A stretch of 64,000 bases of DNA from an uncultured Gilliamella sp. Its GTDB lineage: Bacteria > Pseudomonadota > Gammaproteobacteria > Enterobacterales > Orbaceae. This document shows, one piece after another, positions 1 through 64,000 of the stretch. A program made the translations under genes and the position numbers. The notes beneath the pieces are model-generated. The model had not been told where the DNA came from. It was given only the letters and a program-made list of their open reading frames with translations, and ran no database searches. Every line of letters starts with the position of its first letter. The first letter of the stretch is position 1. Location of the stretch: the NCBI GenBank assembly GCA_946482005.1, contig CAMLPV010000005.1:62001-126000 (forward strand). Direction: 5' to 3'.

Positions 1-2364
1 CTGATTTATCGTGGTAAACGCTTAGTTAACTGGGATCCAAAATTACGTACCGCAATTTCTGATCTTGAAGTTGAAAATCGTGAAGTAAAAGGTTCAATGT
101 GGCATTTACGCTATCCATTAGCAGATGGTGTTAAAACTGCAGAAGGCAAAGATTATCTAGTTGTCGCAACAACTCGCCCTGAAACACTATTTGGTGATAC
201 AGGTGTTGCCGTTAATCCAGAAGATCCTCGTTATAAAGATCTGATTGGTAAATTTGTCATATTACCATTTGTTAATCGCCGAATTCCGATTGTTGGTGAT
301 GAACATGCGGATATGACAAAAGGTACTGGCTGTGTAAAAATTACTCCTGCGCATGACTTTAATGACTATGAAGTAGGGCGTCGTCATCAATTACCAATGA
401 TCAACATCTTAACTTTTGATGGCGATATTCGTGCTCAAGCTGAAGTGTTTGATACTAATGGTGAGCCAAGTACTGCATACGCAACCGATATTCCGGCACA
501 ATTCCAAAATTTAGAACGCTTTGCGGCGCGTAAATTAGTTGTTGCGCAGTGTGAAGCTCAAGGTATTTTAGAAAAAATTGAACCGCATGACTTAACTATC
601 CCGTATGGCGATCGTGGTGGTGTGGTAATCGAACCTATGTTAACCGATCAATGGTATGTAAGAGCTAAAGTATTAGCGGAACCAGCTATTGCGGCGGTAA
701 AAAATGGTGATATCCAATTTGTGCCTAAACAGTATGAAAATATGTATTTTTCATGGATGAATGATATTCAAGATTGGTGTATTTCGCGACAATTATGGTG
801 GGGACACCGAATTCCAGCTTGGTATGATAATCAAGGCAACGTCTATGTTGGTCGTGATGAGGCTGAAGTTCGCCGTGAAAATAATCTTGCAGCAGATGTC
901 GAATTGTCTCAAGATGACGATGTTCTTGATACATGGTTCTCATCAGCACTATGGACATTTTCAACTTTAGGTTGGCCAGAAAACACTGATGATTTAGCTA
1001 CTTTCCATCCAACTAATGTGCTAGTGACAGGTTTTGATATTATCTTCTTCTGGGTTGCTCGAATGATTATGATGACCATGCATTTCATTAAAGATGAGCA
1101 TGGCAAGCCACAAGTACCGTTTAAAACGGTATATGTGACAGGGCTAATTCGCGATGAAGAAGGGCAAAAAATGTCTAAATCTAAAGGTAATGTTATCGAT
1201 CCTTTAGATATGATTGATGGTATTTCACTTGCCGATTTATTAGAAAAACGTACTGGTAATATGATGCAGCCACAATTAGCGGAAAAGATTGCTAAACGTA
1301 CAGAAAAACAGTTCCCGAATGGTATTGAAGCGCATGGTACTGATGCCTTACGTTTTACCTTAGCTGCGCTTGCATCTACTGGTCGTGATATTAATTGGGA
1401 TTTAAAACGTTTAGAGGGTTATCGTAACTTCTGTAATAAACTATGGAATGCTAGCCGTTATGTACTGATGAATACCCAAGACCATGATTGTGGCTTTAAC
1501 GGTGGAGAGTTAGATTATTCATTAGCTGATAAATGGATCTTAGCGGAATTTAACCAAACCGTGAAAACCTATCGAGAAGCATTCGATACTTACCGTTTTG
1601 ATTTAGCGGCTAATATCCTATATGAATTCACTTGGAATCAGTTCTGTGACTGGTATTTAGAGTTAACTAAATCAGTATTGGCAAATGGTGAACAGAATCA
1701 GCAACGAGCTGCTCGTCACACTTTAGTCACGGTACTTGAAGCCTTATTACGTTTGGCTCATCCTATCATTCCATTTATTACTGAAGCTATTTGGCAAAGT
1801 GTCAAACCATTAATGGCAATCAAAGCTGATACCATTATGTTACAACCAATGCCAGCATTTGATAGCCAATTAGTTGATGATGAAGCGGTTGCCGATATCA
1901 ATTGGATTAAAGACGCTGTCATTGCGGTTCGTAATATCCGTGCTGAAATGAATATCGCACCAAGCAAACCATTACAGCTATTGATTAGAAAAGCATCACC
2001 AGTGGTACATCGTATAATTAGTGACAATGTCACCTTTATCGAATCATTAGCAAGATTATCAGAAATAGTCTTGTTAGATGAAGGTGAAGCAGGACCATTA
2101 TCAGTCACTAAATTGGTTGATGGCGCCGAACTCCTCATCCCAATGGCTGGGCTTATTAATAAAGAAGATGAGCTAGCTCGTCTTGAAAAAGAGATCGCTC
2201 GCATTGATGGCGAAATTGCGCGTATTGATAATAAACTATCTAATGCTAGCTTTGTCGATAAAGCCCCAGCAGCAGTTGTTGCCAAAGAGAAAGAAAAACA
2301 ACAAGGCTATATTGCTGATAAAGCCAAATTGCAAGAGCAGTATGCAGCCATAAAAAGTCTTTAA
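1..2364 (+). CDS. valS: Valine--tRNA ligase, C-terminal 787 codons (5' end outside window)
   Basis: Class I aminoacyl-tRNA synthetase that charges tRNA-Val in the cytoplasm. The frame is open from base 1, so the gene starts left of the window; the methionine at 97 is internal. Seen: editing-domain sequence ([16 protein letters not shown]), WWGHRIPAW in the catalytic core, the KMSKS loop in [13 protein letters not shown] near base 1170, an anticodon-binding helical region, and a C-terminal coiled coil rich in Lys and Glu (about 2150-2360) typical of bacterial ValRS. The HIGH motif lies outside the window. The stop is followed at once by a palindromic repeat with a T run that probably acts as its terminator. 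Confidence 0.97.
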
Positions 2365-2390
2365 AAACTTGAATAAAAAACCTCTCATAT

Positions 2391-2437
2391 GAAGTGCCCC
2401 CCAATAGTTGGACAACCAATTACTGGGGGTTTTTTAT
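2391..2437. repeat. IS-end-like palindromic repeat acting as terminator, copy 1
   Basis: Imperfect palindrome with arms around CCAATAGTTGG and CCAATTACTGG, flanked by C5 and G5 and followed by six T. A second copy with the same core lies at 5727-5772. The left half (GAAGTG, C-run, AATAGTTGGACA) resembles the terminal inverted repeat of IS3-family elements, which I recall only loosely. No transposase is adjacent. It sits 26 bases after valS, so a terminator role is likely. Confidence 0.6.
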
Positions 2438-2449
2438 CTAATTAAACCG

Positions 2450-3970
2450 TTAAGTAATCTTGAAGTAATCAAAATGACAATGACCAATGGCATTATCTGC
2501 TTCAGTTGTAGCAAAAATTCCTACTTTAGCACCCACCCATTTGCCTTTTCCAGCAGCGAAGCTAGGTTCAATTAAAATCCAATCTGTCTTATGATGTTTA
2601 TAGTAAAATTGACAGATACCATTCAAACCAACTTCGACTTTAAGTTGGCAATGATCTGAAGATAATTGACCGATAACCTGTTGATATTCGTCAACTTGAC
2701 CTGAATCTTTCATCCAGCCATATCGATAATACAGCTTATACTGACCATTATCATAACTGATCATAATCGCTGCATAACGTTCACCATAAACGATTAAACC
2801 ACCCAAATCACCTGATTGCTTAGCATTCAATTTAAGTTGAGTTTGCGCTGTGAATTGCCATGCTGAAAATTTTTGCAGTAATAAGTTAGGTGCAAAATAG
2901 AGTGTACGCTGTTTATTATGAATAGGTAATGGATAACAACTTAAGGTTAATCCTTGATCGCTCGCTATTAACCAATCAGGATTAGGATTAGCCTGCCATT
3001 GCCACTGTAAACCAAATTTACCATGCTGGAAATCGTCACTGGTTTGGATTCTATACTCTTCTGAGTGATGGAGCACAGTTGGTTTTTTATATGATAATAC
3101 CGGTTGTCCTGTAGAGTCATTATTGATACTCTTACCAATGCGAGGCCAATCATCATCTCCCCAATACATTGGCTGTAAATGAACAATACGACCATATAAA
3201 TGGGCATCTTGAAAGTGTACAAACCAGCACTCATTGTTGTCCAATTCGACCCATCCTCCTTGATGCGGGCCATTGATTGTCGTATTGCCTTGAAATAGCA
3301 CATTACGTGCAGTCCAAGGACCCGTTAAATGACGGCTACGTAACACCGATTGCCAACCATTTTCAACACCGCCAGCTGGTGCAAAAATGTAATACCAACC
3401 ATTGCGTTTATAAAGTTTTGGTCCTTCAAGTGTCGGTAAATCGGCAGTACCATCGTAAATAATTTGACCTTTGCCAATCAATGTTGAACCATCATTGGCC
3501 ATTTCAAACAGCTGTAACTTATGTTTAACACCACAACGACTTTGCGCAAAGGCATGCACCAACCATGCTCGGCCATCATCATCCCAAAATGGACAAGGAT
3601 CAATCCAACCTAGTGCCGATTGTAAGCAGTGGGGGGTACTCCATTTCCCCCAAGGATCAGAGGTATTAGACATAAAAATACCTTCATCCGGGGTACTAAA
3701 AAACACCCAAAATTTTTCATCATGATAACGAATCGATGGCGCCCAAACCCCTTTACCGGGTTGGACTGCATCATAACCCGGTAAGTCAAGGGCATCAAAA
3801 ACGTGATTGATAATTTGCCAATTTACCAAATCTTTTGAGTGGAGAATCGGTAATGCTGGCATATGGTTAAAGCTAGATGAAACCATAAAGAAATCATCAT
3901 TTACTTTGACAATATCCGGATCGGAATAATCACCGCAGATTATAGGATTGTGATAATAATCTAAACTCAT
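2450..3970 (-). CDS. Glycoside hydrolase family 43 beta-xylosidase/arabinofuranosidase
   Basis: 506-residue GH43 enzyme, expected to release xylose or arabinose from short xylo-oligosaccharides in the cytoplasm (no signal peptide seen). The N-terminal five-bladed propeller carries the three acidic residues of the family: D17 in YSDPD, D124 in GWIDP and E182 in LEGPKLY. Residues about 310-506 form the beta-sandwich domain usual in beta-xylosidases of this family. The start is followed by DYYHNPI, the normal beginning of family members. It lies 44 bases downstream of a GPH sugar symporter on the same strand, so uptake and hydrolysis are probably one transcription unit. Exact substrate is inferred. 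Confidence 0.9.
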   Translation of the reverse strand: MSLDYYHNPIICGDYSDPDIVKVNDDFFMVSSSFNHMPALPILHSKDLVNWQIINHVFDALDLPGYDAVQPGKGVWAPSIRYHDEKFWVFFSTPDEGIFMSNTSDPWGKWSTPHCLQSALGWIDPCPFWDDDGRAWLVHAFAQSRCGVKHKLQLFEMANDGSTLIGKGQIIYDGTADLPTLEGPKLYKRNGWYYIFAPAGGVENGWQSVLRSRHLTGPWTARNVLFQGNTTINGPHQGGWVELDNNECWFVHFQDAHLYGRIVHLQPMYWGDDDWPRIGKSINNDSTGQPVLSYKKPTVLHHSEEYRIQTSDDFQHGKFGLQWQWQANPNPDWLIASDQGLTLSCYPLPIHNKQRTLYFAPNLLLQKFSAWQFTAQTQLKLNAKQSGDLGGLIVYGERYAAIMISYDNGQYKLYYRYGWMKDSGQVDEYQQVIGQLSSDHCQLKVEVGLNGICQFYYKHHKTDWILIEPSFAAGKGKWVGAKVGIFATTEADNAIGHCHFDYFKIT

Positions 3971-4014
3971 ATAATTAACCTTTAATTGTAACTATTACTT
4001 ATCGACATACTATC

Positions 4015-5403
4015 TTAGTCATCACTATCTTTATTTTGTTGTCTAGCAAGTAAATCACTTTGAATTTTTTCCATCATTTTGTCATCTAATTTATAAAAAC
4101 GCATTAACCACCAAAGTAATAAATAGGAAAATGCTGGTCCAATAGTTAAAAGACCAATAATGCCCATTGTGGCTAATGGTGTTTGTTCATTTACACCTGC
4201 TTGATAGCCTAATAATCCTAAACAGATTCCGACTAAAGCCCCAGCGATTGCCATACCGAGTTTTAAGGCAAATAAATTACCTGAAAAAGATAGACCTGTT
4301 GCTCTGCGTCCAAATTTCCATTCACCATAATCAGCAGCATTGGCCATCATGTTCCATTTGAATGGTTGATACATGGAGTGGAAAAAACCAATTAAAAAAT
4401 AGAGTGGGAAAATAACCGCTAACCATACAGGTGGAACAAAAAACATTACTACGCCAATAACAAATAACGTTAAATTAATATTTTTAAAAAGTTGAATAGC
4501 AGTAAAACGTTTAGCAAAATAACCAGCAGCCATCGCGCCTAATATTGTACCAACCACCGATGTTGACACAAAGGCTGATTTCATCGCTGTACCTGCTGCT
4601 GAGCTAACGCCACCCATCATCAAGTAAGTTGCATAGTAAAGCGTTGCTGAACTACGCATAACGCCAGCCATACTTGAAAAGAAGGTAATAAGAGCAACAA
4701 TACACCACTGATCATTGCCTAATAAGCATTTTAAATCTTTTTTAACACTGACGTTTTTATCTTCAATTGGTACTACTCTTTCTTTAGTGGTTGCAAAACA
4801 GAACACTAACATACCGATTGCAATAACCCCCATAACCGCCATGGTTAACTGAAATCCGAGTTGCTTATTTTCTTTTCCTAACCAATCGACTAAGAATAAC
4901 GTACCTATTGATACCATAAGCCCTGATGCCGATGAAATAGTAAACCGATAGGATTGAGCGGATAGGCGATCTTTCTCATCACGAGCAATAACACCACCTA
5001 GAGCACAATAAGGAATATTAATAAATGTATAACAAAGCATTAATAATGCATAGGTAACGTATGCGTATAAAAGTTTACCTGAATAACCAAAATCTGGTGT
5101 TGTATAGGTCATAACAGCCAGTACAGCATAAGGAATAGCAAACCAGATTAACCATGGTCTAAATCGCCCCCATCTTGTTTTAGTGCGATCGGCGACCATA
5201 CCGGTGATAGGATCGATAATGGCATCAAAAATTCGCGTAGCGAGGAACATTATGCCAACCGCAGCAGCAGAAAGGCCATAAATATCAGTATAAAAATAGG
5301 TCAAAAACATCGTCACTGAGGAATAGACAATACCACAGGCAGCATCCCCCATCCCAAAACCAATTTTTTCCATGATTGATAATTTTCTATTATTATCCAT
5401 CAT
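4015..5403 (-). CDS. GPH-family (glycoside-pentoside-hexuronide) cation symporter, probable xyloside transporter
   Basis: 462-residue inner-membrane protein with about 12 hydrophobic segments. GPH hallmarks are visible: MGDAACGIVYSSVTMF near the N terminus, the cytoplasmic loop DPITGMVADRTKTRWGRFRP, and NIPYCALGGVIARD in the middle. Relatives include MelB, XylP and YicJ. An AAGGAG ribosome site lies just before two tandem ATG codons; spacing favours the second (5400). Its position upstream of the GH43 enzyme points to xylo- or arabino-oligosaccharide import. A consensus CRP operator lies 164 bases upstream. Confidence 0.9.
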   Translation of the reverse strand: MMDNNRKLSIMEKIGFGMGDAACGIVYSSVTMFLTYFYTDIYGLSAAAVGIMFLATRIFDAIIDPITGMVADRTKTRWGRFRPWLIWFAIPYAVLAVMTYTTPDFGYSGKLLYAYVTYALLMLCYTFINIPYCALGGVIARDEKDRLSAQSYRFTISSASGLMVSIGTLFLVDWLGKENKQLGFQLTMAVMGVIAIGMLVFCFATTKERVVPIEDKNVSVKKDLKCLLGNDQWCIVALITFFSSMAGVMRSSATLYYATYLMMGGVSSAAGTAMKSAFVSTSVVGTILGAMAAGYFAKRFTAIQLFKNINLTLFVIGVVMFFVPPVWLAVIFPLYFLIGFFHSMYQPFKWNMMANAADYGEWKFGRRATGLSFSGNLFALKLGMAIAGALVGICLGLLGYQAGVNEQTPLATMGIIGLLTIGPAFSYLLLWWLMRFYKLDDKMMEKIQSDLLARQQNKDSDD

Positions 5404-5726
5404 AAACTCCTTTTAATTATCAAAATATGATGTAGATAAAACGGTTATTATTTAATTATCAGTTGCTTTAACAACTTATAGGAAAATAACAATAAATAGA
5501 GTTTATAAAATTCATTTTTAAAACAGTATTATGATTTTGCCTACCTTAATTACGTTATATGGTTAATGTGATAGATATCACAAATTTATAAGGCATATTT
5601 GACATCATAATGTATGGTAAGATGATATTTGATAGGCTTTTATAGGCAAGTTGCCGTGAATTGTTGTGGATTATTTAGTTAATATAGATTTATTGCGGAT
5701 AGAGATTAAATAACATAATAAAAACT
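5404..5726. other. Intergenic promoter region of the pentoside cassette
   Basis: No open frame of note on either strand. Very AT-rich. It holds the CRP site at 5567-5582 and must contain the promoter of the minus-strand symporter gene. No cassette-specific regulator gene is present in the window. Confidence 0.5.
5567..5582. promoter_or_regulatory. CRP (cAMP receptor protein) binding site
   Basis: TGTGA TAGATA TCACA is an exact match to the TGTGA-N6-TCACA consensus and is symmetric apart from the spacer. It lies upstream of the minus-strand symporter and GH43 genes, in an AT-rich region with no other gene reading away from it. It would make the pentoside cassette subject to catabolite control. 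The distance to the start codon implies a leader of roughly 100 bases if CRP acts at -61. Confidence 0.75.
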
Positions 5727-5772
5727 GAAGTGACCTCCAATAGTTGGACAACCAATTACTGGGGCTCACTTC
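5727..5772. repeat. IS-end-like palindromic repeat, copy 2
   Basis: Imperfect 21-base inverted repeat: the left arm starts GAAGTGACC and the right arm ends CTCACTTC, with the same core as copy 1 (CCAATAGTTGG, then ACA, then ACCAATTACTGG). The outer GAAGTGA/TCACTTC arms are intact here and partly lost in copy 1. The two copies lie in the same orientation on either side of the GH43/symporter pair. It may also act as terminator for the ompW transcript. Confidence 0.65.
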
Positions 5773-5796
5773 ACAGTGGAGAGGTTTTTAGTACCA

Positions 5797-6468
5797 TTAA
5801 AACTTATAACCAACCCCAAACATTACCACCCATGGGTCAAGATCATATTTTGCTGTGACTTTAGTATTAGCTAAATGCGTTTTCGCTTTAGTTTCAATAT
5901 CGATATAACGGACCTGAGCATTAATTAACCAATTTTCATCAAGTGAGTAATCAGCGCCCACTTGTGCAGCCCAACCCCAAGAATTATCCAAATCTAAACC
6001 ATGAAAACCGGCTTTTTTAGCTTCACCACTAAGTTTCTCATCAAAAAAGAAGGTATAATTTACGCCAAGACCAACATAAGGTTGGAACTCGTAACTACTA
6101 TCAAGAGGATACCAAAGAGCACTTAATGTCGGTGGTAGATGTTTAATCTTGCCTAAATGAGCACCAGACAATCCAGTTGAGTTGCCGCCACTAAGTTTCA
6201 GTTGATGACTAAAAGGTGTTGCGCCTAATAATTCAATAGCAAAATTATCGGTAATCATATATTGAAAATTAAGCCCAAGTTGTGTGTCATTATCGGCTTT
6301 AGCTTTAAGATCACTCTTTGCACCGCCAACTTTAACATGATCACTTTTATCTTGAGGATGAACATAGACAGGACCACCGCGAATAATAATTTGGTCGGCA
6401 CTATGTGCCAAAGCGGTTGAGCTAGCTAATCCAAAGGTGATTAGCATAGCAATTGACGATACTCTCAT
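5797..6468 (-). CDS. ompW: OmpW-family outer membrane beta-barrel protein
   Basis: 223 residues from the ATG at 6468, preceded by AAGGAG at good spacing; a longer frame to 6573 lacks a ribosome site. A signal peptide (MRVSSIAMLITFGLASS, cleavage after ALA) is followed by IIIRGGPVYVHPQ, the OmpW N-terminal strand, then conserved segments NFQYMITDNFAIELLGATPF, HLPPTLSALWYP and YVGLGVNYTFFF. It ends in aromatic GYKF as outer membrane barrels do. OmpW forms an eight-stranded barrel for small hydrophobic molecules and is often tied to stress responses. Likely monocistronic. Confidence 0.92.
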   Translation of the reverse strand: MRVSSIAMLITFGLASSTALAHSADQIIIRGGPVYVHPQDKSDHVKVGGAKSDLKAKADNDTQLGLNFQYMITDNFAIELLGATPFSHQLKLSGGNSTGLSGAHLGKIKHLPPTLSALWYPLDSSYEFQPYVGLGVNYTFFFDEKLSGEAKKAGFHGLDLDNSWGWAAQVGADYSLDENWLINAQVRYIDIETKAKTHLANTKVTAKYDLDPWVVMFGVGYKF

Positions 6469-6703
6469 TTTGGACTCCTTATTATACTTATATAAACTGT
6501 TAACTGATGGCAACCAGAGGGGTTGATTAACAGACCGTTTTGAATATAAAGTGCTAAAGGATTGAGGTAACAATAATCAAAAAGTTATCGATAAACATTT
6601 TAGCACCATAACATTAGCAATGATATGGTGTGATAAGGATTTACTAATGAAATAATTGCAGGTTTATTGACCTCTTGATTAAGAGTCAAGTGTTCAATTT
6701 AAC

Positions 6704-8131
6704 TCAAATCCGCTTTTGATGACGCCAAAGCCACTTACCGCTAATAAGTCGATGATAAAAGAAGAAACTTCGAATGATCCAATCTAAGAACATACCAAAC
6801 CAAACCCCAATCACCCCAAAGCCAAAATAGACGCCAAAAATATAGCCCACTACAATCCGACACATCCACATACTACCGATGGCGACCCACATGGTATAAC
6901 TGGCATCTTTAGCACCTTTAAAGCCATATGGCAAAACAAAAGAGGAAGCCCAGAAAGGGGTAAACAACGCATTAAACCATAACAAATGTTTGGAAATCTC
7001 GATAACTTCCTGATCATCGGTATACAGTGAACTTAAGAGCCCGGCAAATGGAATCGATAAAAACGCTAAAAAACAGAGTAACAAACTGGTTAAATGAAAG
7101 ATAAACTTCAGTTGCCTAGTAGGTTGATAGATTTGCCCCATACCAATACGTTTACCAACAATAATTGTAGAGGTTGCACCGAGTGTACCGCCTGGCAAAT
7201 TAAGTAATCCAGCAATAGAGAATGCGATAAAATTAGCTGCAATCGTTGACGTTCCCATACCGGCAACAAAAGTTTGCGTTAACAATTTTCCAATGTTAAA
7301 CATTACCGATTCAACACTAGCCGGAATTCCGATTCCTAAAATATCGATTAAAATCTTGCCATTAAACGCATGGAAGTAACTGCGGAAAGGAATAAATAAC
7401 GCTCGACTTGGTTTGATGGTTAACACCAATAAAATAAAAAACATCCCACAATAGCGAGACATCGTTAAGCCAATACCCGCTCCAATAAATCCAAGACCAT
7501 GCCAACCAAAAGCGCCATAAATTAGAACATAGCTAATCGACAGATTCAAAATGTTCATAATGATATTTAAATACATTGGTAACTTAGTATTACCAGCGCC
7601 GCGCAAGGCACCACAGCCAACTAAGATAAAGGCAAGGGCAGGGTAACCTAAAACGGTTAATCTTAGAAAGGTGAGCGTTAATTCCTTAACTTCAGGATCG
7701 GCCTTACCGGCAATAATTTCGACAATCCAATATCCGGAAAACTCAACAAACAAAAACAGTAAAATCGAAATTATAACTAATAACGTAATCGACTGCCTTG
7801 CTGCCACCACGGCTTTTTTACGATTGTGTCGCCCCAAACTGAACGCCACTACCACCGACGTTCCCAGCGCAACAGCCATAAAAAATGACATTACAATCAT
7901 ATTAAAGCTTTCCGCCAAACCGACGGCCGCCATCTCGGCCTTACCAATCCAACTCACTAAAAACGTACTGAAAATACCCATCAAAATGACGGATAAATTC
8001 TCAATTAAAATTGGCATTGCTAAAGGGTAAATTTCGCGCCAAAACAGCACATTATTAGAACGTCGCTTTTTATAAAGTTGAAGATTCTTCAATCGACTTA
8101 GAAGATTCAATTTGAGGCCTAAAATTTTCAT
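6704..8131 (-). CDS. MATE-family multidrug/Na+ (or H+) antiporter
   Basis: About 475 residues with 12 predicted membrane helices in two homologous halves. Family features seen: FWREIYPLAMPILIENLS at the first helix, TFLVSWIGKAEMAAVGLAES, GCGALRGAGNTKLPM in the middle, and TIIVGKRIGMGQ in the second half. MATE proteins export cationic drugs and metabolites across the inner membrane. The start is uncertain: a TTG at 8170 would add 13 residues, but neither start has a strong ribosome site; the ATG at 8131 is preferred. No linked regulator. Confidence 0.88.
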   Translation of the reverse strand: MKILGLKLNLLSRLKNLQLYKKRRSNNVLFWREIYPLAMPILIENLSVILMGIFSTFLVSWIGKAEMAAVGLAESFNMIVMSFFMAVALGTSVVVAFSLGRHNRKKAVVAARQSITLLVIISILLFLFVEFSGYWIVEIIAGKADPEVKELTLTFLRLTVLGYPALAFILVGCGALRGAGNTKLPMYLNIIMNILNLSISYVLIYGAFGWHGLGFIGAGIGLTMSRYCGMFFILLVLTIKPSRALFIPFRSYFHAFNGKILIDILGIGIPASVESVMFNIGKLLTQTFVAGMGTSTIAANFIAFSIAGLLNLPGGTLGATSTIIVGKRIGMGQIYQPTRQLKFIFHLTSLLLCFLAFLSIPFAGLLSSLYTDDQEVIEISKHLLWFNALFTPFWASSFVLPYGFKGAKDASYTMWVAIGSMWMCRIVVGYIFGVYFGFGVIGVWFGMFLDWIIRSFFFYHRLISGKWLWRHQKRI

Positions 8132-9031
8132 ATAAAAAATTGTGGCTATTATAACGCCTTTATCTGACAAAAATGAAATTATGTTTTAAAAAAGTGCATA
8201 AAAAAATAAGGTAAAAAAATTTGTAAAACATGGAGGAGGGATTTCGTCTAAATTCCATAAATAACAGTCTGTTAATAAAAGATTTAAGAGCAATGCTATG
8301 AGAAACTTACTGAGCATTGGATTATTAAGTGAGCAGGATAGTCAACATAACCGTTAGCTAAATATCAATTAAAACCCATTCCGCAAGTAAAATATTCCAA
8401 TATCACAAATTTAATTAAATGATTGCGCTACATTAGTGTTTATTAGGAGATAAAGGACTAACTGGCAGCCGATGTTATGATGTGATATTAATTTATTTTT
8501 AGATGGACAAGCAGTCGCCAAGTTTGATGCTAAACAAAAAGCGACTTGTTATTTACCAGCAGATAAAGTTATTATTGTTGCCCCTATATAAGGGCAAAAA
8601 GGTGTGTAGCTTTAATGTTTGACGTCATGAACATTATTGCAAACTCAATAGCAACGAAAAGAAAGTCACTAGATTATTTATAGTTCAAAATAGATATATT
8701 GACATTACTCCATCAACCTTATATTGGTTATATCAATCATTGAAAGCCGCCGCTTGAAGGTTTATTCTTATTCGAATTCCGATGGTTAAGAATATTATTT
8801 AAAAAAATCCCATCAGTTAAATCATAATTACCGCATAAAAATAAATAAAAATCTGAAATTTTTTCTAAGATCGCTAAAAGACAACTTTAGCTAAAGCTCA
8901 TAGTATTAAAAAGGTCGAGGAATGGGAGGGTAAAGTCCCCAAATCCCCGAATCCTTTATTCGCAATTAATTGTAGCTTCTATTTAGTCGTGCCTTAAAAA
9001 AGCACAATATTTTAACTTGATCATTTTCTGT
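8132..9031. other. 900-base stretch without an intact gene
   Basis: Both strands are broken by stops. It contains the promoter of the MATE gene at its left end and a decayed coding fragment at 8484-8591. The rest (8600-9031) shows no recognisable product, RNA or repeat, although its base use is close to that of neighbouring genes, which suggests old coding DNA. Confidence 0.4.
8484..8591 (+). pseudogene. Decayed fragment of a small lipoprotein-like gene
   Basis: A 35-codon frame reads DINLFLDGQAVAKFDAKQ followed by a hydrophobic end (VIIVAPI) and a stop. The pattern 'FLDG-x-VAKF ... YLPADKVII' resembles the conserved part of small enterobacterial lipoproteins in which a short beta domain ends in a G-rich tail. 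No start codon is in frame; an ATG frame at 8298 (MRNLLSIGLL) could be the detached signal peptide. The family assignment is weak. Confidence 0.3.
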
Positions 9032-9565
9032 TTATTCACTTAACCGCGTTAACAATTGTTGTTGGTAGTTTGATAATTCGTTAGGTTTAACCGCTTGAAA
9101 AACTAATGGCGGTAAATAAGTCATGCCACAATATAAGGCGGAGGCTTTCATTGGTAGAAATATATCGGAAAGTTCTACTCCCAATCGTCCACTGTTACCA
9201 TAGATTGTACTGCCACCACCAGCTGTGGTTACCACTAACATTTCTTTACCTTTCCATATATCTGGCCACCCACCACTCCAAACGCTATTTAAATAAGCCT
9301 TTAGCATTGGGGTGATGTTAAACCAATGTGTCGGGAACATAAAAACGATACGATTGTGCGTTTGCATTAAATGATTTTCTTCATTGACATTAATTGCCCG
9401 AGTATCGAAACCATAATGACTCTCTAAATTACGTAGCGTAATACCTTGTAAACCTTCAGCTACCTGCTGTAAACCTTTGATAAAGGTAGATTGTTCAGGG
9501 TAGGGATGTGACACTATGACTAAGGTCTTTTTATTTGATGTTTTATCAGTAGTGTTTAAAGGCAT
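9032..9565 (-). CDS. NAD(P)H-dependent flavin oxidoreductase, KefF/quinone reductase-like
   Basis: 177-residue flavodoxin-fold protein. Seen: LVIVSHPYPEQSTF at the first beta strand and FMN loop, FMFPTHWFNITPMLKAYL (the family's 'P-x-W' contact with the isoalloxazine ring and the helix after it), and VVTTAGGGSTIYG. Relatives (KefF, MdaB, YwrO, NQO1) reduce quinones by two electrons and protect against electrophiles. A GGGAG ribosome site precedes the ATG. It lies 79 bases downstream of a zinc alcohol dehydrogenase on the same strand, and a LysR gene diverges beyond, so a LysR-controlled electrophile/aldehyde detoxification unit is plausible. Confidence 0.85.
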   Translation of the reverse strand: MPLNTTDKTSNKKTLVIVSHPYPEQSTFIKGLQQVAEGLQGITLRNLESHYGFDTRAINVNEENHLMQTHNRIVFMFPTHWFNITPMLKAYLNSVWSGGWPDIWKGKEMLVVTTAGGGSTIYGNSGRLGVELSDIFLPMKASALYCGMTYLPPLVFQAVKPNELSNYQQQLLTRLSE

Positions 9566-9644
9566 TTGGTATTCTCCCTTTTTATACTATTATCTGCTTT
9601 ATGTTTTTTGACGATTCATTTGGTCTTTAATTTGTCGATCAACT

Positions 9645-10811
9645 CTAAATCGTTGCAATATCAATCACATAACGGAAACGGGCTTTTTTAGCTATCACAT
9701 CTTTCCATGCTTGATTTATTTGCTGCGCGCTGATCAGCTGAATTTGTGGTCGCACTCCGGTTTTAGAACAGAACTCCAAAACCTCTTGGGTTTCAGCAAT
9801 ACCACCAATTAATGAAGCATTAAAATTAACTTGTGAATAGGACATTACAATATTGCTAATATTCAGCATAAAATCTTTACCCATTCCGACAACCGTAAAA
9901 TAACCAAATGGCTTCACGGTGGCTGCGTATTGCGCCGCAGCAAACTGTTCAGGCACAGTGGCAATCATATAATCTAATTTGCCTTTATAAGGTTGTAATT
10001 TACGCAGATCGTCGACGACAATCACTTCTTCTACACCAAGTTTACGGATCTCTGGTTCTTTTTCGGCTGTGGTAGTAAAAGCATAGACTTTGGCTCCTTT
10101 GGCAATCGCAATTTTCACTGCTAAATGTCCTAAGCCGCCAATACCAACTACGCCGATTTTGTCGCCTGATTTAATTTTATATTTCATTAAAGGTGAGTAA
10201 GTAGTTATACCAGCACACAATAAAGGGGCTGCTTCAGGTAAACTAATATTATCAGGAATATGTACCGCAAAATGGTCGCGTACTACGATGTGAGTAGAGT
10301 ACCCTCCTTGGGTAATTGTAGTTGGTTCGCGGTTATCTGGATTACCATAGGTAAATAACGTTGTATCGCAATATTGTTCTAAGCCAGTTTTACAACTATC
10401 ACACTCTAAACAAGAATCGACCATACAACCTATACCAGCACGATCACCTACTTTAAATTTGGTTACCTGTTTGCCGACGGCTGCTACAATGCCGACAATC
10501 TCATGACCGGGTACTTGCGGATAGGTCTGTTTGCCCCAGTCACCTTTTTGTTGATGGATATCTGAATGACAGATGCTAGCATATTTGATTTCGATTAGAA
10601 TATCATTATCACCAACCGGGCGACGCTCAAATTGCCAAAGACGCAGCTCTCCTGATTCATCAAAAGCCGCATAACCTTTTGTTTTCACGTTACCACCTAT
10701 GTAGTGGTAAGTTCTTTGCGATGATGTCTGAGTAGGGCTAGCTAAAGATATTCCCGCTTCAGTAGTCGCAGATAATTTTGCATAATGACGATCAGAAAAT
10801 AATGTGTTCAT
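9645..10811 (-). CDS. Zinc-dependent alcohol dehydrogenase, cinnamyl-ADH/YahK-type
   Basis: 388-residue MDR enzyme that reduces aldehydes with NAD(P)H in the cytoplasm. Catalytic zinc ligands are in ICHSDIHQQKGDWG and VPGHEIVG; the structural zinc cluster is in GCMVDSCLECDSCKTGLEQYC; the Rossmann motif is GVVGIGGLGHLAVKIAIAKG. The N-terminal 45 residues before KGYAAFDESG are an extension not needed for the fold and rich in Ser/Thr; an AAGGAT site before the ATG at 10811 supports the long start. Divergent from the LysR gene with 143 bases between starts. Confidence 0.9.
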   Translation of the reverse strand: MNTLFSDRHYAKLSATTEAGISLASPTQTSSQRTYHYIGGNVKTKGYAAFDESGELRLWQFERRPVGDNDILIEIKYASICHSDIHQQKGDWGKQTYPQVPGHEIVGIVAAVGKQVTKFKVGDRAGIGCMVDSCLECDSCKTGLEQYCDTTLFTYGNPDNREPTTITQGGYSTHIVVRDHFAVHIPDNISLPEAAPLLCAGITTYSPLMKYKIKSGDKIGVVGIGGLGHLAVKIAIAKGAKVYAFTTTAEKEPEIRKLGVEEVIVVDDLRKLQPYKGKLDYMIATVPEQFAAAQYAATVKPFGYFTVVGMGKDFMLNISNIVMSYSQVNFNASLIGGIAETQEVLEFCSKTGVRPQIQLISAQQINQAWKDVIAKKARFRYVIDIATI

Positions 10812-10954
10812 AATAAAATCCTTATCAATAAAGTAACACCAATTGGTTAAATGTTTGGCTTGTTAATTAGTTGCTAAATGCATTGTAATGTGCCCGATGA
10901 TTCCTTAAAATGAATAAAATAAGAAAACACAATTCCTAAAAATGAGATCATGAA

Positions 10955-11848
10955 TTGAATCGTTTAGATGCGTTGAAATATTTTGTGATAGCGGCCGAAG
11001 TGTTAAGTTTTAAAAACACGGCGGCACGATTTTCGGTCTCTCCACAAGTCATTACCAGAATGATTGCCGAGTTAGAGGCGGATTTGGGTGAACCGTTATT
11101 TAAACGAAATACCCGAAGCATTACCTTGACTGATTTTGGTGAGGCATTTTTACCTAAAGCGGTTCGATTTTTGCAGGAAGAAGAACAGTTATTTGGCGCC
11201 TCGAAAAATGCAGAAGATGAACTGCGTGGTACAGTTCGAATAACCTTACCGCCGTATCCCTATTTTGACTGCATTTTATATCCCCTATTGACGGCACTTG
11301 AGCCATATCCACAGATTAACATCGAATGGCGGACGGATTTTGAGATCCTAAAAACCGTAGACGACCAAATCGACATAGGTATTCGCATCAGTAAAACTCC
11401 AGAGGAACATTGGATCGCTAAAAAAATCTGTGTTATGCAAGAGCCGATTGTGGCATCGCCTAAACTCATCGCTCAAACTGGGTTGCCAAAAGATATGTTT
11501 GAATTGGCACAAAAATTTCCGGTTGGTAATATTTTTAATCCGAATAGTGGTAAAGCATGGGATTGGATTATAGGGGACCTACCGATACCGCTGAATAATC
11601 CAAGTGTTGTCACTACTGATTTAACAAGCTTATTGCAAGCGGCCTTGGCTGGTCGAATTTTTGCGCCAATTACCCGCCAAGACTGCCAGTGTTACCTTGA
11701 CTCAGGCGAACTAATAGTTGTGTTTGACAATCACGAAACTGAAATCTGGTCATTTTATCTCTACCGTCCATATCAAACGATAACCCCAAAACGGGTTCTA
11801 TTAGTTTATGAGCTATTAGAAAAAATTTTAGCAGATATAAAATTTTGA
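10955..11848 (+). CDS. LysR-family transcriptional regulator
   Basis: 297 residues beginning with a TTG codon (MNRLDALKYFVIAAEVLSF, a normal LysR start). Winged helix-turn-helix at about 15-60 (TAARFSVSPQVITRMIAELE), then the periplasmic-binding-like effector domain (about 90-290). It is transcribed away from the alcohol dehydrogenase/flavoprotein pair, the usual arrangement for a LysR protein controlling its divergent neighbour. The 143-base gap should hold its operator. Effector unknown; aldehyde or quinone stress is inferred from the neighbours. Confidence 0.9.
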   Translation: MNRLDALKYFVIAAEVLSFKNTAARFSVSPQVITRMIAELEADLGEPLFKRNTRSITLTDFGEAFLPKAVRFLQEEEQLFGASKNAEDELRGTVRITLPPYPYFDCILYPLLTALEPYPQINIEWRTDFEILKTVDDQIDIGIRISKTPEEHWIAKKICVMQEPIVASPKLIAQTGLPKDMFELAQKFPVGNIFNPNSGKAWDWIIGDLPIPLNNPSVVTTDLTSLLQAALAGRIFAPITRQDCQCYLDSGELIVVFDNHETEIWSFYLYRPYQTITPKRVLLVYELLEKILADIKF

Positions 11849-12027
11849 AACCGGCACTTTTTAAAAACAAAAAAGTGAGAAATAGGTTTTTGAACCTGAA
11901 ATCCCCCCATATTCTCCCTTTTATAGACAATGAATGTAATGGTTAAAATCAAAATCGCTATTTGTCTAATGAGTAACAAAGTTTATCACATATCTGCTTC
12001 TAGCTTATTGTTATATAGAACTTTTTA

Positions 12028-12078
12028 TTGTTCGGAATTGTTAATTAAAATATCATTACTCCAAAAGGAGATGGTATG
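12028..12078 (+). promoter_or_regulatory. Shared promoter/inverted-repeat module, site A
   Basis: TTGTTC (12028-12033), 17 bases, TATCAT (12051-12056), then AAAGGAG and the start codon. ATATCAT (12050-12056) is the inverted partner of ATGGTAT (12071-12077), with one G-T pair; the right arm contains the first two bases of the ATG at 12076. The same layout occurs at four other sites (12672, 14068, 14623, 18636). Confidence 0.6.
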
Positions 12079-12444
12079 AAAAAAGTATTATATTATTTGA
12101 CAGTTGTTTTAATTTTTATTTCATTAAATTCGTTTGCTGATGATAAACAAATGCCAATTGATGAGTTAAAAGATATAAATTTTCAAAATGGCGTAACGGC
12201 GAGTGCTAATTGTCATAGTTATTATGTTTTGGGTGAATTATTATTTGATTTAAAAGCCAACGGTGACCCAGAAAACACGATTCAGGGAATTCGTGATACC
12301 TTAGGTAATAAATTTGTGGACGCTATCGTGAATCATGCAACAGATAAACGTGATACCTTTAAAGAAAAGCAATATCTGGACAATAATTATAATGAATGTC
12401 TCGAAAATATAAAGAAAACAGGTGAATTTCAAAAACCATATTGA
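12076..12444 (+). CDS. Small secreted protein of unknown function
   Basis: 122 residues. A signal peptide (MKKVLYYLTVVLIFISLNSFA, cleavage before DDKQ) leads to a short acidic/polar domain with two cysteines (in ASANCHSYY and NYNECLEN) that could form one disulfide. AAAGGAG precedes the ATG. I recognise no family; the size and signal peptide would fit a periplasmic inhibitor or immunity-like protein, but nothing in the sequence proves it. First gene of an accessory island in which several unrelated signal-peptide genes share one upstream module. Confidence 0.7.
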   Translation: MKKVLYYLTVVLIFISLNSFADDKQMPIDELKDINFQNGVTASANCHSYYVLGELLFDLKANGDPENTIQGIRDTLGNKFVDAIVNHATDKRDTFKEKQYLDNNYNECLENIKKTGEFQKPY

Positions 12445-12615
12445 TAAAGGTAAAAATTGGTTGACTATGACTAATTATCAATAAAAACACTTTTTAAGTG
12501 AGATTAGTAATTTATTTAAAACAAACGAGTTATAAAGTGAATCAAAAAAGGAGTTTTAACGATAAAAATGCAATTATTCTTTATCTAAACAATGCTAATT
12601 GTGTTTAGTATTCTA

Positions 12616-12643
12616 GTTTACTGCCGTGTAGATTTAAAACTCT
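12616..12643 (+). repeat. Single degenerate type I-F CRISPR repeat
   Basis: Begins GTTTACTGCCGTGTAG, the first 16 bases of the type I-F-like repeat seen at 15211, 15271 and 19787, then diverges (ATTTAAAACT). The bases before it (TATTCTA) match the flank of the other copies. Single copy, no spacer. Confidence 0.6.
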
Positions 12644-12671
12644 CACAAACCGCCAACAAGACGTTTTTTTA

Positions 12672-12726
12672 TTGCCATTAATCGTTAAATAACATACCAT
12701 TACCAAAAATTAAGGAGAATGGTATG
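12672..12726 (+). promoter_or_regulatory. Shared promoter/inverted-repeat module, site B
   Basis: TTGCCA (12672-12677), 17 bases, TACCAT (12695-12700), AAGGAG, start codon. CATACCAT (12693-12700) and ATGGTATG (12719-12726) are a perfect 8-base inverted repeat; the right arm contains the whole ATG at 12724. Confidence 0.65.
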
Positions 12727-13326
12727 AAGAAATTAATTTTTATTGCAGCTTCGTTTTTTATATGCTCATCTGTTTTAGCTGAAACACAACATCCAGATGC
12801 ACCACTTGGGTTAAAATGGGGCATGACAGCAGCAGAATTGGAGTCTCAAGCTGGCGCCGTATTGCAAACACCAATAGATGATAAAAATGTATCAGTTTAC
12901 TCTTTAAAATCCCCACCAATGACATTGCCTGGATTTACTGAATATTTTGTGTTAGTTCATAAAGATTTAGGTGCGATAAAAATTAGTATGAATCAAGAAA
13001 TAAAATCAGATATATATGGTACTAAAGGTAAAAAAGAATATTTTAAATATAAAGAAGCATTAACAAATAAATTTGGCAAACCTAAAAATTCTTTTGAAAT
13101 TACTGGGTTAAAGATTTACAAAGATAGTGATGAATTTTATCAGTGCTTAAGGTATGATGGATGTGGTTGTTATGCCTCAATCTTTATAGATCATATAACT
13201 TTACTACTAGAGGGGATAGAAAGAGGTAAAGGTAATTTAAACATTACCTATGAATCAGAACTATTTGCAAAATATCAAGCAGATAAAAAAATTGAGAATG
13301 AAAATAAAATTAAAAACGGATTATAG
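12724..13326 (+). CDS. Secreted protein of unknown function
   Basis: 200 residues with a signal peptide (MKKLIFIAASFFICSSVLA, cleavage before ETQH). The mature part starts PDAPLGLKWGMTAAELESQ, a 'W-G-M-T-xx-E' opening found in several families of small enterobacterial periplasmic proteins, and carries a Cys cluster (FYQCLRYDGCGCYAS) and a Lys-rich C terminus. No family assigned. A lipoprotein gene follows after 11 bases, so the two probably share a transcript. Confidence 0.7.
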   Translation: MKKLIFIAASFFICSSVLAETQHPDAPLGLKWGMTAAELESQAGAVLQTPIDDKNVSVYSLKSPPMTLPGFTEYFVLVHKDLGAIKISMNQEIKSDIYGTKGKKEYFKYKEALTNKFGKPKNSFEITGLKIYKDSDEFYQCLRYDGCGCYASIFIDHITLLLEGIERGKGNLNITYESELFAKYQADKKIENENKIKNGL

Positions 13327-13337
13327 TTGGTTGTGAA

Positions 13338-13907
13338 ATGTTAAAACATATAATTTATATTTTTTTATTGCTTTTATTTGTAAGTGGGTGCAATAAACAA
13401 TTATCTGAAGAAGATAAAGCTAAACTGGCAGCATTGAATATCGAGTTAACACAGACAATCGATGATATTAAAGCGACTACCGAAAATTATGAACAATATA
13501 GTGGCGGATTAATAAAATCGATAATTGCTGCGAGACTTGAAGTTTTAAAAACAAACAAAAATTTAGTTGAGCAAAGGATAAACTCCATTGAGACTGGATC
13601 TGCGGTTAAAGTCGAAACCTTAGTTACAAATCCAAACCCTGAACTAGCTGAGCATTTACAAAGCGAAATACAATCAATGAAACAAGAAATTGAGATTGAT
13701 AAAAGTGAAGCTTCAAAATATAGCGGTGGACTGATTCTATCTATGAAGTTAGTGACTATAGCTACTAAAGAACAATCATTAGCTGCGTTGCAACAAAAAT
13801 ATCTTACAGTTAAATATGGTTTAAGTTCTTTACCTAAAGTAGATATTGAAGTACCAAAACCAATAAAAGAAAGTGATCCAAGCGTACCATTAGAAAGTCG
13901 TTTATAA
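13338..13907 (+). CDS. Lipoprotein with an internal duplication, unknown function
   Basis: 189 residues. Signal peptide with lipobox VSGC (Cys at about residue 18) followed by NKQ, so outer-membrane sorting is likely (no Asp at +2). The mature region is helical and contains two related segments, YSGGLIKSIIAARLEVLKT (about 55) and YSGGLILSMKLVTIATKEQ (about 134), which suggests a tandem duplication of a ~75-residue helical unit. C terminus is Pro-rich. It follows the secreted protein at 12724 by 11 bases. Confidence 0.7.
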   Translation: MLKHIIYIFLLLLFVSGCNKQLSEEDKAKLAALNIELTQTIDDIKATTENYEQYSGGLIKSIIAARLEVLKTNKNLVEQRINSIETGSAVKVETLVTNPNPELAEHLQSEIQSMKQEIEIDKSEASKYSGGLILSMKLVTIATKEQSLAALQQKYLTVKYGLSSLPKVDIEVPKPIKESDPSVPLESRL

Positions 13908-13927
13908 CATATTGATTAATATAAATA

Positions 13928-13956
13928 GTCTTACCTGTATACACAGGAATAAACCT
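13928..13956 (+). repeat. Single degenerate type I-E CRISPR repeat
   Basis: 29 bases with core CCTGTATACACAGGAATAAACC, written here in two parts: CCTGTATACACAGG then AATAAACC. It differs from the array repeat at 14896 at a handful of positions. Isolated, with no spacer or neighbouring repeat of the same type. Confidence 0.6.
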
Positions 13957-14011
13957 AGTTTAAATGATAATAGTCTTTTTGAACAATATTTATTGAATAT
14001 ACTTTTCTAAT

Positions 14012-14037
14012 GTTCTGCTGTATAGACAGCTAAAAGT
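14012..14037 (+). repeat. Single degenerate type I-F CRISPR repeat
   Basis: GTTCTGCTGTATAGACAGCT then AAAAG. The stem TGCTGTATAGACAGC and tail fit the type I-F repeat pattern (GTTCACTGCCGTATAGGCAG, then CTAAGAAA) with a two-base deletion. The following TCTCACAAACC also follows the copy at 12616, so a longer intergenic segment was duplicated. Confidence 0.55.
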
Positions 14038-14044
14038 TCTCACA

Positions 14045-14066
14045 AACCACCTTAAGGTGGTTTTTT
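14045..14066 (+). terminator. Rho-independent terminator
   Basis: AACCACC TTAA GGTGGTT followed by T6. Lies downstream of the lipoprotein gene ending at 13907. Confidence 0.75.
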
Positions 14067-14067
14067 A

Positions 14068-14119
14068 TTGTTCAAATTCTGTATATAATATAGCATTACA
14101 CCAACAAGGAGATGTTATG
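14068..14119 (+). promoter_or_regulatory. Shared promoter/inverted-repeat module, site C
   Basis: TTGTTC (14068-14073), 17 bases, TAGCAT (14091-14096), AAGGAG, start codon. ATAGCAT (14090-14096) pairs with ATGTTAT (14112-14118) with one G-U pair: the right arm differs from the other sites (GTT for GGT) and the left arm changes with it. Confidence 0.6.
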
Positions 14120-14575
14120 AAAAGAATTGCGTTGTTAGGTTTGGCTTGTTTCGTTTTGGTTGGCTGCGGTGATAATAGTGGCGGTAAAGTCACTAATGAT
14201 TATCTGGTTGGTGAATGGGATTGTGTCCTCAAACAATATATGAGTAAATATGATTATGACTCTGAAAAATACAGTGATTACGTTGAAACCGATAGCATAT
14301 CAATAATTCAATCGTATAAAATTGTTAATGGAATTTTATTTGAGAAACTTCCGGATCAAGAAGCTAAAGAATTTGATTTGGATAAATTCTATAATAATTT
14401 AAAAGCCAAATATAAAACTCACTATGAAGAACACGATATGAGTAGAAGTTTAGTAAAAAATTCAAATGATAAGTTTACTTTTGAAAATGAATCATTTAGC
14501 ACACTTCAAACCAATCAAATAGAACCGATGAAACTTAAAACTAAAACACTAAGAGTTTGTACAAGAATAAAATAA
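14117..14575 (+). CDS. Small lipoprotein, unknown function
   Basis: 152 residues from the ATG at 14117, chosen because AAGGAG lies 7 bases upstream; a longer frame from 14057 has no ribosome site. Lipobox LVGC (MKRIALLGLACFVLVGCGDN) gives a lipidated Cys followed by Gly-Asp. The mature part starts DYLVGEWDC, reminiscent of lipocalin-like or DUF-type 'GxW' small lipoproteins, and is rich in Lys and Asp. A decayed paralogue follows at 14671. Confidence 0.75.
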   Translation: MKRIALLGLACFVLVGCGDNSGGKVTNDYLVGEWDCVLKQYMSKYDYDSEKYSDYVETDSISIIQSYKIVNGILFEKLPDQEAKEFDLDKFYNNLKAKYKTHYEEHDMSRSLVKNSNDKFTFENESFSTLQTNQIEPMKLKTKTLRVCTRIK

Positions 14576-14600
14576 TCATCTATTGATTAAAATCAGTCCA

Positions 14601-14621
14601 AACCCTCTAATGAGGGTTTTT
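14601..14621 (+). terminator. Rho-independent terminator
   Basis: AACCCTC TAATG... GAGGGTT followed by T5, 25 bases after the lipoprotein stop. Confidence 0.7.
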
Positions 14622-14622
14622 G

Positions 14623-14673
14623 TTGCCAATAATCCTTAACTAACATACTATTACCAAAAAAAGAGATGGTATG
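14623..14673 (+). promoter_or_regulatory. Shared promoter/inverted-repeat module, site D (in front of a pseudogene)
   Basis: TTGCCA (14623-14628), 17 bases, TACTAT (14646-14651), then AAGAG and ATG. CATACTAT pairs with ATGGTATG (14666-14673) with one G-T pair. The module is intact although the gene behind it is broken. Confidence 0.55.
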
Positions 14674-14815
14674 AAAAGAATGGCGTTGTTAGGTTTAGCT
14701 TATCTTATCTTATCTGGCATTGTCTGGCTGAAGTGAGAAAAAAGTCACTTAGGAAATACTGGTAGGTGACTGGGAATGTAGAGGAACTTAGGACGTCATT
14801 AGTTAACCCATCTTT
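14671..14815 (+). pseudogene. Decayed paralogue of the 14117 lipoprotein gene
   Basis: The first codons (MKRMALLGLAYLIL) match those of the 14117 gene almost base for base, and 'GTCACT...ACTGGTAGGTGACTGGGAATG' (two parts) corresponds to its VTNDYLVGEWDC region, but small indels put a stop after about 20 codons and another soon after. No downstream continuation is visible before the CRISPR array. Confidence 0.65.
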
Positions 14816-14895
14816 TGGATGATATTACCGTTAAAAAAGACGGTAGAAATTTCCAACTAATTATTTCAATTATAAAACAATAAGTTATAATTAGA

Positions 14896-15168
14896 GTGTT
14901 CCCTGTATGCACAGGGATAAACCGTTTTGGCCAACAAGTTGGTTTGATTGCATATGGTGTTCCCTGTATGCACAGGGATAAACCGTTTACCTAATAATTT
15001 TAAAATTGATGGGACTTGTGTTCCCTGTATGCACAGGGATAAACCGATTTTAAAAAAGAATCAATAAAAAAGGTGGCAGTGTTCCCTGTATGCACAGGGA
15101 TAAACCGCCGAGAATTTTACTGATACTGTTGATTCAATGGTGTTCCCTGTGCACACAGGGATAAATCG
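14896..15168 (+). CRISPR. Orphan type I-E CRISPR array: 5 repeats, 4 spacers
   Basis: Repeats of 29 bases start at 14896, 14957, 15018, 15079 and 15140; all four spacers are exactly 32 bases. Repeat ends are GTGTTCCCTGTATGCACAGG and GATAAACCG, the type I-E pattern (GTGTTCCC...GGGATAAACCG). The last repeat is altered (GTGCACACAGGG, AAATCG), so the leader and transcription are from the left. Spacers are unique and AT-rich; none matches anything I can see in the window. No cas gene is present within 64 kb, so any function needs cas genes elsewhere. Confidence 0.95.
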
Positions 15169-15210
15169 GATAGCGGTTTCTGAACAAAGTTTATTGTGTA
15201 TAATGTTCTA

Positions 15211-15298
15211 GTTTACTACCGTGCAGGTAGTTTAGAAAAAAATGCCCAGCAATGCCGCTGCACCAACAACGTTTACTGCCGTGTAGGTTGAGTTCCTT
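15211..15298 (+). CRISPR. Type I-F CRISPR remnant: 2 repeats, 1 spacer
   Basis: A 28-base repeat (GTTTACTACCGTGCAGGTAG then TTTAGAAA) at 15211-15238 is followed by exactly 32 bases and then a second copy starting GTTTACTGCCGTGTAGG at 15271 whose 3' half has decayed. Repeat and spacer lengths are those of type I-F. It starts only 42 bases after the last type I-E repeat, and the intervening AT-rich bases (TTTATTGTGTATAATGTTC) recur before the copy at 19787 and may be the end of a type I-F leader. Confidence 0.75.
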
Positions 15299-15323
15299 AT
15301 ATAGGGATATACAGTGAAATAAT

Positions 15324-15665
15324 ATGACCAAAGAACAAGAGTTGATAAAACTAGCTGAAAAACTTGCTTTACTTCCAGATTTCGAAAATCCTTTTCAAAA
15401 ACTTAGCGAATTACTGGAAAATGAGACTGATCACGATATGACAGGAAGGGTAGTAGCATTTTTTAATATAGCAATGGAAGAAAATCTGTTTGGTAAAGAG
15501 AAAAATAAATTAATCAATCAAGCCTCACGACTCATTAACACTTATCCGCTTCCTGATGACGCAGAGGATCAATTGCAGCAAATTATCGACCAAGCTGCCG
15601 ACAAAACGGAAAGGCACATGTTAGCGAGGTTTGCTGAAGCTCTGTTTATTATAAGGAATGAGTAA
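15324..15665 (+). CDS. Hypothetical 113-residue cytoplasmic protein
   Basis: Acidic, helical protein (MTKEQELIKLAEKLALLPDF...) without signal peptide, membrane segment or recognised motif. The ribosome site is weak. It ends in a clean terminator at 15677-15699. It is the first gene inside the block flanked by composite CRISPR repeats; small acidic proteins in such places are sometimes anti-toxin or immunity proteins, but nothing here shows that. Confidence 0.6.
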   Translation: MTKEQELIKLAEKLALLPDFENPFQKLSELLENETDHDMTGRVVAFFNIAMEENLFGKEKNKLINQASRLINTYPLPDDAEDQLQQIIDQAADKTERHMLARFAEALFIIRNE

Positions 15666-15676
15666 TTAATCCACTG

Positions 15677-15699
15677 AACCGCCCTAGTGGCGGTTTTTT
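15677..15699 (+). terminator. Rho-independent terminator
   Basis: AACCGCC CTAGT GGCGGTT followed by T6, 12 bases after the hypothetical gene. Confidence 0.8.
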
Positions 15700-15869
15700 G
15701 ATTAATTAAGTTTTCAAGCCTAAACAAATTCAATTAATAGTTAAAAAAAATTATCAAAATTTGTAAAAAAGATGTGCTGTATAAAAATACACTGTTTGTA
15801 TAAACATAAAGAAAATGCATTCTTATTTATATATAATCATGATTACTGATTATATATTGTGTGTTATTT

Positions 15870-16877
15870 ATGGCTATAGATAGTGGTGGTGCTTATAGTA
15901 TAAGAGGTTTTAATTATCAGAAAGCAGTAATTGCTCAAATTGCTATTAATAATTTTAATGTGGATAATTTTTATATCATTGTTGAAAATCAAGAGGACAT
16001 TGTAGTTTTTTTCTCAGAAAAAAATTTCCACTTGCAAGTAAAAGGGCAAAAATTAAGTATTAAAAGTTTAATTAAAGTTCCGAAGAATAAACAATCGATT
16101 TTATATAAACTTTTAAATAAGGAAGAAAAAGTAGATTATTATAAAGTCGTAACTCTTGATACTTTTAATAAAAAAGATAAAGACGATCTAGACAAATCTA
16201 GTTGTAATATATTCAATAATTGTGTTTATGATTATTCTGAAAAACAAAAGGAAGAATTTTTAAAATGTTTGCAGCAAGAAAATTTATTTTCTGGTGATGA
16301 AGAGAAAATTCAAAATGAATTAAAAAAAACTAAAATAGTTTTTTCTAATTTTAAAAATGATTTATCAGAAGCCGAGCTAATACTTCTCGGTAATATGGCA
16401 AATAAGGGAATCTGTGTAGATAACTATGCAGGAATTAATGCGCTCAATGAGCTATTTAAACAAATAGATTTAAAAAGTGAACAAAAAGCAAGTAATCATA
16501 ATAAAAATATGATCGAAAGTAAAAAAATAACCCAGACAGAACTAAAAAACATTTTTAGACTTTGTAGCGTAATTAGTCAGATACCAAAGCTTAGGATTGA
16601 GATTTTAGAATCATTAGTTGAAGATGAATTACTGAGTAAAAAAGAAAGAAACGATATAAATATGAAATTCTATATGCTTAATAGCAACTTAAGGAGTTTA
16701 AGAGAAGATATATTAGCTAGAATTGCAAGTAGTAATTTCTATATTCAAGAATTAGAAAGTAATGGTTTTTCCTATATACATAGTATTTATCAAAAATTAA
16801 CTGATGATTTTCAAGCAGATATTTATGCCGTTCTTATAGATATTGTTTCGGAAAAGTTTTTGGAGCGTAATAAATGA
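15870..16877 (+). CDS. Putative dsDNA endonuclease (DUF4297/Cap4-like N-terminal domain), defence effector
   Basis: 335 residues from ATG 15870 (a GTG at 15861 is the alternative; neither has a ribosome site). The N terminus has the layout of PD-(D/E)xK nucleases of the DUF4297/Cap4 kind: GGAYSIRGFNYQKAV, then IIVENQEDIVVFF and FHLQVKGQK, giving candidate catalytic residues E39, D43, Q56 and K58. Residues about 225-335 form a separate helical C-terminal domain (KITQTELKNIFRLCSVISQ onward) such as couples effectors to an ABC ATPase. It overlaps the downstream ATPase gene by ATGA. Lamassu (LmuA) and ABC-three-component effectors combine such domains. Function is inferred from this pattern only. 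Very AT-rich, like its partner. Confidence 0.65.
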   Translation: MAIDSGGAYSIRGFNYQKAVIAQIAINNFNVDNFYIIVENQEDIVVFFSEKNFHLQVKGQKLSIKSLIKVPKNKQSILYKLLNKEEKVDYYKVVTLDTFNKKDKDDLDKSSCNIFNNCVYDYSEKQKEEFLKCLQQENLFSGDEEKIQNELKKTKIVFSNFKNDLSEAELILLGNMANKGICVDNYAGINALNELFKQIDLKSEQKASNHNKNMIESKKITQTELKNIFRLCSVISQIPKLRIEILESLVEDELLSKKERNDINMKFYMLNSNLRSLREDILARIASSNFYIQELESNGFSYIHSIYQKLTDDFQADIYAVLIDIVSEKFLERNK

Positions 16878-18529
16878 TTATTAAGCGTTTTGTTATTGTT
16901 GACTTAAATAATGGATTAGCTAATGAGTTCAATTTTTCACCTAACTCAAATGTTATATTTTCCAGAAATGGTACTGTAGGTAAATCAAGTTTGCTAAAAT
17001 CAATTTATTATTGTCTAGGAATGAACATAAAAAATTTCACTAAAACTTGGAATTATAACCAAATGATTTTTAAGGTTTATTTTAGTCATAATAATCAGGA
17101 TGGATGGATAATACGTCATAAAAATTTTTATAAGGTCTATGATACTGACGCTCCCTTAAGTGAGTCGGAATATTCTAGATGGTTTACCAAACTGTTAGAT
17201 ATGCAAATTAAAATTCGCATCAAAGATAGTGAAAATCTAAGTCAAGTTCATGCGGCTGCAATTCTTAGCTTATTTTATGTTGATCAAGATTCATCTTGGA
17301 AAGGAGTACCATTTAGAAATACAGCTAATTTAAATTGGTATAACTCAAATGATATGCCACAATCTATTTTTGAATATGTTCTAAAATTAAAAAGTAATGA
17401 ACATCTTGAAAAAGAAGAGAAAAGGGGAATATTAAAAAATGATCTTAGTCAATTAAAAAATACTTGCAACTCATTGATAGCACTAAAAGATCAGTTTATT
17501 TTAACGGATAAAAGAAATTTAGTTTTAGATGAAGATGGTTTTAAAGAAGATTTGAAGAAGTTTTTATTAATACTTGAATCTCTTAATGATAAGATTTCCA
17601 CTTACAATGAACAAATATATAAAAAGCAAGTTAAATTAGATTCTCTTAAATTAGAACTAAGAGAACTTAATGATATATTAAAATGTAATGATAAGTTGTA
17701 TAAAAATAACTCAATCAAATGTAGTAAATGTAATTCCTTCCTGACAGAACAACAATCTGAAGAAAGAATGAAACTAGATTATAGTTCTTTTTTATTATCT
17801 CTTAATATTAAGGAGATAAAATTAAAAATAAACGAAGCTGAACAAAGCGTAAGATCTTTGTTGGATAAAAAATTAGGGCTTGATAAAGAATATAATAAAT
17901 TATCTAAACAACTACAAATGAAATCAAGTAGATCATCTATTAATGAATTTATCCAAAGTTTAGGCGAAGCAACATCTCAAGATAAATATTATAAAATACT
18001 AGGTGATTTAGAAATTAAAAGATCTAATATTGAAGATGAAATAAAAAAATTAAATACAGAAATAAATGAATTGACTAAAGAACAAAATAATAGGCGATCT
18101 GAAATAGATTCGTATTTTAATGATACTTTCAATAAACTAGCTAGCAACTTACCATCCGTAGATCGTGATTTTAAATTTTTAAAATTTAATCAAATTAAAA
18201 ATAGTGGTTCAGCATTAAACCAAATATTTTTAGTTATTTATTTAACTTATATAAAAATATTAATGGAATATTCTTCTGTTGAACTACCTTTTGTCATGGA
18301 TTCGATAATAAAAGATGAGCTTGATGGTGATGTATTATCAGGGGCTTATTCTCTTGTTAATAAAATCTTTTTATCGTCCAAAAAACAAACTTTTTTTGCG
18401 GCTCTTGATGATAAGTTTCAATATTTAACTGGTAGATGTAACAAAATTGAGATTAAAAGTGATCAGAAACTTTTAAATAAAGAAAGTTTTGATAGATTAA
18501 AAAAAGAAATTGGTTTGCTTAATGTTTAA
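16874..18529 (+). CDS. Rad50/SMC-like ABC ATPase with zinc-hook CxxC, defence-type
   Basis: 551 residues. N terminus: Walker A in SRNGTVGKSSLLKSIYYCLG (G36-K37-S38), with Arg31 where the first P-loop Gly normally sits. The centre is a long coiled coil broken by KCSKCNSF (Cys283, Cys286), a single CxxC at the apex as in Rad50 zinc hooks. C terminus: NSGSALNQIFLVIYLT in place of the ABC signature, then LPFVMDSIIKDELD as Walker B, with Ser rather than Glu right after the Asp. Similar ATPases partner nucleases in Lamassu (LmuB) and ABC-three-component systems. A third, middle component is not found on either side. ATGA overlap with the nuclease implies coupled translation. Confidence 0.75.
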   Translation: MIIKRFVIVDLNNGLANEFNFSPNSNVIFSRNGTVGKSSLLKSIYYCLGMNIKNFTKTWNYNQMIFKVYFSHNNQDGWIIRHKNFYKVYDTDAPLSESEYSRWFTKLLDMQIKIRIKDSENLSQVHAAAILSLFYVDQDSSWKGVPFRNTANLNWYNSNDMPQSIFEYVLKLKSNEHLEKEEKRGILKNDLSQLKNTCNSLIALKDQFILTDKRNLVLDEDGFKEDLKKFLLILESLNDKISTYNEQIYKKQVKLDSLKLELRELNDILKCNDKLYKNNSIKCSKCNSFLTEQQSEERMKLDYSSFLLSLNIKEIKLKINEAEQSVRSLLDKKLGLDKEYNKLSKQLQMKSSRSSINEFIQSLGEATSQDKYYKILGDLEIKRSNIEDEIKKLNTEINELTKEQNNRRSEIDSYFNDTFNKLASNLPSVDRDFKFLKFNQIKNSGSALNQIFLVIYLTYIKILMEYSSVELPFVMDSIIKDELDGDVLSGAYSLVNKIFLSSKKQTFFAALDDKFQYLTGRCNKIEIKSDQKLLNKESFDRLKKEIGLLNV

Positions 18530-18612
18530 TCACTATACTTATTTCATTAAGCTATCTAAATTAATTTTAGATATAAAATATACATAGATATTTATTGTAT
18601 TTTAAATATTCT

Positions 18613-18634
18613 AACTCGCTTCGGCGGGTTTTTT
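18613..18634 (+). terminator. Rho-independent terminator
   Basis: AACTCGC TTCG GCGGGTT followed by T6, about 85 bases after the ATPase gene. Confidence 0.75.
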
Positions 18635-18635
18635 A

Positions 18636-18686
18636 TTGCCCAAACCTCTTAAATAACATACCATTACCAAAAAAGGAGATGGTATG
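18636..18686 (+). promoter_or_regulatory. Shared promoter/inverted-repeat module, site E
   Basis: TTGCCC (18636-18641), 17 bases, TACCAT (18659-18664), AAGGAG, start codon. CATACCAT (18657-18664) and ATGGTATG (18679-18686) form a perfect 8-base inverted repeat; the right arm contains the ATG at 18684. Confidence 0.65.
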
Positions 18687-19712
18687 AAAAAGATATTATG
18701 TTATTTAATGCTGGTTTTAACTTGTATTTCATTTGATTCGTTGGGCGCTGTAAAAAAAGAAAAATATAATCCCGAAGGTAAAGAGATGTTCATTTTTAAT
18801 GAATATGATTCTTCTGCTATTGGACGTAAGGTGTATGGCGGATTATATACCTCTCCAAATATAAATTCATTATATTATCCACCATACAAAAAATATAAAG
18901 GAATGGAAGGTTATTTGGATAAAGAAGTTAAAGTTGGACGTGATACATATCAGAAAATAATTTTAAAAAACGGGGAGGTTTTTTATCTTTCTGACTTAAA
19001 ATATTATTATGGATTTGAAAGCCTTAAAAACTATAAAAAACGGTTAGAGCAAATTGAGAAGTTTAAAAATATTAAATTTCCTAATATAGATGAATTATCA
19101 GTAACAGAAGTTGTAACAGAATCAAAAGATATTTATATAATTACGTTTTCAAATGGTCAAAAGCTATATAATGAGCAACTAGAAGGACTTTTACAGTTAT
19201 CTAAAAAAATAACAGATGCAAATGACTTTCGCCAATTGCTTAATGCTATTAATACAAAAAATATACATTTTTCATATGACCCAATTGATAATTTAGCGAA
19301 AATTAAGCTAGATAGTGATTATTTAAAAATATACATATCAATTCTTAAAGAAAGAGTTTATCTAACAACAGTTCAAGTTATTTGTAGTAGCTATGATGGA
19401 ATTTCAGTTAAGAATTTCAAAATATATCAAAGCAGCAATACATATAATTCTCCTAGTGATCTTACATTTAAAAGAGAATATGGCAGCTATGTCTATGAGT
19501 GGTATAACTTTATATTGAATAATGAATTTATTTCATATATCAATTCACTTGATGATACCCAAGACGCCATTATTAGATTTTACGGTTTGAAAAGAAATCG
19601 TGATGATAATATAGATTCAAAATCTATTTCTGAAATAAAAAAGATACTCGCTTTAAATGAAACATTAGCTAAGTATTTAAAGTTTGCAAGTGATAATGAA
19701 ACAATTAAATAA
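18684..19712 (+). CDS. Secreted protein of unknown function
   Basis: 342 residues with a signal peptide (MKKILCYLMLVLTCISFDS, cleavage near LGA). The mature protein is Tyr/Lys-rich. An N-terminal stretch (VKVGRDTYQKIILKNGEVFY) looks SH3-like and a similar 'xxITFSNGQKLY' unit follows near residue 160. No family recognised. It uses the same upstream module as the genes at 12076, 12724 and 14117 and ends two bases before a type I-E-like repeat. Confidence 0.7.
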   Translation: MKKILCYLMLVLTCISFDSLGAVKKEKYNPEGKEMFIFNEYDSSAIGRKVYGGLYTSPNINSLYYPPYKKYKGMEGYLDKEVKVGRDTYQKIILKNGEVFYLSDLKYYYGFESLKNYKKRLEQIEKFKNIKFPNIDELSVTEVVTESKDIYIITFSNGQKLYNEQLEGLLQLSKKITDANDFRQLLNAINTKNIHFSYDPIDNLAKIKLDSDYLKIYISILKERVYLTTVQVICSSYDGISVKNFKIYQSSNTYNSPSDLTFKREYGSYVYEWYNFILNNEFISYINSLDDTQDAIIRFYGLKRNRDDNIDSKSISEIKKILALNETLAKYLKFASDNETIK

Positions 19713-19714
19713 GT

Positions 19715-19743
19715 GTGTTCCCTGTATGCACAGGAATAAACTA
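19715..19743 (+). repeat. Single type I-E CRISPR repeat, right flank of the defence block
   Basis: GTGTTCCCTGTATGCACAGG then AATAAACTA; near-identical to the array repeats except at the 3' end. It is followed after 43 bases by a type I-F repeat, copying the order at 15140-15238. Confidence 0.75.
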
Positions 19744-19786
19744 TGCAATCAGTTTCTAAACAAAGTTTATTGTGTATAATGTTCTA

Positions 19787-19814
19787 GTTTACTGCCATGT
19801 AAGCTATTTAGAAA
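19787..19814 (+). repeat. Single type I-F CRISPR repeat, right flank of the defence block
   Basis: GTTTACTGCCATGTAAGCTA then TTTAGAAA, a 28-base type I-F-like repeat. The upstream AACAAAGTTTATTGTGTATA plus ATGTTCTA is identical to the bases before the repeat at 15211, so 19715-19814 and 15140-15238 are direct repeats of about 100 bases. Confidence 0.7.
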
Positions 19815-20019
19815 TCTGGTTCTTTTTAAGGTCACTTTGGCTCAATATTTTATATTACACTAGCCCATTTCTTAAAAAAGCTGAGGGGCGGAATTTTTAG
19901 GTATACTTAACTTATCCTTGAAAACAATCATCTTCTTTAAACTTGAACGCCTTTTCGGTTCGCTATATTATATCCGCCCCAATTCCTATTAATAATACAA
20001 AATAAATTAAAGAGTCCCA

Positions 20020-20736
20020 ATGTTAATCAATGCCAAAGATATTCTCGAAAAATTAAATCCACATAATAAAGTGAATTATGATTCGATTTTGCAAGAGGTG
20101 ATTGCTGATTGGCAGTTGGCGTCGGCTCGGCCAAAATTGTTAATTCATAGTTGCTGTGCCCCGTGTAGTACTTATGTGCTGGAGTATTTGGCTCAGTATG
20201 CCGATATTACGATTTATTTTGCTAATTCCAATATTCACCCCCGCGTAGAATATGAATATCGCAGTAAGGTTCAGCAAAAGTTTATTGCTGACTTTAATCA
20301 AAAAACCAATAACCATGTGCAGTTTTTAGAAGCCCCATACCAACCGGCTGAGTTTATTAAGCAGGTGGAGCATTTGCGTGATGCACCAGAAGGCGGAGAG
20401 CGTTGTCATCTTTGTTATAAGATGCGCTTAGATTTGGCTGCAATCAAGGCTCAGGAGTTGGGTTTTGACTATTTTGCTAGTGCATTAACACTGAGTCCTA
20501 AAAAGAATAGTCAAAAAATTAACCAACTTGGTTTTGAGATACAGGAGATTTTTTCGGTTAATTATTTACCTTCTGATTTTAAGAAGAATAACGGTTATAA
20601 GCGTTCTATCGAACTTTGTAAGGAGTACGATGTTTATCGTCAATGCTATTGCGGGTGTATTTTTGCGGCAAAAGCTCAAGGTGTCGATTTGAAGAATGTG
20701 ATCGCTATTGCTAAGCAGGGTTTGGCGCAGGATTAG
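20020..20736 (+). CDS. queH: Epoxyqueuosine reductase QueH
   Basis: 238-residue enzyme for the last step of queuosine synthesis, reducing epoxyqueuosine to queuosine in tRNA; non-orthologous to QueG. Family motifs: HSCCAPCS (Cys45, Cys46, Cys49), ERCHLCYKMR in the middle, and RQCYCGCIFA near the C terminus, which bind a 4Fe-4S cluster and an adjacent metal. Conserved ALTLSPKKNSQKINQLG is also present. Monocistronic; no other que gene is in the window. The gap on its left (19815-20019) shows nothing recognisable except the promoter region. Confidence 0.95.
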   Translation: MLINAKDILEKLNPHNKVNYDSILQEVIADWQLASARPKLLIHSCCAPCSTYVLEYLAQYADITIYFANSNIHPRVEYEYRSKVQQKFIADFNQKTNNHVQFLEAPYQPAEFIKQVEHLRDAPEGGERCHLCYKMRLDLAAIKAQELGFDYFASALTLSPKKNSQKINQLGFEIQEIFSVNYLPSDFKKNNGYKRSIELCKEYDVYRQCYCGCIFAAKAQGVDLKNVIAIAKQGLAQD

Positions 20737-20922
20737 TGCCAATTAGCGTTATTTTCTTTAGTTTCTGCTAGTTAAAAAATATCCAAAAATATCATTTTCC
20801 AAACAAATTGATTAAAAATTTGAAAGATTTCGCTATAATAAATTCATAAAAAATGATAATTATTTCTAGATTTTTGTGATCCTTTTATAGGTTAAGTCTA
20901 ATTTGCAAAATGTGAGTTTGTT

Positions 20923-23900
20923 ATGCCAAAAATGTATAGACTTGGATTGGATGTTGGTTCTACGACAGCTAAGTGTGTCGTGCTTGATGAACAGGATAAT
21001 TTTATTTATACCAATTATGTTCGTCATAACACCCATATTGTACCTACCGTTTTATCCCTTTTAGATGAAATTAAACAGCAGACTGGTGATGATGTTACGT
21101 TATCAGTGAAGGTAACAGGTTCTGCTGGAATGGGAATTTCTGAGAAGGCTGATATCGCTTTTATTCAGGAAGTAGTTGCAGCATCGGAAGTAGTACAACG
21201 TAAATATCCTGAAGTACGCACATTAATCGATATCGGCGGAGAAGATAGTAAAATGATCTTCTTTTTTCCTGATCGTCCACCAGATATTCGTATGAATGGT
21301 AGTTGTGCCGGTGGTACAGGTGCCTTTATAGATCAGATGGCAACCTTGCTTAATACCCCAGTGCAGGAGTTTGATCTGCTGGCAACTAAACATGATAAAG
21401 TCTATCCGATCGCTTCACGCTGTGGAGTGTTTGCCAAAACCGATGTGCAAAATTTAATTAGTCGTAATGTCTCCAAAGAAAATATTGCTTATTCTGTATT
21501 ACATGCGGTTTGTATTCAATTGGTTAATACCTTAGCCCGTGGTTATGATATTGTTCCCAAAGTAATGTTGATTGGCGGACCGTTTTCGTTTATTCCAACG
21601 TTAGGCAGAGCGGCTTTAGAAACACTAAAGTTAAATGAAGATCAGATAGTTACCACCGAACATCCTACTTTGTTGTCAGCTTGGGGGGCGGCAATTCATG
21701 CTATTGAGCGTAGTGAGCTCAAGCTAAATGATTTTATCGATAGGTTAAATGCGTCAACTAAAATTCAAGTTAATCAATCTGTTCGCTTAAAACCATTATT
21801 TAATCAGTCGTTATCTTTTGCTGATTGGCAACAAAAACGCAAATATATTGAAATTCCTCGCTTAGCTTTAAGTGCTTATCAAAAGCAAAATGCTTATTTA
21901 GGTATCGATAGTGGTTCAACTACCACTAAGATTACTTTGATTAGTGAAGATGATGAACTACTTTTTACTTATTATGCACCAAATAACGGTCACTCAATTA
22001 CCGCACTTATTAAAGGTTTAACCGTTCTTAAGGATGAGATTGCAGCATCTGGTAAAGACATTGTGATTGCTCGTAGTGGTGTTACCGGTTATGGTGAGGA
22101 GTTGTTGAAAGCTGCTTTTGCCATCGATGATGGTTTAGTTGAGACAATGGCTCACTTTGCCGCGGCTAAACATATCGATCCTAAGGTGAGTTTTATCATG
22201 GATATTGGCGGCCAAGATATGAAGGCTATTTTTATCGCTAATGGCGTGGTAAATCACATTGAGTTAAATGAAGCTTGTTCATCGGGTTGTGGTTCGTTTA
22301 TTGAGACTTTCGCTAAATCCCTTAATTCCAATACCATCGATTTTGCTGATGCAGCGTGTAAATCTAATAACCCTTGTGATTTGGGCACACGCTGTACAGT
22401 GTTTATGAACTCTAAAGTGAAACAGGCTCTGCGTGAAAATGCCACGATGGGTGATATTTCAGCTGGGCTAGCTTTTTCGGTGATTAAGAATGCTATTCAT
22501 AAAGTACTGAAATTACATGATATGCGTAAATTGGGCGATCATATTGTGGTGCAAGGCGGAACTTTTAAAAATCCGGCGGTATTTCGAGCTTTAGAGCAGT
22601 TGACTGGTGCACAGATTGCCAGTTCTAATATTCCTGAGTTGATGGGGGCTTATGGTGCGGCGTTAGTGGCGAAAAATCACTATCAGCAAGATCAAACTCC
22701 ATCACAATTTATTGGTTTAGATAATCTACAAAAAGCCGAAGATAATAAGGCCAAGCCTTCACGCTGTAAGGGATGTGAGAATAAATGCGACATTATGATT
22801 TATCGCTTTGCTAATGGGCAGCGCTATTATTCGGGTAATAAGTGCGAGCGCTTTTTAAGTAATAATCAATATCAAGATAAAAATGCATTTAATATGTTTG
22901 ATTATAAAAATGCGTTGTTATTTGAGCGAACCAATATTCATAATGCTCAAGCTAAGCTTAATGTTGGCATTCCTCGGGTGTTAGGTCAATATGAAAATTT
23001 TCCGTTCTGGCATACCTTGTTAACCAATAGTGGAATTAATGTGACACTTTCGCCATATTCTACCCACGATATCTACGAGAAAGGGGCAGGTACGGTGATG
23101 TCGGATAGTATCTGTTTTCCTGCCAAACTGGTACATGGGCATATTATGGAACTGATCGAACAGAAGGTTGATCGTATTTTTATGCCGATGGTGGTGTTTG
23201 AGGCTGACCATTTTGATAATGCCGTTAATAGTTATAACTGCCCGATTGTCAGTAGTTATGCTGAGGTGGTAAATAGTGCCATCAATCCGCAAACCAAATA
23301 CAATGTACCCTTGGATTATCCGGTAATTAATTTTAGCGACCAGAAATTATTAAAAAAGGGCTGTATCAATTATTTAACATCGCTGGGAATTACAAAAAAG
23401 GTAGCCAATCAGGCTTTTGCTGATGCATTAGTTGCTCAAGCCGAATATAAACAGTCACTGTATAACAAGGCAGTTGAAGTGTTGAATAATGCTAAAGAGA
23501 CGGGACGATATGTGTTTATTTTAGCTGGTCGCCCTTACCATAGCGATAGTTTAATCAATCATAAAACCCCAGAGATTTTAAATGCCTTGGGGTGTGATGT
23601 AATAACCGAGGATTCAGTATTAGGGGCGATTAATCAATTATCCCCTGAGTTGCAAATCTGTTCGCAATGGAGTTATCCAAACCGTTTATATGCCGCAGCG
23701 AGTTTTGTTGCTGAGCAACCGAAAAATATTCAGTTTGTACAACTTAATTCATTTGGTTGCGGTCCTGATGCGATTGTCACCGATGAGTGTAAGGCGATTT
23801 TAGAGTCAAAAGGTAAGACCTGTACAATAATTCGGGTCGATGAGATCACCGCAACTGGTTCGGTGCGTTTGCGTTTACGTTCGATTATTGAGTCAATCCG

Positions 23901-25197
23901 TATGAATCACCAACAACCATTAAAAGTGGTTGAGCGTAAAAAGACGGCTATTTTTGCTAAACAAGATAAACAACGACGGACTATTTTAGCGCCTTATATC
24001 TCCGATTTTTATTCACCATTATTACCGCCAATTTTTGCTTTGTCAGGTTATAAGCTTGAGACTTTGCCAAAACCAGATAAAAGTTCGGTTGAATGGGGAT
24101 TAAAGTATTGTAACAATGAGATTTGCTATCCAGCAACGATTATTGTGGGTGACATTATTAAGGCGCTAAATTCTGGTAAATATCAGCGTGATGAAGTGGC
24201 AATCGGTATTACCCAAACGGGTGGCCAGTGTCGAGCGAGTAGTTATCTTTCCTTGATTAAAAAAGCAATGATTAGTAATGGGTTTGAAGATATCCCGATA
24301 GTCTCTCTTAGTCTTGGTAATATTAACGAAATTGAACAACCTGGTTTTAAAATTAATTGGTTAAAAACATTGCCAACAACTTTTTTTGCTATGTTGTTTA
24401 CTGATTCTATCTCGAAAATGTTCTATTCGATTGCGCCTAGAGCAAAATTTAAGCAACAAGCAAACCAATTGAAAGAGCTTTATATCAGAAAGTTACAACA
24501 ACTCATCAATCAACATAAAGGCAAAAAAGCGATTTTTGCACTGTTAAAAGAAGCGGTCGATCATTTTAATCAAATCGAGACGTTAAATAAGGATTGCCCG
24601 CAAATTGGGATCGTTGGCGAAATTTATGTTAAATATAATAGTTTTGGTAATCAACATAGTGTGGAGTGGTTAATCGATCAGGGAATTGAACCAGTCATCC
24701 CGCCCATGATTGAATTTTTTGCCCAAACTTTTGTTAACTATGATTCCAATGTAAATAATAATATTGTTAATAAAAGTTATGTGGCTTATCTGCTTTATTT
24801 TTTTGAAACAGTAGCCCAAAGGTATATTAATAAAACAAATCAAATATTGTCTGGCTTTAAATATTATCAACCATTTCACAATATTCGTGATATGGCGAAA
24901 AAAGCAGAGGAAATTTTGAATTTGGCCAATCAATATGGTGAAGGTTGGTTAATACCTGCGGGTATTATGACCTTTGCTGAGCATGGCATTAATAATGTTA
25001 TTAGTTTGCAGCCATTTGGTTGTATTGCTAATCATGTTGTGTCTAAAGGGGTAGAGAAGCGTATGCGCGATCTTAATCCAAAACTGAATCTGCTCTATTT
25101 GGATTTTGATGATGGTGCTGGTGAGGTTAATGTTCTCAACCGTTTGCATTTTATGGTAAGTTCATTAAAGTATGCCCAGTTACAACGTATTGTTTAA
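20923..25197 (+). CDS. 2-hydroxyacyl-CoA dehydratase activase-like protein with two ASKHA domains and a HgdB-like region
   Basis: 1424-residue cytoplasmic iron-sulfur protein. First ASKHA ATPase domain about 5-265 (GLDVGSTTAKCVVLD, DIGGEDSKMI, NGSCAGGTGAF with Cys128); second about 325-590 (GIDSGSTTTKITLI, DIGGQDMKAIF, NEACSSGCGSF). Each CxGG/CSSG Cys and a later CGVF/CTVF Cys match ligands of the 4Fe-4S cluster shared by dimeric activases such as HgdC, here fused in one chain. A DUF2229-type region follows (about 680-900), then a HgdB/BcrB-like part with more Cys. Family members drive ATP-dependent electron transfer; the substrate of this fused type is unknown. Long 5' gap after queH; the ynb-like operon follows after 28 bases. 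Confidence 0.9.
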   Translation: MPKMYRLGLDVGSTTAKCVVLDEQDNFIYTNYVRHNTHIVPTVLSLLDEIKQQTGDDVTLSVKVTGSAGMGISEKADIAFIQEVVAASEVVQRKYPEVRTLIDIGGEDSKMIFFFPDRPPDIRMNGSCAGGTGAFIDQMATLLNTPVQEFDLLATKHDKVYPIASRCGVFAKTDVQNLISRNVSKENIAYSVLHAVCIQLVNTLARGYDIVPKVMLIGGPFSFIPTLGRAALETLKLNEDQIVTTEHPTLLSAWGAAIHAIERSELKLNDFIDRLNASTKIQVNQSVRLKPLFNQSLSFADWQQKRKYIEIPRLALSAYQKQNAYLGIDSGSTTTKITLISEDDELLFTYYAPNNGHSITALIKGLTVLKDEIAASGKDIVIARSGVTGYGEELLKAAFAIDDGLVETMAHFAAAKHIDPKVSFIMDIGGQDMKAIFIANGVVNHIELNEACSSGCGSFIETFAKSLNSNTIDFADAACKSNNPCDLGTRCTVFMNSKVKQALRENATMGDISAGLAFSVIKNAIHKVLKLHDMRKLGDHIVVQGGTFKNPAVFRALEQLTGAQIASSNIPELMGAYGAALVAKNHYQQDQTPSQFIGLDNLQKAEDNKAKPSRCKGCENKCDIMIYRFANGQRYYSGNKCERFLSNNQYQDKNAFNMFDYKNALLFERTNIHNAQAKLNVGIPRVLGQYENFPFWHTLLTNSGINVTLSPYSTHDIYEKGAGTVMSDSICFPAKLVHGHIMELIEQKVDRIFMPMVVFEADHFDNAVNSYNCPIVSSYAEVVNSAINPQTKYNVPLDYPVINFSDQKLLKKGCINYLTSLGITKKVANQAFADALVAQAEYKQSLYNKAVEVLNNAKETGRYVFILAGRPYHSDSLINHKTPEILNALGCDVITEDSVLGAINQLSPELQICSQWSYPNRLYAAASFVAEQPKNIQFVQLNSFGCGPDAIVTDECKAILESKGKTCTIIRVDEITATGSVRLRLRSIIESIRMNHQQPLKVVERKKTAIFAKQDKQRRTILAPYISDFYSPLLPPIFALSGYKLETLPKPDKSSVEWGLKYCNNEICYPATIIVGDIIKALNSGKYQRDEVAIGITQTGGQCRASSYLSLIKKAMISNGFEDIPIVSLSLGNINEIEQPGFKINWLKTLPTTFFAMLFTDSISKMFYSIAPRAKFKQQANQLKELYIRKLQQLINQHKGKKAIFALLKEAVDHFNQIETLNKDCPQIGIVGEIYVKYNSFGNQHSVEWLIDQGIEPVIPPMIEFFAQTFVNYDSNVNNNIVNKSYVAYLLYFFETVAQRYINKTNQILSGFKYYQPFHNIRDMAKKAEEILNLANQYGEGWLIPAGIMTFAEHGINNVISLQPFGCIANHVVSKGVEKRMRDLNPKLNLLYLDFDDGAGEVNVLNRLHFMVSSLKYAQLQRIV

Positions 25198-25225
25198 TTG
25201 CATATAACATATAAAAGGAAGGACC

Positions 25226-25843
25226 GTGTTTTCAATCTATCAATTAAAATCGCGCTTTCAAGCACTGCTTCGTCCTTATGTAACATCGTTATATGCATCA
25301 CACATTACCGCGAATCAGATCACGCTAACCGCTTGTGTAGGTTCGATATTGGTTGCTTTGTTAGTTGGCTATTTTGCTGATCATCAATGGTTGTTTGGCT
25401 TAATACCGTTCTGGATGTTTATTCGGATGGCGCTCAATGCTATTGATGGCATGCTAGCCCGAGAATATAACCAAAAATCGAATCTTGGTGCTTATTTAAA
25501 TGAGATCTGTGATGTGGTTTCAGATTCGGCATTACTATTAATCTTTACTCAATTAAATCAGATCCATGTTAGTCTAGTGATTTTAGTCATTTTGTTATCA
25601 TTTTTAACTGAGTATGCCGGTGTACTCGGTATGATGATTGGTAGTTCACGGCGTTATGATGGTCCTATGGGTAAAAGCGATCGGGCTTTTATTTTTAGTG
25701 TAATAAGTTTAGGTATCGCTACCTCTCTGTTGTCAGTTGATTGGCTCAATACACTACTGTGGCTTATTATCTTTTTGCTATTAATTACGGTAATTAATAG
25801 AGTTAAAAAAGGATTACAAGAATCAAAAAATAAAAGGGAATAA
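25226..25843 (+). CDS. ynbA: CDP-alcohol phosphatidyltransferase, YnbA-like
   Basis: 205-residue inner-membrane enzyme, about six helices. The CDP-alcohol motif is DGMLAREYNQKSNLG then AYLNEICDVVSD; the position of the third canonical Asp is Asn here. Family enzymes join a CDP-activated lipid to an alcohol to make a phospholipid. GGAAGGA precedes the GTG at 25226. It begins an operon (ynbA, ynbC, ynbD, unknown, ynbB) that corresponds in content to E. coli ynbABCD, whose product is not established. Confidence 0.88.
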   Translation: MFSIYQLKSRFQALLRPYVTSLYASHITANQITLTACVGSILVALLVGYFADHQWLFGLIPFWMFIRMALNAIDGMLAREYNQKSNLGAYLNEICDVVSDSALLLIFTQLNQIHVSLVILVILLSFLTEYAGVLGMMIGSSRRYDGPMGKSDRAFIFSVISLGIATSLLSVDWLNTLLWLIIFLLLITVINRVKKGLQESKNKRE

Positions 25844-25865
25844 AAGGGAATAAAAGGAATAAGCT

Positions 25866-27614
25866 ATGCGAGAAGAACAACAAAAGATGTTTATTAGCCA
25901 TGATGGCTGTCAATTATTTTATCGCTACTGGCCTGCTGTCGCCAGCCAATCATCTTCAAAAGCAATTGTACTTTTTCATCGTGGTCATGAACATTCTGGA
26001 CGAATGGCGCATTTAGCCGATGAACTTGAGTTACCCGATTTTCATATTTTTGCATGGGATGCGAGAGGAAATGGTCAATCAGAAGGTGAACGCGGTGATG
26101 CCCCTAATTTTGCTACGTTAATCAAAGATGCTAACTGTTTTATTGAACATATCATTGAAGAATATTCATTAAATATGCAAGATATTGCCATTATTGCTCA
26201 GAGTGTTGGCGCGGTAATTGCCAGCGCTTGGGTGCATGATTATGTGCCAAATATTCGTGCATTAGTATTAGGTTCACCAGCATTTAGCGTTAAATTATAT
26301 GTTCCATTTGCCGTATCTGGGCTTAATTTGTTGTATAACTTGAAAGGCAATTTCTTTGTAAATAGTTATGTTAAACCGAACTTGTTAACCCATGATGCTA
26401 ATCGCGCAGACTCTTTTAATAAAGATCCTTTAATTACGCGACCTATTTCTGTCAGATTACTACTTGACCTTTATGCGGTAGCGGATCGTATTGTCAAAGA
26501 TGCCAATGCTATCACTGTACCTACTCAGTTATTAGTTTCTGGCTCTGATTTTGTAGTGCGACGTAAAACACAAAAAGCCTTTTATGATAATTTAGGAACA
26601 ATCCAAAAAGAGTTCCATATTTTACCAAAATTCTATCATGATACCTTTGGTGAGAAAGATCGAAACATGGCTATCGCCAGAGCTCGACAGTTTATTCAAG
26701 GCTGTTTTGCGAATCAACCGAATGTTCCGCTGTTAACTAATGCCGATCGGGTTGGTTATACCCGAATGGAAACCGATAGATTAGCGTTACCTCCATCTGG
26801 TTGGATCAAACCATGGTATTGGCAGTTTGTTAGATCAACCTTAAAATATGCCAGTAAAATGTCGGATGGTATTAAGCTAGGTTTTGAAACGGGGTTTGAT
26901 TCTGGCAGTACGCTTGATTATGTCTATCGAAATGAACCGTCTGGAACATCTAAACTTGGGCGTTTTTTTGATTATCTCTATTTACAATCAATTGGTTGGC
27001 GAGGAATTCGACAACGTAAGACTCATCTAGAGCAACTATTAAAACAGACCATTGAACAGTTACAACAATCTGAGCAAGTTAACATTGTTGATATTGCTGC
27101 AGGACATGGTCGCTACATTCTAGAAACCATTAATCAAATTGCCGATAAACCCAATTCGGTTTTATTACGTGATTATAGTGATATTAATATCCGTGATGGA
27201 CAAGCACTAATTGCGCAACAAGGGTTAGGTGATATTGTCCGTTTTGAAAAAGGCGATGCTTTTAGTCGTGAAGAGCTTTCACAATTATCACCTAAACCTA
27301 ATTTAGCGGTAGTATCAGGATTATATGAATTATTTGGTGATAATCAATTGTTGCGCCAGTCTTTATTAGGATTGGCCGATGTGATTCCACATGGCGGGTA
27401 TCTAATTTATACCAATCAACCTTGGCATCCGCAATTAGAATTTATAGCCAGAGCGTTAACTTCACATCGACAAGGACAACCGTGGATTATGCGACGACGA
27501 ACACAACTTGAGATGGATCAGTTAGTTGAGGAAGCGGGATTTAGTAAAGTAACCATGTTGGTCGATCAGTGGGGCATTTTTACGGTTTCTGTCGCTCAAC
27601 GAAATTCCCATTGA
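25866..27614 (+). CDS. ynbC: Bifunctional alpha/beta-hydrolase and SAM-dependent methyltransferase, YnbC-like
   Basis: 582 residues. Residues about 1-285 are an alpha/beta hydrolase of monoacylglycerol-lipase type: LFHRGHEHSGRM, DARGNGQSEGERGD, and nucleophile elbow IIAQSVGAV, where the first Gly of GxSxG is Ala. His in FYHDTFGEKD is the likely catalytic His. Residues about 345-580 are a class I methyltransferase with motif I VNIVDIAAGHGRYI. The same fusion occurs in E. coli YnbC. It lies 22 bases after ynbA, and ynbD starts 2 bases beyond its stop. Confidence 0.9.
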   Translation: MREEQQKMFISHDGCQLFYRYWPAVASQSSSKAIVLFHRGHEHSGRMAHLADELELPDFHIFAWDARGNGQSEGERGDAPNFATLIKDANCFIEHIIEEYSLNMQDIAIIAQSVGAVIASAWVHDYVPNIRALVLGSPAFSVKLYVPFAVSGLNLLYNLKGNFFVNSYVKPNLLTHDANRADSFNKDPLITRPISVRLLLDLYAVADRIVKDANAITVPTQLLVSGSDFVVRRKTQKAFYDNLGTIQKEFHILPKFYHDTFGEKDRNMAIARARQFIQGCFANQPNVPLLTNADRVGYTRMETDRLALPPSGWIKPWYWQFVRSTLKYASKMSDGIKLGFETGFDSGSTLDYVYRNEPSGTSKLGRFFDYLYLQSIGWRGIRQRKTHLEQLLKQTIEQLQQSEQVNIVDIAAGHGRYILETINQIADKPNSVLLRDYSDINIRDGQALIAQQGLGDIVRFEKGDAFSREELSQLSPKPNLAVVSGLYELFGDNQLLRQSLLGLADVIPHGGYLIYTNQPWHPQLEFIARALTSHRQGQPWIMRRRTQLEMDQLVEEAGFSKVTMLVDQWGIFTVSVAQRNSH

Positions 27615-27616
27615 TT

Positions 27617-28933
27617 ATGCCAAAACTATTCAACCGTCTAAATGTTTATAAATGTGTGTGGTTAGCCGGTTTGTCGTTGTTCTTTTTTGCCAGTTATAAT
27701 TTTACTAACTGGCTAACTTCGCAACGTCAGGATGTGCCGAGTCTATTTTTTAGTTGGGAACATTCTATTCCACTTTGGCCATGGACGATTGTGCCTTATT
27801 GGTCTATCGATCTGATGTATGGTCTTGCCATTTTATTGACAACTTCTTGGCAATCTTTGAAAACCCTTGGTTTACGACTGTTAACCGCGCAAGTGATTTG
27901 TATTATTTGCTTCTTAATTTTTCCGCTTAAATTCTATTTTGACCGTCCCGTTTTGGATGGATTTTTTGGTTTACTGTTCGATATTTTAATGGGTTTTGAT
28001 AAACCATTTAATCAAGCACCATCATTACATATCACGTTATTAGCTATTTTATGGCAATTTTATGCTCAATATTTTCGGGGATTAGGGCGTTATATATTAC
28101 ATTTTTGGTGTTTGTTAATTGCTCTTTCTGTTTTAACCACTTGGCAGCATCATTTTTTTGATATTCCAACTGGATTATGGGTAGGCTGTTTGTGCATTTG
28201 GTTATGGCCTGATAATAGGCTGATACCATCAATATATCGGCCATTAAATTATCGTTGGACGATGATCTATCTGAGCCTATCTCTGTTATCCCTTACTATG
28301 GCTATCTATCTCTCCGGATGGGCGCTTTGGTTATTATGGTTGGCTGGCGCATTGGTATTGGTTGCCGCTAATTATCTATTTTTTGGTGCCTCAGGTTTTC
28401 AAAAACAGCAAAATGGTCGTTTTAAGTTAGCCGTAAATCTGCTTTATTTACCATACTTTATTATTATGTGGCTAAATTCGCGAATATGGACAATTAAACA
28501 TCAAGCCGATGATTTGATAGCCGATAACGTCTATTTAGGTCGTATTCCTTCAACTAACACATTAAACCAACATCGCTTTACCTCAGTGGTTGATTTGTGT
28601 GCCGAGTTGCCAATTGGTCATTTTAACGGCGCTTATACACTTATTCCAGTCTTAGATATGACACCACTTTCGTCAAAGCAGTGTCAACAAGCTGCCCAAA
28701 TTATTGAACAATATCGGCAACAGGGTAAATTACTCGTTTGCTGTGCTTTGGGATATTCCAGAAGTGCAACCGCTGTTATTGCTTGGTTGTTATGGACAAA
28801 AAAAGCCGACAATCTGCAACAAGCTATCAACAAAGTAAAAAAACATCGGCATTCTATTGTGATCTCTAATCAGCAACAACTAATCTTAGCTAACTGGTTG
28901 GCAAACATTAAAGATGGGACAAAGACATGTTAA
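27617..28933 (+). CDS. ynbD: PAP2-like membrane phosphatase fused to dual-specificity phosphatase, YnbD-like
   Basis: 438 residues from the ATG at 27617, chosen because it follows the ynbC stop by two bases; a longer frame from 27569 would overlap ynbC. N-terminal two thirds: several membrane helices with PAP2-type motifs (PSLH in NQAPSLHITLLA, WQHHFFDIPTG). C-terminal ~150 residues: dual-specificity phosphatase with CX5R signature in VCCALGYSRSATA, where the usual HC is CC. Likely removes phosphate from a lipid phosphate at the membrane. Overlaps the next gene by 7 bases. Confidence 0.88.
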   Translation: MPKLFNRLNVYKCVWLAGLSLFFFASYNFTNWLTSQRQDVPSLFFSWEHSIPLWPWTIVPYWSIDLMYGLAILLTTSWQSLKTLGLRLLTAQVICIICFLIFPLKFYFDRPVLDGFFGLLFDILMGFDKPFNQAPSLHITLLAILWQFYAQYFRGLGRYILHFWCLLIALSVLTTWQHHFFDIPTGLWVGCLCIWLWPDNRLIPSIYRPLNYRWTMIYLSLSLLSLTMAIYLSGWALWLLWLAGALVLVAANYLFFGASGFQKQQNGRFKLAVNLLYLPYFIIMWLNSRIWTIKHQADDLIADNVYLGRIPSTNTLNQHRFTSVVDLCAELPIGHFNGAYTLIPVLDMTPLSSKQCQQAAQIIEQYRQQGKLLVCCALGYSRSATAVIAWLLWTKKADNLQQAINKVKKHRHSIVISNQQQLILANWLANIKDGTKTC

Positions 28934-29400
28934 GTAGTAACAATAATCGGTCACCAACAAATTCTATGACTAAAATAGATTTAGTGGCGTTTTGTAGTTT
29001 TTTGTCGCTAAGTAAACAGATTGATATTTTTTCAATGCTATTATCGCTATTAGTTGTTTTTGTTGCCTTGCTGAATTCTTCGGCAATACCATTAACCATT
29101 ATTTGTTTGATGATCTTTATTCTCGGTTTAATCAGTAAGTATTATGCTATAAGAATCGAATTTGATAGGAAATTGTTCAAGCACTTAACTAATCATGTGG
29201 ATCATTTGCATGATGAACTATTAGCGATGGATAGGGCGTTAGCCAATTTAAAATTAATCAAGCCTAGTCAATTTACCTCAAGAACCATTGCAGATCGTCA
29301 AAAAGGGGTTTTATCGTTGTTTAAAAGGCAGTTAATCTTATTTTTAGCGCAAAATTGTTTAATCATTTTTGCGGTTATTAATGTTATTATCAATAATTAA
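28927..29400 (+). CDS. Small two-helix membrane protein in the ynb operon, unknown
   Basis: 157 residues. Two adjacent hydrophobic helices near 30-75 (SMLLSLLVVFVALLNSSAIP, then ICLMIFILGLIS), a charged helical region, and a final hydrophobic helix at the C terminus (LILFLAQNCLIIFAVINVII). The start overlaps the ynbD stop, so translation is coupled. I know no counterpart in the E. coli ynb operon. Confidence 0.75.
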   Translation: MLSSNNNRSPTNSMTKIDLVAFCSFLSLSKQIDIFSMLLSLLVVFVALLNSSAIPLTIICLMIFILGLISKYYAIRIEFDRKLFKHLTNHVDHLHDELLAMDRALANLKLIKPSQFTSRTIADRQKGVLSLFKRQLILFLAQNCLIIFAVINVIINN

Positions 29401-29440
29401 TCCTTTATTAACTAGTAATACTGCACCTAGGAGAATTTAA

Positions 29441-30376
29441 ATGTCCCAATATCAATATGATACGTGTTTATTGTTTTTGGGCATAGGCCTATTTTTATTG
29501 GTCGCGACAATGATTGGCCAAATTTTAAAATTTCGCTGTAAATCCCCCAATAGCGTTATCGATAATTTAAATACGCGGATAAATGCATGGTGGGTAATGG
29601 TTGCCATAATTGGGGTTGCTTTTTGGTTTGGGCAACTCGCGGTGATCTTTTTATTTTTTGTTATTTCAGGTGTGGCGTTACGTGAATTTCTCATTTTAAC
29701 ACCAATCAATCGCTACGATTATTTCGTGTTAATTTTTGCTTTTGGAATTGCTTTACCAATGCAATATATTTTAGTCGCCTATGCATGGTATGGTTTATTC
29801 AGTATTTTTATTCCTGTATATGCCTTTTTGTTGCTTGCGATATTCGCCACGATTTCAACTCGCAATTTTTTGGAGAGAATTGCCGATGTACAATGGGGAT
29901 TGATGATTACGGTTTATTGTATTTCGTGTGTACCGGCGTTGTTAGTGTTGGATATTGAAAATTATCAAGGTCGTAATTTGTTGTTAATTGCTTATTTGGT
30001 GTTAATCGTTCAATTATCAGATGTGTTGCAATATGTTTTTGGAAAATTGTTTGGTAAACATAAAATCAGCCCGAATATCTCACCATCAAAAACGATTGAA
30101 GGTTTCATAGGCGGCATTTTATCCGCCAGTTTTATTGGCGCCTGCATGTGTTGGATCACCCCTTTTACTTTTCTGCAATCGGGATTAATTTCATTAATGA
30201 TTACGCTTTTGGGCTTTTTTGGTGGATTAGTGATGTCGGCCATTAAACGTGATCGCGGGGTAAAAGATTGGGGAAGGCTTATCGATGGCCATGGTGGCAT
30301 ACTTGATCGCTTCGATTCTATCTGCTTTGCAGCACCAATATTTTTTCATGTGGTGAGATATTTTTGGGTGGAGTAG
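29441..30376 (+). CDS. ynbB: CDP-diglyceride synthase-like phosphatidate cytidylyltransferase, YnbB-like
   Basis: 311-residue inner-membrane enzyme with about eight helices. The CdsA signature is seen as ISPSKTIEGFIGG and KRDRGVKDWGRLIDGHGG then ILDRFDSICFA, with the Asp pair that binds metal and CTP. It would make the CDP-lipid that the YnbA-like transferase uses. A good AGGAG ribosome site precedes the ATG. Last gene of the operon; order A-C-D-x-B differs from the E. coli order A-B-C-D. Confidence 0.9.
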   Translation: MSQYQYDTCLLFLGIGLFLLVATMIGQILKFRCKSPNSVIDNLNTRINAWWVMVAIIGVAFWFGQLAVIFLFFVISGVALREFLILTPINRYDYFVLIFAFGIALPMQYILVAYAWYGLFSIFIPVYAFLLLAIFATISTRNFLERIADVQWGLMITVYCISCVPALLVLDIENYQGRNLLLIAYLVLIVQLSDVLQYVFGKLFGKHKISPNISPSKTIEGFIGGILSASFIGACMCWITPFTFLQSGLISLMITLLGFFGGLVMSAIKRDRGVKDWGRLIDGHGGILDRFDSICFAAPIFFHVVRYFWVE

Positions 30377-30522
30377 TTTTAGTATTATTAATCGATAGTT
30401 ATTAAAAAACAGTGTGATATGAATAAATTTTAAAAAATAATGCTAAAAAAGAGCAAAAAAAATGAATTTATGATATAAATACGGGTATTGTATTAACATT
30501 AGATATAAGTAAGGACTATAAT

Positions 30523-30786
30523 ATGTTAAAAGAGCAAATGGTAGTAAAAAATGCAACTGGTTTACATGCACGCCCGGTAACGACGCTTGTTAAATTAGCT
30601 GGCCGTTATAAATCATCAATTGAACTTGTTTATAATGATAAAGCCATTAAATTAAAAAGTATGATGGGGTTACTTGGTGCTGGTGTTAAAGGTGGTTCAA
30701 CTGTTGAAATCATCTGTGATGGTGAAGATGAACAAGCAGCAATGGATGAAATCCGCGAATTATTTGCTACTGGCTTTGGTGAATAA
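30523..30786 (+). CDS. ptsH: HPr phosphocarrier protein of the PTS
   Basis: 87 residues. Phosphorylated His15 in NATGLHARPVT and the Ser46 region in LKSMMGLLGAG are intact. HPr passes phosphate from enzyme I to EIIA proteins. It stands alone, without ptsI or crr, unlike the usual ptsHI-crr operon. A fructose-type PTS lies 1.8 kb downstream beyond a permease on the other strand. A strong terminator follows. Could also be a second, specialised HPr; a ptsI-linked copy elsewhere cannot be excluded. Confidence 0.92.
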   Translation: MLKEQMVVKNATGLHARPVTTLVKLAGRYKSSIELVYNDKAIKLKSMMGLLGAGVKGGSTVEIICDGEDEQAAMDEIRELFATGFGE

Positions 30787-30830
30787 TCTTAAGCAATTTT
30801 ACTAGCTTATTTTATTGACTTAAAAATGAA

Positions 30831-30866
30831 AATCCCGTCGACCAAAGGTCGACGGGATTATTTTTT
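30831..30866. terminator. Strong rho-independent terminator between convergent genes
   Basis: AATCCCGTCGACC AAA GGTCGACGGGATT, a perfect 13-base stem, followed by T6 on the plus strand and preceded by an A-rich run, so it can serve ptsH and the minus-strand permease. Confidence 0.9.
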
Positions 30867-30912
30867 AAAAGGGCATTAACTAAATACTTTCAAGTAGACC
30901 TAATAGATTAAT

Positions 30913-32292
30913 CTAATCTTTAATAATTGAATTCAATTCTGAATGATCAATTGAAGGCAATAATTTGGTAAAACCTCGTGTTAGATAAAGTAGATAACAA
31001 AATCCAAAAGCTAACCAAATTAAACCCACCGTCATCGCTGTCGTTTCAAGACTGGTCCATAGCCACAACGAAAGTGATACGCCAATTGCAGGCAATAATC
31101 CATATTTTAAAAGCATTGGTACTGTTTTTTTAGAACCACTTAGGTAGCTTTTGATTACGCATAGATTAACGAAGGTAAAGGCAACTAAGGCACCAAAACT
31201 GATCATTGATACGACTAAGCTTAAATCAAGTACTAAAGCGAATAGGGAAAAACAGGAAACAAAAATAATTGATAAATAAGGTGTTCTAAAACGTGGATGA
31301 ATTTTATAGAAGATTCTTTTCGGTAACACACCTTCACGCCCCATCGCATAAAAGATTCGTGACACGCTTGTTTGCGCTGTCATAGTTGAGGCAAAGACAC
31401 CAGTTAAATAGGCTGTTTGGAAGAAGTTATACATAAAATCATTGCCATATTTACCAAGTACATTGGTTAAGTGACTTATGTTATCCACTCTACGCATTAC
31501 ATCCAAACTTGCGGTATCTTTATTATCAGCAAAATCAGTCCATTGCGGATAGGCTAAATGTGCACAATAGGAGACAACTAAAAATATACAACCAGCAATC
31601 AATACGGTACCAATAATTGCTCGTGGTAAGGTCTTTTTAGCGTTGTTTGATTCTTCAGCTAGTGTCGCAATGGCGTCAAAGCCTAAGAATGCTAAACATA
31701 ATATGGCCGCTCCAGAAAATAAACCACTAAAATCATCGCTTGTCACTGTTATTGGTTTTAACATTGTTTCCGGTGTCAAATGGACATTTGTTAAGGTTAA
31801 AATAATAAACAATACGATGAATAACGCTTGAAATAAATTCAAAGTAATATTGGCCCAATTAATTAACTTGATTCCAAGGTAATTTAATACACTTACACCT
31901 ACAATCGATGCCAATACATATACATAAGCCGGAATACTATCATAAAGTTCATGTAGATAGATGCCTAAAACCAAGTAATTTAATATTGGTAAAAATAGGT
32001 AATCAAGAATTTGTGCCCACCCAACTAAGAAGCCTGCTTTTCCACCAAATGTTCTTTGTACATAGGTGTAGGCCGAACCAGCAATAGGGAGTTTGTTTGC
32101 CATTCGACAATAACTCAATGCTGTGAAAAAGATCATGGCAAGGGTGATAATGTAGGCTATAGGTAAGTGCCCATTACTGACAACGGTAACTTCCCCATAA
32201 GTGGTAAAGATCCCTAAAGGAACCATATAAGCTAAACCAAATGCAATCAATGCAGGTGTGGTTAAAACTCGTTTCATTTTTATTGCGGACAT
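30913..32292 (-). CDS. APC-superfamily amino acid/polyamine permease, PuuP-like
   Basis: 459 residues, about 12 helices. Family features: ALIAFGLAYMVPLGIFTTYG in helix 1, LPIAGSAYTYVQRTFGGKAG (the conserved 'AGSxYxY' segment), GFDAIATLAEESNNAKKTLP and IFYAMGREGVLPK. Closest known pattern is the putrescine importer PuuP, but substrate is inferred. AGGAG-like site (GAGGAGC) before the ATG. No puu catabolic gene is near. Two adjacent hairpins lie in its upstream region (32359-32385). Confidence 0.85.
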   Translation of the reverse strand: MSAIKMKRVLTTPALIAFGLAYMVPLGIFTTYGEVTVVSNGHLPIAYIITLAMIFFTALSYCRMANKLPIAGSAYTYVQRTFGGKAGFLVGWAQILDYLFLPILNYLVLGIYLHELYDSIPAYVYVLASIVGVSVLNYLGIKLINWANITLNLFQALFIVLFIILTLTNVHLTPETMLKPITVTSDDFSGLFSGAAILCLAFLGFDAIATLAEESNNAKKTLPRAIIGTVLIAGCIFLVVSYCAHLAYPQWTDFADNKDTASLDVMRRVDNISHLTNVLGKYGNDFMYNFFQTAYLTGVFASTMTAQTSVSRIFYAMGREGVLPKRIFYKIHPRFRTPYLSIIFVSCFSLFALVLDLSLVVSMISFGALVAFTFVNLCVIKSYLSGSKKTVPMLLKYGLLPAIGVSLSLWLWTSLETTAMTVGLIWLAFGFCYLLYLTRGFTKLLPSIDHSELNSIIKD

Positions 32293-32624
32293 GACTTAAT
32301 TTGCTCCTCTGTCCCAAAAAACAATAAAAAACTACTAAGTATAGTTTTGCCTTTTTACCCGCTTAAAGCGGCAGGGAATTCTGCCACATTATCATAATTA
32401 TGCAAGCTAATTTTTAGTAAAGATTATAAATCCGGATGATTTGTAGGCTTTTCCGAAATAAAAAATTAAAAATAATAGGTTCAATAGTGTTATTACTAGG
32501 TTGGATTGGCAAATTTATTCGTTGATCAGCTAACTATTCGATTTTTTATAAACAGTTATATTTTTACTTAAAAATCATGTATAAAGATTGTACACAGAAC
32601 AGTGATTAATTAGGAGGATATATT
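32293..32624. promoter_or_regulatory. Divergent promoter region of the permease and PTS operon, with two hairpins
   Basis: No gene. Contains CCGCTT/AAAGCGG (32359-32371) directly followed by GGCAG GGAATT CTGCC (32370-32385), two small hairpins that share the bases GG and lie 67-93 bases upstream of the permease start on its strand. The right part is very AT-rich and leads to a strong ribosome site (TAGGAGGA) before the EIIA gene. No operator recognised. Confidence 0.4.
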
Positions 32625-33059
32625 ATGGAACCAATTCCCGTTTTACCTGTTGAATTAACAACTGATGTTATTACGCATAAGTCATCGGCGATTAAATTGA
32701 TGGCTGAACAGAGTGAAGTTTATTTAACGGATGTAAATAAATTTTCTGCTGATGTTATGCAACATGAACAAGAGATGGAAACTGATGTTTTGCCCAATAT
32801 TGCATTACCGCATTCTAAAAGCGAAGCAGTGAAAACACCATTTATTGTCGTGGCAAAATATAATCAAGGAATAGTCTGGAATAATGCCAATAAAGTTAAG
32901 TTAGTGGTGCTAATCGGTGCACCACAAAACGCTAATAAAGAGCATTTGACAATTATTGCCAAATTGGCGGCAAACTTGGCTGATGACGATTTTATTGAGG
33001 TTTTATTAAATAGTGATATTCAAACTGTAGCAAAAAAAATCCGAGGTTTATATGAGTAA
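32625..33059 (+). CDS. PTS EIIA component, fructose/mannitol type
   Basis: 144 residues. Active-site His63 in IALPHSKSEAV, the phosphorylation site of EIIA-2 proteins; then FIVVAKYNQGIVWNN and LVVLIGAPQNANKEHL as in the family. TAGGAGGA precedes the ATG. The last 8 bases overlap the EIIBC gene (ATGAGTAA), so translation is coupled. The sugar cannot be told from sequence; no linked kinase or aldolase. Confidence 0.9.
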   Translation: MEPIPVLPVELTTDVITHKSSAIKLMAEQSEVYLTDVNKFSADVMQHEQEMETDVLPNIALPHSKSEAVKTPFIVVAKYNQGIVWNNANKVKLVVLIGAPQNANKEHLTIIAKLAANLADDDFIEVLLNSDIQTVAKKIRGLYE

Positions 33060-33759
33060 AGAATCCTTAAAAAATAAAAAGATTGTCGCTATATGTGCCT
33101 GTACAGCTGGTATGGCGCACACCTATATTGCTAAACAAAAAATTGAAAACGAAGCTAAAAAACGTGGGTGGGATTGTAAGGTTGAAACCCAAGGTGCAGC
33201 TGGTATTGATAATGTGTTAACTCAGCAAGATCTGATAAGTGCTGATGTAATTTTATTAGCGACAGATATTTCAATCGATAATGCTGAACGGTTAGAACCT
33301 TTTAAAAATGTGATTAAGGTTAGTACTGGTGAAGCGGTTAAAAATACAGCTGGTATTTTTAATAATGCCGAAGCCTTATCATCCAAAAAAGAAGTGAAGG
33401 AGAGTATTGGTAAAGAGATATTTAGATCGTTGAATACTGGTATTAGTAAATTTTTACCTGTTATCATTGCTTCCGGTATTCTTTTTTCAATTGTGTTAAT
33501 GACTGGGCATGTGAGTGGTGGCACCATTCTACCTAGTAATCAATTCTTTGCCAATTTGCAACAAGTGGCTTTCTACGGCTTTGCAATGATGGTGCCAGTG
33601 CTTGCGGCTTATATGGCTTACTCTATTGGTGGTAATGCCGCCTTGGCACCAGCGTTTATTATGGGCTATGTAGTAAATAATCCAATTGGTGTTAACCAAG
33701 TTAGCACTGGATTTATAGGTGCAATGATTTTTTGGGATTTTAATTGGTTATTTTGTTAA
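33052..33759 (+). pseudogene. PTS fructose-type EIIBC, 5' part before a frameshift
   Basis: 235 codons. EIIB domain at about 10-105 with phospho-Cys17 in CACTAGMAHT, then the first EIIC helices (SGILFSIVLMTG, YMAYSIGGNAALAPAFIMGY). The frame ends abnormally after GFIGAMIFWDFNW. Removing one T from the run of six at 33728-33733 restores GAMIFGILIGYFVKWF and joins the frame of the next segment. The intact protein would be about 469 residues. Either a real inactivating insertion or a sequencing error in a homopolymer. Confidence 0.85.
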
Positions 33760-34459
33760 ATGGTTTAAAACCGTTAAAGTCCATCCGGTTATAGCTTCGG
33801 TTATGCCAGTGATGATCATTCCAACTGTGACATTATTGATCATGGCGCCCATCTATATTTATATTTTGTCATATCCTCTCGATTGGTTTGTAAAAGCAAT
33901 GGTGGAAACTTTAAAAGATATGTCAGAAGTTAACGCGGCATTTTTAGGTATAGGGATTGGTGTACTTGCTGCGCTTGATATGGGGGGACCTTGTAGTAAG
34001 GCTGCCACAGCCTTCACGTTAGCCGCTATGGCGGAAGGTGTTTATGGCCCTAATGGCGTGTTCCGTATGTGCTGTGCAATTCCTCCTTTAGGATTAGCAA
34101 TATCTTCTTTACTGGTATCTCGTTCTAAATACACCAAAGAAGAAAAAGAGTTTGGTATCACTGCGTTCTTTTTATCGTTAGCTGGTATTACCGAAGGTGC
34201 GATTCCATTCGCCGTTAAAGACCCCAAACGGATTATTATCGCTATCGTTGTTGGTACAGCAGTTGCGGGTATGCTAGGTATGATTAATGGTATTGATTCC
34301 TTGGTTGCTTTTGGTGGCTTAGTGGCACTTGGTGGTGTAACCAAAGGTGCATTGTGGTATGTGATTGATATGTTTATCGGAGCATTTATTATTGCTGCGA
34401 TTTTACACTTTACTCGAAAACCAGCAGTTGAGGGTGATGTTGTTGTTGATGCGGACTAG
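33735..34459 (+). pseudogene. PTS fructose-type EIIBC, 3' part after the frameshift
   Basis: Continues EIIC in the +1 frame: HPVIASVMPVMIIP, IGVLAALDMGGPCSKAATAF (the family's GGPxxKAA motif) and the catalytic-domain end SLAGITEGAIPFAVKDP, which carries the conserved ITEGAIPF. The first ATG in this frame is at 33803, with no ribosome site, so independent translation is unlikely. All EIIC landmarks are otherwise intact, which argues for a recent event or a read error. Confidence 0.85.
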
Positions 34460-34469
34460 TAATAAAAAA

Positions 34470-34494
34470 CTACCCCGACCTATTGGCGGGGTAG
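34470..34494 (-). terminator. Rho-independent terminator of the amidohydrolase gene
   Basis: CTACCCCG... CGGGGTAG stem; on the minus strand it is followed by T6, 20 bases after the amidohydrolase stop. May also stop plus-strand transcription of the PTS operon. Confidence 0.75.
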
Positions 34495-34513
34495 TGAATT
34501 TATTTAAAGTTTA

Positions 34514-36196
34514 TTAAGCTTGTTGATAAACCGTTTTGCCGCCAACAATTGTCGTTAGTACTTTGACGTTTTGCATATCTGTTGCCGGAATGGTAAATGG
34601 ATTGCGATCTAAAATAATTAAATCAGCAAATTTACCTTTTTCAATAGAGCCAATATACTTATCTTGTTTTAACACGTAAGCTGCACCAATAGTTGCACAA
34701 CGTAGCACTTCAACGGCAGTTAAATTGCGGTCGCTGTTTAAGCGTGGGTGTTCGGCGTCAATTTGTCGAGTCATAGCAATTTGGAAATCATACCATTCAT
34801 TAAGTGGATCAATTGGCCAATCACTACCAAAAGCACAGGTTACGCCGGCATCAATATATTGGCCATGGGCTTCTAAACCATTATAACGTTCGGCACCAAA
34901 TAGTGTTTGGTATTGTTCAACCATTGCCGAGCTACAACCCGCCCATTGGAATGAGAATACCACACTGGTTTTTAATTGTTTATAACGGGCAAATTGATGC
35001 ATAGCACTGAGTTCATTATGGGCCGTACTTGGGCGAATATCCGCATCCGGTAGTGCTTTTCGCATTTTTTCAATAGCGTTAAGAACCACTTCGATCGCCC
35101 CTTCGCCAACGGTATGCATGTGAGGGTGAAAACCTGCTTTCGATGATTCAAGGATTAAGGCATCTAGCATTTCTGTAGAGTAATAGAGATCACCATAGCG
35201 ATCTTTTTCATTTTCTAATTGATATGGTTTTAGCAAACGCGCTGTCATTAACGGCGCTTGCATTACGCCATCAACGAATAATTTCGTATGCGATACCTTT
35301 ATTCCCGGTTTAGGTTGCCAATTTTGGTCATCATAGCGTTTAGCGAACTGTTTTACCCGATCAATTACCGCTGGAATGTCTTCAATTGAATTGACATCAT
35401 CAGGGGGTAATTCACGCGCTCCAAATAAGCGTATTGAAAGTTCATCTTGCTGTTGTAATTTTAAAAATGCATCGGCTTGGGTTTCAGTAATACGCGCATC
35501 CATTACTGAAGTTACCCCTTGCTTATTTAATTCTGTTTGTGATAATTTAGCAATGTTTACCGCTTGTTCATCGGTAAGTTTAGAAATGCTGTCAAATGCG
35601 CGCATTGCAGGAGCATCTTCTAAAATACCGTTTAATTCGCCATCTTCAGTACGTCCAATTTTGCCATCAGAAGGCTCTGGCGTATTACGATCGAGTCCAA
35701 ATTTTTCTAAAGCAATACTGTTAGCAACGAGTGTATGACAATCATTTGAGAATAGAATAACCGGACGCGTGGTATTAAGCTTGTCAAGATCAAAACGGGT
35801 AATGTCAGTGCCGATTGGTAATACTTCTTGACGCAACCAGCCACGAACTTGTAACCAATTTGTGCTATTATTACTGGAATCGTTATCTAAATATTTTTGA
35901 ATAATGGCCAGAGTGGCATCAACAGTTAAACTTTGATAATTTAAATTACATGAAGATAATTGCATACCGCCCCAAAAAGTATGTAAATGGGCATCAATAA
36001 TGCCTGGCATCATGGTTTTATTTTGTAGATCATAAATTATCGTACAATTATCAACATATTGAGTGTTATTTATCTCTTGTGTGGTGCCAGTTGCAATAAT
36101 ATAGCCGTTTTGAATTGCAATAGCTTCACAAACTGTATCGTGTTTGTCAGCCGTGTAGATGTGGCCATTAATATAAATAACATCGGCTTTTGCCAT
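34514..36196 (-). CDS. Metal-dependent amidohydrolase, YtcJ-like
   Basis: 560-residue cytoplasmic enzyme of the amidohydrolase superfamily (Amidohydro_3). The N-terminal beta strands (VIYINGHIYTADKHD) lead to the first metal motif MPGIIDAHLHTFWGG (His70, His72). Later metal ligands include FVDGVMQ, PHMHTVGEGA and FGSDWPIDPLNEW with the conserved Asp. C-terminal IEKGKFADLIILDRNPF is typical. Relatives hydrolyse amides, formamides or imides; substrate unknown. Separate transcription unit between two plus-strand operons. Confidence 0.9.
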   Translation of the reverse strand: MAKADVIYINGHIYTADKHDTVCEAIAIQNGYIIATGTTQEINNTQYVDNCTIIYDLQNKTMMPGIIDAHLHTFWGGMQLSSCNLNYQSLTVDATLAIIQKYLDNDSSNNSTNWLQVRGWLRQEVLPIGTDITRFDLDKLNTTRPVILFSNDCHTLVANSIALEKFGLDRNTPEPSDGKIGRTEDGELNGILEDAPAMRAFDSISKLTDEQAVNIAKLSQTELNKQGVTSVMDARITETQADAFLKLQQQDELSIRLFGARELPPDDVNSIEDIPAVIDRVKQFAKRYDDQNWQPKPGIKVSHTKLFVDGVMQAPLMTARLLKPYQLENEKDRYGDLYYSTEMLDALILESSKAGFHPHMHTVGEGAIEVVLNAIEKMRKALPDADIRPSTAHNELSAMHQFARYKQLKTSVVFSFQWAGCSSAMVEQYQTLFGAERYNGLEAHGQYIDAGVTCAFGSDWPIDPLNEWYDFQIAMTRQIDAEHPRLNSDRNLTAVEVLRCATIGAAYVLKQDKYIGSIEKGKFADLIILDRNPFTIPATDMQNVKVLTTIVGGKTVYQQA

Positions 36197-36321
36197 TATA
36201 CGTGATTCCTTAATTAGAAGATTGAAGTTAAAGGTGAACGATAGCAGATTTATAAAAAATTTGTCAAATGCAATAATTTTCTTTATTGTGTGATGAGTTT
36301 ATGCTACAACTATCATATTTA

Positions 36322-36334
36322 GTTACAGCGTCAC
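36322..36334. promoter_or_regulatory. matS-like site overlapping the matP ribosome site
   Basis: GTTACAGCGTCAC matches the MatP target GTGACRNYGTCAC at 12 of 13 positions (T for G at position 3). It ends one base before the AAGGTG ribosome site and 11 bases before the matP start. No other site of equal quality was noticed in the window. Confidence 0.5.
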
Positions 36335-36345
36335 AAGGTGAGCTT

Positions 36346-36810
36346 ATGAAATACCAACAATTAGAAAACCTTGAATGCGGTTGGAAGTGGCACTATCTAG
36401 TAAAAAGACATTTAGAAGGTGAGCTAATTACTCGTTATATAGAAAGGAGTGCAGCAGAGCAAGCTGTAAATGAACTACTATTATTAGAACACAAGCCGAC
36501 AGCTGTCGTTGATTGGATTAAGCAGCATTTAAATCCCGATTTAGATAATCGCATGAAACAAACTATTCGGGCAAGGCGAAAACGGCATTTTAATGCCGAG
36601 CAACAAAATACACGTAAAAAGTCTATTGATTTGGAATTTCTAGTCTGGCAAAGGTTAGCTAATTTAGCTAAACGCCGAAAATGTACGTTGTCACAAACAA
36701 TTACGCAATTAATTGAAGATGCCGAGCAAAAAGAGCAATATGCCACTAAAGTATCGACAATTAAAGATGATTTACTGTCATTACTCGATGATAATCTAGA
36801 CGGTAAATAA
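36346..36810 (+). CDS. matP: Macrodomain Ter protein MatP
   Basis: 154 residues from the ATG at 36346 (AAGGTG upstream), the start that gives the family N terminus [20 protein letters not shown]; a longer frame from 36286 is unlikely. MatP organises the terminus region and binds matS sites with its C-terminal ribbon-helix-helix; [17 protein letters not shown] and [20 protein letters not shown] are conserved DNA-contact and RHH segments. Length is close to E. coli MatP (150). topA follows 29 bases downstream. Its presence fits Enterobacterales or Orbales-type chromosomes. Confidence 0.97.
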
Positions 36811-36839
36811 CTTAAACTACAGGATAAATAGGTTTAATT

Positions 36840-39455
36840 ATGGGAAAATCCCTTGTTATTGTGGAATCACCAGCAAAAGCAAAAACGATTAATAAATACC
36901 TTGGCAAAGATTTCGTGGTTAAATCAAGCGTGGGGCATATTCGCGATCTTCCAGTAAGTGGTAGTAGCAACCGCAATGAAAAAACCAGCAAAGATAAAGC
37001 CAGCAAAGATAAAGCTGAGAAGAAAGTAAAACGATCTGAAAAACAGGTCTTAGTCGACCGTATGAGTGTCGATCCTTATAATGGTTGGAAAGCTCATTAT
37101 GAAATTTTGCCTGGCAAAGAGCGGGTCGTTGATGAACTTAAAAAATTAGCCAAAGATGCGGATATGATCTATCTAGCAACCGACTTGGATAGAGAAGGGG
37201 AAGCCATAGCTTGGCATCTTAAAGATGTTATTGGTGGTGATGATGATAAGTACCGCCGCGTTGTATTTAATGAAATCACTAAAACTGCCATTCAAAACGC
37301 ATTTAAACATCCGGCTATGTTGGATATGGATCGCGTTAATGCTCAACAAGCACGCCGATTTATGGACCGTGTGGTGGGTTTTATGGTGTCGCCGTTACTT
37401 TGGAAGAAAGTGGCACGTGGTTTGTCGGCTGGTCGCGTTCAATCCGTTGCGGTAAGATTAGTCGTTGAACGAGAACGTGAAATCCACGCTTTTATTCCTG
37501 AAGAGTATTGGGAACTTTATGCCGATTTAAAAACTGCTAATCAAGAAAAATTAACCATGCAAGTTACGCATTATAAAGATGATGCGTTTGAACCAAAAGA
37601 TCAAGTTGCGATTGATATTGCGTTAGCCGAGCTAAATAACAAGCAATATCAAGTTACCAATATTGAAGAAAAACCGACTAAAAGTAATCCAACTGCACCA
37701 TTTATCACTTCAACTTTGCAACAAGCGGCAAGCACTCGTCTTGGCTTTGGGGTGAAGAAGACAATGATGTTAGCCCAGCGCTTATATGAAGCCGGTTATA
37801 TCACTTATATGCGTACCGACTCAACAAATTTGAGTCAAGATGCATTAAACATGGTTCGCGATTATATTGGCAAAAACTATGGTGATAAATACCTACCGAA
37901 ATCACCGAATGTTTATACAAGTAAGAAAAATTCACAAGAAGCGCATGAAGCAATTCGTCCGTCAGATGTCAATATTTCCGCAACCAGTCTTAGTGATGTC
38001 GACGTTGATGCGGTTAAACTATATCAATTAATTTGGCGTCAATTTGTTGCTTGCCAGATGACATCCGCTGAATATAACTCTATTACAGTTACTGTTAAAG
38101 CGGGTGATTTTACTTTAAAAGCCAAAGGTCGTACTTTACGTTTTGATGGTTGGACAAAAGTACAATCACAGTTAAGTAAAAATAATGAAGATAAGATGTT
38201 ACCAGCAGTATCGGTTGAAGATATTTTAGAACTACTCAGTTTAAATCCAGATCAACACTTTACTAAACCTCCTGCTCGTTACAATGAAGCTTCATTGGTA
38301 AAAGAATTGGAAAAACGAGAAATTGGTCGTCCTTCTACTTATGCTACCATTATTTCAACCATTCAAGACCGTGGATATGTTCGATTAGATAATCGCCGTT
38401 TTTATGCAGAAAAAATCGGTGAGATTGTAACTGACAGGTTAAGTGAAAACTTTAATGATCTTATGAGTTATGATTTTACCGCACGTATGGAGCATGCACT
38501 TGATGAGATTGCGAATAAAAAACAAGAATGGCGCGAAGTTTTAGATCAATTCTTTGAAGATTTTAGCCAGCATCTTGAAATTGCTGAACAAGATCCTGAT
38601 CGTGGAGGAATGCAATTAAATCCACTCGTTTTAACACCGGAAATTAAATGTCCTAACTGTGGTCGTGAAATGGGGATCAAAACAGCTGGAACTGGGGTGT
38701 TTTTAGCATGTTCTGGTTATGCGTTGCCACCGAAAGAACGATGTAAGCAGACAATCAACTTAATTCCTGAACATGAAACTTTGAACATTTTGGAAGAAGC
38801 GGAAACAGCTGAAACTAATGCTTTAAGAGCACTTAAACGTTGCCCTAAATGTCATACTGCGATGGATAGTTATCTGCTAGATAATGAGCGTAAGTTACAT
38901 ATTTGCGGTAATAACCCAATTTGTGATGGCTCATTAGTTGAAAAGGGCACATTTAAAGTAAAAAGTTACGATGGTCCAATTATTGAATGTGAAAAATGTG
39001 GATCAGAAATGCATCTTAAGTCAGGCCGTTTTGGGCTGTATATGGGGTGTACTAACCAAGATTGTAAAAATACGCGTAAAATCTTAAAAAATGGTGATGT
39101 GGCTCCTCCTAAAGAAGATCCAGTTGATTTGCCGGAACTAAAATGTAGCAAATCAGATGCCCATTTTGTGCTAAGAGATGGGGCATCAGGTATCTTTTTA
39201 GCTGCACATAATTTCCCTAAATCTCGGGAAACTCGTGCACCTTTAATTGAAGAGTTACAACGTTTTAAATATCGTTTACCGGAAAAATTCATTTATTTAA
39301 CCGAAGCACCAAGTCATGATCCAAATGGTAATCCGAGTATTGTTCGCTTTAGTCGTAAAAATAAGGAACAATATGTCACATCTGAAGTGAACGGCAAATC
39401 TACCGGTTGGGTGATGAAATATGTTCATGGTAAATGGGTTGATAGTAAAAAATAG
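36840..39455 (+). CDS. topA: DNA topoisomerase I
   Basis: 871 residues, E. coli size. Toprim domain with Glu9 ([13 protein letters not shown]) and the metal triad D115-L-D117-R-E119 ([13 protein letters not shown]). Active-site Tyr323 in [15 protein letters not shown]. Three C-terminal four-Cys zinc modules ([27 protein letters not shown] starts) and a further ribbon domain follow. It relaxes negative supercoils behind RNA polymerase. A Lys-rich insert sits in the Toprim region at about 45-70. Upstream matP and downstream cysB; topA-cysB adjacency is the E. coli order. Confidence 0.98.
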
Positions 39456-39555
39456 GTAAGAACACCAGGTCAATTTTGACGAATAGACCAGGTTAAGTAG
39501 CAGTTTTAGTATAAAAAACTGTCTTGTGCTAAAGTGTGAAAGGAATTACCTTGCA

Positions 39556-39599
39556 ATTTCCCTCTTGCTTAAATTATTGCTTAAAAGAAAGAGGGAAAT
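39556..39599 (+). promoter_or_regulatory. Inverted repeat in the cysB leader
   Basis: ATTTCCCTCTT (39556-39566) and AAGAGGGAAAT (39589-39599) are perfect 11-base inverted partners separated by 22 bases. The right arm ends 25 bases before the cysB start. The separating bases contain a GCTTAAA direct repeat. It could be an RNA hairpin or an operator. Confidence 0.5.
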
Positions 39600-39624
39600 A
39601 CATATGGTCAAAGGAGCCTTTGTC

Positions 39625-40596
39625 ATGAAGTTGCAACAACTGCGTTATATTGTTGAGGTCGTCAATAACGATCTCAATGTCTCTCTTACCTCTGAAAAAC
39701 TGTATACCTCGCAACCAGGGATTAGTAAGCAGATTAAATTATTGGAAGATGAGCTCAATGTGCAAATCTTTACCCGTGTAGGTAAACATCTTTCAGAAGT
39801 TACGCCAGTTGGTGAGCAAATTATTGCTTTAGCCCGTGAAATTTTAAATAAAGCACAAGATATTAAAATTTTAGCTAAAGAGTTTAGCCAACCAAATCAA
39901 GGCTCATTAACAATTACCACCACTTATACTCAAGCTCGGTATACTTTACCCTTGGTTATCCAGCAATTTATGCTGCAATATCCAAGTATCACCCTTCATA
40001 TGGAGCAAGGTTCATCCTCCCAATGTCTCATGCAAGCACACACCGGACAAGCAGATTTTGCTATTGTTACCGATTTGTCAGATCTTAGTGATGATATGAT
40101 TGCTTTACCTTGTTATCACTGGAACCAAGCGGTGATTGTTATGAAAGATCATCCTTTAGCCAAAAGTAATCTAATCACAATTGAAGAGTTATCTAATTAT
40201 CCGTTAGTCAGTTATGACTTTTCTAATGATGGTTCTGACCTAAATCAAGCATTTATTAAGGCTAATCAGGTACCGAATATTGTATTTAGCACCACTGATG
40301 CTGATTTAATTAAAACCTATGTTAAGTTAGGTGTTGGTGTTGGCATTGTTGCTAAAATGGCGGTCAATGAGAGCTCTGATAGTGAGTTTGTGGTACTTAA
40401 TGCTGGCCATATCTTCCCCTACAGTACCACTTATATCGCATTTGCACGTTCTCTGTTTTTGCGTAACTATATGTATGATTTTATTAGTAAATTTTCACCG
40501 CATTTAAATAGACAAACCATCGATAAACTTAGTCTTTGTGAAAATAATATCGCGGTGCAAGCTATGTTTAATGGCGTCAAATTACCAGTTAGATAA
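39625..40596 (+). CDS. cysB: LysR-type regulator CysB (cysteine biosynthesis)
   Basis: 323 residues from ATG 39625 (AAGGAG upstream), the start giving MKLQQLRYIVEVVNNDLNVS, the CysB N terminus; the longer frame from 39526 is not supported. Winged HTH with TSEKLYTSQPGISKQIKLLE, effector domain with SLTITTTYTQARYTLP and the family's GSSSQ pocket motif in HMEQGSSSQCLMQ. CysB senses O-acetylserine/N-acetylserine and activates sulfur assimilation genes. Directly follows topA as in E. coli. An inverted repeat lies in its leader. Confidence 0.95.
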   Translation: MKLQQLRYIVEVVNNDLNVSLTSEKLYTSQPGISKQIKLLEDELNVQIFTRVGKHLSEVTPVGEQIIALAREILNKAQDIKILAKEFSQPNQGSLTITTTYTQARYTLPLVIQQFMLQYPSITLHMEQGSSSQCLMQAHTGQADFAIVTDLSDLSDDMIALPCYHWNQAVIVMKDHPLAKSNLITIEELSNYPLVSYDFSNDGSDLNQAFIKANQVPNIVFSTTDADLIKTYVKLGVGVGIVAKMAVNESSDSEFVVLNAGHIFPYSTTYIAFARSLFLRNYMYDFISKFSPHLNRQTIDKLSLCENNIAVQAMFNGVKLPVR

Positions 40597-40630
40597 AGGT
40601 ATTGGTCATTTGCGGCTGATAAAGTTTAGT

Positions 40631-40663
40631 AAACCAAGCAGCGAATGGTGTGCTTGGTTTTTT
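40631..40663. terminator. Terminator between cysB and hisIE
   Basis: AAACCAAGCA, 10 bases, TGCTTGGTTT followed by more T on the plus strand. Serves cysB; may also stop the convergent his operon. Confidence 0.85.
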
Positions 40664-40668
40664 AGTGG

Positions 40669-41288
40669 TTATTTATGTCTAGCTTTTAAAATACCGATCA
40701 CATCTTGTAGAGCAAGGTTTTGATCTTGCAGTAAGACAAGTAAGTGATAGATTAAATCAGCTGATTCATTTTTTAACTCTTCTTTATCGTGTACCGTGGC
40801 TGCAAGCGCCGTTTCAACGCCTTCTTCGCCAACTTTTTGGGCAATACGTTTAGTACCGTCATGGTAGAGTTTTGCGGTATAAGAGGATTGCGGATCGGCT
40901 TGTTTACGAGACGCCAACAACTGCTCTAAATCATATAGAAAGCTCCACTCAGTTTTGCTATTGGTGAAGCAGCTATTTGCTCCGGTATGACAAGTTGGTC
41001 CGATTGGGTTGACTAAGATTAACAGGGTATCGTTATCACAATCGGATGAGATACTAACTACATTTAAAAAGTTACCCGAGGTTTCACCTTTGGTCCATAA
41101 ACGTTGTTTGGTGCGAGAATAAAAGGTGACTTTTCCGCTGCTTTGGGTTTGAGCTAAAGCCTCTTGATTCATATAACCAAGCATCAGCACTTCGCCAGAT
41201 ACATAGTGCTGAATAATCACTGGCATTAAATTATCGACTTTTTGCCAATCAAGTTGTTTGGTATCTATTTGTATTTGGGAATGTTGAG

Positions 41289-41295
<7 letters not shown>
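40669..41295 (-). CDS. hisIE: Bifunctional phosphoribosyl-AMP cyclohydrolase / phosphoribosyl-ATP pyrophosphatase
   Basis: 208 residues catalysing steps 2 and 3 of histidine synthesis. HisI domain about 1-115 with metal motifs ([25 protein letters not shown]); HisE domain about 120-208 with [14 protein letters not shown], the helical pyrophosphatase motif. Last gene of the his operon; overlaps hisF by 7 bases. Confidence 0.97.
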
Positions 41296-43389
<2,094 letters not shown>

Positions 43390-44457
43390 CTATAACACTC
43401 CTTTTGAGCTAGGTAGTCTGTCACTTTCAATTTTAATCGCTTGTTTAAGTGTACGCGCAAAAGCTTTAAACAAACTTTCGATTAGGTGATGGTCGTTGTC
43501 GCCAGTTGTTTCAATATGTAAAGTAATTGCCATCGCATAACTCAAAGAATAGAAGAAATGCTCGACCATTTGTGTGCTCATATCACCAACTTTCGGATCA
43601 CTAAATTGCGTAGAGAACACTAGGTAAGGGCGGCCTGAAATATCCATTGCACATTTCGCTAAACACTCATCCATTGGAATAACAGAGGCATAACGTGTAA
43701 TTCCCCGTTTATCACCAAGTGCTTGTTTTAATGCTTCGCCTAACGCAAGACCTGTATCTTCTATGGTGTGATGATCATCAACATGAAGATCGCCTGTAAC
43801 TTGAATATTGAGTTTAATACCTCCGTGAGTGGCGATCTGATCTAACATATGATCAAAAAAGCCAATACCGGTATTGATTTGACTACCACCTTGCCGGTCT
43901 AACCATACTTCAACCAATATCTTAGTTTCTTTAGTATTGCGTTCAACTTTGGCATAACGATCAGCGGTGGTTAAACGTTGGGCTATTTCATTCCAATTAA
44001 GATTAACTGGATCATAACGTAAGCCTTTTATTTGCATGTTTTCAGCAAGCTGCATATCAGTTTGTCGGTCACCTATAACGTAGCTGTTTTGTTTGTCTAA
44101 GTTGCCACTGGTTAAATAAGGGAGCACTAATTTTATTTTAGGTTTACGACACTCACAATTGTCCTCAGGGAAATGTGGGCAAATAAGTACATCTTCAAAT
44201 ATTACACCTTGTGAGGCAAATATTTGCATCATTAAATTGTGTGGACCATCAAAATCAGCTTGCGGATAACTACTGGTACCTAATCCATCTTGATTGGTTA
44301 CCATCACTAATTTATAACCAGCTGCTTGTAGTTTAAGCAGTGCCGGGATCACATTAGGTTCAAACGCAAGTTTTGCAAAACTATCAACTTGAAAATCGAT
44401 AGGCGGTTCAACGATTAACGTTCCATCACGGTCGATAAATAAATATTTTTGTAACAT
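43390..44457 (-). CDS. hisB: Bifunctional histidinol-phosphatase / imidazoleglycerol-phosphate dehydratase
   Basis: 355 residues. HAD phosphatase domain about 1-165 with catalytic Asp9 and Asp11 (FIDRDGTLI), the Cys/His zinc loop [19 protein letters not shown] domain about 168-355 with [31 protein letters not shown] and [14 protein letters not shown] manganese motifs. The fused form is typical of Gammaproteobacteria. Separated from hisC by 8 bases. Confidence 0.98.
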
Positions 44458-44465
44458 ATTTGCTC

Positions 44466-45533
<1,068 letters not shown>

Positions 45534-46835
45534 CTATTGTTTAGTATCAGCGTTAAGTTTAGCTAAGCGAATAGTCACGGCATTTTTGTGGGCAGTGAGT
45601 TGTTCTGCTTGTGCCATTAGTTCAACTGCATTACCTATTGCTTTTAACCCTTCAGCCGATAATTTTTGCACTGTCATACGTTTTTGGAAATCAGGTAATC
45701 CAAGGCTTGAATAAGTTGCGGTATAACCATAAGTTGGTAATACGTGATTTGTACCAGAGGCATAATCTCCAGCAGATTCTGGTGACCAATCCCCTAAGAA
45801 TATCGAACCAGCACTATTAATTTTATCAACCAGTTCATCGGCATTTTCGGTTTGAATAATTAAGTGTTCAGGACCATAACGATTGCTGATAGTTACACAT
45901 TCATCTAAATCTTTGGTAACGATAAGTCGGCTCTCTTGTAACGCTTTTTCAGCAATTCCTTGACGTGAAAGTTGAGCAAGTTGCTTATCAACTTCGACTG
46001 AAACTGCTTGGGCGATCTTCTCATCTGGTGTAAGCAATACAACCTGTGAATCCGGGCCATGTTCAGCTTGAGAAAGTAAATCCGCTGCAATAAACGCCGG
46101 ATTAGCGGAACTATCGGCAATGACCAGAACTTCTGATGGGCCGGCTGGCATATCTATTGCTGCGCCATCCAAACGTTGGCTAACTTGGCGTTTCGCCTCG
46201 GTAACATAAGCATTGCCGGGACCAAATATTTTATCGACTTTAGGAACTGATTGAGTACCTAATGCCATTGCCGCAATCGCTTGTGCGCCACCCAATTGAT
46301 AAATTTCTGTTACACCACAAAGTTCTGCCGCATATAAAATTTCGTCAGCAATTGGTGGAGGTGAACATAAAATCACTTTACGACAACCGGCAATTTTAGC
46401 TGGAATGGCTAACATTAATACGGTTGATAGCAATGGGGCTGAACCACCCGGTATATACAGGCCTACAGAGTCTATCGGTCTTGTTACTGACTGGCATTGA
46501 ATGCCAGGCATGGTTTCAACTGTTATGGTCTGCTTAACTTGAGCTTGATGAAATTTTTCAATATTGCTTACCGCTAATTGCATTGCCTGTTTTAAATCAG
46601 GTTTAACGCGACTCGTGGCTGTTTTTATCTCATCTTGGGATAATTTAATTTGATCGATTTGCACTTTATCAAATTTATTACTTAACATTTTAAGTGCTTC
46701 GTCGCCATTTTGTTTAACTTGCTCCAAGATATCGTTAACCGCTTGACTAATAGCATCGGAAGCTGCAATTGCTGGGCGAGTTAATAATTCTGCTTGTTTT
46801 TCTTTAGAACATTGTTGCCAATATGAAAGCTTCAT
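45534..46835 (-). CDS. hisD: Histidinol dehydrogenase
   Basis: 433 residues, catalysing the last two oxidations to histidine with NAD and zinc. Family motifs: [61 protein letters not shown] (zinc/catalytic His) and [12 protein letters not shown]. Starts 5 bases after hisG. Confidence 0.98.
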
Positions 46836-46840
46836 TTTGC

Positions 46841-47740
46841 TTACTCCATCATTTTTTCAATTGGTAATACAAGGATTGAACTTGCACCTAATGCTTTTAG
46901 TTTTTCCATGGTTTCCCAGAATAGTGACTCAGTACTAACCATGTGTAGTGCTACCCGATTTTGTTCGCCGGTTAATGGTAAAATGGTTGGGTTTTCAGCA
47001 CCTGGTAATAAAGATACGACTTGATCTAAAACTGCGGTTGGCGCGTGCAACATAATGTATTTAGATTCGCGAGCTTGAATCACTCCTTGAATACGAGTCA
47101 TCACTTTATCGATTAACGCCTGTTTGGTGGCAGACATTTCGCCTTCACGTTGAATTAAGCAAGCTTTAGATTTATATATGACCTCAATCTCTTGTAACCC
47201 ATTAGCTTCAAGGGTTGCACCACTTGAGACTAAATCACAAATTACATCGGCTAGACCTGCTCGAGGAGCGACTTCAACTGAACCATTGAGTAAACACGTT
47301 TTAAAACTTACATTATATTGAGAAAGATAACGGCGGAGCAGGTGAGGATAAGTGGTGGCGACACGTAAATCATTTAAACACTCAGGACCGGTGTAATTAA
47401 AATCACGAGGGGCGGCAATCGATAAACGACATCCGCCAAAGTCAAGTCGACGTAATTTTTTGTATTGTGGATTTTCGCCTTCAGCTTGTCTATCTAGCAC
47501 TTCTTCTTCTAAAACATTTTCACCGACAATACCAATATCAACAACGCCATCAATAACCAGTCCTGGTATATCATCATCGCGAACGCGTAAAATATCAATT
47601 GGCATATTTTCGGCAAAAGCAATTAAACGTTGCTCTTGCAAATTGATTTTAATTCCACATTGAGCTAGTAATTTTTTTGACTCATCGCTTAAGCGTCCTG
47701 ATTTTTGCATTGCTATACGTAAACGTGAATTATCCAACAT
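46841..47740 (-). CDS. hisG: ATP phosphoribosyltransferase (long form)
   Basis: 299 residues from the ATG at 47740 (GGAG upstream), matching the enterobacterial start M[16 protein letters not shown]; the ATG at 47761 has no ribosome site. The C-terminal ACT-like domain (about 225-299) gives histidine feedback. PRPP loop in [14 protein letters not shown]. First enzyme and first structural gene of the operon, preceded by the hisL attenuator. Confidence 0.97.
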
Positions 47741-47787
47741 ATTATTCTCCAACTTATCCAAATAAAATTATTAACTACAAACAAAAA

Positions 47788-47817
47788 ACCCTCGGAAGTC
47801 TGATCTTCCGAGGGTTC
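47788..47817 (-). terminator. his operon attenuator (terminator hairpin)
   Basis: AACCCTCGGAAG and CTTCCGAGGGTT are perfect 12-base partners around ATCAGA-type loop bases, followed on the minus strand by T6. It lies between hisL and hisG. Alternative pairing partners (GGAAGAC and GTCTTCC at 47840-47880) can form an antiterminator, as in E. coli his. Confidence 0.9.
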
Positions 47818-47883
47818 TCTATTTGCTTTTGCGATATCACCGGAAGACCATTTGTCTTCCAGCACCAATCGCCCGAAGACTAT

Positions 47884-47937
47884 TCAGGAATGATGGTGAT
47901 GATGATGTTTGCTAACTAAAACACAAAAACAATTCAT
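47884..47937 (-). CDS. hisL: his operon leader peptide
   Basis: 17-residue peptide MNCFCVLVSKHHHHHHS with six consecutive His codons (CAT/CAC) just before the end. Low charged tRNA-His stalls ribosomes here and favours the antiterminator, so hisGDCBHAF(IE) is expressed when histidine is scarce. The start lies behind a modest AAAGG ribosome site. E. coli HisL has seven consecutive His. Confidence 0.93.
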   Translation of the reverse strand: MNCFCVLVSKHHHHHHS

Positions 47938-48101
47938 AAAAAATGAAACCTTTAAATTTAACTGTCGTACAAAATATAACAGAAATGATTAATGAGCAAC
48001 TATTTTTTGATGATTTATTAAAAAATTTGTAAATAAGTTAATTTTCAACTGAATGATTTTTGCTTAATTGATATTTAGATAAGCACTGCAAATCAGCATA
48101 A

Positions 48102-48494
48102 TTATAAAATTTGTTGCAATTGATGGCTGACTTTATAGCGGGCAAAATTTTCAATTTTATTTAAGAATAATTTTAAAGCATTACTATCAAATTGACTAAC
48201 GATCAGGTAACAACCATCACCAGTAATCTTATAAAATTCGGCTACCTCAGCAAAAGATTTTACTAACTTTTCAAATGATTCAAATTGATTTGTGTTCATA
48301 TAAATAGTAATGAATTGTAATTGATCCCTTTGTTCTTTAATGGTGAATCTTTGTATAATATGATTGTTGAGTAATTCTTGCACACGTTGCCCAACAGCTT
48401 GACTAGACAAAAATACTTTTTCGCCGATCTCTCGCCAAGATTGTCGGCTGTTATATCTTAATTCATTTAATATAGCGCGATCTTTTTTATCCAT
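48102..48494 (-). CDS. Lrp/AsnC-family transcriptional regulator
   Basis: 130 residues. N-terminal HTH (MDKKDRAILNELRYNSRQSW, then IGEKVFLSSQAVGQRVQEL), C-terminal RAM ligand domain (FYKITGDGCYLIVSQFDS is its conserved loop). Shorter than E. coli Lrp (164). Divergent from an isochorismatase-family hydrolase with a 106-base gap, so it may control that gene. Confidence 0.85.
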   Translation of the reverse strand: MDKKDRAILNELRYNSRQSWREIGEKVFLSSQAVGQRVQELLNNHIIQRFTIKEQRDQLQFITIYMNTNQFESFEKLVKSFAEVAEFYKITGDGCYLIVSQFDSNALKLFLNKIENFARYKVSHQLQQIL

Positions 48495-48600
48495 AGTTTC
48501 AATTTGAAAGCAGACTGAGGTTTATTACTTCAATTTGCTATGTCATTTAAAGGTTGATTATTTCAAAATAATAACACGAAACATTACAAAGGAGAGCAAA

Positions 48601-49152
48601 ATGACTCAAGCATTGATGATTATTGATGTACAAAATGATTATTTCCCCAATGGCAAATACCCATTAAACAATACCGAACAGACATTGCAATGTACCTTAA
48701 AGCTCCAAAATTATTTCCGACAACAGCAATTACCGATTATTTATATCCAACATGTTAACCAAGATGCTAATGCTCTCTTTTTTGTTAAGAACAGTGCGGG
48801 TTGTCAGTTACATCCCAAATTGCTTCCTGTTGAGCAACATAATGAATTTGTAATTGAAAAGGCTTATCCAAATAGTTTTTATCAAACACAATTACAACAA
48901 AGGTTACAACAAGAAAGGATAACACAATTAGTGATTTGTGGCATGATGAGTCATATGTGTGTTGATTCTACTACCCGCTGTGCCTGCGAACTTAATTATC
49001 AACCAATTCTTATCCATGATGCTTGCACCACGCGGGATCTTGATTTTAATGGCAATATTATCCCATCACAACTGGTTCATAATAGTTTTATGTCAGCATT
49101 GATGCGGTTTGCGACAGTGATGAGTTTTGAATCATTTATTGAAACAATTTAA
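48601..49152 (+). CDS. Isochorismatase-family cysteine hydrolase
   Basis: 183 residues from ATG 48601 (AAAGGAG upstream); the frame open to 48535 lacks a ribosome site. Catalytic triad of the family: Asp9 (MIIDVQNDYF), Lys87 (FVIEKAYPNSF), Cys120 (GMMSHMCVDSTTR), with the cis-peptide before Cys region conserved. Family members hydrolyse nicotinamide, N-carbamoyl compounds, peroxyureidoacrylate and others; this resembles YcaC/RutB-like stand-alone hydrolases. The divergent Lrp-like gene may sense its substrate. Confidence 0.87.
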   Translation: MTQALMIIDVQNDYFPNGKYPLNNTEQTLQCTLKLQNYFRQQQLPIIYIQHVNQDANALFFVKNSAGCQLHPKLLPVEQHNEFVIEKAYPNSFYQTQLQQRLQQERITQLVICGMMSHMCVDSTTRCACELNYQPILIHDACTTRDLDFNGNIIPSQLVHNSFMSALMRFATVMSFESFIETI

Positions 49153-49281
49153 CATGTTTGAGCACTTTTCTTAACCTTTGAAGATGAATAAAAATCCTCA
49201 TTTTTTGACAGAAGTAGCTATTCGTGATAATCCTAATTAAAAGGAATTTAATTATAAACAACTTAGTAATTAGGATTTTAT

Positions 49282-50442
49282 ATGCATCATGTTGATAGTT
49301 ACGTTTTTGACTTGCTCTTTATGATAATATTTTTTTATGGCATTTATGGGTATTCGTTCATATTTGTTTTTGTACCGATGCATTGGATTATTAAAGCAAT
49401 TTTCACAGTTCCAGTGATTATTTGGTTAACTTTCTGCTTAATGTCTATTGATTCTACTATCATTATTATTTTTTTATTTTCGTTAACCGGTGCTGTTTTT
49501 CCAATAATACTGCGACTATGTCAATCACAAGTGAAAAAATCTTATGGTATAAAACGTAAATTTGCTTATACATTCAGTTATGTATTATTACCATTATTTT
49601 GTACTTTCTTTTGGCCTGCCTATATAATAGCACCTGTAGTTATCAAATATGTAGAAAGTAGACCAAGTAGTGAATGTAGGGAAAATGGACGTTTAGTTGA
49701 ATTGTCTAAAGATACCATGTTGCGTATTTATCCTAATTCGACATATTCACCATTTTGGATTAGAAAATTAGTTGATTCTACTCTTGTAAATACTTCTGAA
49801 AAAAAATTTTGTGAACATTTTTCTCATGCTCAAGCCTATCAAATTGACGAAATCAGTGAAATTAGAATTAATTCAGGAAATTTATGCATTCATCCAACAT
49901 CTAAAGCAATAATGGCTTATTGCAGTAATATAAAAAATGAACTTTTAAAATTGGATAGATTAGATATCGAATTTGTGAAAAAAAATAAAGATGAAGTTAG
50001 TGGTATTCGACTTGAATCATTTCAAAAAAGATTAGAAGATGTAAAGGAGATGAAGAGAAGTAGAAATTCAAAAGATTGGAGTTATGGAGATTGGCTTGAG
50101 ACAAAACAATTCAACAATGGCATAGAATTACATAGATTTTATAAACATGAAAACACACTAATCATTCCTCAAGTAGATTGGTTGCCACCGCAAACAGAAG
50201 CTTTAGAAATTAATTGCTATCGTAAAAGTGTTTTAAGGTGTACTTATAATTATGAGTATAATCAAGATTGGAATGTATCAGTTTTCTATATATTCAATAT
50301 TGGCGACAGTATCGAAAATGAAAATGACGATGATGATAATATGCCAATTTATGATCAAGCTTTCATTAATATGAATTTAGAAGGCGCACAAAAAGCTCAT
50401 CAAATAGTTGAAGATTTTATTGAAGGTCTGAGTGTGAAATGA
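49282..50442 (+). CDS. Membrane protein of unknown function with large soluble C-terminal domain
   Basis: 386 residues. Four hydrophobic segments in the first 120 residues (LLFMIIFFYGIYGYSFIFVF, IFTVPVIIWLTFC, IIIIFLFSLTGAVFPIIL, YVLLPLFCTFFWPAYIIA), then about 260 soluble, charged residues ending in an acidic Asp/Glu cluster (ENENDDDDNMPIYDQ). I recognise no family. Monocistronic. Confidence 0.7.
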   Translation: MHHVDSYVFDLLFMIIFFYGIYGYSFIFVFVPMHWIIKAIFTVPVIIWLTFCLMSIDSTIIIIFLFSLTGAVFPIILRLCQSQVKKSYGIKRKFAYTFSYVLLPLFCTFFWPAYIIAPVVIKYVESRPSSECRENGRLVELSKDTMLRIYPNSTYSPFWIRKLVDSTLVNTSEKKFCEHFSHAQAYQIDEISEIRINSGNLCIHPTSKAIMAYCSNIKNELLKLDRLDIEFVKKNKDEVSGIRLESFQKRLEDVKEMKRSRNSKDWSYGDWLETKQFNNGIELHRFYKHENTLIIPQVDWLPPQTEALEINCYRKSVLRCTYNYEYNQDWNVSVFYIFNIGDSIENENDDDDNMPIYDQAFINMNLEGAQKAHQIVEDFIEGLSVK

Positions 50443-50497
50443 ATTAATATTATAATTTTTAAGTCATCATTAATATGGAAAATGGTAATAAGTAAAA

Positions 50498-50616
50498 TTG
50501 AACGGAGCGCGGTTATAAATTATAGAAAATTTGGTATATCGGAACGAGTATTGATACTTAAATATTCAATCAAATCCTCTTAAAAAGAGAATTATATTAG
50601 CGTTCGAATATTTTAG
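50498..50616 (+). pseudogene. Decayed 5' duplicate of the MDR oxidoreductase gene
   Basis: About 119 bases resemble the first 119 bases of the gene at 51595, including the TTGAA start, TATAGAAAATTTGG and the following AACGAGTATTGA/CTTGAATGTTTA-like stretches, but with stops (for example TATAAATTATAG). The duplicate ends abruptly at about 50616. Confidence 0.6.
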
Positions 50617-50738
50617 GTATCAAATCATAGCTTTGCTTCTATGCCGATTATTGCTATCTAATAGCTCCGTTTGCTTCGCTAGCCTGTTGTGCAGGTCATA
50701 GAGAAGTAGGATGATGGAAATATTTTGCGAGGAAATGC

Positions 50739-51329
50739 ATGAAAGAAAGAGAAATAAGAGCAGTATTTGATGAAGAAACAATAACAGTTTATCAAGCATA
50801 CAGAAAAGAGATAGCTTTATCAGCAATAAAAGCTCAAACATTTGTGCCACCATTTAAAATAGAGAGAATGACATGGATTAAACCTTCTTTTCTTTGGATG
50901 ATGTATCGATCAGGATGGGCACAAAAAGAGGGACAAGAGCATATTTTAGCTATTAAATTAAAACGTGAAGGTTTTGAATGGGCTTTAAAGCGGGCATGTT
51001 TATCCACTTTCAACGATTCTGTTTATCGCGATTATACAATTTGGCAAGAACAATTAAGCCAGACTCCTGTGCGTGTACAATGGGATCCAGAAAAAAATAT
51101 TCGACTTGAAAACTTGGATTTCAAATCTATACAAATTGGTTTAAAAAATGAAGCGGTTAAAAAGTATGTTGAAGATTGGATTATTCAAATTGACGACATT
51201 ACTGACTATGCAAAGACAATTCATCAATTTATTCTCAATAATCAAATAGAAAAAGCAAGCGAAATGCTGCCTATTGAAAAAGTTTATCCTTTACCCGATT
51301 CAATAAAGCGTATAATAAATGCTGATTGA
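50739..51329 (+). CDS. DUF4291 family protein
   Basis: 196 residues. The family's conserved core is complete: FDEETITVYQAYRKEIA, FKIERMTWIKPSFLWMMYRSG, WAQKEGQEHILAIKLKREGFEWAL and VRVQWDPEKNIRLENLDFKSIQIGL. No enzymatic residue set is established to my knowledge. It stands between the decayed MDR duplicate and the intact MDR gene, so it or its neighbours may have been moved in by a local duplication. Confidence 0.9.
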   Translation: MKEREIRAVFDEETITVYQAYRKEIALSAIKAQTFVPPFKIERMTWIKPSFLWMMYRSGWAQKEGQEHILAIKLKREGFEWALKRACLSTFNDSVYRDYTIWQEQLSQTPVRVQWDPEKNIRLENLDFKSIQIGLKNEAVKKYVEDWIIQIDDITDYAKTIHQFILNNQIEKASEMLPIEKVYPLPDSIKRIINAD

Positions 51330-51594
51330 AACTAATCAGTTTTCTACTTATTGGATTTTTTGAAGATTGAAATTATGCCATTTTTAATGGTAAGGAATAG
51401 TTATCATATATTTTAAGTTTGGCTTATATAGGAGTTTGTTGGTAATTAATGAATATTAAGTTAACTAATAAAATGTGCATTTTATTTAAATCAAATTTGA
51501 AAAAGTCATTTTTTTGTCATTAAAATCAGCAAAATAAAATGACCAAATGATAAAAACTTCAATGAAAAACGACCTTGAATAGGGATATAGATAA

Positions 51595-52536
51595 TTGAAT
51601 CGAGCATTATTTTATAGAAAATTTGGACGACCAGAACAAGTATTGACGCTTGAATGTTTAAATAAATTAACTATAAAAGAGAACTGTATTAGAGTTCAAA
51701 TGTTATATGCACCCATTAATGCTTCCGATCTTATTCCAATTACTGGCGCTTATCAGCATCGTATCACTCTGCCACAAATTGCGGGTTATGAAGGGATAGG
51801 TAAAGTCATTCAAGCGCCAAAATCTTACCAGCAACTTATTGGCAAACGAGTTTTACCGTTAAGAGGTGAGGGTACTTGGCAATCTTTGGTTGATTCACCA
51901 GCCGAGTATGCTATTCCCGTTCCCGATTATATTGAAGATAAGATTGCAGCACGAGCATATATTAACCCTGTTGCAGCATGGCTGATGATTAAACAGTTTT
52001 CACCCAAAGGAAAGCATATTCTTGTTACAGCGGCAGGTAGTGATTGTGCAAAATTACTATGCAAATTGGCAATAAAATTTGCAGCTTTATCTGTTACAGT
52101 TATCTGTCGTTCTGATAATCATGCGCAATATTATAATAAATATGCAATCAAACATATAAAGCAAGATGATAAGCAAACTATCGAATATTTTGCTAGACAA
52201 GCTGATATTGTTTTTGACGCTGTTGGTGGCAAGCTTGCGGAAACAATTTTGGATCATATGCCTGATTCAAGTGAATTTGTCTCTTATGGTCTGCTTTCTG
52301 GTACTTTTTTTCAACCTAAAAAGCGATTATCTAAAGTTCATTGGTTTCATATTCGCCACTATTTAAAGCAAATAAGTCAACATCAATGGCTAAAGATGTT
52401 TGATGATATATGGCCCATACTAGATACAAATGATTTAAATGTAGCAAATTTATTTGCATTTAATGATTGGCAAGCGGCGATAAAAACTTATCGACAACCC
52501 TTTAGAAACAATAAACCATTATTAGCATTTGATTAA
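51595..52536 (+). CDS. Zinc-independent MDR oxidoreductase, enoyl reductase/quinone oxidoreductase-like
   Basis: 313 residues from a TTG start. GroES-like domain about 1-125 (YAPINASDLIPITGAY, LPQIAGYEGIG) and Rossmann domain about 135-260 (HILVTAAGSDCAKLLCKLAI, DIVFDAVGGKL). No structural-zinc Cys. Resembles trans-2-enoyl-CoA reductase/MECR and quinone oxidoreductases; substrate unknown. A broken copy of its first 40 codons lies 1.1 kb upstream. Confidence 0.82.
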   Translation: MNRALFYRKFGRPEQVLTLECLNKLTIKENCIRVQMLYAPINASDLIPITGAYQHRITLPQIAGYEGIGKVIQAPKSYQQLIGKRVLPLRGEGTWQSLVDSPAEYAIPVPDYIEDKIAARAYINPVAAWLMIKQFSPKGKHILVTAAGSDCAKLLCKLAIKFAALSVTVICRSDNHAQYYNKYAIKHIKQDDKQTIEYFARQADIVFDAVGGKLAETILDHMPDSSEFVSYGLLSGTFFQPKKRLSKVHWFHIRHYLKQISQHQWLKMFDDIWPILDTNDLNVANLFAFNDWQAAIKTYRQPFRNNKPLLAFD

Positions 52537-52802
52537 ACCATTGATGTTTTAATATTTATTAGTTAAGAGTATTTAAATATTTATGCTATTTACCCAAGTC
52601 GCAAATTATTACCACTTAGGAATCGATGTTTAATTGATTTTTTAATTATTGAATTAAAAAGTTTACAATGGTAAAAAATAATAAATAAAATATTTACTTA
52701 ATATAGGTAAGTAGATATTATTGGTTCAGTTTTATAGTTTCAATTACTATAAAATGCACTAAATTTGATTTAATTTAAAATAGTTGTAATAAGGAATATA
52801 AA

Positions 52803-53678
52803 ATGGGTTTATTTTCTCGTTTTTTTGGTAAAAAAACAGAAGCAAAACAGATGGATAGTTCGATTGTTCCAAATCCTGATATTGATAGTGCCGCTAGCTT
52901 AAGTATTGTGTTTAAAGGTGAACTTAATATTGATAATGATAAATTAATAACCAAACTTAAATCGATTGATCCGACTATAAAGGATATCCGATATGAAATA
53001 CCGTATGGACAACTTGAAGCGGGCATCTGTATTTTAGTGAGTTGGGGAAAACATATTATTAGAATAATTGGTCTCAATGCGCCTTATCCTAAAGATGTAT
53101 TAGAATTATGTGTTGCTCCAGCTAGTTATAGTCAGGAAATAAAACAACAAGTTTATGAAAGTGATAGTCATTTGTTATTATATTATGTCGGCTATGACCA
53201 AGATGTATTAGAGCAGTACTTAGCTTTAACACGTTTAGCGGCATGCTTTGAACAATTTAATGCATTAGCGGTAATTAATGAGAGTGCACATACTTCATTG
53301 CCAGTTAGCGCTATTCATGGAATGGTTACGGAAAAAGATGGTTTAACCACTTTAGGGCAATGTTTACCTATATTGTTTTGTGGTTTTGTAAAATATGAAA
53401 TAGAAAATACTAAAGGGATTTGGATGCGTACTTATGGCGCGCATATATTTGGTTTACCTAATTTTGCTGCATTAGCCAATAGTTATGAGGAAAGTGGCTA
53501 TTATTTTGATATGTTTAATAATATTTTAAATTATTTACGCCAAAGTCAAGCGACAATGAAACCTGGTGATACGATGGAGATGGGTGATAATCGTATGATG
53601 TCACTGCGAGCCCCACAAGATGACGAATATTTCTTAAAAGATGAAGGTGATCTTCTAGTCATTGAAATTAATAACTAA
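52803..53678 (+). CDS. DUF4261 domain-containing protein
   Basis: 291 residues. Begins with a short amphipathic stretch (MGLFSRFFGKKTEAKQ) of the type that may bind membranes, then a mixed alpha/beta domain; the C-terminal third (IWMRTYGAHIFGLPNFAALA onward) looks like DUF4261. Related proteins occur in toxin-immunity neighbourhoods, but no toxin gene is adjacent. Convergent with doxX. Confidence 0.7.
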   Translation: MGLFSRFFGKKTEAKQMDSSIVPNPDIDSAASLSIVFKGELNIDNDKLITKLKSIDPTIKDIRYEIPYGQLEAGICILVSWGKHIIRIIGLNAPYPKDVLELCVAPASYSQEIKQQVYESDSHLLLYYVGYDQDVLEQYLALTRLAACFEQFNALAVINESAHTSLPVSAIHGMVTEKDGLTTLGQCLPILFCGFVKYEIENTKGIWMRTYGAHIFGLPNFAALANSYEESGYYFDMFNNILNYLRQSQATMKPGDTMEMGDNRMMSLRAPQDDEYFLKDEGDLLVIEINN

Positions 53679-53711
53679 TTTTCATATTATCAAGTAGTTA
53701 TAATATCAAAG

Positions 53712-53755
53712 TTTTAGGAAAGGTAATTCATCGTTTGCTTTTACCTTCCCTAAAA
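53712..53755. terminator. Bidirectional terminator between DUF4261 and doxX
   Basis: TTTTAGGAAAGGTAA and TTACCTTCCCTAAAA partners with one mismatch, A/T-rich flanks on both sides. Confidence 0.7.
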
Positions 53756-53764
53756 TTTAACCTA

Positions 53765-54181
53765 TTAATGATCTAATGAGTGTTGATACTTTTTGTCTGA
53801 TAAAACAGAAAATCGACCGGTATCTAAGAGAGCAAGACTAAATGCGGTTAAAGACATAAATGCTGGATACTCCCAACCCCCCCCCGGATTAGTAAATGAC
53901 CAACCATTAGCCCAATGTACAATGGTTATTATTGCTAGTTGAAAGAAAGCAATTAATGCAACCGCACGGGTTAAAATACCTAATAATAACAGTGCACCAC
54001 CGCCAATTTCAAAAGTGATAACAATATAAGAAAAGAAACCAGGAAAACCAAGAGTATGAAAATACTCAGCAGTTCCTTCAGGGGTTAAAACAAGTAATTT
54101 GGTAAAACCATGGGCCAAAAACATCATACCTAAAGCAATACGTAATACAAATGAAGCTACATCAGTTTGATATTCTTTCAT
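53765..54181 (-). CDS. DoxX-family membrane protein
   Basis: 138 residues, four hydrophobic helices. DoxX family features: RIALGMMFLAHGFTKLL, TFEIGGGALLLLGILTRAVAL and FQLAIITIVHWANGW. Such proteins are thought to work in membrane redox or thiosulfate/quinone reactions. A homopolymer of nine G (coding strand; 53877-53885) encodes the Gly-Gly-Gly in NPGGGWEYP; length changes would shift the frame. Confidence 0.88.
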   Translation of the reverse strand: MKEYQTDVASFVLRIALGMMFLAHGFTKLLVLTPEGTAEYFHTLGFPGFFSYIVITFEIGGGALLLLGILTRAVALIAFFQLAIITIVHWANGWSFTNPGGGWEYPAFMSLTAFSLALLDTGRFSVLSDKKYQHSLDH

Positions 54182-54385
54182 ATTGTGTTTCCTATATTAT
54201 GTTAGCAAAATACTAATTATAAAAAAATCATATAGATCTATTACAAAAGCTATTACTTATTTGAAACATAGGATATTGCGTGTGCGATTGTCTCACAATT
54301 AGCAATTAATAGTAAAGTAACATAAAATTAACTTCAGTTTTATAACGATATTTATTTACTAAATGGTACAGCTAATTGAAGATAG

Positions 54386-54428
54386 GTTAAAAAATAGCAG
54401 TACGACATTGAATTGTCGCACTGTTATT
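54386..54428 (-). terminator. Terminator of the UPF0261/TIM-barrel operon
   Basis: AATAACAGTGCGACA and TGTCGTACTGCTATT (minus strand) pair around ATTCAA, followed by TTTTTT. Confidence 0.8.
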
Positions 54429-54434
54429 GCTTAC

Positions 54435-55268
54435 TTATTGTTGGTGTTTGATAGATTTAAATTTTTCTGTCGTTTGTTTAAGAGCAGTTTCGGTTGGCAA
54501 ACGTTCCATTGAACTTGCACCATAGAAACCATTACAATCAGGACAATTTTGTAAAATATATTCTGCGTCTTCTGGTGTTGAAATAGGTCCGCCATGGCAA
54601 AGTATAATAATATCTGGACGAATCGCTTTAGCTGCTTTGGCCCATTGATTGATTAAAGGAACACAATCTGTAAGTTTCAAAGCAGTTTGAGCGCCAATGC
54701 TACCGCCAGTGGTTAAGCCCATATGTGGAACTAAAATATCCGCACCTGCTTTGGTCATGTCAATAGCATCTTGTTCACTAAATACATATGGTGTCGTTAG
54801 CAGATCTTTTTCATGTGCTTTGCGAATCATCTCAACTTCTAACGCATAGCCCATACCCGTTTCTTCAAGATTAGCTCTAAAATTACCATCAATTAAACCG
54901 ACAGTAGGGAAGTTTTGTACGCCAGCAAATCCGGTAGCTTTAATTTGATCTAAGAACTGCTCAAATTGGCAGAAAGGGTCGGTGCCATTGACGCCAGCTA
55001 ACACAGGAGTATGTTTTACAACCGGTAATACTTCTTTTGCCATATCCATAACAATTTCATTGGCATTGCCATAAGCTAATAAGCCTGCAAGTGATCCACG
55101 ACCCGCCATACGATAGCGACCAGAATTGTAAATTACAATCAGATCAATACCACCAGCTTCTTCACATTTCGCCGATAATCCTGTACCAGCTCCTCCACCG
55201 ATGATTGGTTGACCTTTAGCAATCATATCATGGAATTTTTTTAATAATTGAGCACGTTTACTACTCAT
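54435..55268 (-). CDS. TIM-barrel protein of the phosphoenolpyruvate hydrolase-like family (Tm-1 C-terminal type)
   Basis: 277 residues from the ATG at 55268, which has GGAG 6 bases upstream; the ATG at 55280 is within that ribosome site. Motifs: [52 protein letters not shown] and [12 protein letters not shown]. This is the domain fused to an ATP-binding domain in the plant Tm-1 protein; here the two are separate, adjacent genes. Function unknown; PEP hydrolase annotation is by family name only. Confidence 0.85.
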
Positions 55269-55284
55269 AATTTTCTCCATTACT

Positions 55285-56496
55285 TTATTTAATTATATTT
55301 TTAAATTCGTTAATAACTAAATTACAAAATTCTGGTGAATTAATATGATGCGAAGTTTTTATTAATCGTCGTTTTTCAGTTTGAATAAAGACTTTTTCAA
55401 ACTCATCTATGAAAGCTTGATCTGCTTGTGGTGACCTAAAAGGCCCATTTTCAATATCAAGTGCAGAAAATCCACCTTCAGGAATAATAAAAACTACTTC
55501 ACCTTGACATTTATTTAGTTTAGTAGCGATCCAATTTGCCATGATTTTATTTTCTTCTGGCGTGGTTCGCATTAAAGTAACTTGTGGATTATGAGGATAA
55601 AACAGACGATCTCGATATTTTTCTGGAATAGTATCTGGACTACCGAAATTAACCATATCAAGGGCGCCACATGATCCAATATATGGAACTTGACTTCTTG
55701 CGATGGCTTCAAATCGGTCATCGTCACAAGCAAGTACTCCATCAAACAGATGATCACAAACTTCCGTTGTAGTAATATCAAGTACACCTTTTAAGAGATG
55801 GCTATCAGCTAATTTTTCCATTGCTTTACCGCCACTACCCGTTGCATGAAAAACTAAACAATCATATTTATCATTTAATTTTGCTGAAAGTGATTGAACA
55901 CACGGAGTAGTAACACCGAACATGGTTAATCCAATTGCTGGTTTATCTTCGACTTGTTCTTGGGTTTTAAATAACACTGAACCTGCAATAGCATTAGCTG
56001 CATTGGAGAGTACTTTTCTTGATATAACATTTACACCAGCAATATCGGTAACGGAATAGAGCATCGCAATATCGCTTGCACCGATATATCCTGATATATC
56101 ACCTGAAGCCATGGTTGAAACCATCAACTTTGGTACGCCAATAGGCAGTGCTTGCATAGCTGGAGTGATTAATGCGGTACCACCCGAGCCACCTAAACCG
56201 AGAATAGCGTCAACATCATTTTGCGCTATTAAAAATTGTTTAAATGCATTAGCCATTGCAACGATAGCCGTTCCTCTATCGGTGGCAAAAACAGCTTTTT
56301 CACCCTCGGGATGATATTTAGCAACAGTGCTGGCGCTAATATCAGCAATGTGATTAAAAGAATGTGGTTGTTTAGTAGAGATATCAACTATTTTACTGTT
56401 AAGATTTTGTCGATTCAGTAAATGTTTGATAAAAACAACTTCCTCTCCTTTTGTGTCTAGTGTAGCGACCAAGTAAATCAATTTATGCGATACCAT
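55285..56496 (-). CDS. UPF0261/Tm-1-like ATP-binding domain protein
   Basis: 403 residues. Family motifs: [62 protein letters not shown] and [17 protein letters not shown]0261 proteins occur in bacteria next to a TIM-barrel gene, as here (16 bases apart), and form the N-terminal half of plant Tm-1. Divergent from a TetR regulator with a 179-base gap that probably holds the operator. Confidence 0.9.
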
Positions 56497-56675
56497 TCAT
56501 TTTTCCTTAACAGATAAAATAGAACTAATACTCTAATTTAAATTGTAAACAACTACATTGTTAATTATATGCTAAAAATGAGATTTAAGTCTCATTATTT
56601 TTAAGTTTTTTTAAAAATTTAGTTATTTTCATAAAAGATGTATAATATACAGACATTTATATAAAAAATAACACT

Positions 56676-57332
56676 ATGAATATAAATAATTCATCAAGCG
56701 TGAAAAAGTACACTGGTGCAAAAAAACGCACTTATGATAAGCTAATTAATGTTGCTATCGAGGCTTTAGAACACGGTAAAGATATATCCATTACTCAATT
56801 ATCAGACATATGTGGTATTTCCAGAGCAACAGCTTATCGTTACTTTCCAACCAAAAGTGATTTGATATCAGCAGTGGTGGAACAATCTCTTGGCCCTATA
56901 TTTTTCTGGACATCCGATAAAGAAAAAGTTGAAGATCGAATAAATGACTTTTTAGTATTTGCGTTTCCGCAAATGTTAAAACATGAAGGAGTATTACGTG
57001 CGGCACTAAGACTTTCATTGCAACAATGGGCGATGGAACGCTCAAAAATTGTCGAACAATCACAAAAACTTGTTCGTGGTAATCGTAAAGAGATTCTGTC
57101 TAGATTATTACAGCCACTCAAGCAGCAATTACCTGAAGAGATCTATAATAATGTTATATACTCAATCTCGATTATATATGGTTCTGAAATTTTTATGGTA
57201 TTGAAAGATATTTGGAACTTAGAAAACCAGCAAGTCATCACACTGGTGCAATGGATAGCTAAAGCTATCATTAACCAAGCCAAAGAAGATGCCCAAATGG
57301 AACTTACCGATGAGATACTCAAAATTGGTTAA
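56676..57332 (+). CDS. TetR/AcrR-family transcriptional regulator
   Basis: 218 residues. N-terminal HTH: TQLSDICGISRATAYRYFPTKSDLI (given in parts: TQLSDICGISRAT, AYRYFPTKSDLI). C-terminal ligand domain about 80-215. Divergent from the UPF0261 operon, and 101 bases upstream of an SDR/acyl-CoA ligase pair on its own strand; either could be the target. Divergent placement favours the UPF0261 pair. Confidence 0.9.
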   Translation: MNINNSSSVKKYTGAKKRTYDKLINVAIEALEHGKDISITQLSDICGISRATAYRYFPTKSDLISAVVEQSLGPIFFWTSDKEKVEDRINDFLVFAFPQMLKHEGVLRAALRLSLQQWAMERSKIVEQSQKLVRGNRKEILSRLLQPLKQQLPEEIYNNVIYSISIIYGSEIFMVLKDIWNLENQQVITLVQWIAKAIINQAKEDAQMELTDEILKIG

Positions 57333-57433
57333 TTGCGAACAAAACATACAACACCATCGATTAAGCTTAATATGTTGTTTTTTTTGATAACTGTTTTAAA
57401 CTAGTAGAATATTTAGTTTTAATCGAACAATAA

Positions 57434-58273
57434 ATGGCTGTCTTAACTAATTTCCTTAATAAAATTCTTTTTCCGATAATTAAACCAGATTTTCAAAAAC
57501 TCGAAGAACAGTTATCTAAAAAAACGATTATTATTACTGGAGCAAGCTATGGAATAGGTGAATCACTTTGCAAACTCATCGCTAACATTGATTGCCATCT
57601 TATTTTAGTCGCCAGAACAAAAGAGAAATTAGAAGAGATCCAAATATCTTTATCTAGCCAAAAAGCAACCATTCAACTCTATGCAGCTGATCTGCGTGAT
57701 GTTAACCAATTAGATAACTTTTTAAATTTTATTCAATCCTATCACATTGATATTTTTGTTAATAATGCCGGGATATCGATTTGTCGATCAATTATGCAAT
57801 CGCTTGATCGTCGGCATGATTTTGCGAGAACGATCAAATTAAACTATTTGGCACCAGTGAGCTTATGCTTAGCATTGATACCTAAATTGGCACAATCACA
57901 CGGACAAATTATAAATGTTTCGGCGATTAATGTTTTGTTAGCTCCAACCGTAAATTGGGCGGCTTATCAAGCGTCAAAAACAGCGTTTGATCAGTGGTTA
58001 CAATGTGCAACGCCAGAACTTAGAAATCAAAATATCCATGTCTCAACAGCCTATTTACCGTTAGTTAAAACGCGTATGATTTTGCCAACAAAGGCTTATC
58101 AAAATTTTCCAGCATTAACACCAGTTCAAGCCGCAACCATCATCTGTCGTTTACTACAAACTAAAAAACGCCAGTATAAACCATGGTGGATAATTATAGG
58201 ACAAATAACATCAGTGTTGTTTTCTGGAATCTGGCTTAAATTAACTACATACTATATAAAGCATAAGAAATGA
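57434..58273 (+). CDS. Short-chain dehydrogenase/reductase
   Basis: 279 residues. Cofactor motif TGASYGIGESL, then NNAGIS and active-site Ser/Tyr/Lys (INVSAINVL, YQASKTAFDQW). Arg in LVARTKEKL suggests NADPH. Near the C terminus a hydrophobic helix (WWIIIGQITSVLFSGIWL) could anchor it to the membrane. Ends with a 4-base ATGA overlap with an AMP-dependent ligase, so both act in one pathway, probably on a fatty-acyl substrate. Confidence 0.88.
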   Translation: MAVLTNFLNKILFPIIKPDFQKLEEQLSKKTIIITGASYGIGESLCKLIANIDCHLILVARTKEKLEEIQISLSSQKATIQLYAADLRDVNQLDNFLNFIQSYHIDIFVNNAGISICRSIMQSLDRRHDFARTIKLNYLAPVSLCLALIPKLAQSHGQIINVSAINVLLAPTVNWAAYQASKTAFDQWLQCATPELRNQNIHVSTAYLPLVKTRMILPTKAYQNFPALTPVQAATIICRLLQTKKRQYKPWWIIIGQITSVLFSGIWLKLTTYYIKHKK

Positions 58274-59793
58274 TTAATATTATTCTAGCACTTATTAAAA
58301 CGAAATTATTAACCTTTAAAGGAATATGGTTGCTATTAAAAAGTATACCAACAGTCGGCATGAATTTAATGGCTTTACTTTATATTCGTCACCAACTATG
58401 TCCGCAACAGATAGCTATTAACGAAAATGGTAACGAACTTGATTATCAGACACTCTATAATCAAGTTCAACATCTAGCAAAGCAATTGGCAGCTTACTGT
58501 AATATCCAACCAGGTCAAAAAATTGCCATGATGGCTAATAATCATTCACTTCTAATACAAACGCTTTTTGCGTTGGCAAGATTAGGTGCAGATATCTATC
58601 TAATTAACACTGAACTATCGTCCGAGCAGCTTAAAAATATCAATCATAATATCGATTTTGATTTAATTATATATGATCCAGAAGTATCAGAAATTGCCTC
58701 TTCACTTGCAATCAGCAAGATAGCAACATTACATGATAATCAAGTTTGCATCAGTTCACTTTTAAAGAGCCCATTGCTTAATCAAACAATAAAACTTAAA
58801 GTGACGCACTTTTCAAAAATTACCGTCCTAACCAGTGGTACGACACAACGCTTTAAGCTAGCCACACGAAAAAGCCATGCGCAAAATTTTATCACTCCTT
58901 TTTGTCAGTTATTAATTAAACTCAAACTTAGCCATTACAATAAAGTGTATATAGCAACGCCTATATATCATGGCTTTGGTCTGGCAACGTTATGTTTCTC
59001 AACGTTATTAGGGGCAACGATATTTATTACCAAGCGTTTTCAAACGCAAATTGCCTGTAATATGATTGCGAAATATCAGATTGAAGTTGTTACGCTGGTT
59101 CCTTTGATGCTCTCACGCATGATAAATCATTCTGAACAGCAACTTAGGAGCTTACGTTGTATCATTACTGGTGGTGCGCCAATCACTATAACCTTAGTTA
59201 ACAGAGTTTTAAATCAATTGGGTAAAGTGTTATTTAATTTATATGGCACATCTGAAGCCGGAGTATGCATGATTGCGACACCTGATGATTTAAGTAAAAA
59301 TCCGACAACAATCGGCAAACCAATAAAAGGGTTGAGAACTAAGCTTATTTCCCCAAATCATACTACACCTGGAACTAATGAACTTTTTATAAAGTGTGCA
59401 TGGTCAATTGCAGGAAAAGATTGGATAGCCACAGGCGATTTAGCTGAAAAAGATAATCAAGGTTACTATTATTTAAAAGGGCGGGTTGACGATATGATAG
59501 TATCAGGCGGCGAAAATGTTTATCCTTTTGAAATCGAAAATCATTTATTAAAACATGAAGAGATTAAAGAAGTAGCGATTATTTGTGTTGATGATGAAGA
59601 ATTTGGCCAACGATTTATTGCTTTTATTGTTTTAACACCAAAATCTATGCAAACAGAATCAACAATTCTAACTTGGTTAAGAGCTAAAGTTGCACGTTTT
59701 CAACTGCCGAAAAAAATATATATTATTGACGAATTTCCAATGACTGGTATTGGCAAGATCGACAGAAAAAAATTAAAACAATTAATCGAGTAA
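58270..59793 (+). CDS. AMP-dependent acyl-CoA synthetase/fatty-acyl-AMP ligase
   Basis: 507 residues of the ANL superfamily. Adenylation motifs: LTSGTTQRFKLATRK (P-loop), FNLYGTSEAGVCM, TGDLAEKDNQGYYYLKGRVD and C-terminal GIGKIDRKKLKQ with the catalytic Lys. Activates a carboxylic acid as acyl-AMP, probably passed to CoA. Overlaps the SDR gene. Together they resemble fatty acid activation/reduction pairs; product unknown. Confidence 0.9.
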   Translation: MINIILALIKTKLLTFKGIWLLLKSIPTVGMNLMALLYIRHQLCPQQIAINENGNELDYQTLYNQVQHLAKQLAAYCNIQPGQKIAMMANNHSLLIQTLFALARLGADIYLINTELSSEQLKNINHNIDFDLIIYDPEVSEIASSLAISKIATLHDNQVCISSLLKSPLLNQTIKLKVTHFSKITVLTSGTTQRFKLATRKSHAQNFITPFCQLLIKLKLSHYNKVYIATPIYHGFGLATLCFSTLLGATIFITKRFQTQIACNMIAKYQIEVVTLVPLMLSRMINHSEQQLRSLRCIITGGAPITITLVNRVLNQLGKVLFNLYGTSEAGVCMIATPDDLSKNPTTIGKPIKGLRTKLISPNHTTPGTNELFIKCAWSIAGKDWIATGDLAEKDNQGYYYLKGRVDDMIVSGGENVYPFEIENHLLKHEEIKEVAIICVDDEEFGQRFIAFIVLTPKSMQTESTILTWLRAKVARFQLPKKIYIIDEFPMTGIGKIDRKKLKQLIE

Positions 59794-60225
59794 AGCCGTT
59801 GTTAGATCATCAAATGTATTAAACATAATTCTTAATATTTTTAAACTAGTTAATAGTATGTTATTAAAAGATAAGTACACCTTTTAGCAAGTGTTGCCCA
59901 AAAGGGTTTATCAGTTTTTTCAACTAAAAAAACGGATTTATTAGGGTCGTATCGAAGCTACTTTGAATTAGGCTGATTGTTTTAGCATGATTATCTTTTG
60001 TGTGAAATTGTTCTTGCGATAAAGAATTTATTTTCAAGAATTTTCTAAAACCTATAAAAGCGTTATAACATCAATATTCATTTTATTCGCTGAAATGATC
60101 TGTATGATTTCATCAAGACTTGCAAATCAATAGGTTAGGGTGGCAAGAATGATGAATTTAGGATGAATAATCAACTGTTTTTTAAACAGTTTTTTAATTT
60201 GTTTTATAAATAATAAATAATTAAA
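59794..60225. other. 430-base non-coding stretch
   Basis: No open frame, tRNA or repeat seen on either strand. AT-rich. Ends in the terminator at 60226-60255. Confidence 0.4.
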
Positions 60226-60255
60226 AAAGACACTGCCATGTAAGGTAGTGTCTTT
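60226..60255 (-). terminator. Rho-independent terminator of sulA
   Basis: AAAGACACTGCC and GGTAGTGTCTTT pair (one G-T) around ATGTAA, with T6 on the minus strand. Confidence 0.85.
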
Positions 60256-60300
60256 ATTTGAAGTTAATTAGATAATTAACTTGTTATCATAACTATTCTC

Positions 60301-60699
60301 TTAATGATACTGAATTGATGATTGATTTTGTTCGTCATCAACTAAAACTAAACAAGTATCACTGGTTAATACCGCTTGTTGTAAACGCTGTTTCGCTTGC
60401 TCATTAAGCCCATTAATGCAAGCAACTATATAACTACAAGTTTTATTTTGTAATGCTTTTTCAATAGTCGAGACTAAATTCTCTTTATTTAAATGAGTTA
60501 AATGAACGACTTTCTGTTTATCAAGTCCTGCAATATTTATCCATGAGCGTTTTAGCATCGGTCGATCTGACAACCACAATTGCCATTTCTTTTCTTTGTT
60601 AAATGAACGTAATAAAGGCCGCTGTTGTTGTAACACCTGTTGAAAGGGTGTTTCAAAATTGATAGCCATAAGTTGTGGTGAAGAATGTTCAATAAGCAT
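60301..60699 (-). CDS. sulA: SulA-like SOS cell-division inhibitor
   Basis: 132 residues. The SulA core is recognisable: LLRSFNKEKKWQLWLSDRP, then LKRSWINIAGLDKQKVVHLTHL, with the RecA-like fold of the family; E. coli SulA is 169 residues, so the N terminus is shorter. SulA binds FtsZ and blocks division after DNA damage. GGAG precedes the ATG. A LexA box lies 28 bases upstream, which supports the call. Confidence 0.8.
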   Translation of the reverse strand: MLIEHSSPQLMAINFETPFQQVLQQQRPLLRSFNKEKKWQLWLSDRPMLKRSWINIAGLDKQKVVHLTHLNKENLVSTIEKALQNKTCSYIVACINGLNEQAKQRLQQAVLTSDTCLVLVDDEQNQSSIQYH

Positions 60700-60727
60700 A
60701 ACAACTCCAATGCTGTTGATTTATACA

Positions 60728-60743
60728 GTGTATATTAATACAG
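60728..60743. promoter_or_regulatory. LexA binding site (SOS box)
   Basis: GTGTATATTAATACAG matches CTGT-N8-ACAG in seven of eight fixed positions, with an AT-rich centre, and overlaps a second half-site (TACAG) on its left. It lies just upstream of sulA. Confidence 0.8.
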
Positions 60744-60805
60744 TGATTTGGAGTTGTAAATACTCTCTATAAGCATTTTTATCTTATCTGCGAGAAAAAC
60801 TATCT

Positions 60806-61183
60806 TTATGAACGAAAATATTGATAGGTCAAAATCCCTAAAAATGTCATTAGAACTGATCCGGCGACATGAATAGCAATAGTTGTTAATCCCCAACCAA
60901 TACGGCCTTCTTGTAGAAAGTTAACTATCTCCGCCGAAAAAGTGGAAAAGGTCGATAATCCACCGCAAAAACCGGTGATCACTAATAATCGCCACTCAGC
61001 AGATAAGTTTGAATGATTAAAAAAAGCTATTGCAAAGCCAATAATATAACCCGCAATCAGATTAGATAGTAATGTTCCTAATGGAATCGCAGAGGCAATA
61101 ATATTTAATTTAAGTGACAGAAACCACCGCAATAAACCACCGGCAATTGAACCTACCGATATAGCTAAAATAAGTTTTAACAT
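60806..61183 (-). CDS. crcB: Fluoride channel CrcB/Fluc
   Basis: 125 residues, four membrane helices. Family motifs: [25 protein letters not shown] (conserved Asn) and [15 protein letters not shown] (conserved Phe/Ser track). It exports fluoride as a dual-topology dimer. No fluoride riboswitch was recognised upstream. No second crcB copy is adjacent. Confidence 0.93.
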
Positions 61184-61646
61184 GTAAAATCCTTAAAAAT
61201 AGGGTACATTTTTATTCAATTTATTTTTTATGGTTAATGGCAACGAATGATAACTATAACCGAGACAAAAAGAAAATGCATATCTTTTGTTGCAGCATCA
61301 TTTTGGATTTAAAAATTCGACAGCTTATATTCGAATTTTACTCTTAACTTTAGAAAAATCATTTAATAAAGAAATTATGAATCTATTACATAAAGTTGTT
61401 ATGCATATAATTTTTTATATAAACATGTTTGTTAAGTAGGGTTATTTTGTTTACTTCTTACCATTTATTATATGAATTATTGCTATTAATAATGAAACTT
61501 ATACAATTGATAAAATAATTGACAAAGCTTTGAACTACAATTAAAACCTGATGTAAAAACTAAAATAAGATCAAATGATTAAAGTTAGTTTAATTTTAAA
61601 ACTTAACAAATTGAATTAGAAAACAATAACAGGAAAAATCATAATT
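61184..61646. other. 460-base non-coding stretch
   Basis: Very AT-rich. It must contain the promoters of crcB (minus) and the unknown plus-strand gene at 61647. No RNA gene, repeat or operator was recognised. Confidence 0.4.
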
Positions 61647-62780
61647 ATGCTACCAAAAACGGATATACCTTTTAACACGCAATATCAGCAAACTGCTTTA
61701 GGGCCAATGATTATTTTAAAATCACCTTATGGTATTTCTTCTCCGCACGCCATTAGTTATCAAAATAAAACAATCATTTCTTGCAACTACTATACCAGTT
61801 CTGATGGTTATCGTTATGGTTATAGTTATAAAGTGATTTATATTATGCTTGACAGTGATTTACAAAATTATACATCCTATATAGAATCTGATGGTTATTT
61901 GCCAACATTTTTTATTAACCCAGATGGAAAATTGTATACTTCTATTGAGGTTGATCATCCTGATAAATACGGTTTAATCACCATGCTTCCTTGTTTTGAA
62001 CGCGATAATATTACTTATCCAAAACCTAAAAAAATGCTACCTAGTGATTATATTGGTATTTTCCATAATTTTGCCATGTTTAAGTATGTTAATATTTTTT
62101 CAACCAAACAGTTGGATAAATTGGTTGCGGTTGAATTTAAAGACGGTGAGTTAAAAAAAACCTATACTTCAAAAATTCCTTTACCAAAATATAATGTATT
62201 TAGTATAAATAATGACAATCAACAAATTCATATCATTGCGCAAGATGAAGAAAACTGTTGGCTACATCGTAAAATCGATGAAAAAGGTAAAGTATTACAA
62301 TCAAGGAGTATTGATATAACCTGTGATCATTATCCCTCTTGTATTTTAAACTTAAGTTTTGAAGAATCATCATATGTTGTAAGTTATGGCGAAGATGGAA
62401 TTTTTTATCTAATTACTATTACCTCACAAGGTGAGGCGATACGAGATAAGTTATTTGATATAAATTGTTGTATATATTCAGTATGGGAACCGGTAAAAAT
62501 TGCCAATGAAATATTTGTGATTTATTTTACCACAGAAAGGGGGAACGGTTGGATAACCTTGCGGAACAATAAAGTGATAGAAGCATTCCAACAACAGCAA
62601 GCTGGTAAATTTAATAATTTACTTACTAATGAAAATATCGTATTAGCTAAAGAAAAATTGATTATTTCTGATGTGATTTCCTGCCAAAACAATAGTTATA
62701 CAATTGTGTTTTATGGTGATCAACAAGATAGTAGTAAAAATAATACACCTTTGTTTATTTTAAACAGAACGCTTATTTGA
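61647..62780 (+). CDS. Hypothetical 377-residue protein, possibly a beta-propeller
   Basis: No signal peptide or membrane segment. Several strands of the type 'GKLYTSIEVDHPDKYG', 'IIAQDEENCWLHRKIDEKGK' and 'YVVSYGEDGIFYLITITSQG' recur every ~45 residues, which suggests a propeller of repeated four-stranded blades. Not recognised as any family. Weak ribosome site (ACAGGAAAAA). Confidence 0.65.
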   Translation: MLPKTDIPFNTQYQQTALGPMIILKSPYGISSPHAISYQNKTIISCNYYTSSDGYRYGYSYKVIYIMLDSDLQNYTSYIESDGYLPTFFINPDGKLYTSIEVDHPDKYGLITMLPCFERDNITYPKPKKMLPSDYIGIFHNFAMFKYVNIFSTKQLDKLVAVEFKDGELKKTYTSKIPLPKYNVFSINNDNQQIHIIAQDEENCWLHRKIDEKGKVLQSRSIDITCDHYPSCILNLSFEESSYVVSYGEDGIFYLITITSQGEAIRDKLFDINCCIYSVWEPVKIANEIFVIYFTTERGNGWITLRNNKVIEAFQQQQAGKFNNLLTNENIVLAKEKLIISDVISCQNNSYTIVFYGDQQDSSKNNTPLFILNRTLI

Positions 62781-62891
62781 ATCTGTTTTTTAAGTTGATA
62801 TCAGGGTTAGGTAAATTTGCTTAATGATAGATAATTACCTAATGATTAAGTAAAATAGAAGCTTATATTCGTTTAATTTAAGGAATAAAGT

Positions 62892-63500
62892 ATGTTTACA
62901 GGTATTGTTCAGGGTGTAGGTAAAATTATTGATATCATCGATCAAGATAAATTACGAACTTATCAAGTCAAACTGCCACATCATTTAATCAATAATATTG
63001 AAATTGGTGCATCAATAGCGAATGATGGCTGTTGCTTAACCGTAACAGGGATTGAAAATGATTGTGTAACTTTTGATATTATGCAAGAAACATTAGCTTT
63101 AACAACTCTCGGTAGTAAAAAGTTAAATGATTTGGTAAATATTGAACGAAGTGCTAAATACGGTGATGAAATTGGTGGTCATGTAATGTCTGGTCATGTC
63201 TCTTGCAGAGCCACCATTATTGACATCCAGAAAACAGCAACCAACTGTCAAATGACGTTAGCTATGCCAGAAAAATTTATGAAGTATGTTTTATACAAAG
63301 GTTTTATTGGTATAGATGGCGCAAGTTTAACCGTGGGTGAAGTCAAAGATAATCAATTTAACATTCATCTAATTCCAGAAACATTAGCGATTACCACTTT
63401 AGATTGTAAAAAGATTGGTGATGAGGTAAATATTGAAATTGATTCACAAACGCAAGCTATTGTTGATACGGTTGAAAGGGTATTAGCAGCGAAAAAGTAA
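62892..63500 (+). CDS. ribE: Riboflavin synthase alpha subunit
   Basis: 202 residues with two lumazine-binding beta-barrels: MFTGIVQGVGKI and NDGCCLTVTGIE, then GGHVMSGHVSCRA and FIGIDGASLTVGEV. Catalyses dismutation of two dimethyl-ribityllumazine to riboflavin. AAGGAA precedes the ATG. No FMN riboswitch or other rib gene nearby. Confidence 0.97.
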   Translation: MFTGIVQGVGKIIDIIDQDKLRTYQVKLPHHLINNIEIGASIANDGCCLTVTGIENDCVTFDIMQETLALTTLGSKKLNDLVNIERSAKYGDEIGGHVMSGHVSCRATIIDIQKTATNCQMTLAMPEKFMKYVLYKGFIGIDGASLTVGEVKDNQFNIHLIPETLAITTLDCKKIGDEVNIEIDSQTQAIVDTVERVLAAKK

Positions 63501-63544
63501 AGTTAATCAATGACAAATGTTTAAGAGTTAAATAAAAAAATATC

Positions 63545-63715
63545 ATAAAAAAAGCTATAATTGTTCTATTTGTTCTTGTTAATTTCATTTCGCTGTTTGC
63601 TAGACCAGTAATACCATTGTTATTGAATGTATTGCCAGAAAATATAAGCAATAGATTGAGTAAATTATCTAAAGATATACGGGTTAGTGAAAAACAATTA
63701 ATTAATATTGAATAA
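63545..63715 (+). pseudogene. Small signal-peptide ORF with an ATA in place of a start codon
   Basis: 56 codons. ATA-AAA-AAA-GCT would read MKKAIIVLFVLVNFISLFA if the first base triplet were ATG, a perfect signal-peptide start, followed by 37 residues ending LINIE. No ATG, GTG or TTG is in frame before the hydrophobic part. It looks like a gene that lost its start by a G-to-A change; a rare ATA start cannot be excluded. Confidence 0.35.
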
Positions 63716-63860
63716 ATAAAATTCTGTTTTAATGAGTTTTATATGCATTGTAATGTTAGTCGAAAATTATTGAAATAGCATTAAATAATCTTAAACTTCA
63801 ATCATTCAAATCTAAATAACCATTATCAGAAAAATATAATCACACAATTGAGAAAATATT

Positions 63861-64000
63861 ATGTCGAATGATGTAAGAGGATATATAGATTATATAGAAG
63901 ATTATAATTTATCAGCCTTAATAATTTTATTAGAAGACAAATATAATATAGGAATAGAAGAAATTGAAAAAGATAAATTGTACAATTTTCCTTCGGCAAC
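63861..64000 (+). CDS. Unknown protein, 5' part (truncated by window end)
   Basis: 46 complete codons from ATG 63861 (MSNDVRGYIDYIEDYNLS...), acidic and Ile/Tyr-rich, then cut off. An AATATT stretch but no strong ribosome site precedes it. No family can be assigned from the part seen. Confidence 0.55.
   Translation, partial: MSNDVRGYIDYIEDYNLSALIILLEDKYNIGIEEIEKDKLYNFPSA

Follow-up and report, generated by a model that had tools for sequence, protein, structure and literature searches.

Prophages are known to carry defence hotspots, in which accessory anti-phage genes are placed at fixed phage positions. The Gilliamella cassettes presented here resemble them, as Septu PtuAB adjoins the cassettes found in prophages, but their position, in the tail module surrounding the tape-measure gene, is different. 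Phage morons and superinfection-exclusion proteins, such as HK97 gp15, TP-J34 Ltp and mEpimmI Lpp, are likewise extra genes of temperate phages with exported, membrane or lipoprotein products. In the excerpted accounts, the lipoprotein genes of mEpimmI lie within the structural cluster and their expression excludes phages (PMC11893012), changes of the tape measure or tail overcome the exclusion by Ltp and gp15 (PMC10883804), and a promoter and a terminator, where present, are taken to mark a gene as a moron (PMC3952083). Unlike these, the Gilliamella cassettes have one homologous leader in front of exported proteins of 18 BLASTP groups; the units alternate with CRISPR arrays lacking cas genes and also occur outside prophages.

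Regarding such arrays, SPV1/2 of the Sulfolobales possess Cas-less mini-CRISPR arrays with spacers against related viruses, for which superinfection exclusion was proposed, and the same excerpt also notes that bacteriophages and prophages have mini-arrays (PMC6858448). The Gilliamella arrays are also Cas-less, present in viral genomes and provided with spacers matching rival viruses; however, they reach up to 15 repeats in the tail module, combine types I-E and I-F, and are linked to exported-protein cassettes. Prophages of Clostridioides difficile carry CRISPR arrays as well, few of them reported with a cas gene (PMC10778935), but there the host and the repeats are different, and the excerpt of that source describes no exported-gene leader shared among units.

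The window, meaning the whole stretch of 64,000 nt that was analysed (contig CAMLPV010000005.1, 62,001-126,000 forward, assembly GCA_946482005.1, uncultured Gilliamella sp.), has five leader sites, presented in Table 1 with their surroundings. They are probably the 5' ends of moron-type Gilliamella prophage gene cassettes serving inter-phage exclusion, which now stand in a chromosomal defence island, and the exported-protein genes would have one promoter in common because they are movable cassettes also found in prophages. As read from the sequence, every site has TTG, exactly 17 bp, TAnnAT, a purine-rich ribosome site and ATG, in agreement with a preliminary description of this DNA; what lifts the pattern far above chance is the homology of the leaders as a family and not the palindrome itself. 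The genes behind them had been considered unrelated, with relics among them, which holds as well: four are intact and belong to four different BLASTP groups, and the gene behind leader 4 is a relic with a stop after 21 codons. In this reading, each cassette has its own predicted promoter of the sigma-70 type (TTG-N17-TAnnAT), an untranslated leader that is very short, a ribosome site and an exported protein, lipoproteins being the commonest kind. A terminator may close the preceding unit, where a Cas-less CRISPR array is often present too. Such a promoter may keep the cassette gene active in lysogens without dependence on the late operon of the phage, and exclusion of other phages at the envelope is the most likely role of the exported proteins.

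Table 1. Leaders, genes, CRISPR repeats and defence genes of the cassette region (window positions; boxes, arms and E values as found for each feature)
Feature	Position	Strand	Details
Leader 1	12028..12078	+	-35 TTGTTC 12028-12033, 17 bp, -10 TATCAT 12051-12056, ATG 12076
Leader 1 arms	12049-12056, 12071-12078		left, right; family match G000:C5:74020-74083, E 5.5e-14
Exported protein, 122 aa, group 10	12076..12444	+	behind leader 1
Degenerate type I-F CRISPR repeat	12616..12643	+	just before leader 2; 10 mismatches to repeat string; weak
Leader 2	12672..12726	+	TTGCCA, 17 bp, TACCAT 12695-12700, ATG 12724; E 6.0e-18
Leader 2 arms	12693-12700, 12719-12726		perfect
Exported protein, 200 aa, group 4 (phrog_28385)	12724..13326	+	PHROGs E 3.8e-32
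Lipoprotein, 189 aa	13338..13907	+	second gene of the 12724 cassette
Degenerate type I-E CRISPR repeat	13928..13956	+	after the 12724/13338 cassette; 5 mismatches
Terminator-like hairpin and T-run	14044..14066	+	runs into leader 3
Leader 3	14068..14119	+	TTGTTC, 17 bp, TAGCAT 14091-14096, ATG 14117; E 1.9e-14
Leader 3 arms	14089-14096, 14112-14119
Lipoprotein, 152 aa, group 1 (32 members)	14117..14575	+	behind leader 3
Leader 4	14623..14673	+	TTGCCA, 17 bp, TACTAT 14646-14651, ATG 14671; E 2.2e-16
Type I-E CRISPR array	14896..15168	+	4 spacers between 5 repeats; adjacent cas genes absent
Two type I-F CRISPR repeats	15211..15298	+	15211-15238; 15271-15298 degenerate; 3' of the I-E array
Lamassu-type defence pair	15861..18529	+	LmuA 15861-16877 (PADLOC E 2.4e-48), LmuB 16874-18529 (PADLOC E 2.3e-127)
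Terminator-like hairpin and T-run	18613..18634	+	runs into leader 5
Leader 5	18636..18686	+	TTGCCC, 17 bp, TACCAT 18659-18664, ATG 18684; E 2.1e-19
Leader 5 arms	18657-18664, 18679-18686		perfect
Exported protein, 342 aa, group 2	18684..19712	+	behind leader 5
Relic dual CRISPR array	19715..19814	+	I-E repeat 19715-19743, then I-F repeat 19787-19814

Of 35 Gilliamella genomes, 29 carry homologues of the leader, which extends into the start of a signal peptide, at 98 loci in all (E<1e-3), and six IMG/VR contigs contain it. Its occurrence is wider than one recent paralogue family, which supports that part of the earlier interpretation. Two loci, whose matched stretch has no start, were dropped before the arm counts, leaving 96, among which manual correction was made to eight starts and two left arms. 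The TTG is exactly 17 bp from TAnnAT in 88 of these, a count to be read with the search model itself having been trained on such leaders, and the -10 region is flanked by C in 82/96 and by A in 85/96. The -10 box is non-consensus yet highly conserved, arm position 5 being C in 86 of the 96 leaders and position 6 being C or T in 95, which would be consistent with a putative chromosomal regulator binding CATACYATTA at the -10 and controlling exported-protein genes, its site having been adopted by phages. Nevertheless, descent from one leader accounts for the conservation equally well, and conservation of the second (right) arm is lower at a distance from the ATG, so that such a host regulon seems unlikely.

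The leader block is of phage origin, which was missed in the preliminary description. In one genome (G006), two similar prophages have the same leader with unrelated exported genes behind it, and the displayed upstream bases are identical at one leader pair and nearly identical at the other. The case proposed earlier as a refutation, recent duplication of the upstream DNA of whole genes without covariation, largely applies: the upstream DNA is inherited as a block, but this block goes with unrelated genes. This suggests a way in which promoter and signal peptide are kept and the mature protein behind them is swapped. When phage records were searched at the DNA level with one leader, the best 20 of 255 matches covered at most 36% of the query, all at the terminator end.

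The inverted repeat at the start codon had been interpreted as an operator or as a start-hiding hairpin, neither of which is convincingly supported, given the variable spacing and the mostly uncompensated changes, although one of the eight pairs retains a weak association. Pairing of the arms at all five sites was claimed: CATACCAT/ATGGTATG pairs perfectly at 12672 and 18636, and one wobble is present at 14623, but at 12028 (AATATCAT/ATGGTATG) there is an unpaired position in addition to a wobble. At 14068, the single G-U pair described before is correct for a 7-base left arm, while the 8-base arms TATAGCAT/ATGTTATG need two wobbles. Exact CATACCAT/ATGGTATG matches, with arms 5-30 bases apart, number only two in the 2.5 Mb assembly, and none was found for a control pattern. 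Three further exact palindrome matches from other families (L003, L004 and G039, the last seen as a match only) appear by eye to have no leader, and four others (L007, L009, L010 and L011) resemble protein-coding sequence; all were left uncounted. Conservation is found where the left arm coincides with the -10 box and where the right arm lies at the ATG, most changes being uncompensated, and the repeat is probably incidental to these two elements.

A DNA operator formed by the two arms would agree with the Watson-Crick-perfect 8-bp arms of 28/96 loci, 22 with the letters of the window and six with CATACTAT/ATAGTATG. However, the inter-arm distance spans 14-32 bases across 94 of the 96 loci (undefined in the other two) instead of being fixed as needed for half-sites of a dimer operator, and is thus a poor fit to a rigid one. 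In addition, among 29 independent close pairs of loci, the right arm alone changed in eight, the left alone in five, both in eight and neither in eight, making this operator the most improbable of the alternatives considered.

An RNA hairpin, with transcription starting further up and the left arm hiding the start codon, is also very improbable, despite several indications of pairing. All eight arm positions form standard pairs at 49/96 loci, and, by our own reading of the arms, three of the eight close pairs changed in both arms hold one position altered on both sides and still pairing. Compared to 500 shuffles, paired cells in the stated helix reach 90.6% versus 89.7% (five shuffles as high), cells altered on both sides 13 versus 8.5 (16 shuffles) and the covariation score 0.110 versus 0.094 (three shuffles), but the gain in the helix is one percentage point, for which, by the tool's own warning, relatedness could suffice. 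Both-side changes occur at two of the eight pairs, one of them weakly associated (Fisher p=0.03, but p=0.11 when stratified by leader class); there, position 6 with position 3 gives 12 TA, 29 TG, 5 CA and 44 CG. The other six pairs present one-sided variation or unpaired cells, the latter being common at several pairs (13, 9, 11, 21, 9 and 6 of about 95). Against the hairpin is also the terminator-like hairpin directly upstream of two window leaders; moreover, the left arm would be absent from the RNA, because a TTG-N17-TAnnAT promoter would start transcription 3' of it. A start-stop uORF (ATG GTA TGA) was also seen over the ATG, being absent in loci such as L018.

The link to secreted-protein genes, in turn, is general: frames of at least 30 aa follow the leader at 82 of 96 loci, and all 82 have export features by simple heuristics (not SignalP), compared to 7/46 ORFs of the window and 69/394 ORFs of the flanks, the frames at the other 14 loci being shorter than 30 aa. 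The mature parts form 18 groups by BLASTP, but groups 6 and 7 match the same PHROGs family (phrog_1848), and fewer groups may therefore remain at the profile level. From 14 cassette proteins scanned against PHROGs at E<1e-5, six were matched, and groups 1 and 2 had no match. PADLOC gave no convincing match for the exported proteins scanned, the 13338 protein having one at E 0.01, and no family is listed for the 12076 protein in Pfam, PADLOC or NCBIfam. The group 1 lipoprotein is predicted to have an all-beta fold; its protein search and the scan of viral contigs gave no match, and its fold search found nothing in the PDB at E<=0.001 and eight weak viral matches with TM-scores of 0.42 or less. 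The structure model of group 4 is of poor quality. One leader may serve as a sequence handle by which unstudied candidates for phage exclusion can be collected in this bee-gut symbiont.

The phage context was evaluated with six phage gene queries. At 29/98 loci there is either a tape-measure gene end or a phage gene within 6 kb, 13 of the 98 leaders directly following a tape-measure-like 3' end (LN[RK]R-stop). Where wide flanks exist (60 sites), a phage match within 6 kb is present in 25, some antirepressor matches being short fragments, and a match other than the antirepressor in 17. PHROGs names of leader neighbours include tape measure, major tail, minor tail and antirepressor. The 12724/13338 pair is also present in viral contig L178, in the same order, with 82% and 95% identity, respectively, and the 18684 protein is 36% identical to a copy behind the tape-measure gene of that contig. 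Prophage members are located between the phage's own genes, which at present is not the case for the window copies: the six queries have no match within the window, and its cassettes are therefore not visibly in a prophage now.

Chromosomal secreted-protein genes, for instance colonisation factors, which share a promoter and are sometimes taken up by prophages, would be in line with the 69/98 loci at which a phage match and a tape-measure end are both lacking (in tests comprising the six queries and 60 sites with wide flanks), as well as with some cassettes standing among genes that look, by eye, ordinary chromosomal. On the other hand, three of the 12 wide-flank loci with a tape-measure 3' end (L150, L153 and L154) keep it with no other match to the six queries, which points from phage to chromosome, and five PHROGs phage families match cassette proteins, rendering a chromosomal origin rather unlikely.

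The cassettes are also associated with Cas-less CRISPR repeats: I-E or I-F repeats on the same strand end at most 350 bp upstream of 18/60 leaders, compared to 182/8000 random places (2%) in the same 40 flanks. The leader is absent from many arrays: among 14 loci fetched for their arrays, mostly chosen for the lack of a strong listed leader, it was detected (E<0.001) at two, both already known. Arrays lie between tail genes in L139, L147 and L158, and viral DNA contains I-F repeats (x6) in IMG/VR contig L178 and repeats in L211 and L212. These arrays inside viral genomes appear Cas-less, cas genes having been sought as Cas6e and Cas6f in each Gilliamella genome.

Concerning their targets, 22 of 340 Gilliamella spacers match other DNA of the compared set, versus 1/340 when shuffled, after removal of one zero-mismatch match (L138 to L196) between two overlapping stretches of one genome, and 21 of the 22 fall in loci with a phage gene. 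AAG adjoins 8/17 I-E targets and CC 3/5 I-F targets. Two of the four window spacers were compared with viral contigs by an exact core of 20 or 21 bases, and neither was matched. Spacers against rival viruses are exemplified by the L151 array, matching L139 (0 mismatches, CC) and L142 (3 mismatches, CC), and by the arrays of L142, matching L147 (2 mismatches, AAG) and L149 (4 mismatches, CC). The arrays may supply the Cas proteins of the host with crRNAs directed at the same rival phages; one movable unit would then combine two kinds of phage-phage exclusion, by exported proteins and by borrowed CRISPR immunity.

A more far-reaching proposal, made tentatively, is that one promoter-plus-signal-peptide module with swapped, unrelated exclusion proteins and Cas-less I-E-then-I-F arrays constitutes a modular cassette of inter-phage warfare, moving between prophage tape-measure loci and chromosomal islands, where the host keeps it as defence. 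With I-E and then I-F arrays joined to the cassette, the unit would work in hosts with either Cas system, and, if the arrays work with the Cas proteins of the host, which vary from strain to strain, having both types would be adaptive where hosts are mixed. Cas6e is present in 19/35 and Cas6f in 21/35 Gilliamella genomes, the genome of the window having one Cas6e match, on another contig (C4).

The five leaders of the preliminary description, having TTG, 17 bp, TAnnAT, a ribosome site and the ATG of a signal-peptide start, were all present as described when the sequence was re-read, and the original observation stands. The sequences behind them had been called genes or relics, four being intact and the fifth a relic. 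The element common to these sites is a phage cassette leader. The perfect 8-base arms around the -10-like box and the start codon, seen at two of the five sites, are the sole exact matches in the source assembly (2.5 Mb, 81% complete, the window being 62001-126000 of its contig C5).

Coordinates of leaders, neighbouring genes and related loci
Feature	Location	Remark
Leaders	window 12028, 12672, 14068, 14623, 18636	
Relic	window 14671	stop after 21 codons
ATGGTATGA	window 12071-12079	readable as a start-stop frame of two codons across the ATG of the gene; also at equivalent places of other leaders
113-aa ORF	window 15324-15665	between CRISPR repeats and Lamassu; terminator-like site after it, at 15676
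Lamassu-type LmuA/LmuB pair	window 15861-18529	between cassettes
Septu PtuA/PtuB	L178 (IMG/VR contig) 9230-11212	adjoining prophage cassettes in tail region
Septu PtuA/PtuB	L139 (fetched locus) 12579-14564	adjoining prophage cassettes in tail region
Prophage tail region	G006:C1 ~58000-71000 (-)	similar to next, same chromosome, opposite orientation
Prophage tail region	G006:C1 2225000-2238000 (+)	
Array units, L194	G011:C1:607000-624000	two similar ~4 kb units with I-E arrays, 425-aa protein and small ORFs; third array at equal spacing
Self-matching spacers	L139 9185, 9368	

Regarding the spread of the leader, a sequence-only model (A2) trained on 13 leaders found 98 loci at E<1e-3 across 35 genomes of the genus, Gilliamella, 29 of which carry at least one. 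In a sample of 295 genomes of the order, searched with stricter filters, the leader reached E<=0.001 in 19. Sixteen of these belong to the genus and one (G134) to another genus in the family; the two from other families have a single weak match each. Further leaders occur on contigs C1, C6, C11 and C20 of the source assembly. Therefore, the explanation by one recent tandem paralogue family does not hold. The four matches in G134 (best E 1e-11) show that the leader crosses genera.

The spacing between TTG and TAnnAT is exactly 17 bp in 88 of 96 loci, in part a product of selection, since leaders of this kind had served to train the search model. In the left arm, the T, A, A and T of TAnnAT are near-invariant (95, 94, 95 and 95 of 96) and the other positions vary more; conservation of the right arm peaks at its ATG. 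Terminator-like hairpins with a T-run directly abut the leaders at 14068 and 18636; five such hairpins were found in the region by scanning, against 2.1 expected, while promoter-like sites are not enriched (41 versus 50.6 in shuffles). A promoter with a terminator is characteristic of morons, according to the available part of PMC3952083.

The inverted repeat, formerly read as a functional palindrome, receives no convincing support. The observed arms give 89.8% standard pairs and 83.6% Watson-Crick pairs, and shuffling the right arms among loci lowers these to 88.8% (p 0.003) and 82.3% (p 0.017), respectively; on the model alignment, 90.6% of cells are paired against 89.7% shuffled (5/500 shuffles as high), with a covariation score of 0.110 against 0.094 (3/500). 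When the helix is slid, the paired fraction is 16 to 45% of cells, the behaviour expected of a consensus palindrome. In 49 of 96 loci every one of the eight arm positions forms a standard pair, and in 28 every one is Watson-Crick. This small excess comes mainly from position 6 versus position 3 (12 TA, 29 TG, 5 CA, 44 CG), whose association is weak (Fisher p 0.030 over 96 loci; p 0.11 stratified by leader class) and is left unexplained, neither promoter nor descent clearly accounting for the letters. In 29 independent close pairs, the arms were unchanged in eight, the left alone had changed in five, the right alone in eight and both in eight; among the 94 loci with a defined inter-arm distance, this ranges from 14 to 32 bases.

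The claim that secreted-protein genes follow the leaders was borne out by a heuristic for export features: of 96 frames examined, 14 are shorter than 30 aa, and the remaining 82 all carry such features (lipobox 58, other signal-peptide features 18, hydrophobic N-terminus 6), against 7/46 ORFs in the window and 69/394 in the flanks, some of the latter possibly being cassette genes themselves. The mature parts of the 79 proteins of at least 60 aa form 18 BLASTP groups (largest n=32), groups 6 and 7 converging on one PHROGs family. Over the first 60 coding bases, mean identity between cassette groups is 49%; it is 40% when cassette genes are compared with other exported genes, and 38% when the latter are compared with one another (43%, 36% and 34% without the first three codons). 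Across groups, mature parts share 30% identity. Thus, in these comparisons, signal peptide and leader seem to move as one unit, with differing mature parts behind them, a modest effect. The predicted fold of group 1 is all-beta (mean pLDDT 89), having no PDB match at E<=0.001 in a fold search and weak matches to viral structures, including a lipocalin-like phage protein.

A phage context is seen in G006, a genome with two prophages that resemble each other (90% identity of their tape-measure proteins), where the same leader precedes unrelated exported genes and the upstream DNA inspected is identical in one pair and nearly so in the other. The immediate upstream neighbours are a tape-measure gene and a member of a phage family without assigned function; minor and major tail genes are close by. 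A tape-measure-type peptide end, LN[RK]R-stop, directly precedes 13 of 98 leaders. With six phage queries and a 6 kb radius, 40 wide flanks holding 60 leader sites gave matches at 25 sites (17 other than antirepressor), and 29 of 98 loci pass either test. At three loci (L150, L153, L154), two of them adjoining I-E arrays, the tape-measure end is retained and the six queries match nothing else in the flank.

Six IMG/VR contigs carry the leader, three found via the group 4 protein and three via the leader pattern. L178 has the order tape measure, leader, group 2, leader, group 4, 189-aa lipoprotein, antirepressor-like gene, six I-F repeats and Septu PtuAB; its group 4 protein is 82% identical to that at 12724 of the window, its 189-aa protein 95% to that at 13338 and its group 2 protein 36% to that at 18684. 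The layout is common to L178, L151 (in G043) and L181, which are not independent because they are probably the same prophage. In a PHROGs scan of 14 cassette proteins, six had a family at E<1e-5 (phrog_28385, phrog_890, phrog_1353, phrog_1848 twice, phrog_20018), and groups 1 and 2 had none at that threshold. We infer exclusion as the mechanism of the cassettes; in the available parts of the sources, phages are excluded by lipoproteins that a phage encodes within its structural cluster (PMC11893012), and PMC10883804 links exclusion by Ltp and gp15 to the tape measure. No account of such cassettes was found in the Gilliamella prophage and CRISPR literature, in titles and abstract openings among the matches listed and the available part of PMC10259446, which is not proof of absence.

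The source assembly holds 32 I-E repeat matches over four contigs; on C1, C5 and C20, some 90 to 110 bases separate the end of a repeat from a downstream leader on the same strand, the C5 repeat being lone and degenerate, and the C4 array adjoins cas6e. I-F repeats occur on C3, C5 and C7, and Cas6f was not found in this incomplete assembly. Repeats lie within 3 kb of a leader in 18 of 40 flanks. For 18/60 leaders (13/40 flanks), a same-strand repeat with up to 6 mismatches ends in the preceding 350 bp, compared to 182/8000 random places in the same flanks; at 8 mismatches, these are 21/60 and 206/8000. However, the link is not exclusive, as many arrays lack a leader among the matches listed, and the arrays of L147 and L173 are downstream of the cassette. 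An arrangement of I-E repeats, a similar linker and then I-F repeats is seen at two places in the window as well as in L139 and L171; tail genes flank the arrays of L139, L147 and L158. Viral mini-arrays and prophage arrays in C. difficile are described in the portions at hand of PMC6858448 and PMC10778935, respectively. No leader was found at the repeated array units of L194, and a family search placed the 113-aa ORF of the window in no family above the curated cut-off.

Spacers from the fetched loci were matched at full length, with up to 6 mismatches, to another stretch of these loci, one overlap artefact being removed. Matches were found for 22 of 340 unique spacers, against 1 of 340 shuffled, in target loci that are an uneven sample rich in prophage tails; the four spacers of the window contribute no match to the 22. 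The best targets of 21 of the 22 are in loci with a phage match, and 13 come from loci also holding a leader. AAG and CC, the I-E and I-F motifs, adjoin 8/17 and 3/5 of the respective targets. The two tabulated L139 spacers, from a prophage array, match the tape-measure gene of that prophage itself at 4 and 5 mismatches, a pattern that would fit divergence of the target.
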